Below, piece by piece: positions 1 to 64,000 of a stretch of DNA of 64,000 nucleotides. The translations under genes were made by a program, and so were the position numbers. Position 1 is the first letter of the stretch, and each line of letters begins with the position of its first letter. A model generated the notes under the pieces. The model saw only the letters and a list, made by a program, of their open reading frames with translations. It was not told the origin of the DNA and ran no database searches. The DNA comes from Aurantiochytrium sp. KH105 (Eukaryota; Sar; Bigyra; Thraustochytrida; Thraustochytriidae), in contig BGKB01000085.1 in the NCBI GenBank assembly GCA_003116975.1, positions 310,001 through 374,000 of the forward strand. Reading direction: 5' to 3'.

Positions 1-3000
1 CAGTCACATACCGCTGCAGTCGCGATAGACCATGTCGCTCCGCGCAAAAACCAGCCATGGGCCGCAAGACACGCTCGAGGCAATAATGTAAGTGCGGAGC
101 AAGAATGAGGTCATCCAGACCCACTTCCCTTGCACCAGACAGAAAAGGATACCATGTCAGCGTGACAGTCTGCGCTTTCGTGTCTTCGCGGGTATTGTCG
201 GTCGCTTCATTTTCTGCAAGAATCGTTTCGAGCGGTTGCAAAACGTTGAGCAAAGTCGCTAGACATTTAGCGTCAACCTCGTCGCGCTGTGGCTCGACGC
301 CAGAGCCGTCTGGTCTCATCATATAAGCATCCGTTGCCGCCTCAAGCTCCTCGCAAATGCGAAAGACATCCGCATAGCTGGTGCGCCGAGGCAGTTGGTC
401 AAAGTCTGCGCGGTACAGCTCGTGCAAGACGTCGAGAATGGCTTTGTCCCCCACGGTGACCCTTTCGTCGGGACCAGGACCCAATAGCATAGGCACTTGA
501 TCCGGACCAACCCAAGTTGGCGGGTCGGCAGCATCAACCAGCACCGTGCTATGCGGGATGCCCAAAGCGCGCATGACCATTTCCACCTTTTGCGAAGAGG
601 GGCAGTTGCGCACGAGACGATCCCCGCGGTGACCCACGCCAATGCAAAGAAAAGCTCTAGACCCGTTTGCAGGTGGGCGCTCCTTTACTTTACGCTGCTG
701 GCGCAAACGTTTCAGTCGGCTCTGATCTGACCCGAGCACCTCGTCCATATTACCAGCCCCGGCTGCCTTGATGTTGAGTACAATCTTGCCTCGAGCTTCT
801 TCGGGGTTCATGGCCAACATTTCTCGCATTTTCTCGGGACTCGAGAAAATTACAAGGTGAACATGGCGTTCAAGCACGTCGAAAAAGGACCAGGTCGCGA
901 CCGGGAGATCGTGCGTGCGATTTGCGCGCTTGGCCTGCGCCGGAAACTTGCGGTGCAAGTAGCGCATGATATCTCTCGAATTGTGCGTCCACTTCCCTTC
1001 ATAGTAGATTGTGGGCGTGCGTCCGGTCGGCACAGCCTCCGTAAACCACGAGGGCTTGGCGTTCCAGTCAATGTCAATAACTTGATGAGGTATACCGGCG
1101 ACAATGAGGAACATGTATACCATTCGAGAGTACGGGCACATGCGCGCAAGATAGTTTTTGATGCGGATGCAACCATAGCAAAGGTACACTGTGCCTACCA
1201 ATGGATCATCTGGCAGCGTTGTCACGACTGCAGCGTGCGTCGCATCGTTCCGTAAAGTCGTGTCTCGCCCTTGGGGCCGGCCAACTCTTGTGCTGCGGCC
1301 TTGGCTCCGCAAGCCAGATGCGAGCCGGCGCGCCTGGCTCTTGCTCGCCCGGCGCGCCTGGAGCTGATGCAAGTCTTCGACTTCGTCATCCTCGCTGTCT
1401 TCGAGAGCATGCAGCGCTTCCATAAGTCTCTCGTGCGTGACGCCAACGGCCGCTTCAACGCCATCAAACTTGTCGAAATTAGCCCGAATACCCTTGCCTC
1501 CAGGGCGTCGCTCCATCATGTTGCCAAAGAGAATGCCGCCAAGCTCGAGATCCGTGCCTCTGTACTGAGTTGTGCATACCAGCAAGTCGTTGTAAACAGA
1601 GTCATGCCCCGAAAAGCTCACGCTGAGAACGATGTTTGCCATTTCCTCCGGGTCGAGCAGGAATCGTCGGAGAGGCGATTGTTCGTCGATCTTGTGTATA
1701 ATCGTTGCGACTGCAGTGACAATGGGCGGGAACGAGGTCTCGAGCGTGTCATACCCGACAAAGTTCTCGCCTTCCGTCGTTTCGTGAAATCGCAAAAGAT
1801 TAACGGATACGCGGGTTTCGTAGACGAGATTGACGCGTCGATTCCCCACGCGAATGAGCAAGGTCGGCTCGCCATCTCGAGTTGTCACCAATGCCTTTTT
1901 GCTAAAGACAATGTCTGGCTTGGGAATCTGAAACTTGGAAACAACCACGGAGAGGACAATCACATTGAGCATGATGCCGGCAAATTGCTGCACGCATGAG
2001 AGCACATACAGGCCGTACGATCCAGGTAGACAGGGGCCGTATCCGAGAGTCAAGATGTTGCTCGTCGCGAAAACAAAGGCGCTGCCAAACGTTCCTGGAA
2101 TGAAAATATCCTCGCCCGACTCGCACTCGATCTCATCCGAGAGAATCCACGACACGAGCGACCACAAGAGACACATGAGCAAATAGCTCAATGCTGAGAG
2201 GAAAAAGACAAACGCCCAGCTCCAATCAAGGAGCACATAATACCAATTCTTCGCCTCGTACCATTTGGAGGCGCCGGTGCCATGCAGTGCTGATCTCTTC
2301 TTTCGCTTGCCGGACTCAATGTGGTCCGGGAGGTATTTCCGTTGCTTGTAGGAGTGTTTGTGTTTCTTGCGCAGTCGCTCGACGCGGAAGCGCCTCCAAT
2401 CTGCGAGGGACATCCCGATTGCATGCGTATGATTGCGTCGTGGTTGGTCTCGTTGAATTCCTTCGAGGGTGCCGAAATTGACCTCGCTTGCGGATCGCGG
2501 GCAATTTTCTACCGATTCTTCACGGTAAATTCCGTCCTTTTTCTTTTTCCGTCTCCTCATGCTTGTGGTCCGCAAAGGGAGTTCCCCGCCGTCTTCGACA
2601 AGAGCATTGTCTTCTTTGTTCTCCTCTTCGCCTTTGTTGTCGCCATCACCTTCTTCTTCTTCGTCTTCTTCTTCTTCTCGTTCTTCTGTTTCTTCGTTTC
2701 CATCGTCGTCGACGTCGTCGTCATTGCCGTTGTTGTCGTTGTTGTCGTTGTTGCGTGTTCTCTTGTGTTGGTCATGACGATGATGATGACTATGATGATG
2801 ATGAGAAGGAGAAGGGGTATTGCTGTCTTCAAGATTTACGTCTTCTGGAGACAAGATGCACGTTTGCATAGCCACCATGGCGTCGCGGCTGTCGTGGCGT
2901 GTTGACCTCCGCTCTCCGCGCTCCACGTCCTCTTCGCCCGGGTCATGGACCAGAGTGCTTTCGCTGCCGAGCAAGTGGTCTCGACCACTACCGGCACGGC

Positions 3001-3109
3001 CGGTACGGGCGAAGGATGCACCATGCTCGGCGTCACTGCCGCCATCGTAGACGCCCTTCCGGCTGCGCGCGGCCTCCTCGTCGCGCGCGCTCGAGCTGCT
3101 TGCTCCCAT
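1..3109 (-). CDS. Inward-rectifier (Kir-type) K+ channel fused to two GST/CLIC-like domains, 3' end cut by window edge
   Basis: Starts at ATG 3109 (CCACCATGG context) and stays open for 1036 codons to the window edge, so the C-terminus is missing. MGASSS at the N-terminus fits an N-myristoylation signal. Residues 100-170 are a His- then Asp/Glu-rich linker. TM1 is about 292-320, the selectivity filter TLGYG is 354-358 and TM2 about 365-388. The Kir cytoplasmic immunoglobulin-like domain follows (about 397-530), with IVFSKKALVTTRDG and LLIRVGNRRVNL, both typical of Kir channels. After a charged linker come two thioredoxin-fold modules of GST N-terminal type: 645-725 with CPYS (Cys658), and 815-895 with CPSSQKV (Cys836). 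A helical GST-C-like tail (GLDDLILAPHLHYCLE) follows. CPxS is the CLIC/DHAR/omega-GST active-site pattern. Expected role: a membrane K+ channel, possibly gated by redox state or glutathione; the channel call is firm, the redox role is inference. Confidence 0.9.
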   Translation of the reverse strand, partial: MGASSSSARDEEAARSRKGVYDGGSDAEHGASFARTGRAGSGRDHLLGSESTLVHDPGEEDVERGERRSTRHDSRDAMVAMQTCILSPEDVNLEDSNTPSPSHHHHSHHHRHDQHKRTRNNDNNDNNGNDDDVDDDGNEETEEREEEEDEEEEGDGDNKGEEENKEDNALVEDGGELPLRTTSMRRRKKKKDGIYREESVENCPRSASEVNFGTLEGIQRDQPRRNHTHAIGMSLADWRRFRVERLRKKHKHSYKQRKYLPDHIESGKRKKRSALHGTGASKWYEAKNWYYVLLDWSWAFVFFLSALSYLLMCLLWSLVSWILSDEIECESGEDIFIPGTFGSAFVFATSNILTLGYGPCLPGSYGLYVLSCVQQFAGIMLNVIVLSVVVSKFQIPKPDIVFSKKALVTTRDGEPTLLIRVGNRRVNLVYETRVSVNLLRFHETTEGENFVGYDTLETSFPPIVTAVATIIHKIDEQSPLRRFLLDPEEMANIVLSVSFSGHDSVYNDLLVCTTQYRGTDLELGGILFGNMMERRPGGKGIRANFDKFDGVEAAVGVTHERLMEALHALEDSEDDEVEDLHQLQARRASKSQARRLASGLRSQGRSTRVGRPQGRDTTLRNDATHAAVVTTLPDDPLVGTVYLCYGCIRIKNYLARMCPYSRMVYMFLIVAGIPHQVIDIDWNAKPSWFTEAVPTGRTPTIYYEGKWTHNSRDIMRYLHRKFPAQAKRANRTHDLPVATWSFFDVLERHVHLVIFSSPEKMREMLAMNPEEARGKIVLNIKAAGAGNMDEVLGSDQSRLKRLRQQRKVKERPPANGSRAFLCIGVGHRGDRLVRNCPSSQKVEMVMRALGIPHSTVLVDAADPPTWVGPDQVPMLLGPGPDERVTVGDKAILDVLHELYRADFDQLPRRTSYADVFRICEELEAATDAYMMRPDGSGVEPQRDEVDAKCLATLLNVLQPLETILAENEATDNTREDTKAQTVTLTWYPFLSGAREVGLDDLILAPHLHYCLERVLRPMAGFCAERHGLSRLQRYVT

Positions 3110-3407
3110 GGTGGCAGCCAGTCTCGGCGTCGAGCGAGTGCTGGCTGTTGGGTCTTTGGTTGGGACTCCGCGACCAAACGAATTCTACCCGAATCGTAAA
3201 GGTAGTACCATACTAGGCCTTGGCTTTGGCTGCGCGCAAGATGGACTCACTGTCAAGTTAAGCCCGAGCCCGGTTCAAGCAACAAGCTCATTCATTTTTT
3301 GTTCTTTTTCCTCTGTCAATAACAGAAAGGATCCACGCAAGGGCGAATCTGCAACTGAAGCTTGTTTCGTTGTTGGTGGTCTAGTGTACTGCTTGTCTCA
3401 ATGAGGA

Positions 3408-6400
3408 TCAGATACTTTCTTCGAGCTGCTTGACGAGCCGTAGCATAATGTTCTCGTTGTCGTATTTCCAGTAGGGAAGCTCGATATTTCGCCGAATGCA
3501 AATTGTGGCAAAGGCCTCGGGCGTGATGATGTCGTCGTCGTCGTCGTCCTCATGATCGTTGACTTCGATCCAAAGATCCATCACCTGCGTCTCGTCGAGA
3601 GGCGGCTGCGGCTGTGCGGTGCGGAGGAGTCCTTGAAACTCCTCAAAGGACAAGACCCCATCGCCGTTGACATCAAACGTACGAAAGAGCTGGATCATCA
3701 TTGTGCGATCAAGCTCGACCTTACTGAGAAAGACTTGTGCTACCTTGCCAAGAAAATCGTCACACTTGACGACCTTGATGTCACTGGTAGTAGACTTGTC
3801 CACTTCAGATTCGGGTACGCTGTTTGTTTCAACCCACTTGATAAGGCGCTGTCGGAAAGCGCTTGGCATTGGCCATGACCGCGTACTAGAGTCCTCGTCA
3901 GGATCCTCCTCTGCCCCACTTCGATTCACGTCTCCGTCCACAAGCTTAAAGATTGATCGCGCGGCGCGCAACGCGTGAGTGCTCTGTACCACAGTCTGCT
4001 CCGGACCATGCTCTAGAGTCTTGGCAATACTTTCGATGCGAGGGAAGATGACCGAAATCACGGCCATGATCACGTCGCACAACGTCTGTGAGTAGTGCTC
4101 GGGGTCCACAACGCCGACGAGCATACCAAAGAGGCGAACTCGGGGCGAATTCTCGCAATCTTCGCGAATGGCCTGCACGACGCCATACAAATACTCTTCA
4201 GCAAGCTTTTTCAGTCCGTATTTTTGCGTGAAAAAGTGCAAAATCGTCTTGGCCAAGGAGTGAGGCTTGCGGCCTGCCTCGCGTCGCATCTTGTCGCTCT
4301 GCACCTTTTTCTGGTAGACTTCACCAATGATGACGTCTTGAAGTTGCGAGGGCTCGATCTTGCGCGCACGCCTGTGCTTGGGTGGCCTGTGCAAATACTT
4401 TTCCCAAGGGAGAGCCTCATTGAGAAGAGGAGTAATGTACTTTGCATGGATTCGGCGCAGGGTAACCATCATGGCCAGCTCGCCACCTTCGCGCAAGAGA
4501 GACTTGTTACGAATGTCAACCGTGTTAAAGACGGTGTCGAGCTTTTTCATCTTTTTCGGCTTGCGTTTATCCTTTTTGTTCGTCTGCGTGCCCCCGCTGC
4601 TTGGTCGTGAAACCAGTTCGCTGTCATCGTATTCGTCTTCCTTGTCAGTGCAATTTTCATCGTCCACTTTCTCGTCCTTGCTGTCACCGTCGCCATCTTG
4701 GTCGTTTGATGTGTGCTGATCATGCGAGTCGTTGTCCGGCTTGGCGCTTCCTGTGTCCTCCAATTCATCAAGTGCAGCATCCGGATAATCAAGATCAAGA
4801 TCAGTGCCGAGCGTGAGCACCGTCGATGGACTCAGCGGAACCTCGTCGGATTCTAACTTGTCTTTGATGGCCTGAATAATGATATGCCGGGCCTCCTCGC
4901 CTGGATGCTCATACATTGGGATGGCGATATCGGTTTGCACGAGCTTGCAATTCTCATCGTCTAAACGACCCTCGAGGCCGTCGTGGTGTCTGTCGAGCGC
5001 CGAAGACGAGTTTGCTCCGTGCACAGACTCTTCGTTGTCATCACCGTCTGGACCGAGTTCCTTCATGGATTCAAAGAGGCGCTTGCTCGTCACCTTCTTG
5101 ATGAGCGTGGGCGTGATCATGTCGAGTTCTTCTGAGTCGAGCATTTGGACAAATTCGAGCACGAGATCGACCCGATCTCGGCTTGAATTGAGCTGCCGGA
5201 GCACCTCGCGGATGAAATTGGTTGCGCGGCCGTCGGCAGCGCTCTCCATGAGTGAAGCTACCAAGCTACGCTGGCCATCCTCATCGAGCGCCATGATCAT
5301 GTGCTTAAGTCGAGCGTGATCCACGGTGGTGAGCCAGTTTGCCATGAACTGTGATTGCTGCAGATCGTCCAGAAGCTTGACGTTGTTCTCGATGTTATCC
5401 TGAATGCAAACGGAAGCGCGCCGTTTTTCGGAGCCGCCAACAACAACAACTTGACCCAAATCATTCCTTTCAGGCTCTGGAACTCCGTTCCCTAGCTGCT
5501 CTTCTGCTCCAGCATCGCTGTCAGCAAGTTCGCCCGCGAGAGCGGCCTGCGCCTCCGTGCGGGATCTGACCGAGCCCCCAGATGCCGAAGACTGCGTCGA
5601 GGACTGTCTTTCTGGTACATCTGCCTCTTGCCCAGTCTCGGACCACTCGCGAGCCAATCGCTGTCTTCGTGGGCCCGTGATTTTTCGCATATGTTCAAGC
5701 AGACGTTCGAGCGCCTCAATGACCCCTGAAGGTTGCAGCTGCGCGATTTCTCTTCGTAAAAGTGCAAAGTCCTCGTCATTTCCTGCTGCGTCATTGTAAG
5801 CTGCGAGAGCGTCAAGAATCTCGTTACAATTACTCAAGGCCGTCTGCAGCTCCTCGATCTGATTGTCGCGTTCCTGAATATTTTTGCGCAGAATGTTATT
5901 CGTATGTTCGAGAGCTGCAACGAAATTGGGATCTGCCTCGCGTTCAAATTTTGCGCGCTCATCGCCATAGCGCTCAAGAAGAAGGTAAAGAATACGGTGC
6001 TCGGTACGCCATAGCCGCAACAGCTTTGAGCCGCGCTTGAGGCATGTTTCCGTCACTTGACGGGGCATCCCGTCTACCGTTGCGGCCATTTGAGCAAGGC
6101 TCGAAGTTCCAGGACGTGGACCGCTCGAGAGAACCGAGCCGCTGGCTTCAAGCAGAGACTCACCGTCTGCCAAGACGGAAGCCTCGAAATCCCCTCGAGA
6201 ACCCGTCATGTACCGTTGCAAGAACGCCAAGTCCTCACGCAAAAATCGTAGACAGGCATCGAACTCTGTCCCGCAAACCTCGATGCACTCTTTCCCGATG
6301 CGGACAGGATCGCTTGAGTTTTCGGCCAAGTCACGCATCCATGTCTCCGCCATGGATTCAGGCATTGATGTTCCGGTGGACACTGTGGAATGGCCTTGCA

Positions 6401-7025
6401 ATACCTCGGCGCTCCCTTGCGCAAGGCTCCCGAGAAGGCCCATCGTATCTTCTCGCATTTCGAGAAGTCCGCCATTGTCGCTCATTGACTCGGACAGGCC
6501 GTACGTCATTTGGCCGAACGAAGGAGAAGATCGCGAGGGTAGTGGATCGAGGATTGACGGAGGCCGCCGTCGTCGCGGTCGTAGTTTCTTGCGGTAGGCC
6601 TTTTCCAGTCGGGAGTCAATGTATGAGACGCGCTCGAGTGCATCGTCGTCAATTGAGGTGGTGTTTACGCTGGAATCCGCAAGGAAGATGAGACCCGATG
6701 AAGATGTCTCGCCTTGATTCATGGGTAGACTTGCTAGTTTCTCCTCCCGGTCTTCAAGTTCTTCGTATTCTTGGCGCACCGAACGCCGCAAGAGCTCGGC
6801 GTTGCTTGCGGGCAGGTCCAGAGCACGCTGGTGTCCTCGCTTGACAGGACTCAGGCTTCTCGTGAGCCTTTGTCCGTGTCCATGCCTTCGTGATCTTGAT
6901 GGACTCGGCGAAGACCTTGCAAGAATCGCTTGTTTTTCGTCTTCGTCTTCGTCAAACTCGCTGTCGAAAACACGGCATGCATTGTGCGCCGTGGCTGCCG
7001 CGACGTCTTTATTGTCGTCGTCCAT
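3408..7025 (-). CDS. Large EF-hand, coiled-coil protein of unknown function (1205 aa)
   Basis: The frame extends upstream to a TTG, but the first ATG in good context (GTCATGG) is at 7025, giving MDDDNKDV. The N-terminal 250 residues are Ser/Arg- and acid-rich and probably disordered. A coiled-coil stretch (LEHTNNILRKNIQERDNQIE) lies in the first half. An acidic low-complexity linker (DGDGDSKDEKVDDENCTDKE) precedes a conserved-looking helical region containing SLAKTILHFFTQKYGLKKLA. One canonical EF-hand loop, DVNGDGVLSFEE, is at about 1118-1129, followed by a degenerate second hand with a poly-Asp run. I do not recognise the family. A Ca2+-responsive scaffold is plausible and a flagellar location is possible, but the sequence does not prove either. 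It lies 298 bp upstream of the Kir gene on the same strand. Confidence 0.8.
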   Translation of the reverse strand: MDDDNKDVAAATAHNACRVFDSEFDEDEDEKQAILARSSPSPSRSRRHGHGQRLTRSLSPVKRGHQRALDLPASNAELLRRSVRQEYEELEDREEKLASLPMNQGETSSSGLIFLADSSVNTTSIDDDALERVSYIDSRLEKAYRKKLRPRRRRPPSILDPLPSRSSPSFGQMTYGLSESMSDNGGLLEMREDTMGLLGSLAQGSAEVLQGHSTVSTGTSMPESMAETWMRDLAENSSDPVRIGKECIEVCGTEFDACLRFLREDLAFLQRYMTGSRGDFEASVLADGESLLEASGSVLSSGPRPGTSSLAQMAATVDGMPRQVTETCLKRGSKLLRLWRTEHRILYLLLERYGDERAKFEREADPNFVAALEHTNNILRKNIQERDNQIEELQTALSNCNEILDALAAYNDAAGNDEDFALLRREIAQLQPSGVIEALERLLEHMRKITGPRRQRLAREWSETGQEADVPERQSSTQSSASGGSVRSRTEAQAALAGELADSDAGAEEQLGNGVPEPERNDLGQVVVVGGSEKRRASVCIQDNIENNVKLLDDLQQSQFMANWLTTVDHARLKHMIMALDEDGQRSLVASLMESAADGRATNFIREVLRQLNSSRDRVDLVLEFVQMLDSEELDMITPTLIKKVTSKRLFESMKELGPDGDDNEESVHGANSSSALDRHHDGLEGRLDDENCKLVQTDIAIPMYEHPGEEARHIIIQAIKDKLESDEVPLSPSTVLTLGTDLDLDYPDAALDELEDTGSAKPDNDSHDQHTSNDQDGDGDSKDEKVDDENCTDKEDEYDDSELVSRPSSGGTQTNKKDKRKPKKMKKLDTVFNTVDIRNKSLLREGGELAMMVTLRRIHAKYITPLLNEALPWEKYLHRPPKHRRARKIEPSQLQDVIIGEVYQKKVQSDKMRREAGRKPHSLAKTILHFFTQKYGLKKLAEEYLYGVVQAIREDCENSPRVRLFGMLVGVVDPEHYSQTLCDVIMAVISVIFPRIESIAKTLEHGPEQTVVQSTHALRAARSIFKLVDGDVNRSGAEEDPDEDSSTRSWPMPSAFRQRLIKWVETNSVPESEVDKSTTSDIKVVKCDDFLGKVAQVFLSKVELDRTMMIQLFRTFDVNGDGVLSFEEFQGLLRTAQPQPPLDETQVMDLWIEVNDHEDDDDDDIITPEAFATICIRRNIELPYWKYDNENIMLRLVKQLEESI

Positions 7026-7851
7026 GACGGCTTGCTGCACAATATCTCTCCGTACGCCAAAGCTGACTGGCTTGGCAGCTCGCCTGGGTGGTGACAAGCG
7101 AACACATGGTATGCACGTGCACGTGCTGCAAGGCGCAACATTGAACAATCAAGATCGATCGGGGAAACTCGTTGCTGTAACGCATATATCGGGAAAATTC
7201 CGTTGACACACGCACATTCGCCTGCCACTCTGCAAAAGGCGCAAAAGTACTTGTCGACGACAAAAGTATGACTGAACGTGCACACCGCACCCATCGTGAA
7301 CAACGTCTGTTCTGGTGTTGAGATAGGCCTAGAGAAGATGCTTTTAAAATTCTTGCCATGAACCCGGGCCGCCGGTCGCATCAACTTTCCTTCTTCTTCT
7401 TCTTCTTCTTCTTCTTCTTCACCCGCGTTAGATACTACGATACACTCCTTACCGCACATACATCGCATCTCCAAAAACTGAGCTTGATGCGAGATCGCCA
7501 ATCGCCGACTGAGCTCTCCACCAGCGCAACAACAACGACCAAGAAGTCAAAACTCGAAAGAGCATCGCAACTCAGTCATGACTCCCGTTCGAGAAAAGAG
7601 ACCTATCAAGAGGCAGAAGCGACCTTAAAAACACACAAGTTTCTTCAGCTCTCCAGCTCCTCTCTCGAGGGCGGCCAAACCCGCGAGGCGCCCGCGCGGC
7701 GCTCGGGGCGCACGCGCGTCGCTCGGGGCGGCACAGCAGGGCCTGGGCAGCCGCCGCAAAAGGAGCCCGCGGGGAAGGTGTCCCCGCCATCGCCCGCCAG
7801 ACTCTTCTCCACGTGTAGACCTCGAAGGCGAGGCGCGCGAAGAGCACGACG
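7026..7851. promoter_or_regulatory. Shared divergent upstream region
   Basis: This 826-bp spacer separates the divergent EF-hand and EDEM genes and must hold both promoters. It carries a (TTC)n tract at about 7389-7420. I see no further gene; short open frames here start at non-ATG codons or have no recognisable content. Confidence 0.5.
7389..7420. repeat. (TTC)n microsatellite
   Basis: About ten uninterrupted TTC triplets in the divergent promoter region; GAA on the minus strand. Confidence 0.9.
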
Positions 7852-10185
7852 ATGGTGTTTCGGCGCGTGCCGTGGCGCGGCGCGGCGACGCTGGCAGCCT
7901 TGGCCCTGGCCTGCGCGACGCGCTTAGGCCTCGGACTGGACTTGGAGGAGGCCACGCACGATGACCTTGGCTCCATCGGGTTTGCGCTGCGCGAACAGAC
8001 CGGACGGATGCTCGACCATGCCTTTGGAAATTACATGGACCACGCGTACCCGTGGGACGAACTCAAGCCTCTGAGCTGCAGCGGAAGGCGATGGGATCGC
8101 CGCGAGCGCGGGACGATTGACGACACGCTTGGAGGGTTCTCGCTAACGCTGATTGATGCCCTCGATTCGCTGGCAGTCATGGGGAGGTACGAGGCATTTT
8201 ATGACTCCGTGGACCTCGTCCGTCGAGATGTGAGCTTTGACAGGGACGTGACGGTCTCCGTTTTCGAGACGACCATTCGCGTCCTGGGTGGCCTGCTCTC
8301 TGCGCACTTGCTTCTTGAAAATGGAACGGTTCCGCAAGCTCCCCAGGACTGGGCGTACAAGGGCGAGCTTTTGGACCTTGCTGTAGACCTTGGTGAACGC
8401 CTCTTGCCAGCGTTTGAGACTGCCACCGGGATCCCGTACCACCGTGTAAACCTTTTGCGCGGCGTGGAGCCACGCGAAACAACTTTTACGTGCACGGCGG
8501 CCGCAGGCACGCTTTTGATGGAGTTCGGGCTGCTCTCTCGCCTCTCTGCAAGACCCGAGTTTGAGGCCAAGGCGCGACGGGCAATGCTTGCGCTGTGGAA
8601 CCGCAAGCACCCCGATACGGGGCTTGTGGGCAATACGATTTGCGTTCGCACGGGGAAATGGCAACACGCCAAAACAGGGAGCGGCCCCGGCGTTGACAGT
8701 TTTTTCGAGTACTTACTCAAGGCTGGCATTCTGCTTGAGGACCCTGCAAGTCCTTTCGTTTCAGACAGCGAGCCGAAGGGCGAAAGTCCTCGTCTTCTTC
8801 AAAATGCCTTTGCGGAAGCCTTGGAGAGCGTCGAAGAGCACCTGGCCTTTGGACCGTGGCATATTGAGGTGGACATGAATGTCGGAAAGACGCAGCCGAT
8901 GCGTTTTGGTGTTTCGGCCCTTCAGGCGTTTTGGCCTGGTTTACTCGCCTCTATTGATAGACTAGAAAGCGCCGAGGAGAGCTTTGACGCTTTTTATGGA
9001 CTATGGCGCGCACATGGGGCCATGCCGGAAGATTTTGACCTGCTGGCGCGGCGAACCTCGCAGTATGGTCATGGGTATTATTTGCGTCCCGAACTGGCCG
9101 AGAGCACGATGATTCTGTTCCAAAAGACAGGTCAGCGCAAATACGTAGAGGCAGCTGCGCGAATTCTCAATGACATTGAGACGCGGTGTCGCGTGCCGTG
9201 CGGGTATTCTTCGCTGCGCGATGTGAGCGCCAAGACAGCTGCGGGAAATCACGAAGATCGCATGGATAGCTACTTTATCGCGGAGACGCTCAAGTACCTG
9301 TACATTGTATTTGACATGGCAGCACGCAACTCGACACGAGTCTCTATGCTAGGTGAGGCGCCGCTCTTCACGACGGAGGGTCACCTCTTGTTTTTGAAAC
9401 AGAACTCCACCGGCTTAGCAGAGTCGATTGTCGACGCAGCACCCACAAAAGCAGCTGTAGACAGAACTGTAGAGACAGGTGTTTCAAGTGCTGCTCATGC
9501 CGGCAGGCCGGAGAATTTACCTCCTCGTGCCGATGTAGTGACAGTTCGTGCGCGCGTGCAAGCGGTGATGACTCCGCATCTGCATGTTCCGGTGGTGGTC
9601 CCACAGGGGTCAAGTGAGGCGCGGACCGCGGCATTTATGTTTTCGCCAGCGTCCTTTGGGCGATCTGTACCACTTGATCTCGACGAACACATGGTGCTGG
9701 TCAAGGCGAATCCTTTGGACGCCTGTGGTCCGCTTCGCAATGCACAAGCGTTAGAGGACGCTGCCAAGCTGGTGTCACACTTGCGGGTTGTGCGCGGTCA
9801 TCATCCTCTAGGGCTTGCCGTGGTGGTGAGTCGTGGAAGCTGCAGCTTTGTGGAGAAAGTTGCTGCAGTCGCAAACGCAACGTCTTCGCCTCTGATCAAC
9901 TTTGTGGTTGTTCTGAACAGCCCTGAGTACGGCGACGAGCTGCACACTATGTCGGACGACGGTTCGGCGCGATTGCAGGGCCCGCGTCTGGCGCAAATGC
10001 GCAGCGTCATGGCGCCTTATGCGCTGGCTCAATACCTGCAAAAGGTAGGTTTTCCCGTCGCCAAGCGACTGCCAGAGGTGGACTCTTTTCACCAGTCCCA
10101 TTACGCGGTGCTCCGCATGCAAGGCGATACCTTTGACGCTCATGGTGGTTCGAGCGGTACAATGCAATCTTCTAGGGCCAGGTGA
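7852..10185 (+). CDS. EDEM-type ER alpha-mannosidase (GH47) with PA domain
   Basis: A 777-aa protein starting at ATG 7852. A hydrophobic N-terminus (residues 8-30) fits a signal peptide for ER entry. The GH47 fold spans about 35-480: GRMLDHAFGNYMDHAYPWDEL, TIDDTLGGFSLTLIDALDSL, SVFETTIRVLGGLLSAH, SFFEYLLKAGIL, MDSYFIAETLKYLY, and LFTTEGHLL, which supplies the conserved Ca2+-binding Thr. A protease-associated domain follows at about 590-720 (RGSCSFVEKVAAVANA), as in EDEM3. Known role of the family: trimming mannose from misfolded glycoproteins and feeding them to ERAD. No KDEL/HDEL signal ends the protein (SSRAR), so retention would need a partner. Length is close to yeast Htm1 (796 aa). A class I mannosidase acting in the Golgi is less likely because of the PA domain. 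Confidence 0.92.
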   Translation: MVFRRVPWRGAATLAALALACATRLGLGLDLEEATHDDLGSIGFALREQTGRMLDHAFGNYMDHAYPWDELKPLSCSGRRWDRRERGTIDDTLGGFSLTLIDALDSLAVMGRYEAFYDSVDLVRRDVSFDRDVTVSVFETTIRVLGGLLSAHLLLENGTVPQAPQDWAYKGELLDLAVDLGERLLPAFETATGIPYHRVNLLRGVEPRETTFTCTAAAGTLLMEFGLLSRLSARPEFEAKARRAMLALWNRKHPDTGLVGNTICVRTGKWQHAKTGSGPGVDSFFEYLLKAGILLEDPASPFVSDSEPKGESPRLLQNAFAEALESVEEHLAFGPWHIEVDMNVGKTQPMRFGVSALQAFWPGLLASIDRLESAEESFDAFYGLWRAHGAMPEDFDLLARRTSQYGHGYYLRPELAESTMILFQKTGQRKYVEAAARILNDIETRCRVPCGYSSLRDVSAKTAAGNHEDRMDSYFIAETLKYLYIVFDMAARNSTRVSMLGEAPLFTTEGHLLFLKQNSTGLAESIVDAAPTKAAVDRTVETGVSSAAHAGRPENLPPRADVVTVRARVQAVMTPHLHVPVVVPQGSSEARTAAFMFSPASFGRSVPLDLDEHMVLVKANPLDACGPLRNAQALEDAAKLVSHLRVVRGHHPLGLAVVVSRGSCSFVEKVAAVANATSSPLINFVVVLNSPEYGDELHTMSDDGSARLQGPRLAQMRSVMAPYALAQYLQKVGFPVAKRLPEVDSFHQSHYAVLRMQGDTFDAHGGSSGTMQSSRAR

Positions 10186-10692
10186 AAAACCAAAACGATG
10201 AAGAGGGCCGCTGCGGGCGGACTGCGGGACGTTTGGCGCATCGCACTTGGCGATTCGAGCCTTTTTCAGGGTATTGCGCAACTGTTTGATCATGTCTTCA
10301 AACTCGATGGCCGGGACGAGCTGTAATTGAGGTCAGTGTGTTTTTTGGATCTCTTTGATATCTGATTTCATGTCAATATTATTTTTTTTTGTGGTCTACA
10401 CTCTCTCTGTCTCATCGCTTTGTTGCGGTTGCATCTGCGGCTGCTTGTTTTCCGTATGACACAAAAATCTCGCAAGTTCAAATTCGTCCGCGGGCGTTCT
10501 TTCCACCTCTTCCTTTTTCCTTTTTCCTTCTTCCTTTTTCGGAAGGGGGGAAGACGTTGGCTACTGTTGGTGTGAAGTCACATTGGCCACTCCATGGAGG
10601 CTGTACGGTGATCAACCCATGCCGTAAACTACTTACAGTTAGTAGGCTAGGCTAGGCTAGGCTCGGCTAGGTTGAAGGTTGATGCATGTTGC

Positions 10693-10728
10693 AGCTAGCT
10701 AGCTAGCTAGCTAGCTAGCTAGCTAGCT
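10693..10728. repeat. (AGCT)9 tetranucleotide repeat
   Basis: Perfect palindromic tetranucleotide array. Similar runs recur at 16818-16848 and, shorter, around 53464-53483, so this motif is a recurrent intergenic element here. Confidence 0.95.
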
Positions 10729-10843
10729 GCGTGGGGATTGGAAACCGGATTTCGTTTTGGTGGTAGTAGCAGCTAGCCTATTACGACCTAAATGTTATGC
10801 AATAGAACTCACGCGCTGGGGATGAATGCTAAAGAAAGGAACG

Positions 10844-10846
<3 letters not shown>

Positions 10847-10878
<32 letters not shown>
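10847..10878. repeat. (AG)n dinucleotide repeat
   Basis: About sixteen AG units ending 27 bp before the stop codon of the minus-strand NYN-like gene, so probably in its 3' UTR. Confidence 0.95.
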
Positions 10879-10884
<6 letters not shown>

Positions 10885-10904
10885 AAGAGAGCAAGAGAGC
10901 TCCC

Positions 10905-11922
10905 TCACTTTCTGCGGAGCGGCATGCCCTTGGGTGGCAATGGCGCGTCGAGGTTCTTGACAAAGGAAGGGAGAATGTGGTCCGTGGAGCTGACGATAGT
11001 CCAGTCGAGCAGGGCACCACACACTTCGTTTTCGAACTCGTCGCAAGAAAGTACAGAGAGGCCGTCCAGGTCAGTAAATGCCTGGAGGGCCTTGTACTTG
11101 ACCTCGGAAAGGGAAAGACCATGGTCGAAGGAGGCGTGCTCGCAAATCACACACAACCAACGCTTTCGGCCATGGAACGTCACATAGAGGCTCAGGTCCG
11201 AATGAATCTCCGTTGTGATGAACTTCACCATGGTCTTGATGTGAGCCTGGTCGGGGCTAAGGCGCTGGGGCGCGCCAAAGTAGAGCGTTCTCTCACGCGG
11301 CGGCGCGTTCGGGTCCACGACGCTCGGCCCATGCGGCACGCGGTCCAGGATTTCGTCGAGAAGGTGAATGCGGAACTTGTGGTAGAGCTTTGCGAATTCT
11401 TGGAATGCTGGCGCAATGTCGTCGGACCAGGCCCAGAGGTCGACTGTGATCCCCATTTCGAGCGCGGCTCCCGCGGCGTCGAGAAACTCCTCGGACCCGC
11501 TCACGATGGCGTACGAACGCGTGACCGTTCTGCCGCCCATGAGCCGCTGCGCGGTCATGGCGCCCAGATCGCCGGCGACGATCCGCGCCATCCGTGTCGC
11601 TGTGGCCGCAGCAGACCTCGTTGCTCTGGATGCCGCAGCCGCCCGCGCGGCAGAGCTCGAGCTTGGCTGCAATAGCCGCCCCGGCGGCATTCGGGGCGCG
11701 GGTACGGGTGCCCCGCCGCCATGCGCGCCAGGAAAGGTACCCGCGGGGCCGTCATCGGCGCGCGCGAGGCCGTCATCATCGCCGCCATTGTCATTGGCGT
11801 CGGCATCATCGTCCACGCGCGCATCATCACGATCGTCGTCGTTCGCGGCGGCATCGTCGGCCTCGAGGCCGCTGCAGTCCGCTTTGGCGCCGCCGCCGAG
11901 CGCGTCGCGCACGCGCCCCGCG

Positions 11923-11955
<33 letters not shown>

Positions 11956-14204
11956 AGGAGCGCGGGAGCACCTTCTGCGTGCCCGCGCGGCGCGGCGCCC
12001 GCGGGAAGCGAGGCGGCGTCTCTCGCGCGGGACTCGACGGTGACGTCGTTGGTGTCGTCGTTGTTGTCGCCGATCTTGTCGCCGTTGATGTCGTCGTTGG
12101 TGTTTTCAATGGTGTCTTCAATAGAGTTGCCAATGACAGAGCCCGTGCCGGCCACGGCGGTGTCTCCGATGATGTCGCCGATGGTGTCGCCCTTGGTGTC
12201 GGCATTCGTGTCCGCGAGGACGGGCGAGGCGGGATCGGTGGCAGCAGCGGCAGCGAAGCGAGGGGAAGCTTGCGAGGGAAATCGCTTGAAAACGCGAACG
12301 AGCGTCGCGGGGCGGATTCTGTTGGTCGGCGGCGCGGCACTGCTGGGGCCCGCGGGGACCGGGACTGCGCCGGGGGCCGGGGCGGCGCGCATTACATCGA
12401 CGAGGCCAGGGATGCTGATGCGGGCGGCGCCATGGTGCTGGAATTGATGCAAATAATCATCATCGATGAGCACAATGGCCCCCTCCTTGCGGAAAAGCTG
12501 AAAGTCCTCCGTTGCGTGCGGGTTTGGGGGCGGCGGTGGCAGCGTTGCGTCGCCGTGGGTTGAAGTGGACCCCAAGCCCGCACTCCCAGGTCCCACGCTG
12601 CTGATGCCGCTGTTGCTACCGCGACCATCGGACGTGGGCGCGGAAGGGAGCAAGGGATTTCGTCCGGAGCCTGGCGTAACGACCGAGGCGTACGAAGGCC
12701 CGCCTGAGCTTGCTCGAGCTCCTTGCTCGGGCAAGAGGCGCACGTGTGCGGCGACGGGATTTGGATTGGGGCGACGCGAGGTCTTTACAAAACTAACACG
12801 CATGCCGATCCTTGCATGCTCGGCGTTGGGAAAGTTATTTCCGAGGCCGCTTGCAAAGTACAAGCTGCGCGGCGGCAGGTTAGCGGGCTGATCATCGGCA
12901 CGGATAAACCACTTATGCGCACCTTGGCGGTTCACAATCTCACCCATGAGACGCGTCTCACCATTATGATCAAGACCGCCTTCGAGCGGGGAAGAAGGAA
13001 ATGAGGATGAAGAAGAAGAAGAAGACGAATAAGACGACGACGAGGAGGCCGCCGCCGCAGATGAAGAAGCCCCAGGAGCGGAAAATGTAATTCCCCAGGG
13101 CGATGAATATGTGCCCAGCGAAGGTGCTGCTGTTGACAGAGGTTCTCCTGCTCCGACGCCTCTCCCAGCATCATCACTGCCTCTGTTTCTAAGTGAGGCC
13201 AAAACACCGGGTGGAAAGTCCGGGACCTGGCCAAAGATTGGTATGCCCGCAGCATCCCGGATTAGCTTCACATCAGTCACCACGGCTGACGGCATGCGCG
13301 GTGCCGGACTCGCAACGGTGAAGCGCACCCGCATGCCGATCTCGCCGGAGCGCGATTCGGTAAAGTGACGACTGAAGCCAGAAACGAAATAAAAGACAGG
13401 CTCGCTCAAGGCACTTGTCTGCGAGGCGCCGTCCTCACTGGCAGTATCGCCAAGAATATACCAGTACGCAGGCGCATTATAGTCGCAGAGGATGCCAGTG
13501 CTCCTCGTGCCCGGGGCGAGGGTCATCCCCGGGGTCGGTGTCACGGAGGCCTGGGAGCTTCCATGAACCTCGGAAAGAGGCCGCACGGTAAAGAGCTCAA
13601 AATCTGGGAGCAGCTCGACGACATCTTCGCGCATGTGAAAGATGTGTGGCTGACTGCGGACGAGCGCGGCGACAGGTTTCGTGGAAAATCGGTATGGGAT
13701 CTCGCGCTTGACCTGGTCGGGGACCTGCTCTAAAACGGTGGCGCCGAGGATGGAGCCTTCATTGCGGGCGAGAGCATAAACGACGCCTGCCACCACGGCA
13801 GGGTCGCTCAGCGTGCCTACGGGAATCTTCGGATTGTCCCACAGCCCATCAAGGTACTCGAGAACCCCGTGACTATGTACGAGGAAGACTTCAGGCCAGC
13901 TTTGAACAAGGTCGAGGAGGCTGTTTTGGCCCCTCGCGATAAAGGCCCTTCGCGCCCATGCGGGAATCTCGGAGAGGACGCTCGGTATGGAGAGCGACCC
14001 GCCCGAGAGCACTGCCGTGCCTGCCAGGGCGGCCACGAGAAGATCGTCGGGGATGTTTGCTGGATCTCGAGCGCGTGGATTTGGTCTTTTACTGCTACTG
14101 GCGCTGACACTGCTACTGTTACTATTGCTGTTGGTGCTCGGGTTACTGGAGCTACTTCTTCTGCCTCTGTGCGTGGCCCCTAGCCTCGAATTCGGTGGAT
14201 TCAT
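10905..14204 (-). CDS. Winged-helix / cold-shock-like / NYN-like putative RNA-binding protein
   Basis: A 1099-aa ORF from ATG 14204. Domain reading from sequence: a Ser/Asn-rich N-terminus; two winged-helix-like units (about 54-120, SLLDLVQSWPEVFLVHSHG; and 136-202, PVAALVRSQPHIFHMRED) resembling OST-HTH/LOTUS folds; two OB-fold, cold-shock-like repeats (236-315 and 418-491, both with a GMRVxF strand); IVLIDDDYLHQF at about 577-588; a 280-residue low-complexity insert with an 11-Gly run and degenerate GDTIGDIIGD repeats; then SYAIVSGSEEFLDAA and GITVDLWAW (about 896-925), which match the second half of a NYN/PIN-like RNase fold. The usual SGDxDF acids read SGSEEF here, so nuclease activity is uncertain. 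Likely an RNA-regulatory protein; the family assignment is inference. Confidence 0.75.
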
Positions 14205-16817
14205 GATGGCCTTGGATGCTCTGGGCGCTGGCTGGTGAGGTCTCGCGTCCGCTGCTGCGCTTTCCGCGCCGGAGAGAGAGGGGAACGGGGGGGGGGGGGG
14301 GAGGAGGAGAGACGGGGGAGAAGGAGCAAGAGAACGCTCTCGCGCGTCCGCCCTCGCGTGTTTCTTTCTCCACGGCGAGCGAGTTGGTCACGAGGCGCCG
14401 CGGCAGCAGCTACACCAATTCACTCCCTCCCGGGCTCGCCCGCCCGCCCGCTCGCTTGCCAGCTCGGGCTCGCCAGCCAGCTCGGGCTCGCCAGCCAGCT
14501 CGGGCCCGCCTGCTCGGGCGGCGGCGCCGGTCGCTTGGCCTCGCGGGGCCCTGCCCTGGCCTGGCCTGCCCTGCCCTGCCCTGCCCTGCGGTCGCGGCGC
14601 GGCGCCCCTCGCCGGGCGCGTCGTCGAGCCGAGCTCTGCCAGAGCGCCCCAAAACGTCGAGCTGCTGCCGCTGCTCGAGGTCGCCCGTCCCGGTCGCCCG
14701 TCGCGGTCGCCCGCCCGCTCAACGCGCTCGGGCCGCGCGCCCGCGCCGCGGCCTCGCCGCCCGGCCCCGCCGCCTCGCGCGCCCGCGCCGCGCGAGCGAG
14801 CTGTCTGCGCCGCGCGCCTCGCCTCGCCTCGCCCCGCCTCGCTCCGGGTTCGCGCCCGGGCACGCGCTGCTCGCCGGCGCGTACGCGCCCGCGCTGCCGC
14901 GATCGTCGCTGCGCCGCGCCGCGCCGATCGAGCGATCGAGCGCTCGAGCGCGCGAGCGCGGCCGGGATCGATCCCGCGCGCGCGCGAGCGGGCTGCCCGC
15001 GCGCCGCCGCCGGGGCGCTCTCGGTCTGTCTGTCTGTGCAGGAGCCTCGGATGCCGATGGCCTCGTCGTCGAGCCCGACCGGAGCGCGGCGAAGCGGCCT
15101 CGCTCGCTCGCGGCTTGCGCTTGTGCGCTTCTGCGCGGGCGGCGAGGAGGGCGACGGCTCGCTCGCTCGCGCCTCGGCTCGCTCGGCCGGCGCCCTCTCG
15201 CCTCCCCCAGGTCTCGGCGGACGCGAGGGAGGGAGCGCGGCGACCGCTTCGCGAAGTCGGAGGGGGAGGGCGAGCGCCGCGGAGGCAGCGGGAGGGCCCG
15301 GCGGCCAGGGCGACGAGGAGGCTCGGACTCGATGCCTCGCGGCCTGCAGCTGCCTGCCTGCCTGCTGGCCGCCGCTCTTGTCCGCCGCCGCGCGAAGGAT
15401 TGGATGGAAATGCGATGCAGCGAAATGCAGATGAATGAAATGAAACGACCCTGGGGACCTGGCTGGCTGGACGCTCGTGAGCAGCGAGGGGCGACTGCCT
15501 GCCTGCTAGGCTGCCTGCTAGGCTGCCTGCCTGCCTGCCTATGTACAAGCGGGTGGCAGCGGCCAGCGTGCGTGTCTGTTTGTCGGTTTGTCTGCTTCGC
15601 TGCAGGGTTCGTTGCAAAGATGGGATGCTTGGCGTGGCTTGAATTGGCTTGGTTTGCTCGGCCTCGCTCCCTCGCTCGCTCGCTGCTTCTGCGCTCCGCC
15701 GCGTCGCCTCCTCGTCGGGGCAGCCCAGCCGGGCTCAATCCAGTTCAAGGTCTCGGCCTCGGGCGCGGCGAGAAATGGTTGGCGGGTCAGCAGCAAGCCA
15801 GCCAGCCACCTCGCCTCTTTGTCGCCGCGCCTCGTCGCATTCCAGTTCGCAGCTCCAGGCAGGCAGGTAGGCAAACAAAAACGGGTTTGCGCAGGAGGCG
15901 CGGGCGACGCGCAGAAAGGTGGGCGGGAGGTCGCATAGTATCGCATGCACATCGCGAGGCATGCGTGCGTGCGTGGCACGCAAAAGTTGAGTCAAGCGGA
16001 GAGACCATCGTGATCGTACGCCCGCCCGGCAGGCGGCCACAGGCCTCCTCGCCAGCCGCTGTCGCGCTCTCTCGGGAGAATCAGGCGGCAGCAACGCGGC
16101 CAGGCAGCCCGGCAGCCAGGGGAGCAAGCTCTCGCGAACTCGCGCGTCCTCACGCTCGAGCTCGAGGCGTCCCAAGCTTCGGCGCAGCGCGGCACGGGTG
16201 GGGACGAAACGGACGACCGCGTAATAATCGCGCATGACTACGGTGAAATCTGCCTTCTTCCGCTTCACAGACAGATAGCTAACGGCAGCCCCGGCACCCG
16301 CTATCGCGCCGCGAGCGCGCGCTCGCTAACTCACTCGCTCTGTCCCGCTCCGCTCCGCTCGCGGCGGGGGCTGGCCCGCCGCCGCCGCCGGTGCTGGTGT
16401 CGGGGCGCCCGACGGCTGCGCGGCGCCAGCCTGGCCAACTCGGCCCGCGGATCGGGAAGGGAAGGGAAGGGAAGGGAAGGAAGCGAAGGGAAGCGCGGCA
16501 GCCCTGGAGGGAGACGGAAAGTGGAAGGCGCCCCGAGGCGCGGAACACACCGGCGTAGGGGGAGGTGCGGGGCGCGATGGTGGCCCCCACTTCTTTAGCG
16601 GGGTAAGTGTGGGAAGGGTGCGGGAAACAGGGACAACCCCCGCCGGGAGGAAACTCCAAGTATATTGCAATTAAGCTGTGGGGTGCTGTGAGCTGTGAAC
16701 CCTACAAGTTGCTAGCTGGCCCGCAAGGACGATCACAGTGGCGCGGCCATGGTCAGTGGACGGCTGCGGTGACCGCGGGGCCTGGTCTGCGGAGGGCCGG
16801 CCGGCCCGGAAGCTATG

Positions 16818-16848
16818 GCTAGCTAGCTAGCTAGCTAGCTAGCTAGCT
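16818..16848. repeat. (CTAG)n tetranucleotide repeat
   Basis: Array of the same palindromic tetranucleotide as at 10693, abutting the (CTGT)n array. Confidence 0.9.
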
Positions 16849-16850
16849 TG

Positions 16851-17151
<301 letters not shown>

Positions 17152-17176
17152 NNNNNNNNNNNNNNNNNNNNNNNNN
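17152..17176. other. Assembly gap (25 N)
   Basis: Twenty-five N characters inside the CTGT array; the size is nominal because reads cannot span the repeat. Confidence 0.99.
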
Positions 17177-17782
17177 TCTGTCTCCTCTTTCCCTCTTCCG
17201 TGCGTCGGCCCGCCAGCCCCGGAGCGGCGGTGCCTGGCGCGCTTCCCCTCCGCGCCTGCCCCGCCTGGCCAGCAAGCAGCTGCAGCCGGCTGCACTGCAG
17301 GCAGGGAACGAACGCACAGGGAAGGAGGACGCAGGGACCAGGCACTGCCGCCGACGCTCAGGCGTGGTCCCTCCCTGGGGAAACTTCATAACATACAATC
17401 GACCACGACAGCGACCTGCCCGGTCGAGTCGCAGTCCGCGCTGCTGCTACTGCTCCATGCAGCGGCAACAAACTCGCGCGTGCTTGCGCGTGCGCTTGCG
17501 CTTGCGTCCGCGCTGAGGCTGCCACTGCTTGCTGCCCAGCGAAATGGCAGGTTGAAAGAAGGCAGGCACGCGAGCGGGGCGTGGAGGCCGCTGCCGCTGC
17601 ACGCCGTGCCGCGCCTTCTTCGTCTCCCCCGCCGCGCCTTCTTCGTCTCCCCGCCCCCCGAGAGGCACACTTGGCAACACGCGGCGCCTTGCCTGGCGCG
17701 CTGCGGGTCCTCAGAGGCAGAGTGGGAAGGGGGACGTGCCGTCGTCCTCTGCCGCGGTCGTCCTGCAGCCCGGTGAGGTAGG

Positions 17783-17784
17783 TG

Positions 17785-17832
<48 letters not shown>

Positions 17833-17834
17833 CC
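17783..17834. repeat. (CCTG)n microsatellite
   Basis: About thirteen CCTG/GCCT units; shorter versions occur at 15350-15540. Confidence 0.95.
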
Positions 17835-18646
17835 GCTTGCGAGATTGGTTGGTTAGTGCAGCAGCAGCTGCAGCGTGCAGTTCATTGTGTTGCTCCCGTT
17901 GCTTGGGGGGTTGGCTTGAGTCGGGGATTTTGCTAGGATTTGACTTGTGCTCGAAGTATGGTCGCTGCGGCTTTAACTTTGAGAGTTTTATGGGCCACCG
18001 GCCTCAAAGCCTACGATGACGGTAGGCGCGGATCCGATGCGGAATCCGTTGTTCCTACTGCGTGTCCGTTCGATACATCGAATGCATCTCTGACTCTCGG
18101 AGCAACTAGATCTTTAGAAAGATACACTCCAGACTTGATGCCAGCGCCTCCCCGTCGTTGATAGGACTACGAGGTGTTTGGGCTTGGTGGCTTGGATCCT
18201 TGGTTGCCGTGGGTCGATGCGAGGAGCAGCGGCGTTTCCCATTGTCATTCCGGAGAAAACCGGAAACAGATCACAAGCATAGGAGCTCATCTTGTCAGAA
18301 AATGGTCATCGAGAACGTCGTATCACTATTTCTTGTCGAGAAGGACGACGAAGACATTGTACGACAGAACGCTCATCTTGTCAGAAAAATGTCATTGCAA
18401 ACGCATGCACTGTTGTAGTGAGCGGGCCTATCTAAAGATGAAAGAGATGGACATTGTTTGCAAACTTTGTAGATCTCCCGCATCCAAGCGTGGAAAAGAA
18501 AAGGAAGCAAAAGAGGAAAAGGCACAAGAAGGTTTTTTGTTTGGTTTTTTAGTCATGTTGCAGGCGCATTGAACATGGAGAAAAGAGTCAAGATCATCGA
18601 GCACGTGAGAACATTGTGATTGCTTCGCAGATCCGATCTCGGTTTC

Positions 18647-19801
18647 TCAAGCGAGAAATACCACAAAAAAGGTGATGAAAAAGAGAAGGACAAAGAGAAT
18701 CTTGGCCGCGAGCCAACGGTTGTTGCTCACGCCCATCCATGTGCGCACAAGCTGCTCGTAGCCCTGCTGCATGTTCTCCTGGGCGGCTGTGACGTTGTCA
18801 TCTATCCTTTCAATTGAGATGCGGGAGTCGGCCACCATGTGCGCGAGCTGATGAAAAACCTCTCCAAGCTCCGAAATATGACGCTCGATCGAGTTCATCG
18901 CCTGCACGCGGCTCGAAAGATACGCATTGTCTTGTACAGTGGCTGTTTGTTGAATCAAGGGTGCCTCATCAAATACGATCTCTTCCTCGTCATCCCCGCC
19001 TTCGCTAAGAAACTGTTGCTGCTGAAAGCTTGTGCGCTGATGCAAACCCCCATTCTGGCTGACGACCGAGACGCCCGAGGGCCGCGGGAGCGAGGATCCC
19101 TGGCTGGACGCCTGCTGATTTTGCTGGCCTTGCTGCTGTCCACCTGCGCTCGCACCTTGGCCAAGCCCGCTAAGCGGGGCACGCTTCGTTCCAAAAAGGC
19201 CGCGTCGGTCAGACTTTTTCCTCATTGTGGACTGGCGCTCCTCGAGGACGTTTTTGAAACTCTTGGCTGTGTTTCCAAGCTGCATCTTCATGGTCTGCAC
19301 GATGGCCATCGAGTGCTCTGCGGCATTGTCGCTACCGCGGCCCACCTTTTGCCGATTCCGATCAAGGTACGCCTGGAGCTGGTCGAGCTCATACTTGATG
19401 AATTTGGTGTCTTCTTTGAGCCGCGCTGAAAGGACGTTGATCTCATCCATCGGGTCATCAAAGGTGCCCTGCCGCCGCGTGAGCTGCGCAAGGTGCTGCA
19501 GCTTTTTCGAGGTGAGGCTGATCTTGCCCGAGAGCTCTGCGGCGCGCTGGCCGAACACGCGAGCCTCCTCGGTGGGCGAGAGCAGTCCCGCGGCGCCCGC
19601 GCCCGCGCCCGCGCCAGCGCCCGCGCGGCCCGCGCCGGCACCGGCGGCCGCCCCGAACCCCGCACCGGCGCCCGCTCCGGCGTGCGCGAGACCGGTTACG
19701 GGCCTCACGCCCGCCTGGACCTGCGCGGAGACGGCGCTGAAGAACTCCGCGGTGCGGTCCACCACCGCGCCGCCCTCGTCCCCGCCCTGCCACGGCGCCA
19801 T
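18647..19801 (-). CDS. Syntaxin-5/Sed5-type Qa-SNARE
   Basis: 384 aa from ATG 19801. The N-terminus carries VDRTAEFFSAV, matching the DRTxEF peptide by which Sed5/syntaxin-5 binds the SM protein Sly1. A helical Habc region follows (SGKISLTSKKLQHLAQL, FIKYELDQLQAYLDRNRQ). The SNARE motif is about 294-352, with the zero-layer Gln in GEVFHQLAHMV. A single C-terminal TM anchor (about 362-383, FVLLFFITFFVVFLA) makes it tail-anchored. Known role: t-SNARE for ER-to-Golgi and intra-Golgi vesicle fusion. An Ala/Gly-rich insert (about 35-70) and a Gln/Ser-rich linker are local additions. It is divergent from the cyclin gene at 20640. Confidence 0.95.
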   Translation of the reverse strand: MAPWQGGDEGGAVVDRTAEFFSAVSAQVQAGVRPVTGLAHAGAGAGAGFGAAAGAGAGRAGAGAGAGAGAAGLLSPTEEARVFGQRAAELSGKISLTSKKLQHLAQLTRRQGTFDDPMDEINVLSARLKEDTKFIKYELDQLQAYLDRNRQKVGRGSDNAAEHSMAIVQTMKMQLGNTAKSFKNVLEERQSTMRKKSDRRGLFGTKRAPLSGLGQGASAGGQQQGQQNQQASSQGSSLPRPSGVSVVSQNGGLHQRTSFQQQQFLSEGGDDEEEIVFDEAPLIQQTATVQDNAYLSSRVQAMNSIERHISELGEVFHQLAHMVADSRISIERIDDNVTAAQENMQQGYEQLVRTWMGVSNNRWLAAKILFVLLFFITFFVVFLA

Positions 19802-20639
19802 CGCTGCTGTGCGCTGCGCTGCGCCGCGCCGCGCCGCGCCCGCGTGCGTGCGTGCAGCTTGCTTTGCTTTGCTTGCTTTGCTTTGCTTTGCCTTTCTACA
19901 GCGCTACTAGTGACTAGCTAGCTACGAAAAAAGCCTTTTCTGCTCCACGTGGCCGCCTTTCGCCGCCTCTATCACCATCATATCACCCTCTCTCTGCTCC
20001 TGAGGCAGCGTCTGCAGCCGACTTTCTGCTCCGCGCGAGCCTCCTCGAGCACGGAGCTCGTTCGCCACGTGCGCCTGGCCGGGAACGCACGCAGCAAGGT
20101 CTCCTCGCTGCTGGCGTTGCTTGCTTGCTTGCTCGCTTGCTTGCTTGCTCGCGTGCTTCTGCTTGTTCACTCACGCTCGACGGCGCCGCCCCGCTCGAGG
20201 TCAATCGCGACCCCAGGGTGTGTGCGCGTACGCGCGCGGGTCTGGGCGCGCGCGACGCGGCGGCGCAGGGTCGCTCGCGCGCTCGGTCGCTCGCATTCGC
20301 AGGCCGGGCCGCGGCTGGCGGTGCGCCGGGCGCGACTGGCCGAGGACGCGCCGCGAGGGACGGCCGCTTGCTTGCGAGCGCGAGCGCAGACCGCCGAAGT
20401 GCGGACGGCCCAGGGCCAGCGGCGCCACGCGACCATGCGCAAACCGGCCGGCGCAAAGGGAGGACCACGCCAGGCGCGCGAGGGCGGCGGCAGACCTGCA
20501 AGCTCGACTCTGGCTGGCAGAGCGCGAGCAGAGCGAGAGCAGACCTGCAACGAGCTGACGCGAGAGACTGGCTGACGGCCTGACTGGGCGTGCCGTGCCT
20601 GACCGCGACGAGAGAGAGAGAAGCAAGCGAGAACCAGCC
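19802..20639. promoter_or_regulatory. Divergent promoter region of syntaxin-5 and cyclin genes
   Basis: 838 bp, GC-rich, with a TGCTT-type run (about 19860-19890) and a CTTG repeat near 20118-20152. Open frames on both strands here are compositional; nothing else is recognised. Confidence 0.5.
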
Positions 20640-21425
20640 ATGGAGGCACGTGAAAACATGGCGACTCGGTTTCGCGCGCAAACCTTGTTCGCTAAAACGG
20701 AGGCTAGCAGCCACAGACCGGAGAGCTGCGCCAAGCGGATATGGAGACCAAGGGAGATGTCTGTCGAGACCTCGCCAGGGAGCACGGGCACCATGTGCAG
20801 CGGAAGCACCTTTTACAGCAGCACGAGCAGCAGCACGAGCAGCAGCAGATGCCGACGAAACAGCATCAACATAGACGCACATTCGGACCACGAGGGTCCG
20901 TTGAAGGCAGGCAAACGTCCACGGCCGCTCGAGCGCGTCGTCATTTCTGCTCTCGGCAAGGCGCTCGGGGCGATGGCAAATCGCGCAAAGGACCGAAGCA
21001 AGACCGATGATGATGCTTTCGATGGACCGAGCGTGCCCGAAATCTCCATGGAAAACTACCTGTACCGCCTCGCGGGCTACTTGAATCAATGGCAAGGGGA
21101 GAAAGCGGGCGGAACTTCGCTTGGCCTTCGCGCCTTGATCATGGGCCTCGTCTATGTCGATCGTCTCTGTGCGCGGGACCCTGGCATGATGCTTTCTCCT
21201 GTGAATATCCACCGCATCTGCATGACCACAACGTTGGTGGCCGTAAAGTCCATTGAGGATGCGCCCTTTCTGAATTCTTTTTGGTGCCAAGTCGGTGGCG
21301 TAAGTCTGCACGAGCTCAACGCTCTAGAGCTGCATCTCCTCAAGCGTCTCGATTGGGACGTCAATGTGTCCAGAGAGGAGTTCGATCGCACCTTCGCCAT
21401 GCTGCGCTCGGTGGCAGCAGTCTAA
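20640..21425 (+). CDS. PHO80-like (P/U-type) cyclin A
   Basis: 261 aa from ATG 20640 (CAGCCATGG); the frame extends upstream only to a GTG. A Ser-rich N-terminus (about 55-90) precedes the cyclin-box region (about 135-250): SMENYLYRLAGYLNQW, LRALIMGLVYVDRLC, NIHRICMTTTLVAVKSIED, FWCQVGGVSLHELNALEL. The pattern of a Tyr-Asp-Arg helix, HR..., LVA.K and NxxExxLL is that of PHO80/PCL and plant U-type cyclins, which activate PHO85/CDK5-like kinases in nutrient and phosphate signalling. The CDK partner is not in this window. A paralogue lies convergently 650 bp downstream. Confidence 0.9.
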   Translation: MEARENMATRFRAQTLFAKTEASSHRPESCAKRIWRPREMSVETSPGSTGTMCSGSTFYSSTSSSTSSSRCRRNSINIDAHSDHEGPLKAGKRPRPLERVVISALGKALGAMANRAKDRSKTDDDAFDGPSVPEISMENYLYRLAGYLNQWQGEKAGGTSLGLRALIMGLVYVDRLCARDPGMMLSPVNIHRICMTTTLVAVKSIEDAPFLNSFWCQVGGVSLHELNALELHLLKRLDWDVNVSREEFDRTFAMLRSVAAV

Positions 21426-22074
21426 GTCGTAATTTTACGACTTACTTCATGACCATCAACTCACAGCTCAAAGTCGAACGTCGCATCCTGGCCGCGCTGC
21501 GATTCTTGACGCACCCATCCCACCAATGATACCCTTTGTCGACATGCGAATCGACACGGAAGTACGAAAGTACTGCCACATGCCCTATTCTTTTTATTGA
21601 TCACATCGTACCAGGCTGCAGCAGCCTCGGGGGAGGAAGCAAAAGGGAGAAAAGGCCGGACAAGCGCCGTACTGCTCGCTTTGCCGCGCCTTGCCTCCGA
21701 GCCCGGTCGTCGTGCCAGCGGTGTGATGAGAAAAAACTAGACTTTCCAATTTTCCGCCCTGTATTTTTTTTTGAAAATATTTTTGTCTCCTTTGTTTGTT
21801 TGCATGTTTTTTGGGGTTTGGTTTGGAATGACGAAACCTAATGCCAATGTCAACTCGCTGTCGCGCGCCGTGGCGTTGCAAGTATCCGGACGCGCCGAAC
21901 GGACGCGGCAACGGCCCGTAGGCCTAGAGTATAGGTCATTGTGAGAGCAGAACAAACAGAGCAAACAGAATAATTTTCTAGATTAGGAAAGAAATAACAA
22001 GGCAAGCCAGGGGAAGGGGGGGGGGTAATGATGATATGATGACGGTGAATGAGTGAAAGAAGCCCGGCTGCCGA
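21426..22074. other. Convergent 3' spacer between two cyclin genes
   Basis: 649 bp with lower GC, a T-rich stretch near 21765-21815 and a G run at 22017-22024. No gene is seen; it should hold both terminators. Confidence 0.6.
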
Positions 22075-23226
22075 TCATCTTGCATCCAAGAGCTGCGAGA
22101 CCATAGAAGAGCACGTCTCGTACTCGTCAGGGTGAATAAATAAGTCGAACTTGAGAAGAGCGCACAGCTGGAACTCGAGATGGTTGAGCTCCGCGAGCTC
22201 GAGGCCCCCCACCTGGGCCCAGAACCGGTTGCTCACCTTGCGGTCTTCTGTAAATTTTACAGCGAGCAGCATGCCCGCGAGAATGATACGATGCATGTTG
22301 AATGTTGAAATGCGCGCGCGCGGATACACTTGGTGGATACGGTCCGTGTAAATGAGAGCGATCAAGAGGCTCCGGAGACCCACGTCACTGCCGGGACTTC
22401 CCACCTCACCCAGCGCCTCGGCGCCCTCGACCTCGTCAGCCGAGGACCTCTTGCCGCCCATGTGCGGCGTGGCCTTTTCCTGCTTCCAGGCGCCCAGGTA
22501 ATGCACGAGGCGCGCGAGGTAGTCGCGGAAGCGAAAGCTCGGGCGTTCCGAGCCGCGAAACGCCAGGAGCGCGTCGTCCTCGACGTCCACGTCCTGGCAG
22601 AAAACGTCGTTGAGACCAGCCACCTCCTCGAGAGCGTCGCCGATGGCGGCAATAAGGTGAGCGCGAGGGCTCGCGGCGGCGGCGGCGGCGGCGGTCTCCG
22701 CTTCCGCCTCCTCGGCCTCGGCCTCGACCTCGGCCACGGCCGCTGCGGCTGCGGCAGGGCACATCGGGTCTGTGGCATCGGACCCGAGCCGCCTCGTGCG
22801 TCCAGCTTCGGGCACGTCGGGGCTACGCCCGTACAAGGACCCTCCGCTGCACGGAGACGGCGGCGTGGCCACGGCGGCGGCTTCCTGGCCTACCGCCTTT
22901 CGCTCCTGCTCCTCCTCCTCGTCGTAGTCTTCTGCCTCCTCGCCGTACCTGCACGAGCACTTTCGCGCAACCTTGGTCCTGTCCTCTGCGTTCACGCGCA
23001 GCCTGCGCTTGACGCCTGCGTGACGTACCTCTCGCTGCTGCTCTTGGCCTTTTTCTCCCCCTCCTCCTCGTCGCGCTTGTGCTCGAGCATGGCGCGCTTG
23101 TACCTGCCTCTCCGGCTCCTGCTCCCGCCCCTGCGCGCGCTGCCGCTGCGGCTCGCCCGCGGCCTTACGCTGCACGCCCGCCCGGAGCTGCACGCCGGCG
23201 GCGGCCGCGAGCGCCGCGCGCAGCAT
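22075..23226 (-). CDS. PHO80-like (P/U-type) cyclin B
   Basis: About 383 aa if started at ATG 23226; the open frame runs on upstream to 23664 without a good ATG, so the start is the least certain part. The first 200 residues are Arg/Gln- and Glu-rich, then Ala-rich. The cyclin box is about 235-380: FRFRDYLARLVHYLGAWKQE, LRSLLIALIYTDRIHQ, FNMHRIILAGMLLAVKFTED, FWAQVGGLELAELNHLEF. It is clearly homologous to the cyclin at 20640-21425, but divergent enough to be an old duplicate. Expected partner: a PHO85/CDK5-like kinase. Confidence 0.85.
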   Translation of the reverse strand: MLRAALAAAAGVQLRAGVQRKAAGEPQRQRAQGREQEPERQVQARHARAQARRGGGGEKGQEQQREVRHAGVKRRLRVNAEDRTKVARKCSCRYGEEAEDYDEEEEQERKAVGQEAAAVATPPSPCSGGSLYGRSPDVPEAGRTRRLGSDATDPMCPAAAAAAVAEVEAEAEEAEAETAAAAAAASPRAHLIAAIGDALEEVAGLNDVFCQDVDVEDDALLAFRGSERPSFRFRDYLARLVHYLGAWKQEKATPHMGGKRSSADEVEGAEALGEVGSPGSDVGLRSLLIALIYTDRIHQVYPRARISTFNMHRIILAGMLLAVKFTEDRKVSNRFWAQVGGLELAELNHLEFQLCALLKFDLFIHPDEYETCSSMVSQLLDAR

Positions 23227-23696
23227 CGCGCCGCGAGCGCTCTCGGCTTGGTTGGTTTGTTTGTTTGTTTGTTTGCCTCGCCGCGCTCGTCCTGCACGGG
23301 CTCGAAGATGGCGTCTTCGCAATCGCAATCGCGGCCACAGACAGGACACTAACTGCAACAAGACGCACGCACGTGCCGGTTCCGGCGCCTCGATGCGCCC
23401 CGGCCCCGCGCCACGCCGGCCCGGCGGCGGCCCTCGCGCGTCTGCGTCCGCTCGCCTCGGCCCCGCCGCGTGCCCGCCGCGGCCTCGCAGGCGAGCGCGA
23501 GCGGCAAAGCAAGCGGGCGGGCGCCAAGCCTCGGGCGCTCGCAGGCGCGGCGGCTTCGACCTGCGAGGTGCCGCAACGATGTCGCGATCCCGCCCGAGAG
23601 AGCGAGCGACCCAGACCCAGACAGGCAGGCAGGCTCGCAGGCACGCAGACAGGCAGGCAGACACGCCGGTCGAACTCGGCGCGCGTCGCGGGACTG

Positions 23697-23732
23697 CCTC
23701 GCCTCGCCTCGCCTCGCCTCGCCTCGCCTCGC
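23697..23732. repeat. (CCTCG)n pentanucleotide repeat
   Basis: About seven perfect CCTCG units upstream of cyclin B. Confidence 0.9.
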
Positions 23733-25792
23733 GCGCCGCGCCGTGGTCTGCGCGGGCGATCGCTCGGGCGCCGCGACTGCGATTTCATTCTGCTCGCTCG
23801 GCTTTCTCGCGCCCTGCTTTCTTTCCTCTTTTCTCCCTCCTTTCTTCCCTTCTTCCTTTCACTCCCTCCTGCAGGGACTTACCTTGCCTCGCTTGGCCTG
23901 TCGCGGTACCGGTTCTGGGGACCGCGCGGTACCCTGCCAGCGGCAAGAGCGGGCGGGCAGGCCCCCGCGCCCGGCGAGCGCCCCGGCGCCCGGCCAGCGC
24001 GCCGCGGCGAGCGCCGGGGCGGGCGCGGAGAAACAGGGAGCGCGCCGCGGGCGGGCGGAGGCGCGCGGGGGCCTGGCGGCGCGAGGGCGGGCGCGAGGGC
24101 GGGCGGCGGGGCCTGGCTGGAAGCGCGGCGGGAGCCTCGCGTGAAATGGCGCCGCGGTGCGTGAAATGCTGCGACGCCGCTGTTTTTTTTATTTCCTGGT
24201 TGTTACTTTCTGGCAGGAGGGTCCATAGGTGCGAGATGCAGCGCACACACGCACGCACGCACGCACGCACGAGGTGCAGTGCAGTCGGTGCGCAACGGTG
24301 AAAGCGACGCAGACGACTTGGCGGCTAGCGATGGGTGGATGAACCTGCAGCGAATTGACGGCCGAGGGATGATGCAGAAATGCGAGAGAAACGCACGAAC
24401 GATTGGATTGATTGATCAATCAGCCGGTGAAATGAAGCGATCGATCGCTGCCGACCGACCGACCGACCTCGGCGAGGTGCACAACGCAATGACAACTTTG
24501 AGGAGGCCGGCGGAAATGAATGCACGCACGACGATCGCAAGCGTTGCGAGCGCGCGTAGCTGGCAGAAGGCGAAATGCGCGCAAGGCGCTTGCGTTGGAG
24601 CGGCGAGGACGGTCTTGTCGATCTCGCTAGCTTTCGTCAGCGTCGTCGTGCGCGAGGGCGAGGAAGAGAGCGGCCTCCCTCGAGGCCGTGCAGAGAGAAA
24701 GGCTGAAGCTGGCAATTTCTTTCCCAAAGGTCAACGATCGCAGAGGGGGGCGTAGTATAAGTTACATCAGCCAGGAGGAGAGACGGCATTCCATCCTTAC
24801 CTCGTCCATGGCCTGCACTGCTCAGCAGCGTCCACTCGCCCGCGCGTATGTGCACCGAGGCGAGCAAGCCCTCGCTCCCGTCGGACCATGCGAGACGCAA
24901 CGCATTTTCTCAATTTCTAAATGACGCCGACGACGATGATGAGCAAGATGATGATGGCCATGTTGGCCACAGGATCGGATGCATGAAGATGATGGCCCGT
25001 CATCATCATCATCATCATCCTCATCCCATCGAGAGAGAGCGCAGAAATCCGTCGCGAGCAAGCGACGCGAACGCCCGCGGCCGCGACCTGGCGTGGCCTC
25101 GGAGCGGGAGCGGAGCAGAAGGCGCGGCCGCCGGAAGTAAGCGCGAAGTTGATCCGGCGCAGGAGGCGCGGCGCGAGGACTTGGTAAGTAGCGCGCTTCT
25201 TCCGGGTAGTCCTGCGCAAGCAGTAAGCCGTGTCCTGCGCATGTTCTCCGGGTAGAACATGAATGAATGTGACTGTGAATGAATGACGGCATGACATAAG
25301 CACGAGCATGGGGAGCGCAAGCACAACGGCGTCGCGGAGATCCGCTGAAAGTGGACTCGCAGCGGACCGGGCCGGGCCAGGAATGAAAGGACCTGCAGAA
25401 AGTAGGTAGTGGTGCAGCGAGCCTGCGCGCCCGGATCGAGACCCGCCCTGCCGGCGGCACAGGCTGGTCGAGAATGGAAGGCGCAGCGGTGGCGACCTCT
25501 GGGGCCCCAAAAGGCGATGGCGAATGGACGAGAAGGAAGAGCGGTAAGGACTTTTTTAAAGCACCGCAGATGCGCTGCGTCGATGGCGTGCAGGGCAACG
25601 GATCGGGAAGGGAAGAAGAGGGACGGACCTCTGGCACATGAGCATGGGCCCCAGGTTGAGCCTGAAATGAGACTCCTGAAATGCGACGGAAAAGAGAAGA
25701 AAATCTAGCAGCGAGGATAGATACTACATAGGTTACTGCGGCAGACGGATGGACGGCCGGGCCCGCTTAGATGACCAACCAGCCTTGGCAAT

Positions 25793-25854
25793 GCGCTACA
25801 GGGCAGCAGCATTGCCTAGGCGCTACAGGGCAGCAGCATTGGCAATGCGCTACA
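25793..25854. repeat. 22-bp direct repeat, two full copies and a partial
   Basis: The unit beginning GCGCTACAGGGCAGCAGCAT occurs at 25793-25814 and 25820-25841, with a partial copy ending GCGCTACA at 25854. It lies just downstream of the MED8 stop. Confidence 0.9.
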
Positions 25855-25885
25855 TGCAGGCCAGCCTTGCCTGGGCTAGGCTAGA

Positions 25886-26662
25886 CTAGGCCGCGCGGCC
25901 AGAAGACGCGGGAGATAATTTTTTTCGCTTTGCCGGCGCCGACAAAGGCACAGGAGAAGAAGACAACGACGACAATGAGGACGAGGAAGACGAGGAGGTC
26001 AGGGGCCGGGAGGGCATGATCAGAGGCATCTCAACCAAGCGAGTCTTGCCCTGGCCCACAAAGAGAGCTGCGACCATGTCCGTGGCGATCTGAGAGCGAT
26101 CGGCGCGCTTACGCGCCGAAAAACGCGTCACCGTCTCGTTACACTTGCGCTTGAGCGACGCCCGCTGATCGGAATCGCGCAGCCGCCCGACCAGATCCTC
26201 GAGGTCGCGATTGTACTTGAAGTTCGCGTTGTTGAACTGCGCCAGACGAAGACTTGCCTCTTCTTCGCGAGCCTCCTCGCGATCGTTGTCCGGCAAAAAT
26301 CCCACAATCGACTCGCGGATCTCCTCCTCCGTGGCCTCCTGCTCGGGAGGCTTCTTCGTACGTAGGAGCTCGGGCACAATCATAGTCGGCGAGCCGTCCT
26401 GCGAAGCTGCGGGCGCAGTTGGTACCGGAACGGCATGCTCCAAGTGACGTTCAGTCTTGCTGCTCACCTCTGCGAGCTGCTGGCCAACATTTTTAAAGTG
26501 GCCCAAGAGCTCCGGCCATTCCGCCTTGTTTTGCAGAGGAGCTACGGGAAGCGAACTTGCCAATCGCGTACAGCTGCCTAGCAATCGCCTGCCGCTATCG
26601 TTGATCTCCTTGAGAATTGCAAGCGTCGCGTCTGCGCCTGCGCCGCCAGGACCGCCGCTCAT
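25886..26662 (-). CDS. MED8: Mediator complex subunit 8
   Basis: 258 aa from ATG 26662, close to the human MED8 length. An N-terminal helix (LAILKEINDSGRRLLGSCTR) is followed by WPELLGHFKNVGQQLAEVSS, which parallels the WPSVLDSF...LSGQLNTLNK segment of animal MED8. Then come VPELLRTKKPPEQEATEEEI, parallel to the VPDHLRTKPDPEVEEQE segment, and a coiled-coil region with FNNANFKYNRDLEDLV. The Ser/Lys-rich C-terminus is probably disordered. Known role: head module of Mediator, contacting MED18/MED20 and RNA polymerase II machinery in the nucleus. The call rests on motif resemblance from memory rather than an alignment. Confidence 0.83.
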   Translation of the reverse strand: MSGGPGGAGADATLAILKEINDSGRRLLGSCTRLASSLPVAPLQNKAEWPELLGHFKNVGQQLAEVSSKTERHLEHAVPVPTAPAASQDGSPTMIVPELLRTKKPPEQEATEEEIRESIVGFLPDNDREEAREEEASLRLAQFNNANFKYNRDLEDLVGRLRDSDQRASLKRKCNETVTRFSARKRADRSQIATDMVAALFVGQGKTRLVEMPLIMPSRPLTSSSSSSSLSSLSSSPVPLSAPAKRKKLSPASSGRAA

Positions 26663-27383
26663 TTTGTCGTTGTCCTCCTTTTATCGAAATAGAAAAAGAC
26701 AACCTTTGGCCGAAGGTTCTGGCCGACCAACAAGACAGAGAACTTCTTGCCCGAGACAATATCCCGTTCGCGTCAAGCTGCTTGCGTCGCGCTACCCAGC
26801 CAGCTAAACTCGAAGCACGCAGAGTAAAGATAAAGAGTCTTGAGATAGAACAGAGCGCTTGCAGTTTGCGCTCTTTGCAGCGTCAATAGCGAGCAAGCTG
26901 GAGCTGCAAGCTTGACGCCCACTTCGCCTCGCTTGCCCCTTCCTCTGGCCACGCAGCACCGCGCGCCCGGCGCCCTCTCGCTCGCGTCGCCACGACGGCC
27001 AAGCTCTCGCCCGCGGTGGCCTACTTCGACACGGCGCGCGCACACGAGAGGTCTCTCTCTCTCGACGCCCCTGGCCTCGCCGCGGCGCGCGCGCAGAGCT
27101 CCGACCGCGCAGCCGGCCCCGCGCAGCCGCGAAGCGGTTTTGCTCGGCCCGGCGTGGCTTGCTCTGCGCGGCTTTGCGCGGCTTTGCGTTGCTTCTTCGC
27201 CGTTCGATGATTCCGAGATGCTGATCTGGTTTTCTCTGCCATTCGAACGAACGATTCGAACGAAGGCGAATTCAAATCGCCGTCTGCGGCTGCGACTCTC
27301 GCGCGGCGCAGCGGGCCCGAGCCGGGGCCGCGCGGCGGAGAGCAGACGGCCGTAGCGCGGGCGCAGCGGCGAGGCGAGACACG
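26663..27383. promoter_or_regulatory. Divergent promoter region of MED8 and ABC1-like genes
   Basis: 721 bp between two divergent ATGs; GC rises strongly towards the ABC1-like start. No other feature is recognised. Confidence 0.5.
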
Positions 27384-30044
27384 ATGCTACGCGCCGCAGG
27401 CATGGGCCTGGCCGCCGGAGGCAGGCGGCTCGCGCATGGCGCGCTCGCCATGCCGCCGCGCCGAGGCTCTGGGCTCGCGAGGAGGACGCTCGCGTCCGCG
27501 GGCGGCGGCAAGTCCAAGGCGCAGCGGAGCGCCGCGGACCTCGAGAGGCTTGCGGCCAAGATTGCAGAGAACCCCACCGATACGCGCAACATCATCGCGG
27601 AGCTGCAGCACACGCAAAAAAACGCGCGTGAGGCTTTCCAGAGCTGGCGAAAGGAACACACCGTTTTTCTCATCAGCTCCGGCGTCATCCTCGGCGCCAC
27701 CATCTTTGGCACCGGGCTGTACATTTTTCTTGAAAAGTACCCGAGCGCCATTGAAGCCTTTGTCGTGGAAAAAGCCGTGCGAGCCTTTGATGGCTCGCTC
27801 TCCTTCCGCGCAAAAATGCGCGTCTATCAGGGCCTCCCGGAGCCCAATTTGCCCGACTTTGAGACCGTCTTCATGCGCGCCATCGAGGAAGCCCTGCAGC
27901 AGGGCGAAAAGAGCGACGCCAAGGTCTCCATCTCCGCCGGCGACCTCCTCCACGGCTGGGCCGACCAAGTCGAGGCTGCCATCTCCAAAGCCGAGTCAAC
28001 CGTTTTCCTCGCTGCAAAGACGCTCATGCGGTCTCGTCTCGTCGAAGAGGCACAGGAACTCGATACTCTGGAAGAGCGTGTCGAGGCCTTGCGCGAGATC
28101 TTCCCCGCGTCCGTGGAAAGGAACCAGGCCATCTCCGCCCAGGTTGATGCCCACCTCGCAAAATCGGACAAGTACGTCCCCGCGCACCTCATGGAGCGAC
28201 TGCGACCGCAGCACCCGGAGACCAGCGCCAACATACTGACCTCCATCCTCATTGGCGCAATTGCCTTCTTTCCCGGCCCCGTCAACAAGCTCATTCACTT
28301 CCTCGACCAGCCAGCCATTGAGTCCGAACATGAGCGCGCAATCGTCATCAAGGAGATCGTAGACGATCTCAACATTACCGCACAGCAACAGGACCTTGGC
28401 GCTTCTGCGGCCAGCGGCAAGGATGCTACGCCAGTGCAAACACCCTCGTTGCGACGCAGACCTACGGGCCGCCGTCTTCTCGAAGACGCCGGCATCCTCC
28501 AGACAGCGCTGGAAAAAACGCTTTCCAAAATGAAGCAGCTCTTCGACGACCTGACTCCTGCAATGAAGACCTTTGTGTTGACGCAAGCGCTCAACACCAC
28601 CATTAGCAACCTGCAAAACATGCCTCGCGTCGGCGGCGTATCTCCTTACGATCTCTACGTGCGCGCCATCGAAAATGATCTCATTGGCCCTCTGCGCCGT
28701 GACGCCCGCATCACCGAGGATATGCTCAAGGAGGTCAAGCACATCTTCTTGGCCATGCCCGGCGACCTACAGACCCGCGTGCTTCTCACGGCGCTTCGAC
28801 ATCCGCTGGCTCGCATTCCCCTCGACGAGGCCTCGCCCGAGGCCCAGGCCGAGCTTGTGCGGGATCTTCTCAGTAGCGGCGGTGTCGTCGCCATCAAGCT
28901 CGCCCAAATGCTTGCCGAGCATCCGAGAATGCCCGAGGATTTCCAAAAGATGCTCGGCGACCTCCGCGACAAGAACGGGCCCATGCCCACGACAGAATAC
29001 TGGTGGCAAATCCCGAGCTCCGTGCGTTCCACCATTTCCCACATTGGCCCATGTCTCGGAACGGGTTCCGTCAAGCAGGCCAACGCTGCCATTTTTGAAG
29101 ATGGGTCCAAGTACGCCGTGGTCGTGTTGCGCGCCCAAGTCGAAGACGAGGCACTCTCCTCGATTGGTGCTTTGCAGACCTCTGATGAACTCGGGTCAGT
29201 CGCCACTCGCCTCGGTCGCCTCGTATACGGCGAATTCAATCTCTTCAACGAGGGCGAGGTTCTCAACGAATTTGCCTCCACGCTCATCGGCCAGCATCCT
29301 CTCTTTCACGTCGTCCGGGTTCGGCATCACTCGCCCAAGTGTCTTATTGAGGAAATTGCCTCGGGGACCTCGGTGGCAAACGTGCTCGAGCGCCCGCAGC
29401 GCGGCCAAAGTGCCCAGCAACAGCGCCGTCGCGTCTTCGACATGCTTGTCGAGTACCATCGCACCGTCATGGCCGCCTTCATCAAGGACGGCGTCATTCA
29501 CTCCGATATTCATCTCGGAAACGCCAACTTTTACAAGGACATCGAGACGGGCAAGGAAGAGTTCATTCTCTTTGATGTCGGGCAATTTGACCGCATTGGC
29601 CTCCCCGACACGAAGGCGCTGCTCTGGACGCTCGCATCACTCGCCACCGATGAGTATCGTGTCCTACTTCGCAGCGTTGCACTCGCCCATCTCGCGTCCA
29701 CCTCGTCGCTGCGCGACAAGTCATTCTCTGAAAAGGATGAAAAGAAGGAACTGCACAGACGTCTCGACGAGGCCTACGGTGAGGCTATTGCGCTAAACGC
29801 CGATGGCGAGAGCCCCGACAAGCGCACCGCATACATGCTCTTGCTTCGCGCTGCTGAAAACCGCGGAATCAATGTCCCCGCCGGTGCCTTTAGCGTCGCA
29901 AAGATGATTGACGGAATCGTCTCTCAGCAAGAGCGCTACGATCTTCCCCTCGTCGTCGACGACGAAATCGAGCACTTTCTGCGCAAGCACATGACCTGGG
30001 GAGAGCTCGTCGGCATTGGCGCTCGACAGTTTCACATCTTGTAG
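27384..30044 (+). CDS. Mitochondrial ABC1/UbiB/ADCK-like protein with long N-terminal extension and altered kinase residues
   Basis: 886 aa from ATG 27384. The Arg/Ala-rich first 45 residues resemble a mitochondrial presequence; a TM helix is at about 93-116 (VFLISSGVILGATIFGTGL). Residues 120-480 match nothing I recognise. The C-terminal part carries ABC1-family marks: KLAQMLAEHPRMPEDF (about 504-520, a KxGQ variant with Gly to Ala), GTGSVKQANAA (nucleotide loop), HSDIHLGNAN (about 706-715, the HxDxHxGN loop) and FDVGQFDRIG (about 730, the DFG equivalent). The strand that normally reads AVKV reads YAVVVLRAQ, so the nucleotide-binding Lys appears replaced by Val. Family role: ATPase/kinase-like proteins supporting coenzyme Q synthesis. 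This one may be a pseudokinase. Confidence 0.88.
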   Translation: MLRAAGMGLAAGGRRLAHGALAMPPRRGSGLARRTLASAGGGKSKAQRSAADLERLAAKIAENPTDTRNIIAELQHTQKNAREAFQSWRKEHTVFLISSGVILGATIFGTGLYIFLEKYPSAIEAFVVEKAVRAFDGSLSFRAKMRVYQGLPEPNLPDFETVFMRAIEEALQQGEKSDAKVSISAGDLLHGWADQVEAAISKAESTVFLAAKTLMRSRLVEEAQELDTLEERVEALREIFPASVERNQAISAQVDAHLAKSDKYVPAHLMERLRPQHPETSANILTSILIGAIAFFPGPVNKLIHFLDQPAIESEHERAIVIKEIVDDLNITAQQQDLGASAASGKDATPVQTPSLRRRPTGRRLLEDAGILQTALEKTLSKMKQLFDDLTPAMKTFVLTQALNTTISNLQNMPRVGGVSPYDLYVRAIENDLIGPLRRDARITEDMLKEVKHIFLAMPGDLQTRVLLTALRHPLARIPLDEASPEAQAELVRDLLSSGGVVAIKLAQMLAEHPRMPEDFQKMLGDLRDKNGPMPTTEYWWQIPSSVRSTISHIGPCLGTGSVKQANAAIFEDGSKYAVVVLRAQVEDEALSSIGALQTSDELGSVATRLGRLVYGEFNLFNEGEVLNEFASTLIGQHPLFHVVRVRHHSPKCLIEEIASGTSVANVLERPQRGQSAQQQRRRVFDMLVEYHRTVMAAFIKDGVIHSDIHLGNANFYKDIETGKEEFILFDVGQFDRIGLPDTKALLWTLASLATDEYRVLLRSVALAHLASTSSLRDKSFSEKDEKKELHRRLDEAYGEAIALNADGESPDKRTAYMLLLRAAENRGINVPAGAFSVAKMIDGIVSQQERYDLPLVVDDEIEHFLRKHMTWGELVGIGARQFHIL

Positions 30045-30551
30045 CAAAAAGAACCACTCCATCTCACTCACTTCAGCATAGCCGAGAAACATCCACTGAC
30101 CAATCCAGGCATCCCATAAAAGTAAGAAAAAGTCATGAATTCACCTGCGTCCTTGCTGGCAGATCACCATGTTGCCAAGTACGAATCAAAAGCCCTTTGC
30201 GGCCATAATCCTCATCCAGAGTTTATCAGAACGTGCCAGTCTTGGGCGAGCGAGAGCAGATTTAGACGAAAACCTACGTGAGGAGCATCGTGCTTTCGCA
30301 GAGCTTAGTAGAAGTCTTGATCGACCTCTTCCATGTCAGCATCGTAAAAACAGTAGTAAATTCGGTCTCGTCGTTACCGAGCCTTTCTTTTTTTTTTTGA
30401 GGGAGCCGCAGCTCCGAAGAGATACAAACTACGATCCTGGAATGCGCCCGGGCGGGGCGAGGACAGGAGGGCGCGGAAAGCCCCACGAGACGCGCAGCGT
30501 GCGCGGGAGGGACTTGAGCAGGTCGTGAGCGCTAGCTCTGGCGCCAGTATA
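30045..30551. other. Intergenic region, no gene seen
   Basis: 507 bp between two plus-strand genes. It holds the 3' end of the ABC1-like gene and the promoter of the four-TM gene. A T run lies at about 30388-30398. A 119-codon open frame at 30169-30528 has no recognisable content. Confidence 0.5.
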
Positions 30552-31160
30552 ATGTGCCTCTGCAGCCTGGCAATGAGCCATGTTGGCTTGCTCGTTGCCG
30601 AGGTTCTCTTCGCGACACCGATGATCTATCTTTGGCAACACTCAGAGGTGGACGGACCCTCGGGACTTGGATGGTTTCTCTTCGTCGCGGCCGTCGCGAC
30701 AATTGGCTTTGTCTTTGTGTGCGCACGTAAGTGCTGCAGCAGCATCTTTCTGGTGCGATGCGCGGCGAACGCCATTCTCGCCGTCTATATGCTCTGTCAG
30801 CTTGCCATTGTCGGCTTGGGTACCGCTTACGCCTATGCGTTCTTTTATCCAATTACTGGAGGTCGAGCCGAAGAGTATCGCAAAAGATATTTCATTGACT
30901 ACGATTCCGACATAAGTCACTTACAGTTTGTCATCGTCTTTAGCTTCGGGGGCACCTGCTCGGTCATCATGGCCTTTTTAGCTCTCATTTTGACCTTACA
31001 CGCATGGAAGGTCGCCCAGATCACGGATGACATCAAGTTGACCAAGAGCAAGCGTCGGCAAGAGTACGATCCCGAGAGACAGCCATTTCTACCCGTTGCC
31101 AAGGAAATCGAGGATGACACAGAACCCCAAAATAATAAGAACACAATGCAATTAACCTAG
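30552..31160 (+). CDS. Four-TM membrane protein of unknown function
   Basis: 202 aa from ATG 30552 (A at -3); the frame extends upstream only to a GTG. Four hydrophobic segments: about 10-28 (VGLLVAEVLFATPMIYL), 40-58 (WFLFVAAVATIGFVFVCA), 68-100 (ILAVYMLCQLAIVGLGTAYAY) and 130-158 (VIVFSFGGTCSVIMAFLALIL). The second loop has no paired Cys motif, so it is not a typical tetraspanin. The C-terminus is cytosolic-looking, charged and Pro/Gln-rich. I do not recognise the family. Confidence 0.65.
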   Translation: MCLCSLAMSHVGLLVAEVLFATPMIYLWQHSEVDGPSGLGWFLFVAAVATIGFVFVCARKCCSSIFLVRCAANAILAVYMLCQLAIVGLGTAYAYAFFYPITGGRAEEYRKRYFIDYDSDISHLQFVIVFSFGGTCSVIMAFLALILTLHAWKVAQITDDIKLTKSKRRQEYDPERQPFLPVAKEIEDDTEPQNNKNTMQLT

Positions 31161-31582
31161 CCTATGCCTTACGTAACATAAGCAAATGCACGTCTAAATG
31201 CTCGATTCGAACGTTCGCTCTAAGATATTGATGGCGATCATCGGCTGCGAAGTTAATTTAATCATATTTTCTGCCCTGCCGCCCTCGCTCGTTATTTTTT
31301 CGTCACCCTCACCTCGTGTGGCCAAAAGCTCATCCAAGTCACAGTAAAATTTGGCTGGGTGCGTTCATGAGCACGAGTCGCTGAGCGTGCCTGGTGCAAA
31401 TAGCCTCACGTTTCCCGACGATGCTGACGGCAGGAATGGAAAAGTCAAGAAAATGAAATTACAGCTTGCGTATCACGATTAAAGGGCTGCAAGTCTAGAA
31501 TGATCGCGCCCATCACATTTCCCATCTAATTACTGTCAGGTCGGAAAAAGTTGTTGGCGTAATAAACAATTTTATCAAAAGT
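31161..31582. other. Convergent 3' spacer, no gene seen
   Basis: 422 bp, AT-richer than coding DNA, between the four-TM and WD40 genes. It should hold both polyadenylation sites. Confidence 0.5.
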
Positions 31583-32980
31583 TTAGCGGCGCGACTTGCG
31601 ACGCGCGCCGCCACGACGTACTGGCCCGCGCTTCGTCTTGGCGTGAGTCCACTCGCATACAAGGCCATCCTCTCCACCGGAGAGAATCATGGCCGGCACT
31701 CCAGACGTGGGATCTGGCCGCAAAAAAGCCACCGAACGCACGTCCTTCTTGTGACCCAAATTGCTCTGCACTGTGCACAGCTTTTGAACACCCGCAAGGG
31801 TAACGTCACCGAGACAAATCGTGCCCGTGTGATCTCCAGATACCAGGAGCAAGGATTGGCTCCGCGACCCCGGCGGACCCTCGACATAGGCACAGTCGAT
31901 CAGGAAATCAGAAGGCATGCCTTGCGCTGCCAAACGCTCTCGGATCATGGGAAACTCTGCCATTGCAACCGCTTTTTGCGCGTGGAAAAGATGCAGCGTC
32001 TCAGAATGAGTCAAACAATAGAGACACTCTTGCGAAGGGCCAAAGAAACCAATCTTGCTCACCGGAGACTCCGCGTTCAGCACCGAGACAAGCGCGTCCT
32101 CCTCGGTCCGCTGCCGAATATCGAAATAACACACCAAGCCATCGAGTCCCGCCGTCGCAAGCTCCGTCTTCCGCATTGGATTGAAACGAATCTGCGTAAT
32201 GCCTTCGTAGTGAGAATCCTCGTAGCTACCCAACGGCCGCGCGGCACGTCGATCCCAAAACAAAAGCCTTGACTCTTCATCTTCGTCTGTGCCAGCTGCC
32301 AAAAGACTATTTTCCGCACCGACATCAATACTCAGAAACGGAACAGGCTCAGCTCCCGCTAATGGGGCACGAAATTTCTGTTCCATGCGGCCTGTGCGAC
32401 GATCCCACATGGCTGCGACACCATCCTCTGCACAGGTGAATACAGCATGAGGTTCGTTATGGGAGTCCCCAAAGCTTAAACCGGTGACGCGGTCCTCGTG
32501 CCCAAGCATAACCTGAGTTCCGGCCGTAGTGAGTCCACGTTCGAGGTCGTACAATCGGACGCCAAAATCGGACCACCATGATCCAGCAAGCGTCCCATCC
32601 CAATTTGTGCTAACATGCATGACGTACACATCATCGTCAAGCTCGTCTCCATCTTCCTCGTCGGCGTGGTAGTTGGAGTCACTTTCCATCATGGGAGCGC
32701 CGTCAGGAACGCCATTCTGCTGCACACCTTCTGCGGGCTTGATCGTCTTTTTGTGGGGAACTTTACTGCTGCCGCTCACGTCCACGTCATCTAGCATTGC
32801 ATCATCGTCGTCTACATTGGTCTTTTTTGCGGTAAAAGGCTGCGATCGCGATTCGTGGGAGGTTGTCTCTTGCTTTCCGGCAAGAGACGCGCCGGCATTG
32901 CTACCATTCGAATTTGTCTGTCCAGCGCAGCTTGCAACGCTGTTGACAAGCTCAAAACCGCTAATCTGCGCAGTCCTCAT
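31583..32980 (-). CDS. WD40-repeat protein, WDR89-like
   Basis: 465 aa from ATG 32980. The first 115 residues are polar and acidic (DEEDGDELDDDVYVMHV). A beta-propeller follows with repeats ending LYDLER, MWDRRTG, FWDRRAARPLG, CYFDIRQR and CEWTHAK, and with GHEDRVTGLSF, DSHYEGITQIRF and GHKKDVRSVAFL starting blades. The spacing, the SEDGL/AEDGV motifs and the basic C-terminal tail (RRGGARRKSRR) resemble WDR89. A nuclear or nucleolar scaffold role is inferred from the basic tail only. Confidence 0.83.
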   Translation of the reverse strand: MRTAQISGFELVNSVASCAGQTNSNGSNAGASLAGKQETTSHESRSQPFTAKKTNVDDDDAMLDDVDVSGSSKVPHKKTIKPAEGVQQNGVPDGAPMMESDSNYHADEEDGDELDDDVYVMHVSTNWDGTLAGSWWSDFGVRLYDLERGLTTAGTQVMLGHEDRVTGLSFGDSHNEPHAVFTCAEDGVAAMWDRRTGRMEQKFRAPLAGAEPVPFLSIDVGAENSLLAAGTDEDEESRLLFWDRRAARPLGSYEDSHYEGITQIRFNPMRKTELATAGLDGLVCYFDIRQRTEEDALVSVLNAESPVSKIGFFGPSQECLYCLTHSETLHLFHAQKAVAMAEFPMIRERLAAQGMPSDFLIDCAYVEGPPGSRSQSLLLVSGDHTGTICLGDVTLAGVQKLCTVQSNLGHKKDVRSVAFLRPDPTSGVPAMILSGGEDGLVCEWTHAKTKRGPVRRGGARRKSRR

Positions 32981-33705
32981 TCAGGTGACGTGGCGTCGCG
33001 TGGCGTTAGTAAATCTGTTCTTTTGCTTCGTGTCGAACAACATGCTGGGCCTCCCTCCACCTCCCCACTCTTTTCGACAGCACTCCCTAGCGAACAAGGA
33101 CCGGACCCTTCATTGTCTTGTCTCCTTTGGTCGTGAACTGTCTCGTCTTCACTGCAATCAACGCCCAAAACGTACCAGCGAGTGTGTGAGCGACTTGGCC
33201 GACTCTGCAGCAGCGCCTTGCGTCCTTGCCGCGTGCAAGGGGTCGACCTTGGCCGCGTGCCCCGCTTTGCTCTGCTTCGAGGCCATCTTCGCTCGCGCGA
33301 TGTCGCGCCGAAGAAGAACCCGGCCGCGCAAGGCCCGTGCGCTCCGCCTCTCGCGCTGCTCGCCGTCGTGCGCCCCGTCAGAGGCGTTCCTCTCTCCGCG
33401 ACGCCAGCGCTGCGCGCGATCGGAGTCTGCGCGGCCGAGCCAGGCAAGAACCCATCCATCCACGCCACTCGTCGCAGGAAACCGCCGATTCCGTAACGGC
33501 GCGTAACCGAGGGCGCCAGTTTCGAGCGCGTGCAGGGAGCGAGCCAGGCTCGGAGCCGGCGGATGGATATTCATTGCCAGTCGAGCATGCGCGCAGGCAG
33601 GCAGGCAGACCACATCGAGACGCCAGGGCAGCGCTGCAGCTGCACCCCCGCGCGCGACCGCTGCTCTTGGCCAGAGCCCCCGCCCCCGCGAGAAGCGGAG
33701 GGACC
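32981..33705. promoter_or_regulatory. Divergent promoter region of WDR89-like and ITFG2-like genes
   Basis: 725 bp between two divergent start codons. The plus frame is open from 33226 but contains no ATG in good context before 33706. No other feature is recognised. Confidence 0.5.
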
Positions 33706-34592
33706 ATGAACCGGCGGAAGCACAAGGTCTCGAAGCACGACAAGGCGCACGTCGAGGAGTCCTTCGACCAGCGCCAGGTTAGCCTCGTGGAGCGCGTCGA
33801 GGTCCCCTTCGAGGGCAGCCTCTTGCCGGCCGCCTGCGCGCTGGGCGATGTCGACGGCGACGGGGACCAGGAGCTCGTCGTGGGCAACTGCGACGGGAAA
33901 CTCTTTGTGTACAAGCACGGCGCGCTGCACGCGACGTACAATGATCTTGGCACGATCGTAGCCGTCTTTGTGCGGAACGACTTTGCGCGCAAAGGCGCTG
34001 CAGACATTGTTGTCATCAATGGTGAGGGCAGCTGTCACGTACTTGCAGTCTCTGCAGCGTCAGCACCCCGTGTCTCGGAAACGCTCAAACTCGAGTCGAT
34101 TGCGATCTTTGACATTCCCTGGAATGTGACCTGCGCGCATTTCTGTGACCTTTTTGAGCGAGGACAGGAATTGCTCGTGCTCGCAAGCTCACATGGCGGT
34201 CTAATCAGCGAGACGACCATTAATGCCTATCGTGTGCAGACTTCGACATTGCGGCGCTCTGGCGTGCCTCGACGCGGTCTTAACGTTGTCATCGAGTGGC
34301 CTGTGCCGGGCGCTGCGATGTCCATGTCGCACATAAAGCTACCCAACACGAAGGGCAAACTAATACTTGTTGGGCTTCAATTTGGTGGCATTGTCTCGCT
34401 CACGGCAGATGGTGGCGTCTTTCGGCACAATTTTGATGATCGCGAGAAATGCACTGCGGATAATGTCGGCAGATCTTCACCCAATGGTCCAGGCCTTGTT
34501 TCCCGCGAAGGATCCTTTGGCGCGGCAGGCATTCTTGGCCAACAGCCAGATGGGGCATTACTCGTGAGTCGCCCCACAATTGTCTTTGGACT

Positions 34593-34654
<62 letters not shown>

Positions 34655-35526
34655 TGAACACGTACTCTCCAGGAAAGGCAAATAGTGACCGCCCTTTGCA
34701 TGATTCTGCACCTGCCTCTTCTTCGTCTTCTTCGTCTTCTCTGACCGAGCCTGAGACAGCACAAACATCTGCTCGACCTCGGCCAAAGTCTACGGGAGGA
34801 AACGCCACAAATATATCGGGGCGCACCGAGGGCTCCGAGTTGCTCAGACAAGTGATGAGCCAGGGAAAACCTCAAAGTGATCTTTCAAGAAACAATTTCG
34901 ACGATGAAGAGCGGCGGGGCCTTGCAGTCCTTTGTTTTGGTAGCACGCTTCGTCTCGAGCGAATCGCTGATGCATATGCGGGCAAGGGGCCAGCCTATAT
35001 CACCAATCAACTAGTCTGGCAAGAAGAGCAACAGTGCCAACTTTTCGCCGTCCAGGCTCTCGACATCAATCAAGATGGCAACTCTGAGATTGTCTCATGC
35101 GCTTGGAATGGACTGACTTGCATCTACGATCTAGACAACAACGTTGTGCGCTATCAGTTTGAGTCTCGCGTGCAAGGCTTTTTGGCTGGTCATTACTCCT
35201 GCACGCCGGGTCAGACTTCGGCCTGTTTCATTTACGTCACATTCGACAAATCAATCGTGATCTGCCACGATGTGCGGTCCTGCGTGCAAAATATCCCGGC
35301 ATTGACGCTGCTCGACGTCTTGAGCAGACGAGGGGAATTGGACTTTGTCCTCAATCGCCTTGACGAAGCATGCCCATCCAAAGAGAAGAACGAACGCGCG
35401 CGCGCCTTGGACAAAGCAGAAGACACGGACAAAAGCGCCATTGAAGACCTCCACATTGCCAAGTTGTTGCGCAGGCAGCTTCATGCGCCACTCCAGGCAC
35501 CCTTGCCATCCTCCCCTCCAACATAA
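33706..35526 (+). CDS. ITFG2-like FG-GAP protein (KICSTOR component) with a polyglutamine tract
   Basis: 606 aa from ATG 33706 (GGACCATGA). After a basic N-terminus, VERVEVPFEGSLLP and ALGDVDGDGDQELVVGNCDG form the FG-GAP-type blade seen in ITFG2. A second propeller half includes ALDINQDGNSEIVSCAWNG (about 455-475) and IYDLDNNVVRYQF. Between the halves sits a low-complexity insert with a 19-CAG polyGln run and a Ser run. Known role of ITFG2: part of the KICSTOR complex that tethers GATOR1 to lysosomes in amino-acid control of TORC1. The C-terminus is charged and probably disordered. Other FG-GAP proteins are an alternative, but overall order and the N-terminal blade favour ITFG2. Confidence 0.82.
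34594..34650 (+). repeat. (CAG)19 in-frame, polyGln
   Basis: Nineteen uninterrupted CAG codons inside the ITFG2-like ORF, in the linker between the two propeller halves. Purity suggests recent expansion. Confidence 0.97.
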
Positions 35527-35941
35527 TGTCGCGTCGAGTCGAGATGACACCCTTCGCAAACTCGTTGTCCCCTTCCAGTTTCCACCTGCAGTCAAATTTT
35601 CCCAGAGGCTGCCCGAGCACATTTATGTGTCGCTTACTTATCCATGTTGTATATATTTTTTCTCGTGCGCGCCTCGTGATCCATCTGTGAGCCCCTCCAT
35701 CCTTTACGGATTGCCTAAAAATTCGGGGACAAACTTCATGTGTCTCCTATAACGGCTCTCGCCTCCTCAAGTGAGTAAGTTCGCGGGAGATGTTTGACAA
35801 GTAGAGAACGAAGCTCGGCCCAGTAGCCGCGAGCGCGACGGACGGTCCTGCACTCTCGCCGCAAAGAGTAAGGAGCAGAAGCGACGCTGGCACGCCCGCG
35901 CCGTCGCGCTCCACCCCGGACTCGTGTCAGGACCAAGAAAC
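35527..35941. other. Intergenic region, no gene seen
   Basis: 415 bp between two plus-strand genes; holds the 3' end of the ITFG2-like gene and the promoter of the next one. Confidence 0.5.
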
Positions 35942-37555
35942 ATGGAAAGACCACGTCTGGTTCAGGCTCAAAACCAAGCCGTCCCGCGACTGTATGGGCC
36001 TCGGAGCCATGGGGAGCCGGGTCGCCCACGAATTCCATCCCCCGTTCGCAGGGACATCCAGGGCCGTAGAGACCACGGAACTTGCGAAGGTTTCGAATCG
36101 CAGCCGCCGTTCAGCCATGTTGTTCTCAACGTTCGTGAACGAGCTTTCTGGGCCCAGGCTCTGGCGCGCGATCCTATTACACCAGAGTTTGATCGAGCGC
36201 CGGCCAGCGAGATTGTGCAGACGCTGCAACATCGAATTCGCATCGATACCTCATCAGCCGAAGAAGAGAACAAATTCTGGGCCCAGCTCGGACAGCTCGT
36301 TCGTCAAGCCCAAGAGGCACGCAAACTGGTCCGTCGCCTCGACCTTACGCTCCCACACAAAACCAGGCAGGAAACGCTCCATCAGCTCCCGCCTCAAGAT
36401 GTTCGCGTCGAGAGCGAACGGGACCTTGTACCAGACGTGGCTCCGCCATCTCCAGTCCGCAACGCACACAAACCTGGATTTTGTGCCAAAAATGTCAAGG
36501 CTACGCTTGAAGCCATGAAACGTCACAAAACCAATTCTCGTATTCAGGAGCAAGGTTGCCGCGCCCTCGTAGAACTCATCAAAGACGGAAAGAAGAAGCG
36601 CAAACAACAGGTTCAAGATCCCGAAGGCAGCTGGTCTTGCGCTGCGTGTCATTTTCGCAACAGACCCAAGGATCACGCATGCCGTATCTGTACAGGCACG
36701 GCAAAGGCCAATACATGGCACGAAATTAGCGATACTTTTAGGCCCGAAGATTCTACGACCAACGACGGTGATACTATGCCCGGTGCATCTCCAAGCAAAG
36801 TGCCCGAGTGTCAGCAGGTCCTCGATAACGCTGGCATACCAAGTATTATCGACGCCATGCGCGCCTTCGGGTCCAGCGAAAGGGTTCTGCGCGTCGCCTG
36901 CTACGCTCTTGCGCAGCTCGTCCAGGAAGACGCATCGGCTGTCCAACGCATAGCTGCGGCTGGCGGTATTGCAGAAATCCTGGCGGCAATGCAAGTTCTC
37001 TGCACGGACAGAGAGGTGCAAACGCAGTGTATGGGCATTTTAGCTTCCCCTGAACTTGCTGCAGACGAGGTCGTTCGAATTGACACCGACCACTTTGCTT
37101 CAGTCGTTTGTCAGAGCCTTTGGCGTTATCCCAAGGCAATGCGACTTCAAGCGCTCGGCTTTCTCGCGCTCGCAAATCTTGGCATGAAGTCAGATGCCGC
37201 CACGAACCTCCTTGTTTGCGATCCGCGTTTCCTCGCACATCAACGAGTGATTCGTTTGCTTCATGCCGAAGCAGAGCATAAACCAGCATCTGCCGCGCAA
37301 AATATGCACACTGTCACGTCTGGCTTGTGGCTACTCGCTACCTTGTCGCGTGAGCTCAATGACGGGTCCCACGAGAGCATACGTCAATGCATATCGCAGG
37401 CTGGCGCAGTTCAGCTTGCCATGGCGTTTCTTACAGCTCACCCTGCTCATCAAAGCATCCAGGCCAATGGCAGGATGCTCTTGGAGCGACTTGGCGTCTC
37501 ATTCCAAGAGGAGGTATCCCTGCAGGATGGCGAAACAACCTGTCTATTACAGTAA
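35942..37555 (+). CDS. Armadillo-type repeat protein with RanBP2-type zinc finger
   Basis: 537 aa from ATG 35942 (AGAAACATGG); the upstream frame begins at GTG. The N-terminal 170 residues are Arg/Pro-rich, then helical with FWAQLGQLVRQAQEARKL. An ARM-like helix (RIQEQGCRALVELIKDG) is followed by a RanBP2-type finger at about 231-252 (WSCAACHFRNRPKDHACRIC, W-x-C-x2-C-x10-C-x2-C), then four or more ARM repeats (RVLRVACYALAQLVQED, MRLQALGFLALANLG, GLWLLATLSREL). RanBP2 fingers bind ubiquitin, Ran or single-stranded RNA, and ARM repeats bind peptides. The combination suggests an adaptor, but the function is not known. Confidence 0.85.
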   Translation: MERPRLVQAQNQAVPRLYGPRSHGEPGRPRIPSPVRRDIQGRRDHGTCEGFESQPPFSHVVLNVRERAFWAQALARDPITPEFDRAPASEIVQTLQHRIRIDTSSAEEENKFWAQLGQLVRQAQEARKLVRRLDLTLPHKTRQETLHQLPPQDVRVESERDLVPDVAPPSPVRNAHKPGFCAKNVKATLEAMKRHKTNSRIQEQGCRALVELIKDGKKKRKQQVQDPEGSWSCAACHFRNRPKDHACRICTGTAKANTWHEISDTFRPEDSTTNDGDTMPGASPSKVPECQQVLDNAGIPSIIDAMRAFGSSERVLRVACYALAQLVQEDASAVQRIAAAGGIAEILAAMQVLCTDREVQTQCMGILASPELAADEVVRIDTDHFASVVCQSLWRYPKAMRLQALGFLALANLGMKSDAATNLLVCDPRFLAHQRVIRLLHAEAEHKPASAAQNMHTVTSGLWLLATLSRELNDGSHESIRQCISQAGAVQLAMAFLTAHPAHQSIQANGRMLLERLGVSFQEEVSLQDGETTCLLQ

Positions 37556-37635
37556 ACAAAAAGGACAAGATGTTGGTGCTTGTTTTTATTTTCCCAGAAT
37601 TTTTTAATTTTTCGATGGCCTGGCTTGTGGTTGGT

Positions 37636-40600
37636 CTAGATGATTGTAAAAGATGTCCAGAGATCCGCGTATGTGGCGTCGAGCAAAAGTGGCGCGTCCC
37701 CAGGCGCCGCGCCGAGGAAAATGCATTTGCGACGATCCAAAAGGGAATCCTCGTACGAGGCAATCGTTTCTTCCTCTTGAATTTGACAAATGTACTCGTC
37801 CGAGACGTAAATTTGAACTGCATCCTCCACGGTCTGCGTTGGACTCGTCACGAGCTCGAGTTTGAAGTCCAAATACTCGTCTAAATAGACTACGTAGGCA
37901 TTGGTGTCCCCACTCGAGGTAGTAAGCCGCGTCTCCAGCTGGTTTGTAGCCTTGTTGAAGATGAAATATTGTGCGTCGTAACCTTCCTCACATAAATTGG
38001 ACATGAGTTGGCCTCGGTAAGCGTTTGCCTCGAGACAAATGTTCTCTCCCTTGATTCGCAAGGGAAATCGGGAACAACTTTGAGCATAGCAATTAGCCCT
38101 CCTTGCGTTCCCGCTCCCGCATGGACACGCGTTCTCGCCTATCGTTTCATTGAGCGAGGGAAAGTTGCCGCCCAGAAGACAGTCATCAGCATACTGCTTC
38201 ATTGACGCAGGCTGAATTTGACGGTACGTGAGGTCGTCATCAAAGTTCAACACGTGGCGCCATCCTTGAGCCGGGGGCACTTCACTGTCCGTAAGAGCCT
38301 CTGCAGACGCGTAGAGACCATTTCCAGGGATCAGATCCGCATCAAAGTACCACGTTTCTGCGGACTCGTCCTTGTATAAATGAACTTGCTCCCCTTCTTC
38401 GAGGTACATGGTATCTAGCTTCGTGTACCACGTGGCCGCAGACTTTGTCGACGATCGTTTCTCGTAAACTGTATACTCGCGCGTCGCGTAGAGAGTGCGG
38501 CTTAAAAGACCGCCGCAGAGGTGGACATCGGCGTGAAATCGGCAATAATGCACGTACGTTTGGGTATTCGAATTGAGCGCCTCGATGTACGAGATGACTT
38601 CACACGCGGATGACTCTTCGCAGATATCCATGCAGGTCTGAGCGTCGATTTCCCCGGATTCTGCGCTCGCGTACATGGACCATACGGATCGGCTCGTGCG
38701 CGGGTCCGTCACGTAAACTCGGCACGCAGCCTCGGTCGTTGTTATGTAGTAACCGGGATAGGCGCGATAACCAGACGTCGTTGAATAACGCTGGACGTAC
38801 ACTCCATTCAGTTCCGGGGTCGTAACGCCATCCGACCGCGACGACACTGTTCGTATGTCATTGACTCGAAGGTACGTACAGTTTCCCGTGGCCGGGCACG
38901 TTGTTGACATGGCGTTGAGCTCGCCGCGCCATTGAAAGTACCGCGGCGCTGGATACTCGTGCAGTTGAGGGGTTTCTAGCGTAGCATCAATGCAGAATGC
39001 GCGAAAAAATGTCCCCGAGGCCGATGCTACGCCTTCTTCATACTCGTGTCCGTCCAGATAATTAATTGGATCTGTCGGATCTGCGAGCTTAATCGTGTTG
39101 GCAAGACCACTGCTTGTATAAATCTGAATAACGGCCTGCGAAGCCTCAAGTGGCTCCGCGCCGCTTTGTAGTGTTGCAAGTGCTTCCGCGGAAAGCGTTC
39201 CATTTGACAGCAACGCATACATGGAAGTATAGTCGATGGACGTTCCGGAATTGCAGTGGTACTCGAGAGCACCACATCGCGTATTCGGTCCACAGCAAGG
39301 GCTCTCGAGTGGACATGTCGCAAGGTTTCCATCGTCGGTAAGGTAGTCCGGACGATTGCACAAGAGATCTTCACGGGTCCACGTCGTCCACTCGTCGTCG
39401 AGAAAAATGCGGTAGTCGATGGAGTAGCGCGACAGGCAGTATGCGTCGCTAAGACCGCAAGAGCCCTGGGTGATGTGACAGCAAGGCCGCAACTCCCGGA
39501 GTCCGTCACCCCAGGTGACCGCGACTGGCGGACACTGCGCGGGTTCCCCACTTTCCAGAGGATAGTTCGGACCACAATGGCCGTCGTCGCGATGCATCTT
39601 GTACGTACTCGAAGCCACTGGTTTCGTGCGACCTGCGACGAAGCGATATATGCTCGAGCGCAGCTGCGTAAAGAGAATGACTTGCATTGCCTTGCCATTT
39701 GCCTGTAGGGCCGTATCCGACCGAATGAGCTTGGCGCCACCGCAGCTGCATGCGTCATCAGACAGCATTTTACTGCTCACCTTGCAGGAATCGCCTTCCT
39801 CGCTGGACTCGAATTCGACAATGAGATCTACTTCGAGAGATTCAGACTCAAAGGCCACAAGCATCGATCCCTCTTCCACAACACGTGCTACTTCGACGTC
39901 AATCGTGGTGGCCTGCTCGTCAACGGAAAAGGTGGCCACGCGCGTGTGAAAGACTGCAGCGCCGAGCACTTGCACCTCATCCTCGGTGTAGCCAAGTGCT
40001 GCCGCCGCAAGACCGGGGGCGTGGTCAATGACAAGTGTATAGGAGCCACTTTCGAGGTCTGGCAGAACAAAGCTCGAGTTTCGAATGGCAAGTTTTACCA
40101 GCGAACTCGTTTCGTTGCTGTCGGAGGCACACGAAGTGATTCCGGCCGTGCTTGTCTCTGTCAACTCTGTAGCGGACCCACTCGTAAGCTCCACGACATC
40201 AACTTCAACATCCGCAGCGTAGAAATGTTGCACGTTCTCGTATGCTGGCACCGTTCCACGGAACAAGCGCAAGGTCGCCTCGACACCGAGGCCTGCCTGA
40301 ATGTCGACCACAGATCCTTGGACTGCAAATGTCTCGGCCTCCTCACTCGATGATTCGGCGACACTATCATCCGGGAGCGAAAACCCGTCGTTAGGAATGC
40401 AGAGACTAAAGGAGAATTCCGAAACAATGGGTGTCTTGCGCCCGGCCACGCCGCAATACGATTTGGCCCATTTCCACTGGTAAGATTGAATGTAATCAGA
40501 GGTGCCTTGCTCCAGAGGCCGGGCGTCTCGCGGGAAACCAACGTCATCGTCATAGTTGGCATAGCTCCACCGATTCGTGCCGTTGACCATGTCAGCTTCC

Positions 40601-43600
40601 GTAGGATAGAGCGTAAAGTTCTTGTTGATGAGATGGGTGCCATTGAGACTTGACCAATTATCAAGCATTATGGAATATGCGGAAAAGCCGTTGGGAACCT
40701 CTTGGTCGAGAAGAACGTAGTAGAGATATGGCTCTTCAGCAATTTCATATCGCCATGAACGACTCAGCGCAAAAAGGGCATTGATAATTTGCTCACCCAA
40801 GTTGTATGTTACCCGGCAATCCTTTTGATGGAAAACGGTTGTCCACTCTCCATCGGGACAGCCGCTCCCGCTTGCGTCGCTGCCATCATTCTCGTAAGAG
40901 CAAATGAGCGGATTCGTTTCACATGCTCCTTCTTGGCTGCAAATCGTCCACAGCACACTGTCGACATCTGTCATGAGATCCGTGAGAACTTCATTGGGAA
41001 CACAGCGCGGCGTCGGCTGCGGTGTTGGCTCTTGCGTCGGCTGCATGCTGCAATCGTAACCTACGTACCCTGTGTTGCAGTAGCACGCGCCAAGGGTAGG
41101 ACAACCCGCTGTTGCGGCGAGATCTGCGTCGCAGCAAACGCCTTGACCTGAACAGGTGCGTGTCGGGGGACAGACCTCAACGGTCGCATCGGATGAGCAC
41201 GGCAAAGCTTGTAGATACTCGTTCGAGGACAGATCGACCTTTTCCAGCGCATTCTGTATCGCAACGACTTTGGCATTGTACTTGGATGCATAGATATTCT
41301 CCACGCGCACTTCCACGGTGTAGGTTCCAGCGCTCGACAGGAGTGTCGGCGAAGAGATGATTGCAAGCTCGTCCCAGCACGCAAGCTCAGTCTCACGTAA
41401 TCTTGTCACGAGCGGATGCGTGATGGCCGCTACCTGAAACCGTGGCGATGCGGCAACACGATCGAGCAAGTAAGCATCGCTAAGTCCTGCAATGGAAAAG
41501 TCCATCGTCACGTTATAAACGTCATCCAATGCCTGTACCAGAGAAACGGAACATGAGGACGCTTCACTCAAAAGAGTGCCGCAGCGCGCCGTCACCAGGG
41601 ATTCCTTGAGTTCGTCAGGATCAATTTCTCGATCGCAGTCGGCGAGACTCGTAACTTCGAGCGAGAAGGACTCTGTCCACACCGCGCGAAATTGCGAAAG
41701 GCTTGCAAAGGAGGCATCGCCAGCATGATTGCGCGCTGTGGACTCGACGAGGTCCTGGATCCCCTGGTATGCGTCCTCAAGCCAACCAAAGTTGCAGCTT
41801 GAGAACGATAGCTCTGCAAACGGCTCGCGGTATGTTGTAGGGCGGAGAGTCGGAAACAATGTCGGGGCATGCGTTGGGTGCGCAGTTGGTGTCTTGGTCG
41901 GCGAGGACGTTGGCGACACCGTTGGTGCATTCGTCGGAGATGTTGTCGGCGACAACGTCGGTGCATTCGTCGGAGATGTTGTCGGCGACAATGTCGGGCG
42001 GTGTGTCGGTGCCTCGGTGGGCGCGTCTGTAGGAGATAGTGTGGGTCTCGCCGTCGGATCCGTGGGAGCCATTGTCGGCGTCTCCGAAGGACTTTGCGTG
42101 GGGGTCATGGTTGGGTCTGTGGGCGCTCGCGTTGGCGTATCCGTCGGCGCATCTGTGGGCGCTTCCGTCGGAGAATCCGTGGGTGACGTTGTGGGCGAGT
42201 TCGTCGGCGTATCCGTGGGAGCCTTTGTGGGCGAGTTCGTTGGCGTATCCGTGGGAGCATTTGTGGGTGCATCCGTGGGCGCCTTCGTGGGTGCATCCGT
42301 GGGCACCTTTGTTGGTGCATCTGTGGGAGCGTCTGTAGGCGCGTCCGTGGGCGCATCCGTCGGTGTCTCCGTCGGGGCGTCCGTGGGCGCGTCAGTCGGG
42401 GCGTCCGTAGGAGCATCTGTTGGAGCCATCGTGGGCGCGTCCGTGGGTGCATCCGTGGGCGCATCGGTCGGCGCATTCGTAGGAGTGTCAGTCGGAGCAT
42501 CCGTGGGCGCATCTGTGGGGGCATCTGTTGGGCGCTGCGTTGGGTCCGTGGGACTCTTCGTCGGCGAGGCGCTTGGCGACAGCGTCGGGCTCATTGTCGG
42601 CGGCGTCGGTGCCTTTGTGGGCGTGTCCGTAGGCGCATCCGAAGGGAATAGGGTCGGTGCATCCGTAGGCGCATCTGTAGGAAAGAGGGTGGGCGTGTTC
42701 GTGGGAGCACTCGTGGGTGCCATCGTCGGCGTCGCCGTGGGTCTTGCAGTAGGCATGCGCGTTGGCAGAGGGGTTGGGTTGGGGGTAATGGTGTTGTCAC
42801 AAGCAAGGTACTCGAGATGTTGGGCGCATGATTCCTCGTACGCAATGCAGTAACCGGTTACAGGGTTCTTACAGAGAAGATCGTCTTCGGCCAGATCTTG
42901 GGATGCTAAGCTTTTGCACCCGCATGCCTCGAGCGAACTGGGCGAGAGCGTAATGTTGCCGAGATCCATGAGCGAGGCTGGCTCGACATTGAATGCGCTG
43001 CCTTGGCTTGACGTAAAGTAGTCATGAGTGATTGTCATACCAAAGTGATATTGAAGTCCCGAGTCGACGGTTGTGAATTCTGGAATGACAATCTCAAAGT
43101 ACCCATCGAGATCGGTCGTTTGAATCTTGTTTGTATTGGCCGCGGACGTGCCAACACAATCGGTGAGCGCAATGCCGTCCTCCTCCTCCCAGGAGCAGCA
43201 CGGACTCAGACAAGAGCCATAAACGCCACTGTATTGCGTGCATTCCTCCGTACACTCCGAGTTGTTGGTTGCATTTGCTGCAGCAAGACACTCTCCCGCA
43301 CGAATACTCCACACGCGCACGTAAGCGCCGTCAACCGGTGATCCATCCGTGCTGACAACGCGACCCGTGATATAGGTGGAGCTTGCCACACGAAAGGTTG
43401 CGGCCGGGACCGCAGAGTAGATCGTGTAGTAATTGATGCACTCCGTCGAGTCCCTTCGCTGGATCGTAATGCCGTCCTCGTGACCAGGACTGCAGCTGGT
43501 TGGATAAATGCGCACATCAGGAGCATACGAGCCCCAGATGCGGTTGATAATAAGAGTCTGCTCGTCCGTCAGGTAGACCTCAGCCCCGTTGGCATTCTCG

Positions 43601-46600
43601 ACAACGAATTGGTTTCCGTCCTCGACCACATAAACCGACTTGAGCGTGCAAAGCAAGGCCCATGGCTCGGTGAGGCTCGTAAGGCCTTGCAACCCAGAGA
43701 CCACTCCTGATGACGTCTGTGTGCGCCGACGATGCCGAAACGAGAGTCGACGGCCCCTACCCTCTGCTGCTTCGGCGTCGTCATCATCCAACTCGACGGT
43801 AGAGTTTGTAGACGTGGTGGCGGCCTGGGACTGCGTCATTGGTATCGAAATCTGCGTGTAGATGGTTCCGAGCGCTGCGCCTTCGTAATAAATGGCGCTT
43901 TGATCTGCCTCGACAGACAAGGTGACGATATTTTGACAGGTGTTCACGTCCGGCAGGTATATTTGATCCACAATGTCGGTGAGATTGAAGCGTTCAACGG
44001 CCTCAAGCGCCGCAGAGAGCTCTTCATTCGTCCAGCAAAAGGTACCATTCACACAGTCCGAGCTCACAAGGCAATTTTCACCAATGTCGCAACGAAGGGA
44101 GCATGCACTCCCGCCGCAGTCAATGTCTGTCTCGTTGCCGTCAACGATACCATTCTCACAAGACACACAGACGCCCGATGAGCAAAAGTTGCTATCACAG
44201 TCACGATTTGCAGTACAGGTCTGGCCATCCTCACAAACGAGACCCAGGGTCGTGCAGAGGTCGCCTCCACAATCGACGTCGGTCTCGTGCACGCTCTGCA
44301 CTCCATTCGAGCACTCTTCGGAAATGTAGGTAAAAGCTGCCGAGCTGCCAAGCAAATCTGCATCGAGATTCGCATTCGCGGAAGTATAGACCGTTTCGCA
44401 GACTCCGAGTGAGCAGAAGCCATTCGCGCAGTCTGACGTGCAGCGTTGCGTTTGGCAGTCGTACATGTGCTGGCAGCCCTTGCTTACGGAGCAACGCCGC
44501 GAGCAAACGCGACCTCCGCAGTCAATGCCCGTTTCATCGCCATCACGAATCCCATTCGAGCACGACACGCAAACGCCAAGAGTCTCGTGACACACGCCAC
44601 TCGTGCACTGTTCGGGGGAAGAACAAGTGCTGCCGTCAATGCACCGTCCATTTGCGTCGGCAGTGACATTTTCGCCGGCAGCAGAAACATTAGCAGGGTT
44701 GTCCTCCGGGTAATTGCGGTAATAGTCAATGCATTGCGGGGATCCGCAATCAACATCGCCTTCGTCACCATTGCGCACGCCGTCCTGGCAGCTTATGCAG
44801 ACGCCGTCATAGCACCGTTGCGAAAGGCAGTCCGCATCAGTCGTGCACGCGGCGCCCGCAGCACAGAGAAAGGCAACGCTGTCATCTTCGTCGCTCGATG
44901 TGTCGCTGTTCATGATCTCCAGCAAGTATGAGCGACACTGGCCACCGCCGCAGTCGATGGCCGTCTCTTCGCCGTCGCGAATGCCGTTTGTGCATTGCTC
45001 CCAGAAGGTTTCGCGTCTACAACGCGTGGAGGTTTGATTGCAATGACCTGAAATGCAGTCGCTGTCGAGGAGACACTTGCGTTCAAGTGCGCAACGCGCA
45101 GAGCATCCTCCGAGAGAAGCAATGCCTCCGCAATCAACGTCAGTCTCGTTGCCTTCTTGAACGCCATTGAAACAGACCCCGACGTTGGTTGAGGTGGCGA
45201 TGGCGATGAGTTCAATTGCATATGTGTCTTTGTCGAGCGTGTCGGCGACTTCTGAGGCTGAAATGCGATCCGAGCTGCTTGACGCTGAGACGGCAATAAG
45301 AACCACGGCGGCAAGAAGAAGCGCTGAAATGAGTGAAATGAGGGTGCGAGCCCGTTGCCGACTCAGGTTCTTGACACGCTCCGTCTGCACATTTCGATGG
45401 CGGATGAGCCAAATATCGGAGCGCAACGCAATGGCAACGCATAAAATAAGCATGCAAATGCCAAAAAGGAGAATCGACGTGAGCTGGGTAATACTGAAGG
45501 CGAGAAGCTGGCAACAAGAGGCATTGAGGCAGCCCTCCGGATTGGTTAGCGCCGTGGAATTCGTGGAGTTTGTCTGCGAGGGAGGAGTATAAAACTCCCA
45601 GGCAAAAGCGACTTGCGTTTTGTTTGGACAGTTTGCAGAGTCACCAACACCGGCACTCGAATACTCGTACGCAGCTGTGGTTTCATTGTACACTTCAACT
45701 TGGGCGCCCATGGCAGCGCCTCCGTACTTGTTGCAAGAAACCGCAGACTCCCACCACTCGTATGACATGATTTGCAAGACGGAGCGGCAACTGCCGAGAA
45801 TAGCAGTCTCAATGTCTGCAACGGCGAGACCAATGAGCACGGCAAAGGTGCAGACGAGGAGAAAGCCCATAGCGCCCGCGTGAAATTTGAGAAGAGCTAC
45901 ATGCTCGATCATGGCAGCGCCAAACCCAAAGACGCTGAGGATGATGAGGATGAGACATAGCGTGATCATCAAATAAATACCAATGACGATTGGCGAGCTG
46001 TTTACCGTCTCGTCATCGAGGACCTGGGCGTACTCGAGAAGAGAAAAGCAAAGGCGCAGGCCGACAATGCCGAGCACCACGAGGATGATTGCAAAGCTCT
46101 CCAAGAAACTTTGCGCCATTTCATAAATGGTGACAATCATGATTGTCGGACGCAGAGAAATAATTGTCAGCAGGCAGATCAGGAGGCTGATGACGGCCGA
46201 AATATTCGCATAGTACTCTGTGTCCCCGTAAAGTCCATAATTGAGAATCGAGTTGGGATCTGTGAGGTTGATGAGACTGATGGGTAGGATAATGAGGTTC
46301 AGCGTGAAGGCGAGGTGAAAATAGAGCTGGAGGAGGTACTGCCCGGGCGTTTCAAGTCCATCATCGTCGACCTCGAGATCCTCGCTCACGCGTTGGGCGC
46401 CATAAATGCCGACGCAGGCTGAGGCGAGCATGACGGACCCGCAGAGGATCATGACCGGTCCCACCGGGGAGCTAATCTCCTCGGTCACGCTTGCATTGTG
46501 GGATGCGTTGCCGCTAATGATAAGAGCGATGGACATGATCGCTACAAGCACGAGATTGCCGACAAGATAGGTATGCGTCCATTCTTCCTGGACGTGTTTG

Positions 46601-46824
46601 CGGGCTTCGACCTTGGGCGTGGAGCCTTTGAGGTATATCTGTCGAAATTGGGCTTGCGTTGCGCTGAGCCTTCGCGAAGAGGTTGCTGTCGCTGCGGGTG
46701 CGAGCTTGCCAATATCCTGGAGAAAACCCTCGATGGCTGCATCGTCAATGTGTTTCGCGCACGGTTTTTCTGTGGTCTTGATGGCTTTGACCGCCTTTAC
46801 TGCCGGCTCGGGGCCCACCTTCAT
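37636..46824 (-). CDS. Giant polytopic membrane protein with Cys-rich modules and a Pro-Thr repeat stalk (3062 aa)
   Basis: Start set at ATG 46824 (GACAATGAAG); the frame extends to a GTG at 46911. About nine TM segments lie in residues 60-530 (e.g. LVLVAIMSIALIISG, IGIYLMITLCLILIILSVFG, LISALLLAAVVLIAV), putting the rest outside if the N-terminus is cytosolic; many N-glycosylation sequons agree. Six Cys modules (about 549-930) repeat a CxNGxxDGxETDxDCGG pattern. A Pro-Thr stalk (about 1350-1665) is built from PTDA-type units. Next come an EGF-like piece (CACYCNTGYVGYDC-like), hevein-like modules (CGPNYPLESGEPAQC; CCGPNTRCGALEYHC), a PAN-like Cys segment, and a C-terminal segment resembling a ricin-type beta-trefoil (ICLEANAYRGQLMSNLC). 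A cell-surface adhesion, wall or carbohydrate-binding protein is inferred. It is single-exon, unusual for its size. Confidence 0.88.
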   Translation of the reverse strand: MKVGPEPAVKAVKAIKTTEKPCAKHIDDAAIEGFLQDIGKLAPAATATSSRRLSATQAQFRQIYLKGSTPKVEARKHVQEEWTHTYLVGNLVLVAIMSIALIISGNASHNASVTEEISSPVGPVMILCGSVMLASACVGIYGAQRVSEDLEVDDDGLETPGQYLLQLYFHLAFTLNLIILPISLINLTDPNSILNYGLYGDTEYYANISAVISLLICLLTIISLRPTIMIVTIYEMAQSFLESFAIILVVLGIVGLRLCFSLLEYAQVLDDETVNSSPIVIGIYLMITLCLILIILSVFGFGAAMIEHVALLKFHAGAMGFLLVCTFAVLIGLAVADIETAILGSCRSVLQIMSYEWWESAVSCNKYGGAAMGAQVEVYNETTAAYEYSSAGVGDSANCPNKTQVAFAWEFYTPPSQTNSTNSTALTNPEGCLNASCCQLLAFSITQLTSILLFGICMLILCVAIALRSDIWLIRHRNVQTERVKNLSRQRARTLISLISALLLAAVVLIAVSASSSSDRISASEVADTLDKDTYAIELIAIATSTNVGVCFNGVQEGNETDVDCGGIASLGGCSARCALERKCLLDSDCISGHCNQTSTRCRRETFWEQCTNGIRDGEETAIDCGGGQCRSYLLEIMNSDTSSDEDDSVAFLCAAGAACTTDADCLSQRCYDGVCISCQDGVRNGDEGDVDCGSPQCIDYYRNYPEDNPANVSAAGENVTADANGRCIDGSTCSSPEQCTSGVCHETLGVCVSCSNGIRDGDETGIDCGGRVCSRRCSVSKGCQHMYDCQTQRCTSDCANGFCSLGVCETVYTSANANLDADLLGSSAAFTYISEECSNGVQSVHETDVDCGGDLCTTLGLVCEDGQTCTANRDCDSNFCSSGVCVSCENGIVDGNETDIDCGGSACSLRCDIGENCLVSSDCVNGTFCWTNEELSAALEAVERFNLTDIVDQIYLPDVNTCQNIVTLSVEADQSAIYYEGAALGTIYTQISIPMTQSQAATTSTNSTVELDDDDAEAAEGRGRRLSFRHRRRTQTSSGVVSGLQGLTSLTEPWALLCTLKSVYVVEDGNQFVVENANGAEVYLTDEQTLIINRIWGSYAPDVRIYPTSCSPGHEDGITIQRRDSTECINYYTIYSAVPAATFRVASSTYITGRVVSTDGSPVDGAYVRVWSIRAGECLAAANATNNSECTEECTQYSGVYGSCLSPCCSWEEEDGIALTDCVGTSAANTNKIQTTDLDGYFEIVIPEFTTVDSGLQYHFGMTITHDYFTSSQGSAFNVEPASLMDLGNITLSPSSLEACGCKSLASQDLAEDDLLCKNPVTGYCIAYEESCAQHLEYLACDNTITPNPTPLPTRMPTARPTATPTMAPTSAPTNTPTLFPTDAPTDAPTLFPSDAPTDTPTKAPTPPTMSPTLSPSASPTKSPTDPTQRPTDAPTDAPTDAPTDTPTNAPTDAPTDAPTDAPTMAPTDAPTDAPTDAPTDAPTETPTDAPTDAPTDAPTDAPTKVPTDAPTKAPTDAPTNAPTDTPTNSPTKAPTDTPTNSPTTSPTDSPTEAPTDAPTDTPTRAPTDPTMTPTQSPSETPTMAPTDPTARPTLSPTDAPTEAPTHRPTLSPTTSPTNAPTLSPTTSPTNAPTVSPTSSPTKTPTAHPTHAPTLFPTLRPTTYREPFAELSFSSCNFGWLEDAYQGIQDLVESTARNHAGDASFASLSQFRAVWTESFSLEVTSLADCDREIDPDELKESLVTARCGTLLSEASSCSVSLVQALDDVYNVTMDFSIAGLSDAYLLDRVAASPRFQVAAITHPLVTRLRETELACWDELAIISSPTLLSSAGTYTVEVRVENIYASKYNAKVVAIQNALEKVDLSSNEYLQALPCSSDATVEVCPPTRTCSGQGVCCDADLAATAGCPTLGACYCNTGYVGYDCSMQPTQEPTPQPTPRCVPNEVLTDLMTDVDSVLWTICSQEGACETNPLICSYENDGSDASGSGCPDGEWTTVFHQKDCRVTYNLGEQIINALFALSRSWRYEIAEEPYLYYVLLDQEVPNGFSAYSIMLDNWSSLNGTHLINKNFTLYPTEADMVNGTNRWSYANYDDDVGFPRDARPLEQGTSDYIQSYQWKWAKSYCGVAGRKTPIVSEFSFSLCIPNDGFSLPDDSVAESSSEEAETFAVQGSVVDIQAGLGVEATLRLFRGTVPAYENVQHFYAADVEVDVVELTSGSATELTETSTAGITSCASDSNETSSLVKLAIRNSSFVLPDLESGSYTLVIDHAPGLAAAALGYTEDEVQVLGAAVFHTRVATFSVDEQATTIDVEVARVVEEGSMLVAFESESLEVDLIVEFESSEEGDSCKVSSKMLSDDACSCGGAKLIRSDTALQANGKAMQVILFTQLRSSIYRFVAGRTKPVASSTYKMHRDDGHCGPNYPLESGEPAQCPPVAVTWGDGLRELRPCCHITQGSCGLSDAYCLSRYSIDYRIFLDDEWTTWTREDLLCNRPDYLTDDGNLATCPLESPCCGPNTRCGALEYHCNSGTSIDYTSMYALLSNGTLSAEALATLQSGAEPLEASQAVIQIYTSSGLANTIKLADPTDPINYLDGHEYEEGVASASGTFFRAFCIDATLETPQLHEYPAPRYFQWRGELNAMSTTCPATGNCTYLRVNDIRTVSSRSDGVTTPELNGVYVQRYSTTSGYRAYPGYYITTTEAACRVYVTDPRTSRSVWSMYASAESGEIDAQTCMDICEESSACEVISYIEALNSNTQTYVHYCRFHADVHLCGGLLSRTLYATREYTVYEKRSSTKSAATWYTKLDTMYLEEGEQVHLYKDESAETWYFDADLIPGNGLYASAEALTDSEVPPAQGWRHVLNFDDDLTYRQIQPASMKQYADDCLLGGNFPSLNETIGENACPCGSGNARRANCYAQSCSRFPLRIKGENICLEANAYRGQLMSNLCEEGYDAQYFIFNKATNQLETRLTTSSGDTNAYVVYLDEYLDFKLELVTSPTQTVEDAVQIYVSDEYICQIQEEETIASYEDSLLDRRKCIFLGAAPGDAPLLLDATYADLWTSFTII
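41850..42780 (-). repeat. 12-bp minisatellite encoding Pro-Thr-Asp-Ala repeats
   Basis: Dozens of degenerate 12-nt units (plus-strand form GTGGGCGCATCC) encode PTDAPTDAPT in the stalk of the giant protein. All length changes keep the frame, implying selection on the translated product. Confidence 0.95.
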
Positions 46825-46828
46825 TGTC

Positions 46829-46859
<31 letters not shown>

Positions 46860-47713
46860 CACTGCCGTCGTTGGGAGCTATCGTTTCTGATCGACAACGA
46901 AGAGAGGTCACGCGCTATTGCAGATCTTCGCGTCAAGAAACCACGGCTGGGCCGACGCGCGCGTGACGGCGGCTCCAGGCCTTAGCAGGCTGGCCACGCC
47001 ACGCAGGATTTGCTGTCCTGTGCTCTGAGGTCATGGGACGCCGCAAGAATTCCGTTGACCTCTGGGGTATCGTGCACGATACTAGATTTATGGAAAAAAA
47101 AAAATTAAAAAATCCTCTCCTTTTGCATGATCTCGGGGAGAGTGGGAGCAGTCAATCTGCTCAGATCCTGGATAGTATAAAGCCTAGAACTGCTGTATCA
47201 AAGAGTGGGAAACAGATTTGGCGACACGTAGGTATAGGTCTATGGTGAGCATATGATTTCGATTTTTAGTGAGGAGAAGGGAGGAGCAGGTCGGGGGGTT
47301 AGGGGGTAGCGAAACCACAACTTGGACTTGTGCTCACTTTAAACTCGCCCATGCTTTATATTCCTCGAGTGTTGCAGTGAGAAAATACATCAATTTAGGC
47401 TTAGACTTTTGACTGATATATACATGCGTCTGGCAAGCTTTTCATTTGTTGTCATCACCACGACGATGACGATGATGACGACGATGATGATGATGATGAT
47501 GAACGTCGAAAGAGACGCAACATGCATCAGAGTACTAGTACATTCTTTTGCAGCCAGACATTTTACCTTGCGTATAGAACTGACGCTTCCTGTCAATCTT
47601 TCGACAGCAATTTTTTTCTTTGAGTTTTGGCATGGTCAAAGAATCACGATACGCTCCCTACAATCGCTTCACATGGTCTCTGCTCTTTGCTGTCGACACT
47701 TGGTGCACCGATG
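46825..47713. promoter_or_regulatory. Upstream region of giant gene, no other gene seen
   Basis: 889 bp. A (GCTT)n run lies just upstream of the start (46831-46856). AT-rich segments with an A run (47094-47104) and a (GAT)n run (47461-47500) follow. A 71-codon ATG frame at 47033-47248 is not supported by any motif. The far end also holds the 3' region of the small Cys-rich gene. Confidence 0.5.
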
Positions 47714-48229
47714 TCACCATCGAAAAATGCCACCGTCATCTTGTTGACGCACGAGGATACTGAGCGATTTCTTGTCTTGGTCCGTAGCAGACGGCGCGGG
47801 AGACGCACAGCACGCCGCGCAGAGCGACGCCCCGCATGTCGCGGGACAGCAAAACACAGCCGCGAGACCAGTACAGCAAACGTTGCTCGCGGTATGGGAC
47901 GCACTGCACCCGTTGCAGCAACACAGGAGGCAGAGGCCACCGATGCAGAAGACCACGCCTGCCGTGGCCGCGCCTGCAATGAATGCAGGCTGTCGCAGAT
48001 ACGCAATCCACTCGTCGGGAATCTCCACGCTCAAGAGGTCCCTGGTCCCGGTCCCGGTCCCGGCCCCAGCTGCACTTGCGGGCCTCAGTCTTGGCGCAAG
48101 CCCGTCCGCCAGAACCGTCTGCGCGGCGGCGGCCAGCGCGAGCACCGCCGCCGCGACCGCGGGCCTTGTCTGCGCTCGCGGACGCCGCCGCCGCCGTCGG
48201 TCCCGGCGTGCGTCCGAGACCTTTCGCAT
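47714..48229 (-). CDS. Small Cys-rich membrane protein, hypothetical
   Basis: 171 aa from ATG 48229. An Arg-rich start is followed by a hydrophobic Ala/Leu segment (about 23-42, AVAAAVLALAAAAQTVLA) that could be a signal peptide. A second hydrophobic segment (about 82-105, AFIAGAATAGVVFCIGGLCLL) runs into CCCNGC and further Cys pairs (FCCPATCGASLCAACC), which may be palmitoylated or metal-binding. I do not recognise the family. Another frame on this strand and the opposite strand are also open here, so the call is tentative. Confidence 0.5.
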   Translation of the reverse strand: MRKVSDARRDRRRRRRPRAQTRPAVAAAVLALAAAAQTVLADGLAPRLRPASAAGAGTGTGTRDLLSVEIPDEWIAYLRQPAFIAGAATAGVVFCIGGLCLLCCCNGCSASHTASNVCCTGLAAVFCCPATCGASLCAACCASPAPSATDQDKKSLSILVRQQDDGGIFRW

Positions 48230-48912
48230 CCTCGTCCGGCAAGTTCGGGTTCTGCTCGAGTTCTTGGGCTTGGGGTTCCCCAGCTCGAGGACCCAGCTCT
48301 CATCGCTGGGACGCGAGCGAGAACCTGCGCAACGTGGACTTTTCTCCGCCCGCCGTCGACGACGAGGACGACGCGCATGAGAAGGAGAGTGAAGAGGATA
48401 ACGATGTTGAGGCGGGGCTGCTGAGAGAGAGGGAGAGCGACAGGGAGAGGGAGAGCATCAGGTTTCTTTTGTGTCGACCTGCGCACGGTTGAAGTGGAGT
48501 GAAGATTCTCGGGGCGTCTGGCTTGACTCGAGCTGGAGGCGAATGAGTATTCAAGGTGGGAAGGAGAACGATAGCCAGGTAGGTTGATTGATGCCGAGCG
48601 TCTATAGTCTATGTATAGGTAGTACGGTATGGCAAGGGAAGGCCCTGGGGAAAGATGTTTCAAGACGTTGGTTCGGCGTGGTGGCACATCTCCCTGATAA
48701 GAGAGAAAGGCTTGCGTGTTTTCAGGTTGGAGTCGAGACAAGTCCGCAGCAGCAGCCGCATGGTAGTCTTGCCAATGATTTTGTTCACTTTTATAATGGA
48801 AATAAGGTTCAATTGCCAAGCTTGACTTGTCTTGTCTTGGCTCCGCTCAAGCTCTGTGTGCAACGACATTGGAGATCCTTCCCCTCCGCCTTCCCGGCGC
48901 TCGGGCCGTTCA
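48230..48912. other. Intergenic region with GA-rich stretch
   Basis: 683 bp between two minus-strand genes. It contains a GAGAGGGAGAGCGACAGG stretch (about 48423-48455) and a TCTTGTCTTG motif (about 48830-48842). No supported gene. Confidence 0.5.
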
Positions 48913-49554
48913 TCAGAGTAATGAGTAGTCAACGTCGCTCGTAGACTCGACTGTCTGCTTGATGCGATCTAGAAGCTCGACGTGGGCACGGAGAGCTCTT
49001 CTCGTCACGTACCAGGAAATGAGGCGCGGGGCATGCACACTGAGCTCCTCGTGCAGGACAACTGCGCCGTGGTGCTCGGAGAGACTCCACACCGATGTGA
49101 TACAGACCCCAAAGTTAAGGTAAGCAGCAGTCACGATCCGATTCTCGTGTGTTTGAAGCACATCAAGGCGATACTTTTGCGCAAAGAAAGGCGAAGGAAT
49201 GCACCCTATTGATTCCCAGACCTTGTAGCGATGGAGCTCGTACGATTGAGATTGGTCTTTTCTGTGCGAGGATGACATGGATGAATTCATCCGTGAATAA
49301 GAAGAAGAAGAGCCTGATGAGCTTGAAGCACTTCGTGAGAAATCGTACTCTTGGGGATCCACTGCTGACCTGGAATGCGCAAGGCTAGCGTGGTGTCCCG
49401 CAACAACGCCCGTTGGAGAGTCACGGACGCATTCCGTGCGGACAACATGCGGATGCAAGGTGTTGATGTGTGCGAAGCTCCTCAGCAGACTCATGACAGC
49501 CTCCGCGGAGCTGTCGATCTCTACGACATTGACCACAGAGCTCGTCTCGTTCAT
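48913..49554 (-). CDS. Small SRPBCC/START-like domain protein
   Basis: 213 aa from ATG 49554. It opens with SSVVNVVEIDSSAEAVMSLL and FAHINTLHPHVVRTE, which is the usual first strand, helix and second strand of the SRPBCC (Bet v 1/START/polyketide-cyclase-like) fold. A Ser-rich loop (about 70-105) interrupts the sheet. Then YKVWESIGCIPSPFFAQKYRL and further strands lead to a C-terminal helix (ALRAHVELLDRIKQTVES), as in the family. Members bind lipids or other hydrophobic ligands. The ligand is unknown and the fold assignment is by eye. Confidence 0.65.
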   Translation of the reverse strand: MNETSSVVNVVEIDSSAEAVMSLLRSFAHINTLHPHVVRTECVRDSPTGVVAGHHASLAHSRSAVDPQEYDFSRSASSSSGSSSSYSRMNSSMSSSHRKDQSQSYELHRYKVWESIGCIPSPFFAQKYRLDVLQTHENRIVTAAYLNFGVCITSVWSLSEHHGAVVLHEELSVHAPRLISWYVTRRALRAHVELLDRIKQTVESTSDVDYSLL

Positions 49555-49696
49555 GGCTTTCCTCTTTGCTGGGTCGCCAGGCGGCTATTCTCTCAACGTT
49601 GACACCACGACCTCGCAGGCGGTCTCCACGAGTTGTCTGCCTTTCTGACTGTCTGTCTGAATGTGTGTCTGTCTTCGGCCAGCGCGCTGCCGACCT

Positions 49697-49771
49697 GCGA
49701 TGAGCTGTCCTCAGACTATTCGCGATGAGCTGTCCTCAGACTATTCGCGATGAGCCGTCCTCAGACTATTC
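49697..49771. repeat. 25-bp tandem repeat, three copies
   Basis: Copies at 49697, 49722 and 49747, each beginning GCGATGAGC and ending CAGACTATTC. The third has one substitution (T to C). Confidence 0.95.
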
Positions 49772-49835
49772 GCGATTCGCGTGTCGTGGCTGCACGTGCT
49801 CGGTTGCCCCGTCCCGCGAAAAGCCTCCTTCTCAA

Positions 49836-49862
49836 ATGGTATGGTATGGTATGGTATGGTAT
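49836..49862. repeat. (GGTAT)n pentanucleotide repeat
   Basis: About five ATGGT/GGTAT units. Confidence 0.85.
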
Positions 49863-50786
49863 TCGTAGGGTCGCACTCGCAGCAACAAGAAGGTATGGAC
49901 CTCGCTCCGGGCCTGGGGCCTTGGGCTTCTCCCTCACCCTTTTTCTTCGCGTTGTTCTTCTTCTTGAGTCGGCGGGTCCTCGGCCCCGGCGCTAATGCCG
50001 GAGCCGCTGGGCCGTCGTCGTCGTCGCCACTGCCGCCGGCTGTGACGCCCGCCCGGTCTCTCTCGTCGCCGCCGGCGGCCCTCGCCTTCGCGTTCGCGTT
50101 CTGTTGCCTCCTGCTCCTCGGCGGCGCGCGCGAGGGCGGAAAGTACGCCTCGTACCGCAAGATGGACGGACGGCGATGGGACGCTGACGCGATACTAACC
50201 CAAAACACGTGCAGGGCAGCTACCTGACCTGGCTGACGGCCAGGTCAAGCGCCTGACCTGGCCCATGCATTCTCTCTGCCTCCCTTCTTCTTCTTCTTCT
50301 TCTCTGACCCCATCTTGGTGGCTGCTTCGATGGACGATTGATTGCCTTGTTCGCCGACTCCAGCTTGGTCTTCATCTCGGTCTCAATTCAGTCTTTTGCT
50401 TGGCCATGGTGAATGGAGGATCATCTTGTTCTTCGAATCGATATTGGCCGTCTCCATCTTGGTCTGCTTCTTCATCTTGGTCTTGTTCATTTTGGTCTTC
50501 TTCACCTTCTGCTTCGATGGACGAGCAAACGACCAAAGCCGCGCGGCATTGAGCCGAGGCGAGGCGAGGCGAGGCGAGGGCCGCGGTGCGAGAGGACGCA
50601 GCGCCAGGAGCGAGCTTGGACGCCGCAGCCGGTGGCGACGGCGACGGCGACGGCGGGACGATTCGCGTGAGGCCCTCGCTGCCAGAGCGCGACGCCGAGG
50701 TCGCGCGCTCTCGCGCAGAGCGCGACGCAAAGCGGAGATAAATAGGGCGCAGGTCTTCGCGCGGCAAAAACACAGGCGGAGGCAAG

Positions 50787-51927
50787 ATGATCTTGTGTCC
50801 TGTGCTCATGTTGAGGGAGATCCGGGCAGAGGTCCTGGACGAGGAACCGCCCAAGCCCAAAGGAGGAGGTGTGCTTCCGATGGTGGCCGTCTGGGCGACG
50901 GCCGGGTTTGCGGCGCAAACGATGCGCGAGTACGCCTTTGCAAGAGCTTGGCCTGTATTTGAGCAGATTGGACCGCTTCCTGATCTTGTACACGATAATG
51001 TGCAACCGAGCGCAGCGCCCGTGGCTCTTTTTCTCTTTGGCGCAGTCGCTATGCTTCCGATCGTGATCGGAAGAGCGTATCTTCGCAACAACGATTGCGG
51101 CATTCGTCTCTTGCGGCGTGTACTCTATCTTCATGGTCTTTTGATGGTTCTACATGCGGTACGTAGCCTTGAATTACTTTCTCCCATCCATACGTGACCA
51201 GCTCAACTAACCTTACCATCCATTGCCGTGGTGCAAACGATGGCTACAGACGGTCCGCCTCGGGACGACGCTGCCATATCTCGAGGCTGACGAACGCACT
51301 TCGGTGCTTTCATTCTTCGCGCCTCCAGGCTTCATTGTGGGTCAAATCGAGCTCGTTCTCATCGCGACCTTTCTGGCCATGTGGAGCGACGACCTTTCAC
51401 CGCTTACCAAGACAGTCTCCCTTGTTTATGCCTTCATTGCGCTTGTCGCCAAAGTGGCGTCTCAAGAAGCGTATACCGTGGACTTATTGAGTACGCTCTG
51501 CTTCAGTGTACCAATCATGCTTTTACATGCTCGCTCGCTCAAATTCTGGGTACGAGCCAGTCCAAACAAGCCTGCAGCGGGACTATCTTCGAAAAATGCT
51601 GATACGCATCGCTCATGGTCTATCATTCTTGGAGATGAAACGTTACTGACATTGCGGCCCTTGGAACGCCGCGTTCTTGGACGTGCAGAACTTCCTGGTC
51701 CATGGGTCTCTCGCGCGCAGCTTCTCGTCTCCCCGCATCCACGCACGCCTGAAGCTCTTTGTGTAGAATGCATTGGACGTCGCGGTGTCACCGTGCACGA
51801 TGAAAAGTACGACACTGCATGGGAAGCTGATGCTGGCTCTACATTTGATTGGTTTCCTGACCAGAGCATTGAGATCGCCTCGCGCGAAGGTGAAGCCTAC
51901 TTTCTCGCACTCGCGCAACCGAAATAG
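50787..51927 (+). CDS. Polytopic membrane protein, two exons, unknown function
   Basis: Exon 1 is 50787-51158 (ATG with A at -3); exon 2 is 51250-51927. Joining them in phase 0 gives a 349-aa protein. Six hydrophobic segments are visible: VLPMVAVWATAGFAAQ, VALFLFGAVAMLPIVIG, VLYLHGLLMVLHA running into exon 2, GFIVGQIELVLIATFLAMW, TVSLVYAFIALVAKVA and LLSTLCFSVPIMLLHA. The soluble C-terminal 130 residues look beta-rich (WSIILGDETLLTLRP, CVECIGRRGVTVHDEKY) and could be a small FHA- or CBS-like fold, but no signature is clear. Family not recognised. It is convergent with MsrA 172 bp away. Confidence 0.78.
51159..51249 (+). other. Spliceosomal intron, 91 nt, phase 0
   Basis: Donor GTACGT directly after GCG, acceptor CTACAG, and a CAACTAAC branch-point-like motif about 40 nt upstream of the acceptor. 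It joins two frames that are each membrane-protein-like. Confidence 0.8.
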
Positions 51928-52099
51928 TAATAGGCTTCCGTAGATCGACCGATTACTTTAAAGGTTCAAAAGAGAAAAATGTCAAGCGATTACCCTTGCG
52001 AGAAGATGATTTGCTCAGCATTCCCGAAGAAAGGCAAAACCAAATACACTTTTGTTCGTCAATGATCGTAAAGAAAAGAAATCAACTTCACTTTAGGCC

Positions 52100-52816
52100 C
52101 TACTTGGGTGGCCACTGGATCGGCGTCTTGGGCTGGCGCAGCACACAGTGCGGCGAAGGGGCGTGGGCCTCCCAGTAGTCCTCCCCGAGCTTGGGAGCAT
52201 ACTTTTCCTGAAGGTCCTCGGGCACCCACGATTTCCAGTCTGCGAGCTGGACGCCGAGTGGCTGCGCCGAGCAGTACGGACGGCTGCCAGGACGCGCAAG
52301 ATATTGCTGGTGGTACTGCTCGGCATAGTAAAAGGTATCGAGCGGTTTGATCTGAGTAGCAATGGGGCGACCAAGCTGCTCCTGATACTTGGCGATGGCC
52401 GCTTCGGCAATGCGCTTCTGGTCTTCGGTCGTGTAAAGCACGATGCTGCGGTATTGCGTGCCGCGATCGTTGCCCTGGCCGTTCACCTGAGTCGGATCGT
52501 GGCTCTGCAGGAACTGGCGGATAATGTCGACAAAGGAAATGTCTTCTGGCTTCCACGCCGCGCGCACCGCCTCCGCGTGGCCTGTGGCGCCTGTGCATAC
52601 GGCCTCATACGACGGGTTCTCCATCGCGCCGCCCGCATACACGACGGCCGTGGAGTACATGCCCGGCATGCGCCAGAGGCCCACTTCTGATCCCCAGAAG
52701 CATCCATTGCCGAGGACGGTGGTCTCGTAGCCCTCAAAGTCTCCGGTCACCGGCGTCTTGAGGATGAAGTGCGGCTCCGTCACCTCGGAGCCCTGGCTGG
52801 CGCCGCTGTTGCCCAT
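52100..52816 (-). CDS. msrA: Peptide methionine sulfoxide reductase A
   Basis: 238 aa from ATG 52816 (CCAGCATGG). The catalytic motif GNGCFWGSE is at about 41-49, followed by VVYAGGAMENPSYEAVCTG, TGHAEAV and the DPTQVNGQGNDRGTQYRS signature of MsrA. Cys residues near the end (PYCSAQ, PHCVLR) can act in recycling. It reduces methionine-S-sulfoxide in proteins using thioredoxin. The N-terminus MGNSGAS may be myristoylated. The same frame is open for 168 codons upstream but lacks an ATG, so those acidic repeats are taken as 5' UTR. No transit peptide is evident with this start. Confidence 0.95.
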   Translation of the reverse strand: MGNSGASQGSEVTEPHFILKTPVTGDFEGYETTVLGNGCFWGSEVGLWRMPGMYSTAVVYAGGAMENPSYEAVCTGATGHAEAVRAAWKPEDISFVDIIRQFLQSHDPTQVNGQGNDRGTQYRSIVLYTTEDQKRIAEAAIAKYQEQLGRPIATQIKPLDTFYYAEQYHQQYLARPGSRPYCSAQPLGVQLADWKSWVPEDLQEKYAPKLGEDYWEAHAPSPHCVLRQPKTPIQWPPK

Positions 52817-53638
52817 GCTGGCCACGCCCCGTCTCGCGCCGCCGCCGCCTCCGCCTCGCGAGAGTCTCCGGGCGAGCGCGCGGGCCTGCGCGGCGAGAAT
52901 CTTGCCCACCGCGCCTGCGTCCTCGTCCGCGTCCTCGTGCTCGTCCAGGTCGCGCGGGTTCGGGGTCTGCCCGAGCTCAAGCTCGTCCTCGTGCTCGCGC
53001 TCGTCCTGGTGCTCGTGCTCGTCCAGGTCGCGCGGGTTCGGGGTCTGCACGAGCTCGAGCTCGTGCTCGTGCTGCGTCTCCTCGGCGCCGCTCGGGCGGG
53101 CGTCGCGCGCACGCGGTTTTGCCGCCGGCCGTGCGCAGACTCGGGCCGCCTGCGTCTGCGTCTGCGTTTGCGGAGCTGGAGCTGCAGACGGAGCTGGAGT
53201 TGCAGATGCAGATGGAGAAGATGGAGAAGATGGAGATAAAGATGCAGATGGAGAAGATGGAGAAGATGGAGGGAGATGGAGGAGATGAAGATATGGCTCC
53301 GGGCTCGCCGAGAGGGACAAGCTTCTCGAGCGCGCGAGGCGCGGCGTGCAGCACCGAGGCAGGGTCGCGAGCCCGACGGGAGGAGGAGCAAGCAGCGTCG
53401 ATGACGACGATGGGGGCGTGAGTGAGGGGAGGCTGGTGAAGAAGATGAGTATGGCGGCCCTGAGCTAGCTAGCCAGCTAGCTGCTAGTTCGACAGCAGTC
53501 CGCCATCGAGGGCGGCAAGAAGGACGCCGACAGGGACCAGGACGTTCGTGGCGGCGACTCGCTCGACTTGGACTCGAGGGGCTCATAGAGCAGAAACGCG
53601 GCGCGAAGAAGAAGAGGCGAGGTCCGGAAGAGCAGAAG
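52817..53638. promoter_or_regulatory. Divergent promoter region of MsrA and gamma-CA with tandem repeats
   Basis: 822 bp. A duplicated block at about 52933-53070 contains GGTCGCGCGGGTTCGGGGTC twice. GATGGAGAA-type repeats lie at 53210-53290 and a short AGCT run at 53464-53483. Open frames on the minus strand continue from MsrA without an ATG. Confidence 0.6.
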
Positions 53639-54518
53639 ATGTTGGGCGCGATCGCGAGCCGAGCGGTGCGGCGGCACGGCCTTGTGACGACGCAGCGGCG
53701 GCTGCTGAGCAAGGAAGCCTTTGGCAGCTTCGAGCTCGATGGACCTGGCAAGGACGCCATCAAGCCGCGCGTAGCAGAGTCGGCGTGGATCGCGCCGAGC
53801 GCGACGCTTTTGGGTGATATTGAGATCGCCGAGGACGCCAGTGTCTGGTTCAATGTGGTCGTGCGCGGCGACCGCGATTTGATCCGCATCGGGAAGCGCA
53901 CAAATATCCAGGACGGATCGGTCCTCCACACGGACGCGGGTCGCGTCATGGACATTGGAGACGACGTTACGGTGGGCCACATGGCCATGCTGCACGGCTG
54001 CAAGATTCACAACAACACGCTGATTGGCATTGGCGCGGTCGTTCTTGACGGGTACGTTTCATTCATACTTGCTTGATCTTCTTCATTCATTCTTTCTTTC
54101 TGCTTGTGCAAGTCAAGTGGCGGCGATGCCTTGTGTTCGCTCGCGCACAAAAAGGTACTGTAGAGGTGGGCGTCATTGAGCAGAGATGCTTTTTCTTTTC
54201 CTCCGTGATGGACGCAAGCCTTGACGCGATCAATCGTTTCGTAGACAGAGATGCTGACTTACTTGCTTACGTGTGTGCTTGTCATTAATCAATGCGCGTG
54301 TGTTATTTTGCAGAGCGGAGATCGGTCCGAATTGCCTCATCGGCGCCAACGCCCTCATCACCGAAGGCAAGAAGATTCCAGAAGGCTCTCTTGTGACCGG
54401 TGTCAACAAGGTGGCGCGGTCGCTGACGCCAGAAGAGATCGAGGGCCTCACGCGCAGCGCCGCAGGATATGTGCAGAACCAAAAGAGGTACCGTGCGACT
54501 CTGACCAAGACTGAGTGA
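53639..54518 (+). CDS. Mitochondrial gamma-type carbonic anhydrase-like protein
   Basis: Exon 1 is 53639-54051, exon 2 is 54314-54518, giving 205 aa across a codon split as GG|A (Gly). The Arg-rich, acid-free first 25 residues (MLGAIASRAVRRHGLVTTQRR) fit a mitochondrial presequence. The left-handed beta-helix carries every residue expected for metal and active site in gamma-CA: VVRGDRD (Arg, Asp), NIQDGSVLH (Gln, His) and GHMAMLHGC (two His). The C-terminal helix is LTPEEIEGLTRSAAGYVQN. Family role: in plants and many protists these subunits form the carbonic-anhydrase arm of respiratory complex I. Whether this copy is catalytic cannot be told, but its ligands are intact. Confidence 0.95.
54052..54313 (+). 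other. Spliceosomal intron, 262 nt, phase 2
   Basis: Donor GTACGT after GACGG, acceptor TTTTGCAG before AGCGGAG. Removal restores VVLDGAEIGPNCLIGA, the expected gamma-CA sequence, so the junction is well supported. Confidence 0.93.
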
Positions 54519-54778
54519 GCCAAGAAAAAGAGAAAGTTCCAAGTAGCAGGCAGAGCAAGTGGTTTGCAACAAGCAGTGTCCGTGTCCGAAGTACAAATTG
54601 TGGCACGCGCAGCACATCCGAAGGAGAAGAAGCGCTCGCGAAGCCTGGCGACGCCTCTCCCTCGCGATGATTGAAGCACATGCGATAACAGTACAATGCA
54701 ACCTTTGTGTCATGTGAAAGGGAGAATGTTGGGGGTGAAAGAAACGTGGATGGGCGAAAAGTGCGACCCTGTCTGCGT

Positions 54779-57700
54779 TTAGGTCGGCGAAAAAGGCAGG
54801 TTGAGTGCCCCTGCGGCCCAGTTGACGCCAAAGGAATCATCCGTCTTGGGGCCGGGGCCGAGGTTGTCAAAGTCGCTTTCCAACATTGACAAAGTCAGCG
54901 AGGCCATGCCACGGTCCAGATTGCCGTTGGCTTCAAGGGTGTCCCAATTCGGCATGGGCCCCAACGGAGAGATGAGCGCGTTTCCAGGCGCCGTCCGCGC
55001 CCCTCCCTGGCGTCGTGCGCTTTGCGAAAAGGGATGGTTCGCGGCTCTCTTTTGCGCAGAGTTTGGCGTATCCATCGCGTGATGGAGCTGGTGCTGGTGC
55101 TGATGCTGGTGCTGCATATGCGCTTGATGCGAATGCTGCATATGCGTCTGGTGCTGCAAGTGGCCTTGATGTTGGTGTTGCTGATGGTGGTGCGCGTGGC
55201 TGTGCTGGTGGTGCTGGTGACCTTGCTTGGCCTGCTGATGTTGATGCTGCATAACAAAGCGATGCGAAGGCGTCGTGACCGGCTGGTTGGCGTGCTTTGT
55301 CGACCCGGGCTGCAAAAAGAGATCCGTGTCGAGGCCTAGGCTAGCAAGATCGGCCTGCGAAAAGTCGAGGTTCATGTCACCACCGTGAAAGTCCCACTGC
55401 AACGGACCGACCGGGGAGGCCGCCGAGCTCATGGGCGGGACAAAGTGCATATCCAGGGGAGGCACCATGATAGGAAGTGCACCGGGCATGCCCCCGCTGC
55501 CACCGTGCTGCGCGTGCATCTGTTGGCCATGATGGGCGATGTGCTGGAGGTGCTGCGAATGTGCCTGGTTCGAGTGCGGCGTTCCATACGGAAAGTTCTG
55601 GCTGTGGAACTGCATGGAATCTTGCGCGGCCGCAGCAGCAGCGGCAGCAGCAGCGGCCTTTTTCTTTGATTGACGCGGCTTACGCGGCTTGGTGGCGCCA
55701 GTTGCGGAGCCAGCGCCATCCTTTTTGGGAGCTCGCTTGGCACGGGGCTTGGCTGGTTTCTTTTCCTTGACGGGCTTGCCATCGACGACGCCTTCGACGC
55801 CATTGCTGGCATTCGCCGCTGCAACGGCGGCCGCAGCAGCTTCGCTGGCCTTGGCGGCTGCAGACTTTTTCACGCGAGGTTTGCGTGCGGCCTGAGCTGT
55901 GGTGCCGGATGTTGACGCGGAGGCAGTCAGAGACGCTGCCGTGGCTGAGGCCGGAGGCGGTGGAGGCGGCGGTGGCACCGAGCCGTCTGCAGGAGCCATA
56001 AGACCCGAGCTCGCGGCCGTAAGGGCCACATCCGTCTTCTTTGGCTTCTTTTGCTTGGGCTTGGACTTTTGCTTGGGCTTCGTGGTGGCGGTGGCAGCGG
56101 CCGAAGCAGTGGTCATGGTCTTACCTACAATTTGGGCCTGTCCTGCTTGCTGCGCAATCTGCGGTTGAGACATTGCCTGCATCGGGGGCTGAGGCTGCTG
56201 CATCTGCGGCTGCATCTGCTGCTGCATCTGCATTGCCTGCATTTGATGCTGAGACTGATCTTGCATCGTGGGTTGTTGCGACGGGACCGGAGGCGGTGCC
56301 ACGGGCTTCTTCTTCACGACAGGGACGAGCGCAGGCAGTGGCAGCGGCAAGGCCGCCTTTGGCGGCTGCGGATCCACTGCCTTGCCCTTGTTGTCGGTGA
56401 TGGTGAGACCAAGCTTGAGCTGCCACTTTCGACGGATGGCCGAGTTCCAGCGGTTCTTGACAGCATTTTCGGGCCGACCAGGCAGCAACTTGGCAATTTC
56501 GCACCAGCGGTTTCCAAAGGTAGCCTGCGCAGTGACAAGAACTTTTTCCTCCTCTTCAGTCCATGCCGAGTGATCGATGGTGGGATCGAGATGATTGAAC
56601 CAGCGCTCGCGGCACTGCTTTCCAATGCGGCCGGGGATACGCTCGGCAATTTCGGACCACTTTGTAATTTTCCGCTCGATGCACGCGCGAATCATATTGT
56701 CCTCCTCCTCAGTCCACGGTCCCTTGACCAAGCCAGGCCGCAGCACCTTTTGCCATCGATGCAGACATTGCACGTCGGAACGCCGACCTCCCAGGTACTC
56801 TTCGCTGATTTTCTTCCACTTTGTTGCACCAATGGCCGTGACACCTTCGCGGAGCTTGGCATCCTCTTCTCGGGTCCAGCGGCCGCCTCCGCCTTGGCGG
56901 GGCTCCTCATCGTCGCTTTTCATGGGCCGAACACTCAGTGGATTGCTGCTGGCAATATTGACCGTGTTGGCGGTGCGAAGCGGTTGCGGCTGCGGCTGCG
57001 GCTGCGACTGCGACTGCGTCGGAGGTGGCGGACCTTGTCCCTGCACATGGGTTTTCGACATGGGCATGGGGAAGACGGTCTTCTTCATCATGGGAGGTCC
57101 CATATTTGCGCTGTTGTTTGTCATGATGTTGCCATTTGTGCTCTTGCCCATCAAGGTCGGGTTCGTGTTGGTGTTGTAGTGTTGGTAGTGCACGTTTTCG
57201 CGGTCCGTGTTGGACGAAGAAGAGGTCGAGGAAGAGGGTCCAGCTAACGCTGAGGTTGAAATTGTGAGCTTTTTCAGGGCATCTGCGTTCCCGTTGCCAT
57301 CGCTCTTGAACGGTGCACCGCCCTTTGTGCTGGGCGCAGGCACGTTGCTTGAGGTCAAGGCTGTCTGCGACGGCGCGAGCGACGACGACGTGGAAGTCAT
57401 CGAGGTCGCTGCGTTGGCGCAGGAGGAGGAGGAGGAAGACGACGAGGAAGAGGTAGACGAGGACGACGAGGAGGAGGTGGCAGTTGAAAAGTTGCGAGGC
57501 TGCGCCAGACCCATGGGCGAGGATCCCGGAATGCTGACTGATGGGGCCTGCGAAGGGCTGCCCAGCTTGGTGTGTTGGGCCACCTGTTGGCGGAGGCGCT
57601 CATGATGAGGAAGCTGCGTGCGGTGCAGCGGAGAGGGCTGCAGGTTTTGCCTTTTAGCGTTGAGGCCTTTGGTGAATGCAAATGTAGCGAGGCTGGCGGG

Positions 57701-57784
57701 TGAAAATGCCGGCGAAGGCGGCTCATCGCGTTTGCCTGCAGCGACCCGCGGCGATGGGCTCGGACGATGCTGATGCATATTCAT
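54779..57784 (-). CDS. Three-repeat (3R) MYB transcription factor
   Basis: 1001 aa from ATG 57784. Three MYB repeats stand at about 302-457: R1 RWTREEDAKLREGV, R2 KGPWTEEEDNMIRACI with PGRIGKQCRERWFNHLDP, R3 HSAWTEEEEKVLV with PGRPENAVKNRWNS. These keep the spaced Trp residues and the R2/R3 recognition helices of animal c-MYB and plant 3R-MYBs, so it should bind AACNG-type sites. The rest is low complexity: Ser/Thr- and Gln/Pro-rich stretches, Ala/Lys-rich AT-hook-like segments (KPAKPRAKRAPKK, KPRKPRQSKKK) and a long His/Gln-rich run near the C-terminus. 3R-MYBs usually control cell-cycle genes; the role here is inferred. It is divergent from the acyl-CoA dehydrogenase. Confidence 0.95.
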   Translation of the reverse strand: MNMHQHRPSPSPRVAAGKRDEPPSPAFSPASLATFAFTKGLNAKRQNLQPSPLHRTQLPHHERLRQQVAQHTKLGSPSQAPSVSIPGSSPMGLAQPRNFSTATSSSSSSSTSSSSSSSSSSCANAATSMTSTSSSLAPSQTALTSSNVPAPSTKGGAPFKSDGNGNADALKKLTISTSALAGPSSSTSSSSNTDRENVHYQHYNTNTNPTLMGKSTNGNIMTNNSANMGPPMMKKTVFPMPMSKTHVQGQGPPPPTQSQSQPQPQPQPLRTANTVNIASSNPLSVRPMKSDDEEPRQGGGGRWTREEDAKLREGVTAIGATKWKKISEEYLGGRRSDVQCLHRWQKVLRPGLVKGPWTEEEDNMIRACIERKITKWSEIAERIPGRIGKQCRERWFNHLDPTIDHSAWTEEEEKVLVTAQATFGNRWCEIAKLLPGRPENAVKNRWNSAIRRKWQLKLGLTITDNKGKAVDPQPPKAALPLPLPALVPVVKKKPVAPPPVPSQQPTMQDQSQHQMQAMQMQQQMQPQMQQPQPPMQAMSQPQIAQQAGQAQIVGKTMTTASAAATATTKPKQKSKPKQKKPKKTDVALTAASSGLMAPADGSVPPPPPPPPASATAASLTASASTSGTTAQAARKPRVKKSAAAKASEAAAAAVAAANASNGVEGVVDGKPVKEKKPAKPRAKRAPKKDGAGSATGATKPRKPRQSKKKAAAAAAAAAAAQDSMQFHSQNFPYGTPHSNQAHSQHLQHIAHHGQQMHAQHGGSGGMPGALPIMVPPLDMHFVPPMSSAASPVGPLQWDFHGGDMNLDFSQADLASLGLDTDLFLQPGSTKHANQPVTTPSHRFVMQHQHQQAKQGHQHHQHSHAHHHQQHQHQGHLQHQTHMQHSHQAHMQHQHQHQHQLHHAMDTPNSAQKRAANHPFSQSARRQGGARTAPGNALISPLGPMPNWDTLEANGNLDRGMASLTLSMLESDFDNLGPGPKTDDSFGVNWAAGALNLPFSPT

Positions 57785-58956
57785 TGGTTAGAGAACCCGT
57801 TTAAGTTGAGACAGCGAAAGTCTCACGCACGCAATCGTGCTCGTTCTCGTGCTCGCGAGCTGGGACGCGCTGTCTGCGCGGCTCCTTCCTCGAGCTGGTC
57901 CGGTTCACGCCGATCACAGCCGATAACAGCGCGCGGAATCGAGTCGCAAGAGGCTTGTCTTCCCTGGACACCTTTTGTCGCGCGGGCCTTTGCCGTCTCG
58001 CTGCAGTCCTGGGCGACCCGCGACCGCGTCCCTCGTCCGATCGACCGCGCGCGAATCGCGACGGCGGGCAAGCGAGCTCCGCGCCGCAGACCGGCGTTCG
58101 ACTTGCGTCTCGATTTTGCTTTCCGCTCGGACGCCCTTCCCTTGTAAAAACCGAGCTTCGCTTCTGCAGCCCCCGAATTCCTTTCCTTTCCTGCCTCCGC
58201 CTTCTCGCCTTCCCTGCGTGCCTGCTCAGGCCCAGCCCTCCCGCGCTCGAGCCCACGCGCGCAGCCCTTGCTCGCTTTCTCCCTCCCTCTGCGCCATGTT
58301 GCCGTTACGTTTGTAACGCTTGACGGCCCCGCCCTGTCCCCACTGAGGGCCCGCGCGAGACGCTGCGCCCGCGTCCCCACCGCGCCGTCGCCGCGGGGTG
58401 CCCCGGTTCGCGCTGCGTGGAATATAGGAGAGGGCGGGAGGAAGGTAGGTCACGTAAAGAAAGCAGAGCGGTCGTCCCGACGACCTCACAAGCTGATTCC
58501 GAGTTCGCCTGACTCGTTCAACTATTTGTTCAACTTGCTGGCAACTTGTTATTGCCCCGGGCCGCGTGTTCAAGTCGGCGTTCCATTGCCAGCCTCCACA
58601 CCTCCGACTCCGACTCTTTTAGCCTGATGAGTGTTCTATTTCTGTTCTCTTTGGCGCCTACCTTCGTTCCGCAGTGTTCTGCGCCGCTGCGCCAAGCAGG
58701 GGGGCGGGCTGAGCGTTCCGGATGGTTCTTGAACATAGGGCAAGCGGCGGTCGGACCTGGCACGAAGATAATGTCGGACATGATGTACGCGCTGGGGGAC
58801 AGGGAGAAGGAGCAGGAGCAGAGCAGGAGCAAGAGCAGGAGCGGGAGCAGACCCGCATCGAGCCGAGACGAAGCGAGACGAGCAGACACGAGATCCGAGG
58901 CAGCGGACAGAAGCGCAGGAATTGGAGTCGAAGTCGAAGTCGAAGGAGGAGGGAGG
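57785..58956. promoter_or_regulatory. Divergent promoter region of MYB and acyl-CoA dehydrogenase
   Basis: 1.17 kb, GC-rich. The plus frame of the dehydrogenase is open upstream, with an alternative ATG at 58771 in good context (Ser/Arg- and Glu-rich leader), so part may be coding. Otherwise nothing is recognised. Confidence 0.5.
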
Positions 58957-60228
58957 ATGAAGAAGTGCGAGCAGGCGCTCGCGCCTTATGGCGACCAGCT
59001 CACGTTTGCGGAGCCTTACTGGTGCCAGGGGTTCCCGTCGCCGTACTACAAGGACACGCACGTGGAGTTCCGGAACAAGGTCCGCGAGTTCGTTGACAAG
59101 GAGATCATTCCCTTCGTCGACGAGTGGATCGATGAGGGCAAGCTGTACCCGCTCGAGCTGCACAAGAAGGCGTACGAGGCCGGCATCTCGGGCATTCTGT
59201 ACCCTAGCGAGTGGGGCGGCACCCCCCCGAAGGACTTTGACGCCTTTCACGAGCTGATTCTCTGGCAAGAGCTCGCGCGTCCGGGTGGCGGCGGCGTCCT
59301 GGGTCAGCTTTCCATCAACTCGATGGCGCTGCCGCCCATCATCAAGTTCGCTTCGGACTACATTAAGCAAAAAGTGCTCCGCGACGTCGTGACAGGCAAG
59401 AAGAACATCTCGCTCATGATCTCGGAGCCCTGGGCTGGCTCTGATGTGGCCAACATTCGCACGACAGCCAGACGCGAGGGCGATTACTACATTGTCGATG
59501 GCGAGAAGAAGTGGATCACGGGCTCGCTCATTGCCGACTACTGGACCTGCCTCGTGCGCACTGGAGGTGACGGCGCCGGCGGTCTCTCGTGCCTGCTTCT
59601 GGAGAAGAGCATGCCGGGCATCAAGATCCGCAAGATGAAGACCCAGTTCGACAACACTCACAACACTTGCCAAGTCTCTCTCGACGACGTCAAGGTGCCC
59701 GTGGAAAACCTCATTGGCGAGGAGGGCAAGGGCTTCACTTACCTTACGGTGAACTTTAACCACGAACGCTTTGTCATTGCCGCCGGCACCTGCATGAGCG
59801 CTCGCCAGTGCTATCAGGAGGCCTTTCACGAGGCGATGACGCGCAAGACTTTTGGCCAAAAGCTCATCGACTCCCAGATCATTCGTTTCAAGCTTGCTGA
59901 AATGGCGCGCCAGATTGAGGCCTTGCAAGACCATCTTGAACGCATTGCCTACGCTTTTGCCAGCGGCGTCCCTGACGCAGGTCTTGGACCTCAGTGTGCT
60001 CTTCTCAAAGTTCAGGCCACCAAGACCTTTGAGTATTGTGCTCGCGAGGCTGTGCAGGTTTTCGGCGGCAGCGGACTCGTGCGCGAGGGCCGCGGGCGCA
60101 AGGTCGAGCGTCTCTACCGCGAGGTACGCGGTGCTGCTATTCCCGGTGGTTCGGAAGAGATCCTTGAAGACTTTGCCATTCGCCGTGCGACTGCTGAGGC
60201 GCTCAAGAACAAGAAGTCGCGCATTTAA
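58957..60228 (+). CDS. Acyl-CoA dehydrogenase family protein
   Basis: 423 aa from ATG 58957, chosen because homology-like sequence begins at once (MKKCEQALAPYG); an in-frame ATG at 58771 would add 62 low-complexity residues. The three-domain ACAD fold is clear: the N-terminal helical part (FRNKVREFVDKEIIPFVDEW), the middle beta part with the FAD-contact motifs SLMISEPWAGSDVANIRTTA and KKWITGS, and the C-terminal helices (FGQKLIDSQIIRFKLAEMA; AVQVFGGSGLVREG). The usual Glu before GTS in medium-chain enzymes reads AIPGGSEEI, so the base is probably Glu270 in NHERFVIA, the isovaleryl-CoA/long-chain arrangement. It should desaturate an acyl-CoA in fatty or branched-chain acid breakdown. No presequence or PTS1 (ends KSRI). 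Confidence 0.93.
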   Translation: MKKCEQALAPYGDQLTFAEPYWCQGFPSPYYKDTHVEFRNKVREFVDKEIIPFVDEWIDEGKLYPLELHKKAYEAGISGILYPSEWGGTPPKDFDAFHELILWQELARPGGGGVLGQLSINSMALPPIIKFASDYIKQKVLRDVVTGKKNISLMISEPWAGSDVANIRTTARREGDYYIVDGEKKWITGSLIADYWTCLVRTGGDGAGGLSCLLLEKSMPGIKIRKMKTQFDNTHNTCQVSLDDVKVPVENLIGEEGKGFTYLTVNFNHERFVIAAGTCMSARQCYQEAFHEAMTRKTFGQKLIDSQIIRFKLAEMARQIEALQDHLERIAYAFASGVPDAGLGPQCALLKVQATKTFEYCAREAVQVFGGSGLVREGRGRKVERLYREVRGAAIPGGSEEILEDFAIRRATAEALKNKKSRI

Positions 60229-60235
60229 AGTTTCA

Positions 60236-61921
60236 TTATGATTCATCTTTTGCTTCAAACGTTTCAGATATTGTCATGCTGATATTCCGGACGTTCTGTT
60301 CTCGAAGGTACATCTCAACAGACGAGTCTGTAGCGAGAAAAGCCAGAGCCTTGCGTGCAATTTCCTGGAGGTTTTCGTTCCTGAGATGTTTGCGCATGGC
60401 CGCGACGATATCCTTGCCGACCTCAAGCTCTTGCCTAAGGACCACCTGATTGCGGATGTTGCTAGCTGCGAGTTTCCAAAGAGTCCCGCAGGCATTTTCT
60501 TGAACATTTTCGATCCAGGGATGGTTGCGCATGGCCGCGACGATTTCCTTCCCGACCTCAAGCTCCTGCCCGAAAATATTGCCTGCAAGATTCCAAAGAG
60601 CTCCGCATGCAACTTCCTGCACGTCTTCGCTCCCGAGATGGCTGCTCATTGCCGCGACGATCTCTCTTCCGACCTCGAGCTCTTGCCCGAAGATCACCTG
60701 GTTGCGGTCGTTGGCTGCAAGAACATGAAGAGCTCCGCATGCAAGTTTCTGCACGTCTTCGCTCTCGGGATGGTTGCGCATGGCCACGACAATTTCCTTG
60801 CAGACCTCGAGCTCTTGCCCAAGAGTCACCTGGTTGCTGAATGCAAGATTTTGAAGAGCTCCGCATGCACGTTTCTGCACGTCTTCGCTCTCGAAATGGT
60901 TGCGCATGGCCGCGACGATCTCCTTGCCGACCTCGAGCTCTTGCCCAAGAATTAACTGGTTGCGGTCATTATTGTCTGCGAGATTCCAAAGAGCAGCGCA
61001 GGCATATTCCTGGACAACTTCGTTCCCGGGATGCATCGCTGCAACGATGTCCTTGCCAACCTCGAGCTCTTGCCCGAGGATCACCTTGTTGCGAGTATTG
61101 AGTGCGATAGCCACGAGAGCAAAGCATGCATACCCTTGAACATATTTGCTCTCGGGATGGTTGCCCATCGCGATGATGATCTCCGTGCCGGCCTCGAGCT
61201 CTTGCCCAAGGATAACCTAATTGCGGTCGTTGCCGGCTGCAAGATTTTGAAGAGCTCCGCATGCATGTTCCTGCACGTCTTCGCTCTCGGGATGGTTGTG
61301 TATGGCCGCGATGATGTCCTTACCGACGTCGAGCTCTTGCCCAAGGACCACCTTGTTGCGGTCACTGTCATACGTAGCAGCGATAACAAATGCACAAGCT
61401 GCTGCTTGAAGGGTTTTATGGTCGCGAAATGCTTGCAACATCTCGATCGCAATACTGCCCAAATCATGCTCTTGAATGGCCGCATCACGAAACAATGAAT
61501 GTGAGTCTCCAGACAAAGCGAAGCGGATCACCCATAACGTTTTAGCTGATATGTCAGGATCTGTGCTGCGTTCCAAAATTCGTTTCGATATCACAATGAT
61601 ACCTCGAGAGCAAGCCGTTGCACGCATCACGCTACCATTCTTGGCGGCACGTTCCTGCTCGATGATGTATCGAAGCGTGTCGACCGTGGGCCTGAGATCG
61701 CCCGTATCCTCGGACAATTCACGAACAAGGCCTTGTACAAGTTCAATGCTGGCATCTCCAGCACTGTTTCGACCGGCGCAACTTTTACGCTGACGGTAAG
61801 CGCACTTACCGAGCTGGCCCTTGAGAACCGTGTTCATGTCTATATCGATGTAGGGGTTTTCTTGAAGTGGTGAAATGATCTCTTCAGGAGTGGAAAAAGC
61901 TTTCCAAGAATGATGGCTCAT
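60236..61921 (-). CDS. Armadillo/VAC8-like repeat protein, ORF interrupted by in-frame TAG
   Basis: A single reading frame runs from ATG 61921 to TAA 60236 (about 561 codons) except for one TAG at 61217-61219. Upstream part: 234 aa; downstream part open to the end. Eight ARM-like repeats of 40-43 residues, consensus VILGQELEVGKEIVAAMRNHPESEDVQ..ACGALWNLA, cover 60300-61360, with very similar DNA between units, so they are recent tandem copies. At the TAG other repeats have CAG (DRNQVI), so a C-to-T change in a Gln codon explains it. A sequencing error, a new pseudogene or readthrough are all possible; no GT-AG intron would remove it. ARM repeats form a protein-binding solenoid; the partner is unknown. 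Confidence 0.72.
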
Positions 61922-61963
61922 TCTGGGCAAGTCGAACACTGCAAACAATCAACAGGAGCTAAA

Positions 61964-63682
61964 TTACACATCGATTTTGGTGTTTTTCATGTACGAGTTC
62001 ATCCATTTGCCGTAGGAACTGCGCGTGACAGGTTCACTGGAGATGACAATATCAGAAGGGGAGTGGGACTGGGGTTCCATCTTACATGTGCGCGAGTGTT
62101 TCTGGCACTTGCGATGGAAAACGACAATAGTGCATCCCTGTCCGGAAGAATTCGTCTTTTGCGCGCCTGCGGCGTTGGCAGTTGAGGCAGCTGTAGAATA
62201 AGCCTTCTTCTTCAATGACCGAATCTTGCTTGACAAATAATCTGTGGGAGTGGACTTTTTCTTGTGAAAGCGGTCCGCGCGGCGCTCGCGGTCCTTGACA
62301 ACGAGCTCGAGCTGCTTGAGTTTATGATCATCCGACACTGAACAACCCGTGTTGATGAGAGACATGGCCTCGATGATATCGTCCATGCTACTCTCGAGGA
62401 CGGGCTTGGACAGAACTTCGGCAAAGTTGCTCGGTTGCACCTGAACGCGCTGCGTAGGACGTTCGGCAATGGGCGAGACGCATTCGACCCTTCGTTTCTT
62501 GTGATCGGCTGCGACAGCACTGCTGAATCCACTTCCGATACCGCCGCTGAGGGACCGCGCCGCATACGAGGCCGCGAGCGGAGTGGCGCGGTTCCGGTCC
62601 CCGAGACCCGACGTGTCCTGGTTGTGAATAATCGTCCGCAAAAGCTCGACTGAGCTTTCGGACATTTCCGAGTGGTTACTTTGCAGCGCATGAAGAAGCG
62701 CCTTCGGGTCGGAGGTGCTCCTGAACATGTTCGTCCCGGACAGAGCCCGCTGAGGAAACGCAAGACCGCCGACGGAGCTATGATTGTCAGTGCGGCCGTG
62801 CTGCTGATGCTGCTGTAGAAAGTTTGGCTGCATGAAAGTTTGTTGCGTGGCGGTTTGCGGAGCACCCCTGCTACCGAGAGAGCTATAGGGAGTCATGAGG
62901 TAGTCATCGCTTTTCCGCACGCCAAAATTAGACCCGCCATTGCCGTTGTTTGCATTGTTGCTGCTAAAGAGGTTAATTCGCGGGTAGATGCCGGACATGC
63001 CGCTGCCAAAGTGTTGAAGCGTTCCTGTTCCCAGGGTTTGCAGCGAGCCGTCGCTGTTATAGGTTTGGAGCGGACCGTGCGAGTTGGGAATGGGCAGCTG
63101 GAAGGAGGACCCGCTATTGTGAGACTTTAGCATGGTGTCGCCGCTCGAAGCGTTGTTGATATTATTGTGACTGTGATTGCTGCTGTGGCTGGATCCGTGC
63201 GTGACAAAGTTGAGGGCCGGAGGCGGGCTTGCACCTTCGGTGCTGGCACTTGTGCTAGCGTTTCCAGGACTGCTGCCCGCAGCAAGCGACGAGTGGTGGT
63301 GCGAGTTAGTGTAGTTATTTCCATTGCCGTTGCCGTTCATCATGTTATTATTGCTGGTCGGGTTTCCATTGGCGCCGTTGTTATAGTGATTCCCACGCGT
63401 GTTGGTTCCATTGCTCGCGCTTGCTGGCGTGCTGCTGCCGAGCGAGTGTAGGTTCAGATTTAAATTGAATCCGTTGAGACCCGACAAATTGTGCAGCGCG
63501 GCATTCTTGCCTCCGGCGTCGCTCCTGGCGTCGTGCATGCCATTCCCAGGCCTGCTGCTGCTGTCGCTGTTGTTGCTGTTGTTGCTGGAGGCGGCGCCGT
63601 TCGACCCGAAGGCACCCGTGTTGAGTCCGCTACCGCTGAGCATCATCTCATCGCCGGTCGCATGCTCGAGCTTGCCGTACAT
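61964..63682 (-). CDS. Asn/Ser-rich low-complexity protein with basic helical C-terminal region
   Basis: 572 aa from ATG 63682 (ACCATGT); upstream the frame begins at TTG. Residues 30-330 are very rich in Asn, Ser, Gly and His (NNNMMNGNGNGNNYTNSHHH) and are prion-like. The C-terminal third is more ordered: a basic cluster (KKRRVECVSPIAERP), then SSMDDIIEAMSLINTGCS, then a basic helix (KDRERRADRFHKKKS) and a Cys/His patch (HRKCQKHSRTCKM). A nuclear regulator is a reasonable guess, but I do not recognise a domain. Its stop is only 42 bp from the start of the ARM gene on the same strand. Confidence 0.72.
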   Translation of the reverse strand: MYGKLEHATGDEMMLSGSGLNTGAFGSNGAASSNNSNNSDSSSRPGNGMHDARSDAGGKNAALHNLSGLNGFNLNLNLHSLGSSTPASASNGTNTRGNHYNNGANGNPTSNNNMMNGNGNGNNYTNSHHHSSLAAGSSPGNASTSASTEGASPPPALNFVTHGSSHSSNHSHNNINNASSGDTMLKSHNSGSSFQLPIPNSHGPLQTYNSDGSLQTLGTGTLQHFGSGMSGIYPRINLFSSNNANNGNGGSNFGVRKSDDYLMTPYSSLGSRGAPQTATQQTFMQPNFLQQHQQHGRTDNHSSVGGLAFPQRALSGTNMFRSTSDPKALLHALQSNHSEMSESSVELLRTIIHNQDTSGLGDRNRATPLAASYAARSLSGGIGSGFSSAVAADHKKRRVECVSPIAERPTQRVQVQPSNFAEVLSKPVLESSMDDIIEAMSLINTGCSVSDDHKLKQLELVVKDRERRADRFHKKKSTPTDYLSSKIRSLKKKAYSTAASTANAAGAQKTNSSGQGCTIVVFHRKCQKHSRTCKMEPQSHSPSDIVISSEPVTRSSYGKWMNSYMKNTKIDV

Positions 63683-64000
63683 GGTTACAGGTCGATTGTC
63701 CACGGGGTCGCTGTTGTCGACGTGGTCGAAGTCGCGGCGGCGCTGTTGCTGCTGCTGCTGCTGCTCGTCGGTGTTGTTCCAAGAGAGCAGCAGCTCTCGG
63801 GTACCGACCGGCAGCCAGCAGACAGACGCAGACAAACAGACGCAGGCAGTCAGTCAGTCAGACAGACAGACAGACAGACGGACGGAGATAGTCGCCGCCG
63901 CCGCCCTCCCGCGGCGCGAGCGTCTCCGGCCGCGTGCGTCGTCTCGCCCGCTCAGCCGTGCCTTCGGTGGAGGCGCGGACGGGGCAGATGGACGGACGGC
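63683..64000. promoter_or_regulatory. Upstream region of Asn/Ser-rich gene
   Basis: 318 bp to the window edge, with a CTG/CAG-type run (about 63742-63762) and a short CAGA run (63856-63880). No gene is seen. Confidence 0.5.

Follow-up and report, generated by a model that had tools for sequence, protein, structure and literature searches.

An open reading frame of Aurantiochytrium sp. KH105 joins a predicted Kir-type potassium channel to three tandem GST-like modules

Channel-enzyme proteins include TRPM7, TRPM2 and Kv-beta, and tandem GST units are found in TDR1 of Leishmania, which has two units and no channel. The excerpted text of a 2012 paper surveying the K+ channels of pathogenic protozoa describes adenylyl cyclase/K+ channel fusions in protists and attributes Kir homologues to both Toxoplasma and Cryptosporidium; neither "glutathione" nor "GST" occurs in the main text of that paper (PMC3283738). 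Modification of K+ channels by oxidants and their resetting by free thiol enzymes are described in the extract of PMC11631806; the extract of PMC7935092 holds nothing on Kir channels. The protein presented here resembles the channel-enzymes in that a channel and an enzyme-type domain are coupled, but those named above use other channel classes and other enzymes, and none combines Kir with GST. No report of a Kir-GST protein was found in the open-licence literature, judged by title or start of abstract among the best matches and with subscription papers mostly outside this scope; a Kir channel extended by enzyme-type domains was found unreported in the literature searched.

The window analysed is a stretch of 64,000 nucleotides (G000:C85:310001-374000) from an assembly of 76 Mb in 367 contigs. 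An earlier note made from the window sequence had described a single uninterrupted minus-strand frame at its left edge, and this is borne out, with 1036 codons inside the window and a full open frame of 1582 codons once the left flank is added (G000:C85:308361-313109, equivalent to L005:4361-9109). The longest open run across the 9,999-base stretch of the gene is 1607 codons, the longest in 200 first-order Markov simulations being 392. The encoded protein comprises, in order, a low-complexity N-terminus, a Kir pore, a Kir cytoplasmic domain, a linker, GST modules 1 to 3, a lone GST C-domain and a tail ending in LFCI. The features are as follows.

2..3109, minus strand: Kir-GST gene, codons 1-1036 of 1582; open frame, its left end cut by the window edge and continuing to G000:C85:308361 (L005:4361)
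2282..3109, minus strand: low-complexity N-terminal region, residues 1-276; long, varies between the two copies
1928..2269, minus strand: predicted Kir pore unit, residues 281-394; Ion_trans_2 over cut-off, phmmer matches to KirBac3.1 and Kir2
Within the pore unit: slide helix 281-295, TM1 298-321, pore helix 341-352 and TM2 365-394, all predicted from a low-confidence AlphaFold2 model
2036..2050, minus strand: K+ selectivity filter TLGYG, residues 354-358; sequence and alignment
1451..1912, minus strand: Kir cytoplasmic domain (IRK_C), residues 400-553; Pfam profile
1574..1576, minus strand: Cys512 of the Kir cytoplasmic domain, in the same alignment column as Kir2.1 Cys311
1190..1429, minus strand: channel-GST linker, residues 561-640; frame uninterrupted in each copy, weak constraint, low model confidence over most of its length
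926..1159, minus strand: thioredoxin-fold domain of GST module 1, residues 651-728; Pfam, predicted model, module HMMs
1136..1138, minus strand: Cys658 of CPYS in module 1; alignment, predicted model
416..646, minus strand: thioredoxin-fold domain of GST module 2, residues 822-898; predicted model, module HMMs
602..604, minus strand: Cys836 of CPSS in module 2; sequence, alignment, predicted model
2..382, minus strand: helical C-domain of GST module 2, residues 910-1036 in the window; extends beyond the window
Within C85:308361-310000, outside the window: module 3, residues about 1121-1345, with Cys1144 (CPFS)
Within C85:308361-310000, outside the window: lone fourth GST C-domain, residues about 1376-1486
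Within C85:308361-310000, outside the window: conserved C-terminal tail ending LFCI (1579-1582)

Pfam profiles were run on the full protein and their whole-protein scores compared with the respective curated cut-offs. The cytoplasmic domain model IRK_C reached 54.5 bits (cut-off 22.5), with 59.7 bits in a separate run, and Ion_trans_2 reached 23.8 bits (cut-off 22.5), whereas the Kir transmembrane model IRK remained under its cut-off, at 16.1 versus 22.7 bits. The nearest solved chain to the Kir part is KirBac3.1 (phmmer E 6.5e-20), followed by Kir5.1, Kir2.2 and Kir2.1. KirBac3.1 is also the top Foldseek match of the Kir AlphaFold2 model, whose low confidence (mean pLDDT 60.5) restricted its use to the placing of helix limits. 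Two predicted transmembrane helices and a TxG[YF]G filter are present, and the TLGYG filter lies where the earlier note had put it. On IRK_C and the matches of pore and cytoplasmic domain to solved Kir chains, the protein appears to be a divergent Kir-type channel. It is like Kir and KirBac proteins in its two transmembrane helices, TxGYG filter and IRK_C domain, and differs from them in about 1,000 extra residues with GST modules and in its low score with the IRK model. It also has CTTQY where the other three Kir genes of this genome have the motif QARHSY.

The GST part scored 96.1 bits with GST_N_2 (cut-off 25) and 60.8 bits with GST_C_2 (cut-off 24.9), each over three stretches, and 40.3 bits with CLIC-like_N (cut-off 23.5) over one stretch in module 1; since the Pfam output gives the best stretch per family, the remaining GST stretches were placed by sequence and predicted model. 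Helical C-domains follow modules 2 and 3, with a fourth standing alone, and the helices after module 1 are poorly predicted. The earlier note had placed the first two modules correctly, at Cys658 (CPYS) and Cys836 (CPSS), and had missed the third because Cys1144 falls left of the window. It had made its proposal depend on a thioredoxin fold around Cys658 and Cys836, and the predicted model has this fold at both and again at Cys1144, the three cysteines (model residues 19, 197 and 505) lying just before helix 1 (from 20, 198 and 506).

As to class, the nearest folds of the GST part are Leishmania TDR1 (Foldseek rank 1, E 1.1e-11) and plant DHAR; only domain-level matches were used, as long multi-domain models with several domains present give low whole-query TM-scores. 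By sequence, the nearest solved structures of module 1 are pyrimidodiazepine synthase, DHAR and GST omega-1, and that of module 3, which is closest to DHAR in fold as well, is DHAR (E 7.4e-13). Module 2 matches solved GST-fold chains weakly, DHAR being best at E 0.0029 and CLIC following at E 0.12. CLIC proteins are not the closest sequence relatives, as they rank below omega and DHAR in the matches of module 1 and below DHAR in those of module 3. The label "CLIC-like" in the earlier note therefore holds for the CLIC-like_N hit in module 1 and not for the affinities of the modules at large; modules 1 and 3 appear omega/DHAR-like rather than CLIC-like, and module 2 is weakly similar to both. 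Unlike CLIC proteins, this protein would owe any channel function to a separate Kir domain. Like TDR1, solved as a trimeric transferase according to its structure title, it has tandem GST units. DHAR, omega and lambda class GSTs differ from it in that here a tandem triplet is fused to a channel and modules 1 and 2 are without Glu-Ser. Modules 1 and 3 are identical at 34 of 77 positions (score 204, maximum 53 in 300 shuffles), and the mutual similarity of the three modules makes duplication their probable origin.

Active sites were compared among the protein itself and four database proteins, P0002 to P0005; the second haplotype agrees, and P0003 begins after the module 1 cysteine. That cysteine is kept in 4/4 covered proteins (CPYS in three, CPCS in P0005). 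The module 2 cysteine is kept in 5/5, as CPSS, CPET (P0002), CPSS, CPNS and CPYS, and so is that of module 3, as CPFS here and CPYS in the other four. Glu-Ser holds the gamma-glutamyl end of glutathione. Module 3 combines cysteine, proline and Glu-Ser in all five proteins, whereas module 1 has the proline and has lost the Glu in all rows (Glu-Ser being replaced by Asn-Ser, Asn-Thr or Ser-Val), and module 2 has no Glu-Ser motif in any row. This distribution makes module 3 the best candidate for glutathione chemistry.

Kir genes of the assembly occur as near-identical pairs on different contigs, which we read as two haplotypes. The second Kir-GST copy (C83, L020) has the same frame open over 1575 aa, and a stop between the Kir and GST parts, named in the earlier note as grounds for abandoning the fusion, is absent from both copies. 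The copies differ at 142 counted sites, 94 synonymous and 48 nonsynonymous, with no internal stop. Ratios were obtained from this one sequence pair by simple counting without multiple-hit correction. For the N-terminal residues 1-284, which hold all 9 gap columns, dN/dS is 0.44; in the pore region (residues 285-399) it is 0, with none of five haplotype differences nonsynonymous. Values are 0.08 for the Kir cytoplasmic domain, 0.06, 0.10 and 0.08 for the three GST stretches and 0.07 for the fourth C-domain, and 0.92 (4 synonymous, 11 nonsynonymous) for linker 561-650. Constraint at the protein level is thus seen in both halves but not in the linker; given its length and weak conservation, a fixed geometry between modules and gate is not evident.

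Three protein database searches yielded nine distinct proteins. Scoring in each search covered some 8,000 candidates, those with the most shared words, which makes the number of fusions a lower bound. The Kir cytoplasmic domain and GST occur together in at least five proteins (P0001, P0002, P0004, P0005 and P0006). P0001, at 99% identity, is the window's own protein with a shorter N-terminus; P0002, P0004 and P0005 have the whole architecture at 47%, 42% and 38% identity; and P0006, from Amoebophrya sp. A25 (Syndiniales, Alveolata), has Kir and GST. The search for the same architecture elsewhere that the earlier note had proposed thus gave three distant relatives and a related combination in an alveolate. 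P0003 (904 aa, 55% identity, labelled Auranti...) starts inside module 1 and is GST only, which may reflect a shortened transcript or a real difference. P0007 and P0008 have GST without Kir, and P0009, from an insect, has Kir without GST; the third search, aimed at shorter or dinoflagellate fusions, returned six matches, namely four known members, the free GST P0008 and P0009. The filter is intact, as GYG or GFG, in the protein itself, P0004, P0005 and Amoebophrya. P0002 keeps the whole architecture but has TLSSS at the position of the filter, which indicates that not every relative requires K+ conduction. The Kir part of its lineage probably does not form a K+ pore, and either the redox role is primary or the protein is a silent subunit.

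The Amoebophrya Kir part is 34% identical over 270 columns with a GYG filter. Its GST N-domain has the motif CSVS and keeps Glu-Ser; in Pfam it scores 22.8 bits with GST_N_3 (cut-off 22) and 21.7 bits with GST_N_2, under the cut-off of 25. The family HMMs of modules 1, 2 and 3 gave 42.0, 11.2 and 39.0 bits on this domain. With phmmer, its matches to the present protein reached 39.5 bits for module 1, 38.6 for module 3 and 12.1 for module 2, versus 15.2 (P0008) and 13.1 (P0007) bits for free GSTs, and it had no match at E up to 1 among the free GSTs of the genome under study (frames of at least 80 codons in 16 stretches). These stretches represent 18 of the 39 GST_N_2 matches in the genome; a further four belong to the fused gene itself, and most others are copies from the other haplotype. 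The module-1 HMM separates poorly, with 47.6 bits for Amoebophrya versus 44.8 for P0008, 34.2 for P0007 and 31.6 for a free GST of the genome itself (L027); the module-3 HMM does better (44.5 versus 26.5 and 17.9). A profile comparison of the whole family with P0006 returned the Kir part and no GST part. The Amoebophrya C-terminus, NLCL, resembles LFCI. Our reading of these sequence comparisons is that one ancestral Kir-GST fusion may be common to both groups; there may instead have been two independent fusions, or a transfer. The full alignment brought up no relative when run against viral_contigs, nor did the Kir alignment against genome_contigs, and a bacterial or viral origin was set aside, though distant relatives can escape such scans, which start from two short peptide patterns. 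The fusion is real and its origin probably old.

Three cysteines of the Kir part, Cys329, Cys360 and Cys512, are common to the protein itself, P0002, P0004 and P0005; none of the three is present in Amoebophrya. Cys329 and Cys360 flank the pore loop and are candidate counterparts of Kir2.1 Cys122 and Cys154. The column of Cys512 is that of Kir2.1 Cys311, a residue number that was confirmed, with Ser in Amoebophrya and Ala in the three other Kir genes of the genome. By analogy with Kir2.1, Cys512 presumably lies near the cytoplasmic gate. The extract of PMC11631806 reports reduced activity of Kir2.1 C311S, closure of Kir1.1 upon reaction of Cys49 and Cys308 with thiol reagents, and oxidant inhibition of a vascular KATP channel that was reversed by DTT and glutaredoxin, suggesting S-glutathionylation, the main site being Kir6.1 Cys176, a position other than that of Cys512. 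The alignment with Cys311, together with this thiol sensitivity of Kir channels, makes Cys512 our candidate substrate for the tethered modules; its role as a gate residue would be by analogy with the Kir2.1 literature.

The sequences show one frame with a Kir pore and cytoplasmic domain and three cysteine modules of predicted thioredoxin fold, in an order conserved in distant relatives. The explanation we prefer is that this would be a redox-gated Kir channel with three DHAR/omega-like GST modules tethered to the cytoplasmic C-terminus of each subunit, a reading to which we give, as the whole explanation, a probability of roughly 0.4. Subunits would form a tetramer with 12 tethered thiol sites. 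Module 3, with CPxS, the expected cis-proline and Glu-Ser, would bind glutathione, and modules 3 and 1 would add glutathione to or remove it from channel cysteines, most likely Cys512. Oxidation would alter K+ conductance, and the tethered modules would reset the channel once glutathione is reduced; module 2, which keeps its cysteine but not Glu-Ser, may be a relay or structural part. Redox gating gains from the alignment of Cys512 with Kir2.1 Cys311 and loses from the relative with a destroyed filter. It is further weakened by the Ser of Amoebophrya at Cys512, the missing Glu-Ser in modules 1 and 2, the weak matches of module 2, the lack of a Kir part in P0003, the little conserved linker and the low-confidence Kir model.

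Several other explanations were weighed. GST-like domains serve assembly or partner binding in translation factors and metaxins, and the modules could likewise be a scaffold without redox chemistry. The missing Glu-Ser of modules 1 and 2, the isolated fourth C-domain and the poorly predicted helices after module 1 would suit such a role, as would the conserved C-terminus (LFCI; NLCL in Amoebophrya), which resembles a docking motif. A pure scaffold, however, would need neither the invariant cysteines of modules 2 and 3 nor the cysteine, proline and Glu-Ser kept together in module 3, and we consider this rather unlikely. The Kir part could also serve chiefly to anchor the protein and hold it together as a tetramer, so as to bring glutathione-dependent dehydroascorbate or disulfide reductase modules to a membrane, conduction being secondary or lost. 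P0002, with both halves and a lost filter, is the main argument for it, and the DHAR affinity of module 3 agrees; the intact filters of the other fusions and the lack of nonsynonymous differences in the pore region of the two copies speak against it, and we regard it as unlikely. The same anatomy and the filter of P0002 would fit control in the reverse direction, with the Kir part sensing K+ or the state of the membrane and so governing the activity of the thiol modules, for which no specific sequence feature was found and which seems very improbable.

A chance in-frame joining of neighbouring genes, or an artefact of assembly or reading, is hardly credible. The slightly constrained linker and the lack of a Kir part in P0003 would be expected under it, but the same frame is open on two contigs despite their differences, the order recurs in three distant relatives and in Amoebophrya, and a separate gene beginning where P0003 starts would cut a folded domain. 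The intact second copy and the full-length relatives led us to reject it. The linker may contain an in-frame intron, but the frame is open and gap-free there in both copies, so that excision of a multiple of three would leave the fusion. In P0002, too, an acidic stretch is followed by one rich in Arg and Ser and then by LRND.

Extended to the family, redox gating would make these proteins ancient, SAR-wide Kir channel-enzymes in which twelve thiols per tetramer read the glutathione state and set K+ conductance by glutathionylation and deglutathionylation of a gate cysteine, one lineage having turned the channel into a pseudo-channel and so being left with a membrane redox hub. We put this forward as possible but doubtful, its odds slightly lowered by the profile comparison that gave Kir alone and by the poor separation of the module-1 HMM. 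What distinguishes the family is that the presumed modifying enzymes lie on the channel subunit itself and are retained there in distant relatives. Such a fusion, kept in several distant relatives, suggests that a potassium channel may be coupled directly to the redox state of the cell. Coupling of glutathione state and membrane potential would be directly testable in a single polypeptide, with the broken-filter relative P0002 as a natural control separating conduction from a redox role.

The full-length relative P0002 carries TLSSS (residues 287-291) at the position of the K+ filter, where the Kir-GST protein has TLGYG, and retains all GST modules. Judged by its sequence, P0002 is probably a natural pseudo-channel. 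The source label of the GST-only relative P0003 bears an organism name beginning with Auranti and taxid 87120, which in the taxonomy is a fungus, whereas the taxid of Aurantiochytrium limacinum is 87102; perhaps two digits were swapped in the source record.

Two further Kir genes of the strain KH105 genome, each present in a second copy, contain a long insertion in the cytoplasmic domain:

L025:5199-7748, minus strand, Kir gene with insertion (second copy in L026)
L021:2984-6445, minus strand, Kir gene with insertion (second copy in L022)

Both insertions include a C2H2 zinc-finger-like motif, CPVCGxTFxTDxHLLRHIRYQQ; with Pfam zf-C2H2, the L025 protein alone gives a match, at 19.0 below the cut-off of 25.2.

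The Kir-GST gene, which extends beyond the window and lies within the stretch L005, has the following neighbours and protein ends:

window 7852-10182, plus strand, glycosyl hydrolase family 47 gene (alpha-mannosidase type; Pfam)
window 3411-7148, minus strand, adjoining 1246-aa frame with an EF-hand close to its end (Pfam)
window 3092-3109, protein start MGASSS
L005:4364-4381, minus strand, strongly conserved C-terminus DLLFCI
L005:674-2701, minus strand, ankyrin-repeat frame downstream on the same strand

The PA-domain match in the glycosyl hydrolase gene is weak, below the Pfam cut-off, and Pfam lists no family besides EF-hand for the 1246-aa frame. The ankyrin-repeat frame follows the Kir-GST gene in both copies.

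The MGASSS start, which is compatible with an N-myristoylation signal, is absent from P0002. At the other end, the counterpart of DLLFCI in the Amoebophrya sp. A25 protein P0006 is NLCL, and the penultimate Cys is invariant. This conserved C-terminus may be a motif for docking, or it may provide a thiol that acts as a substrate.
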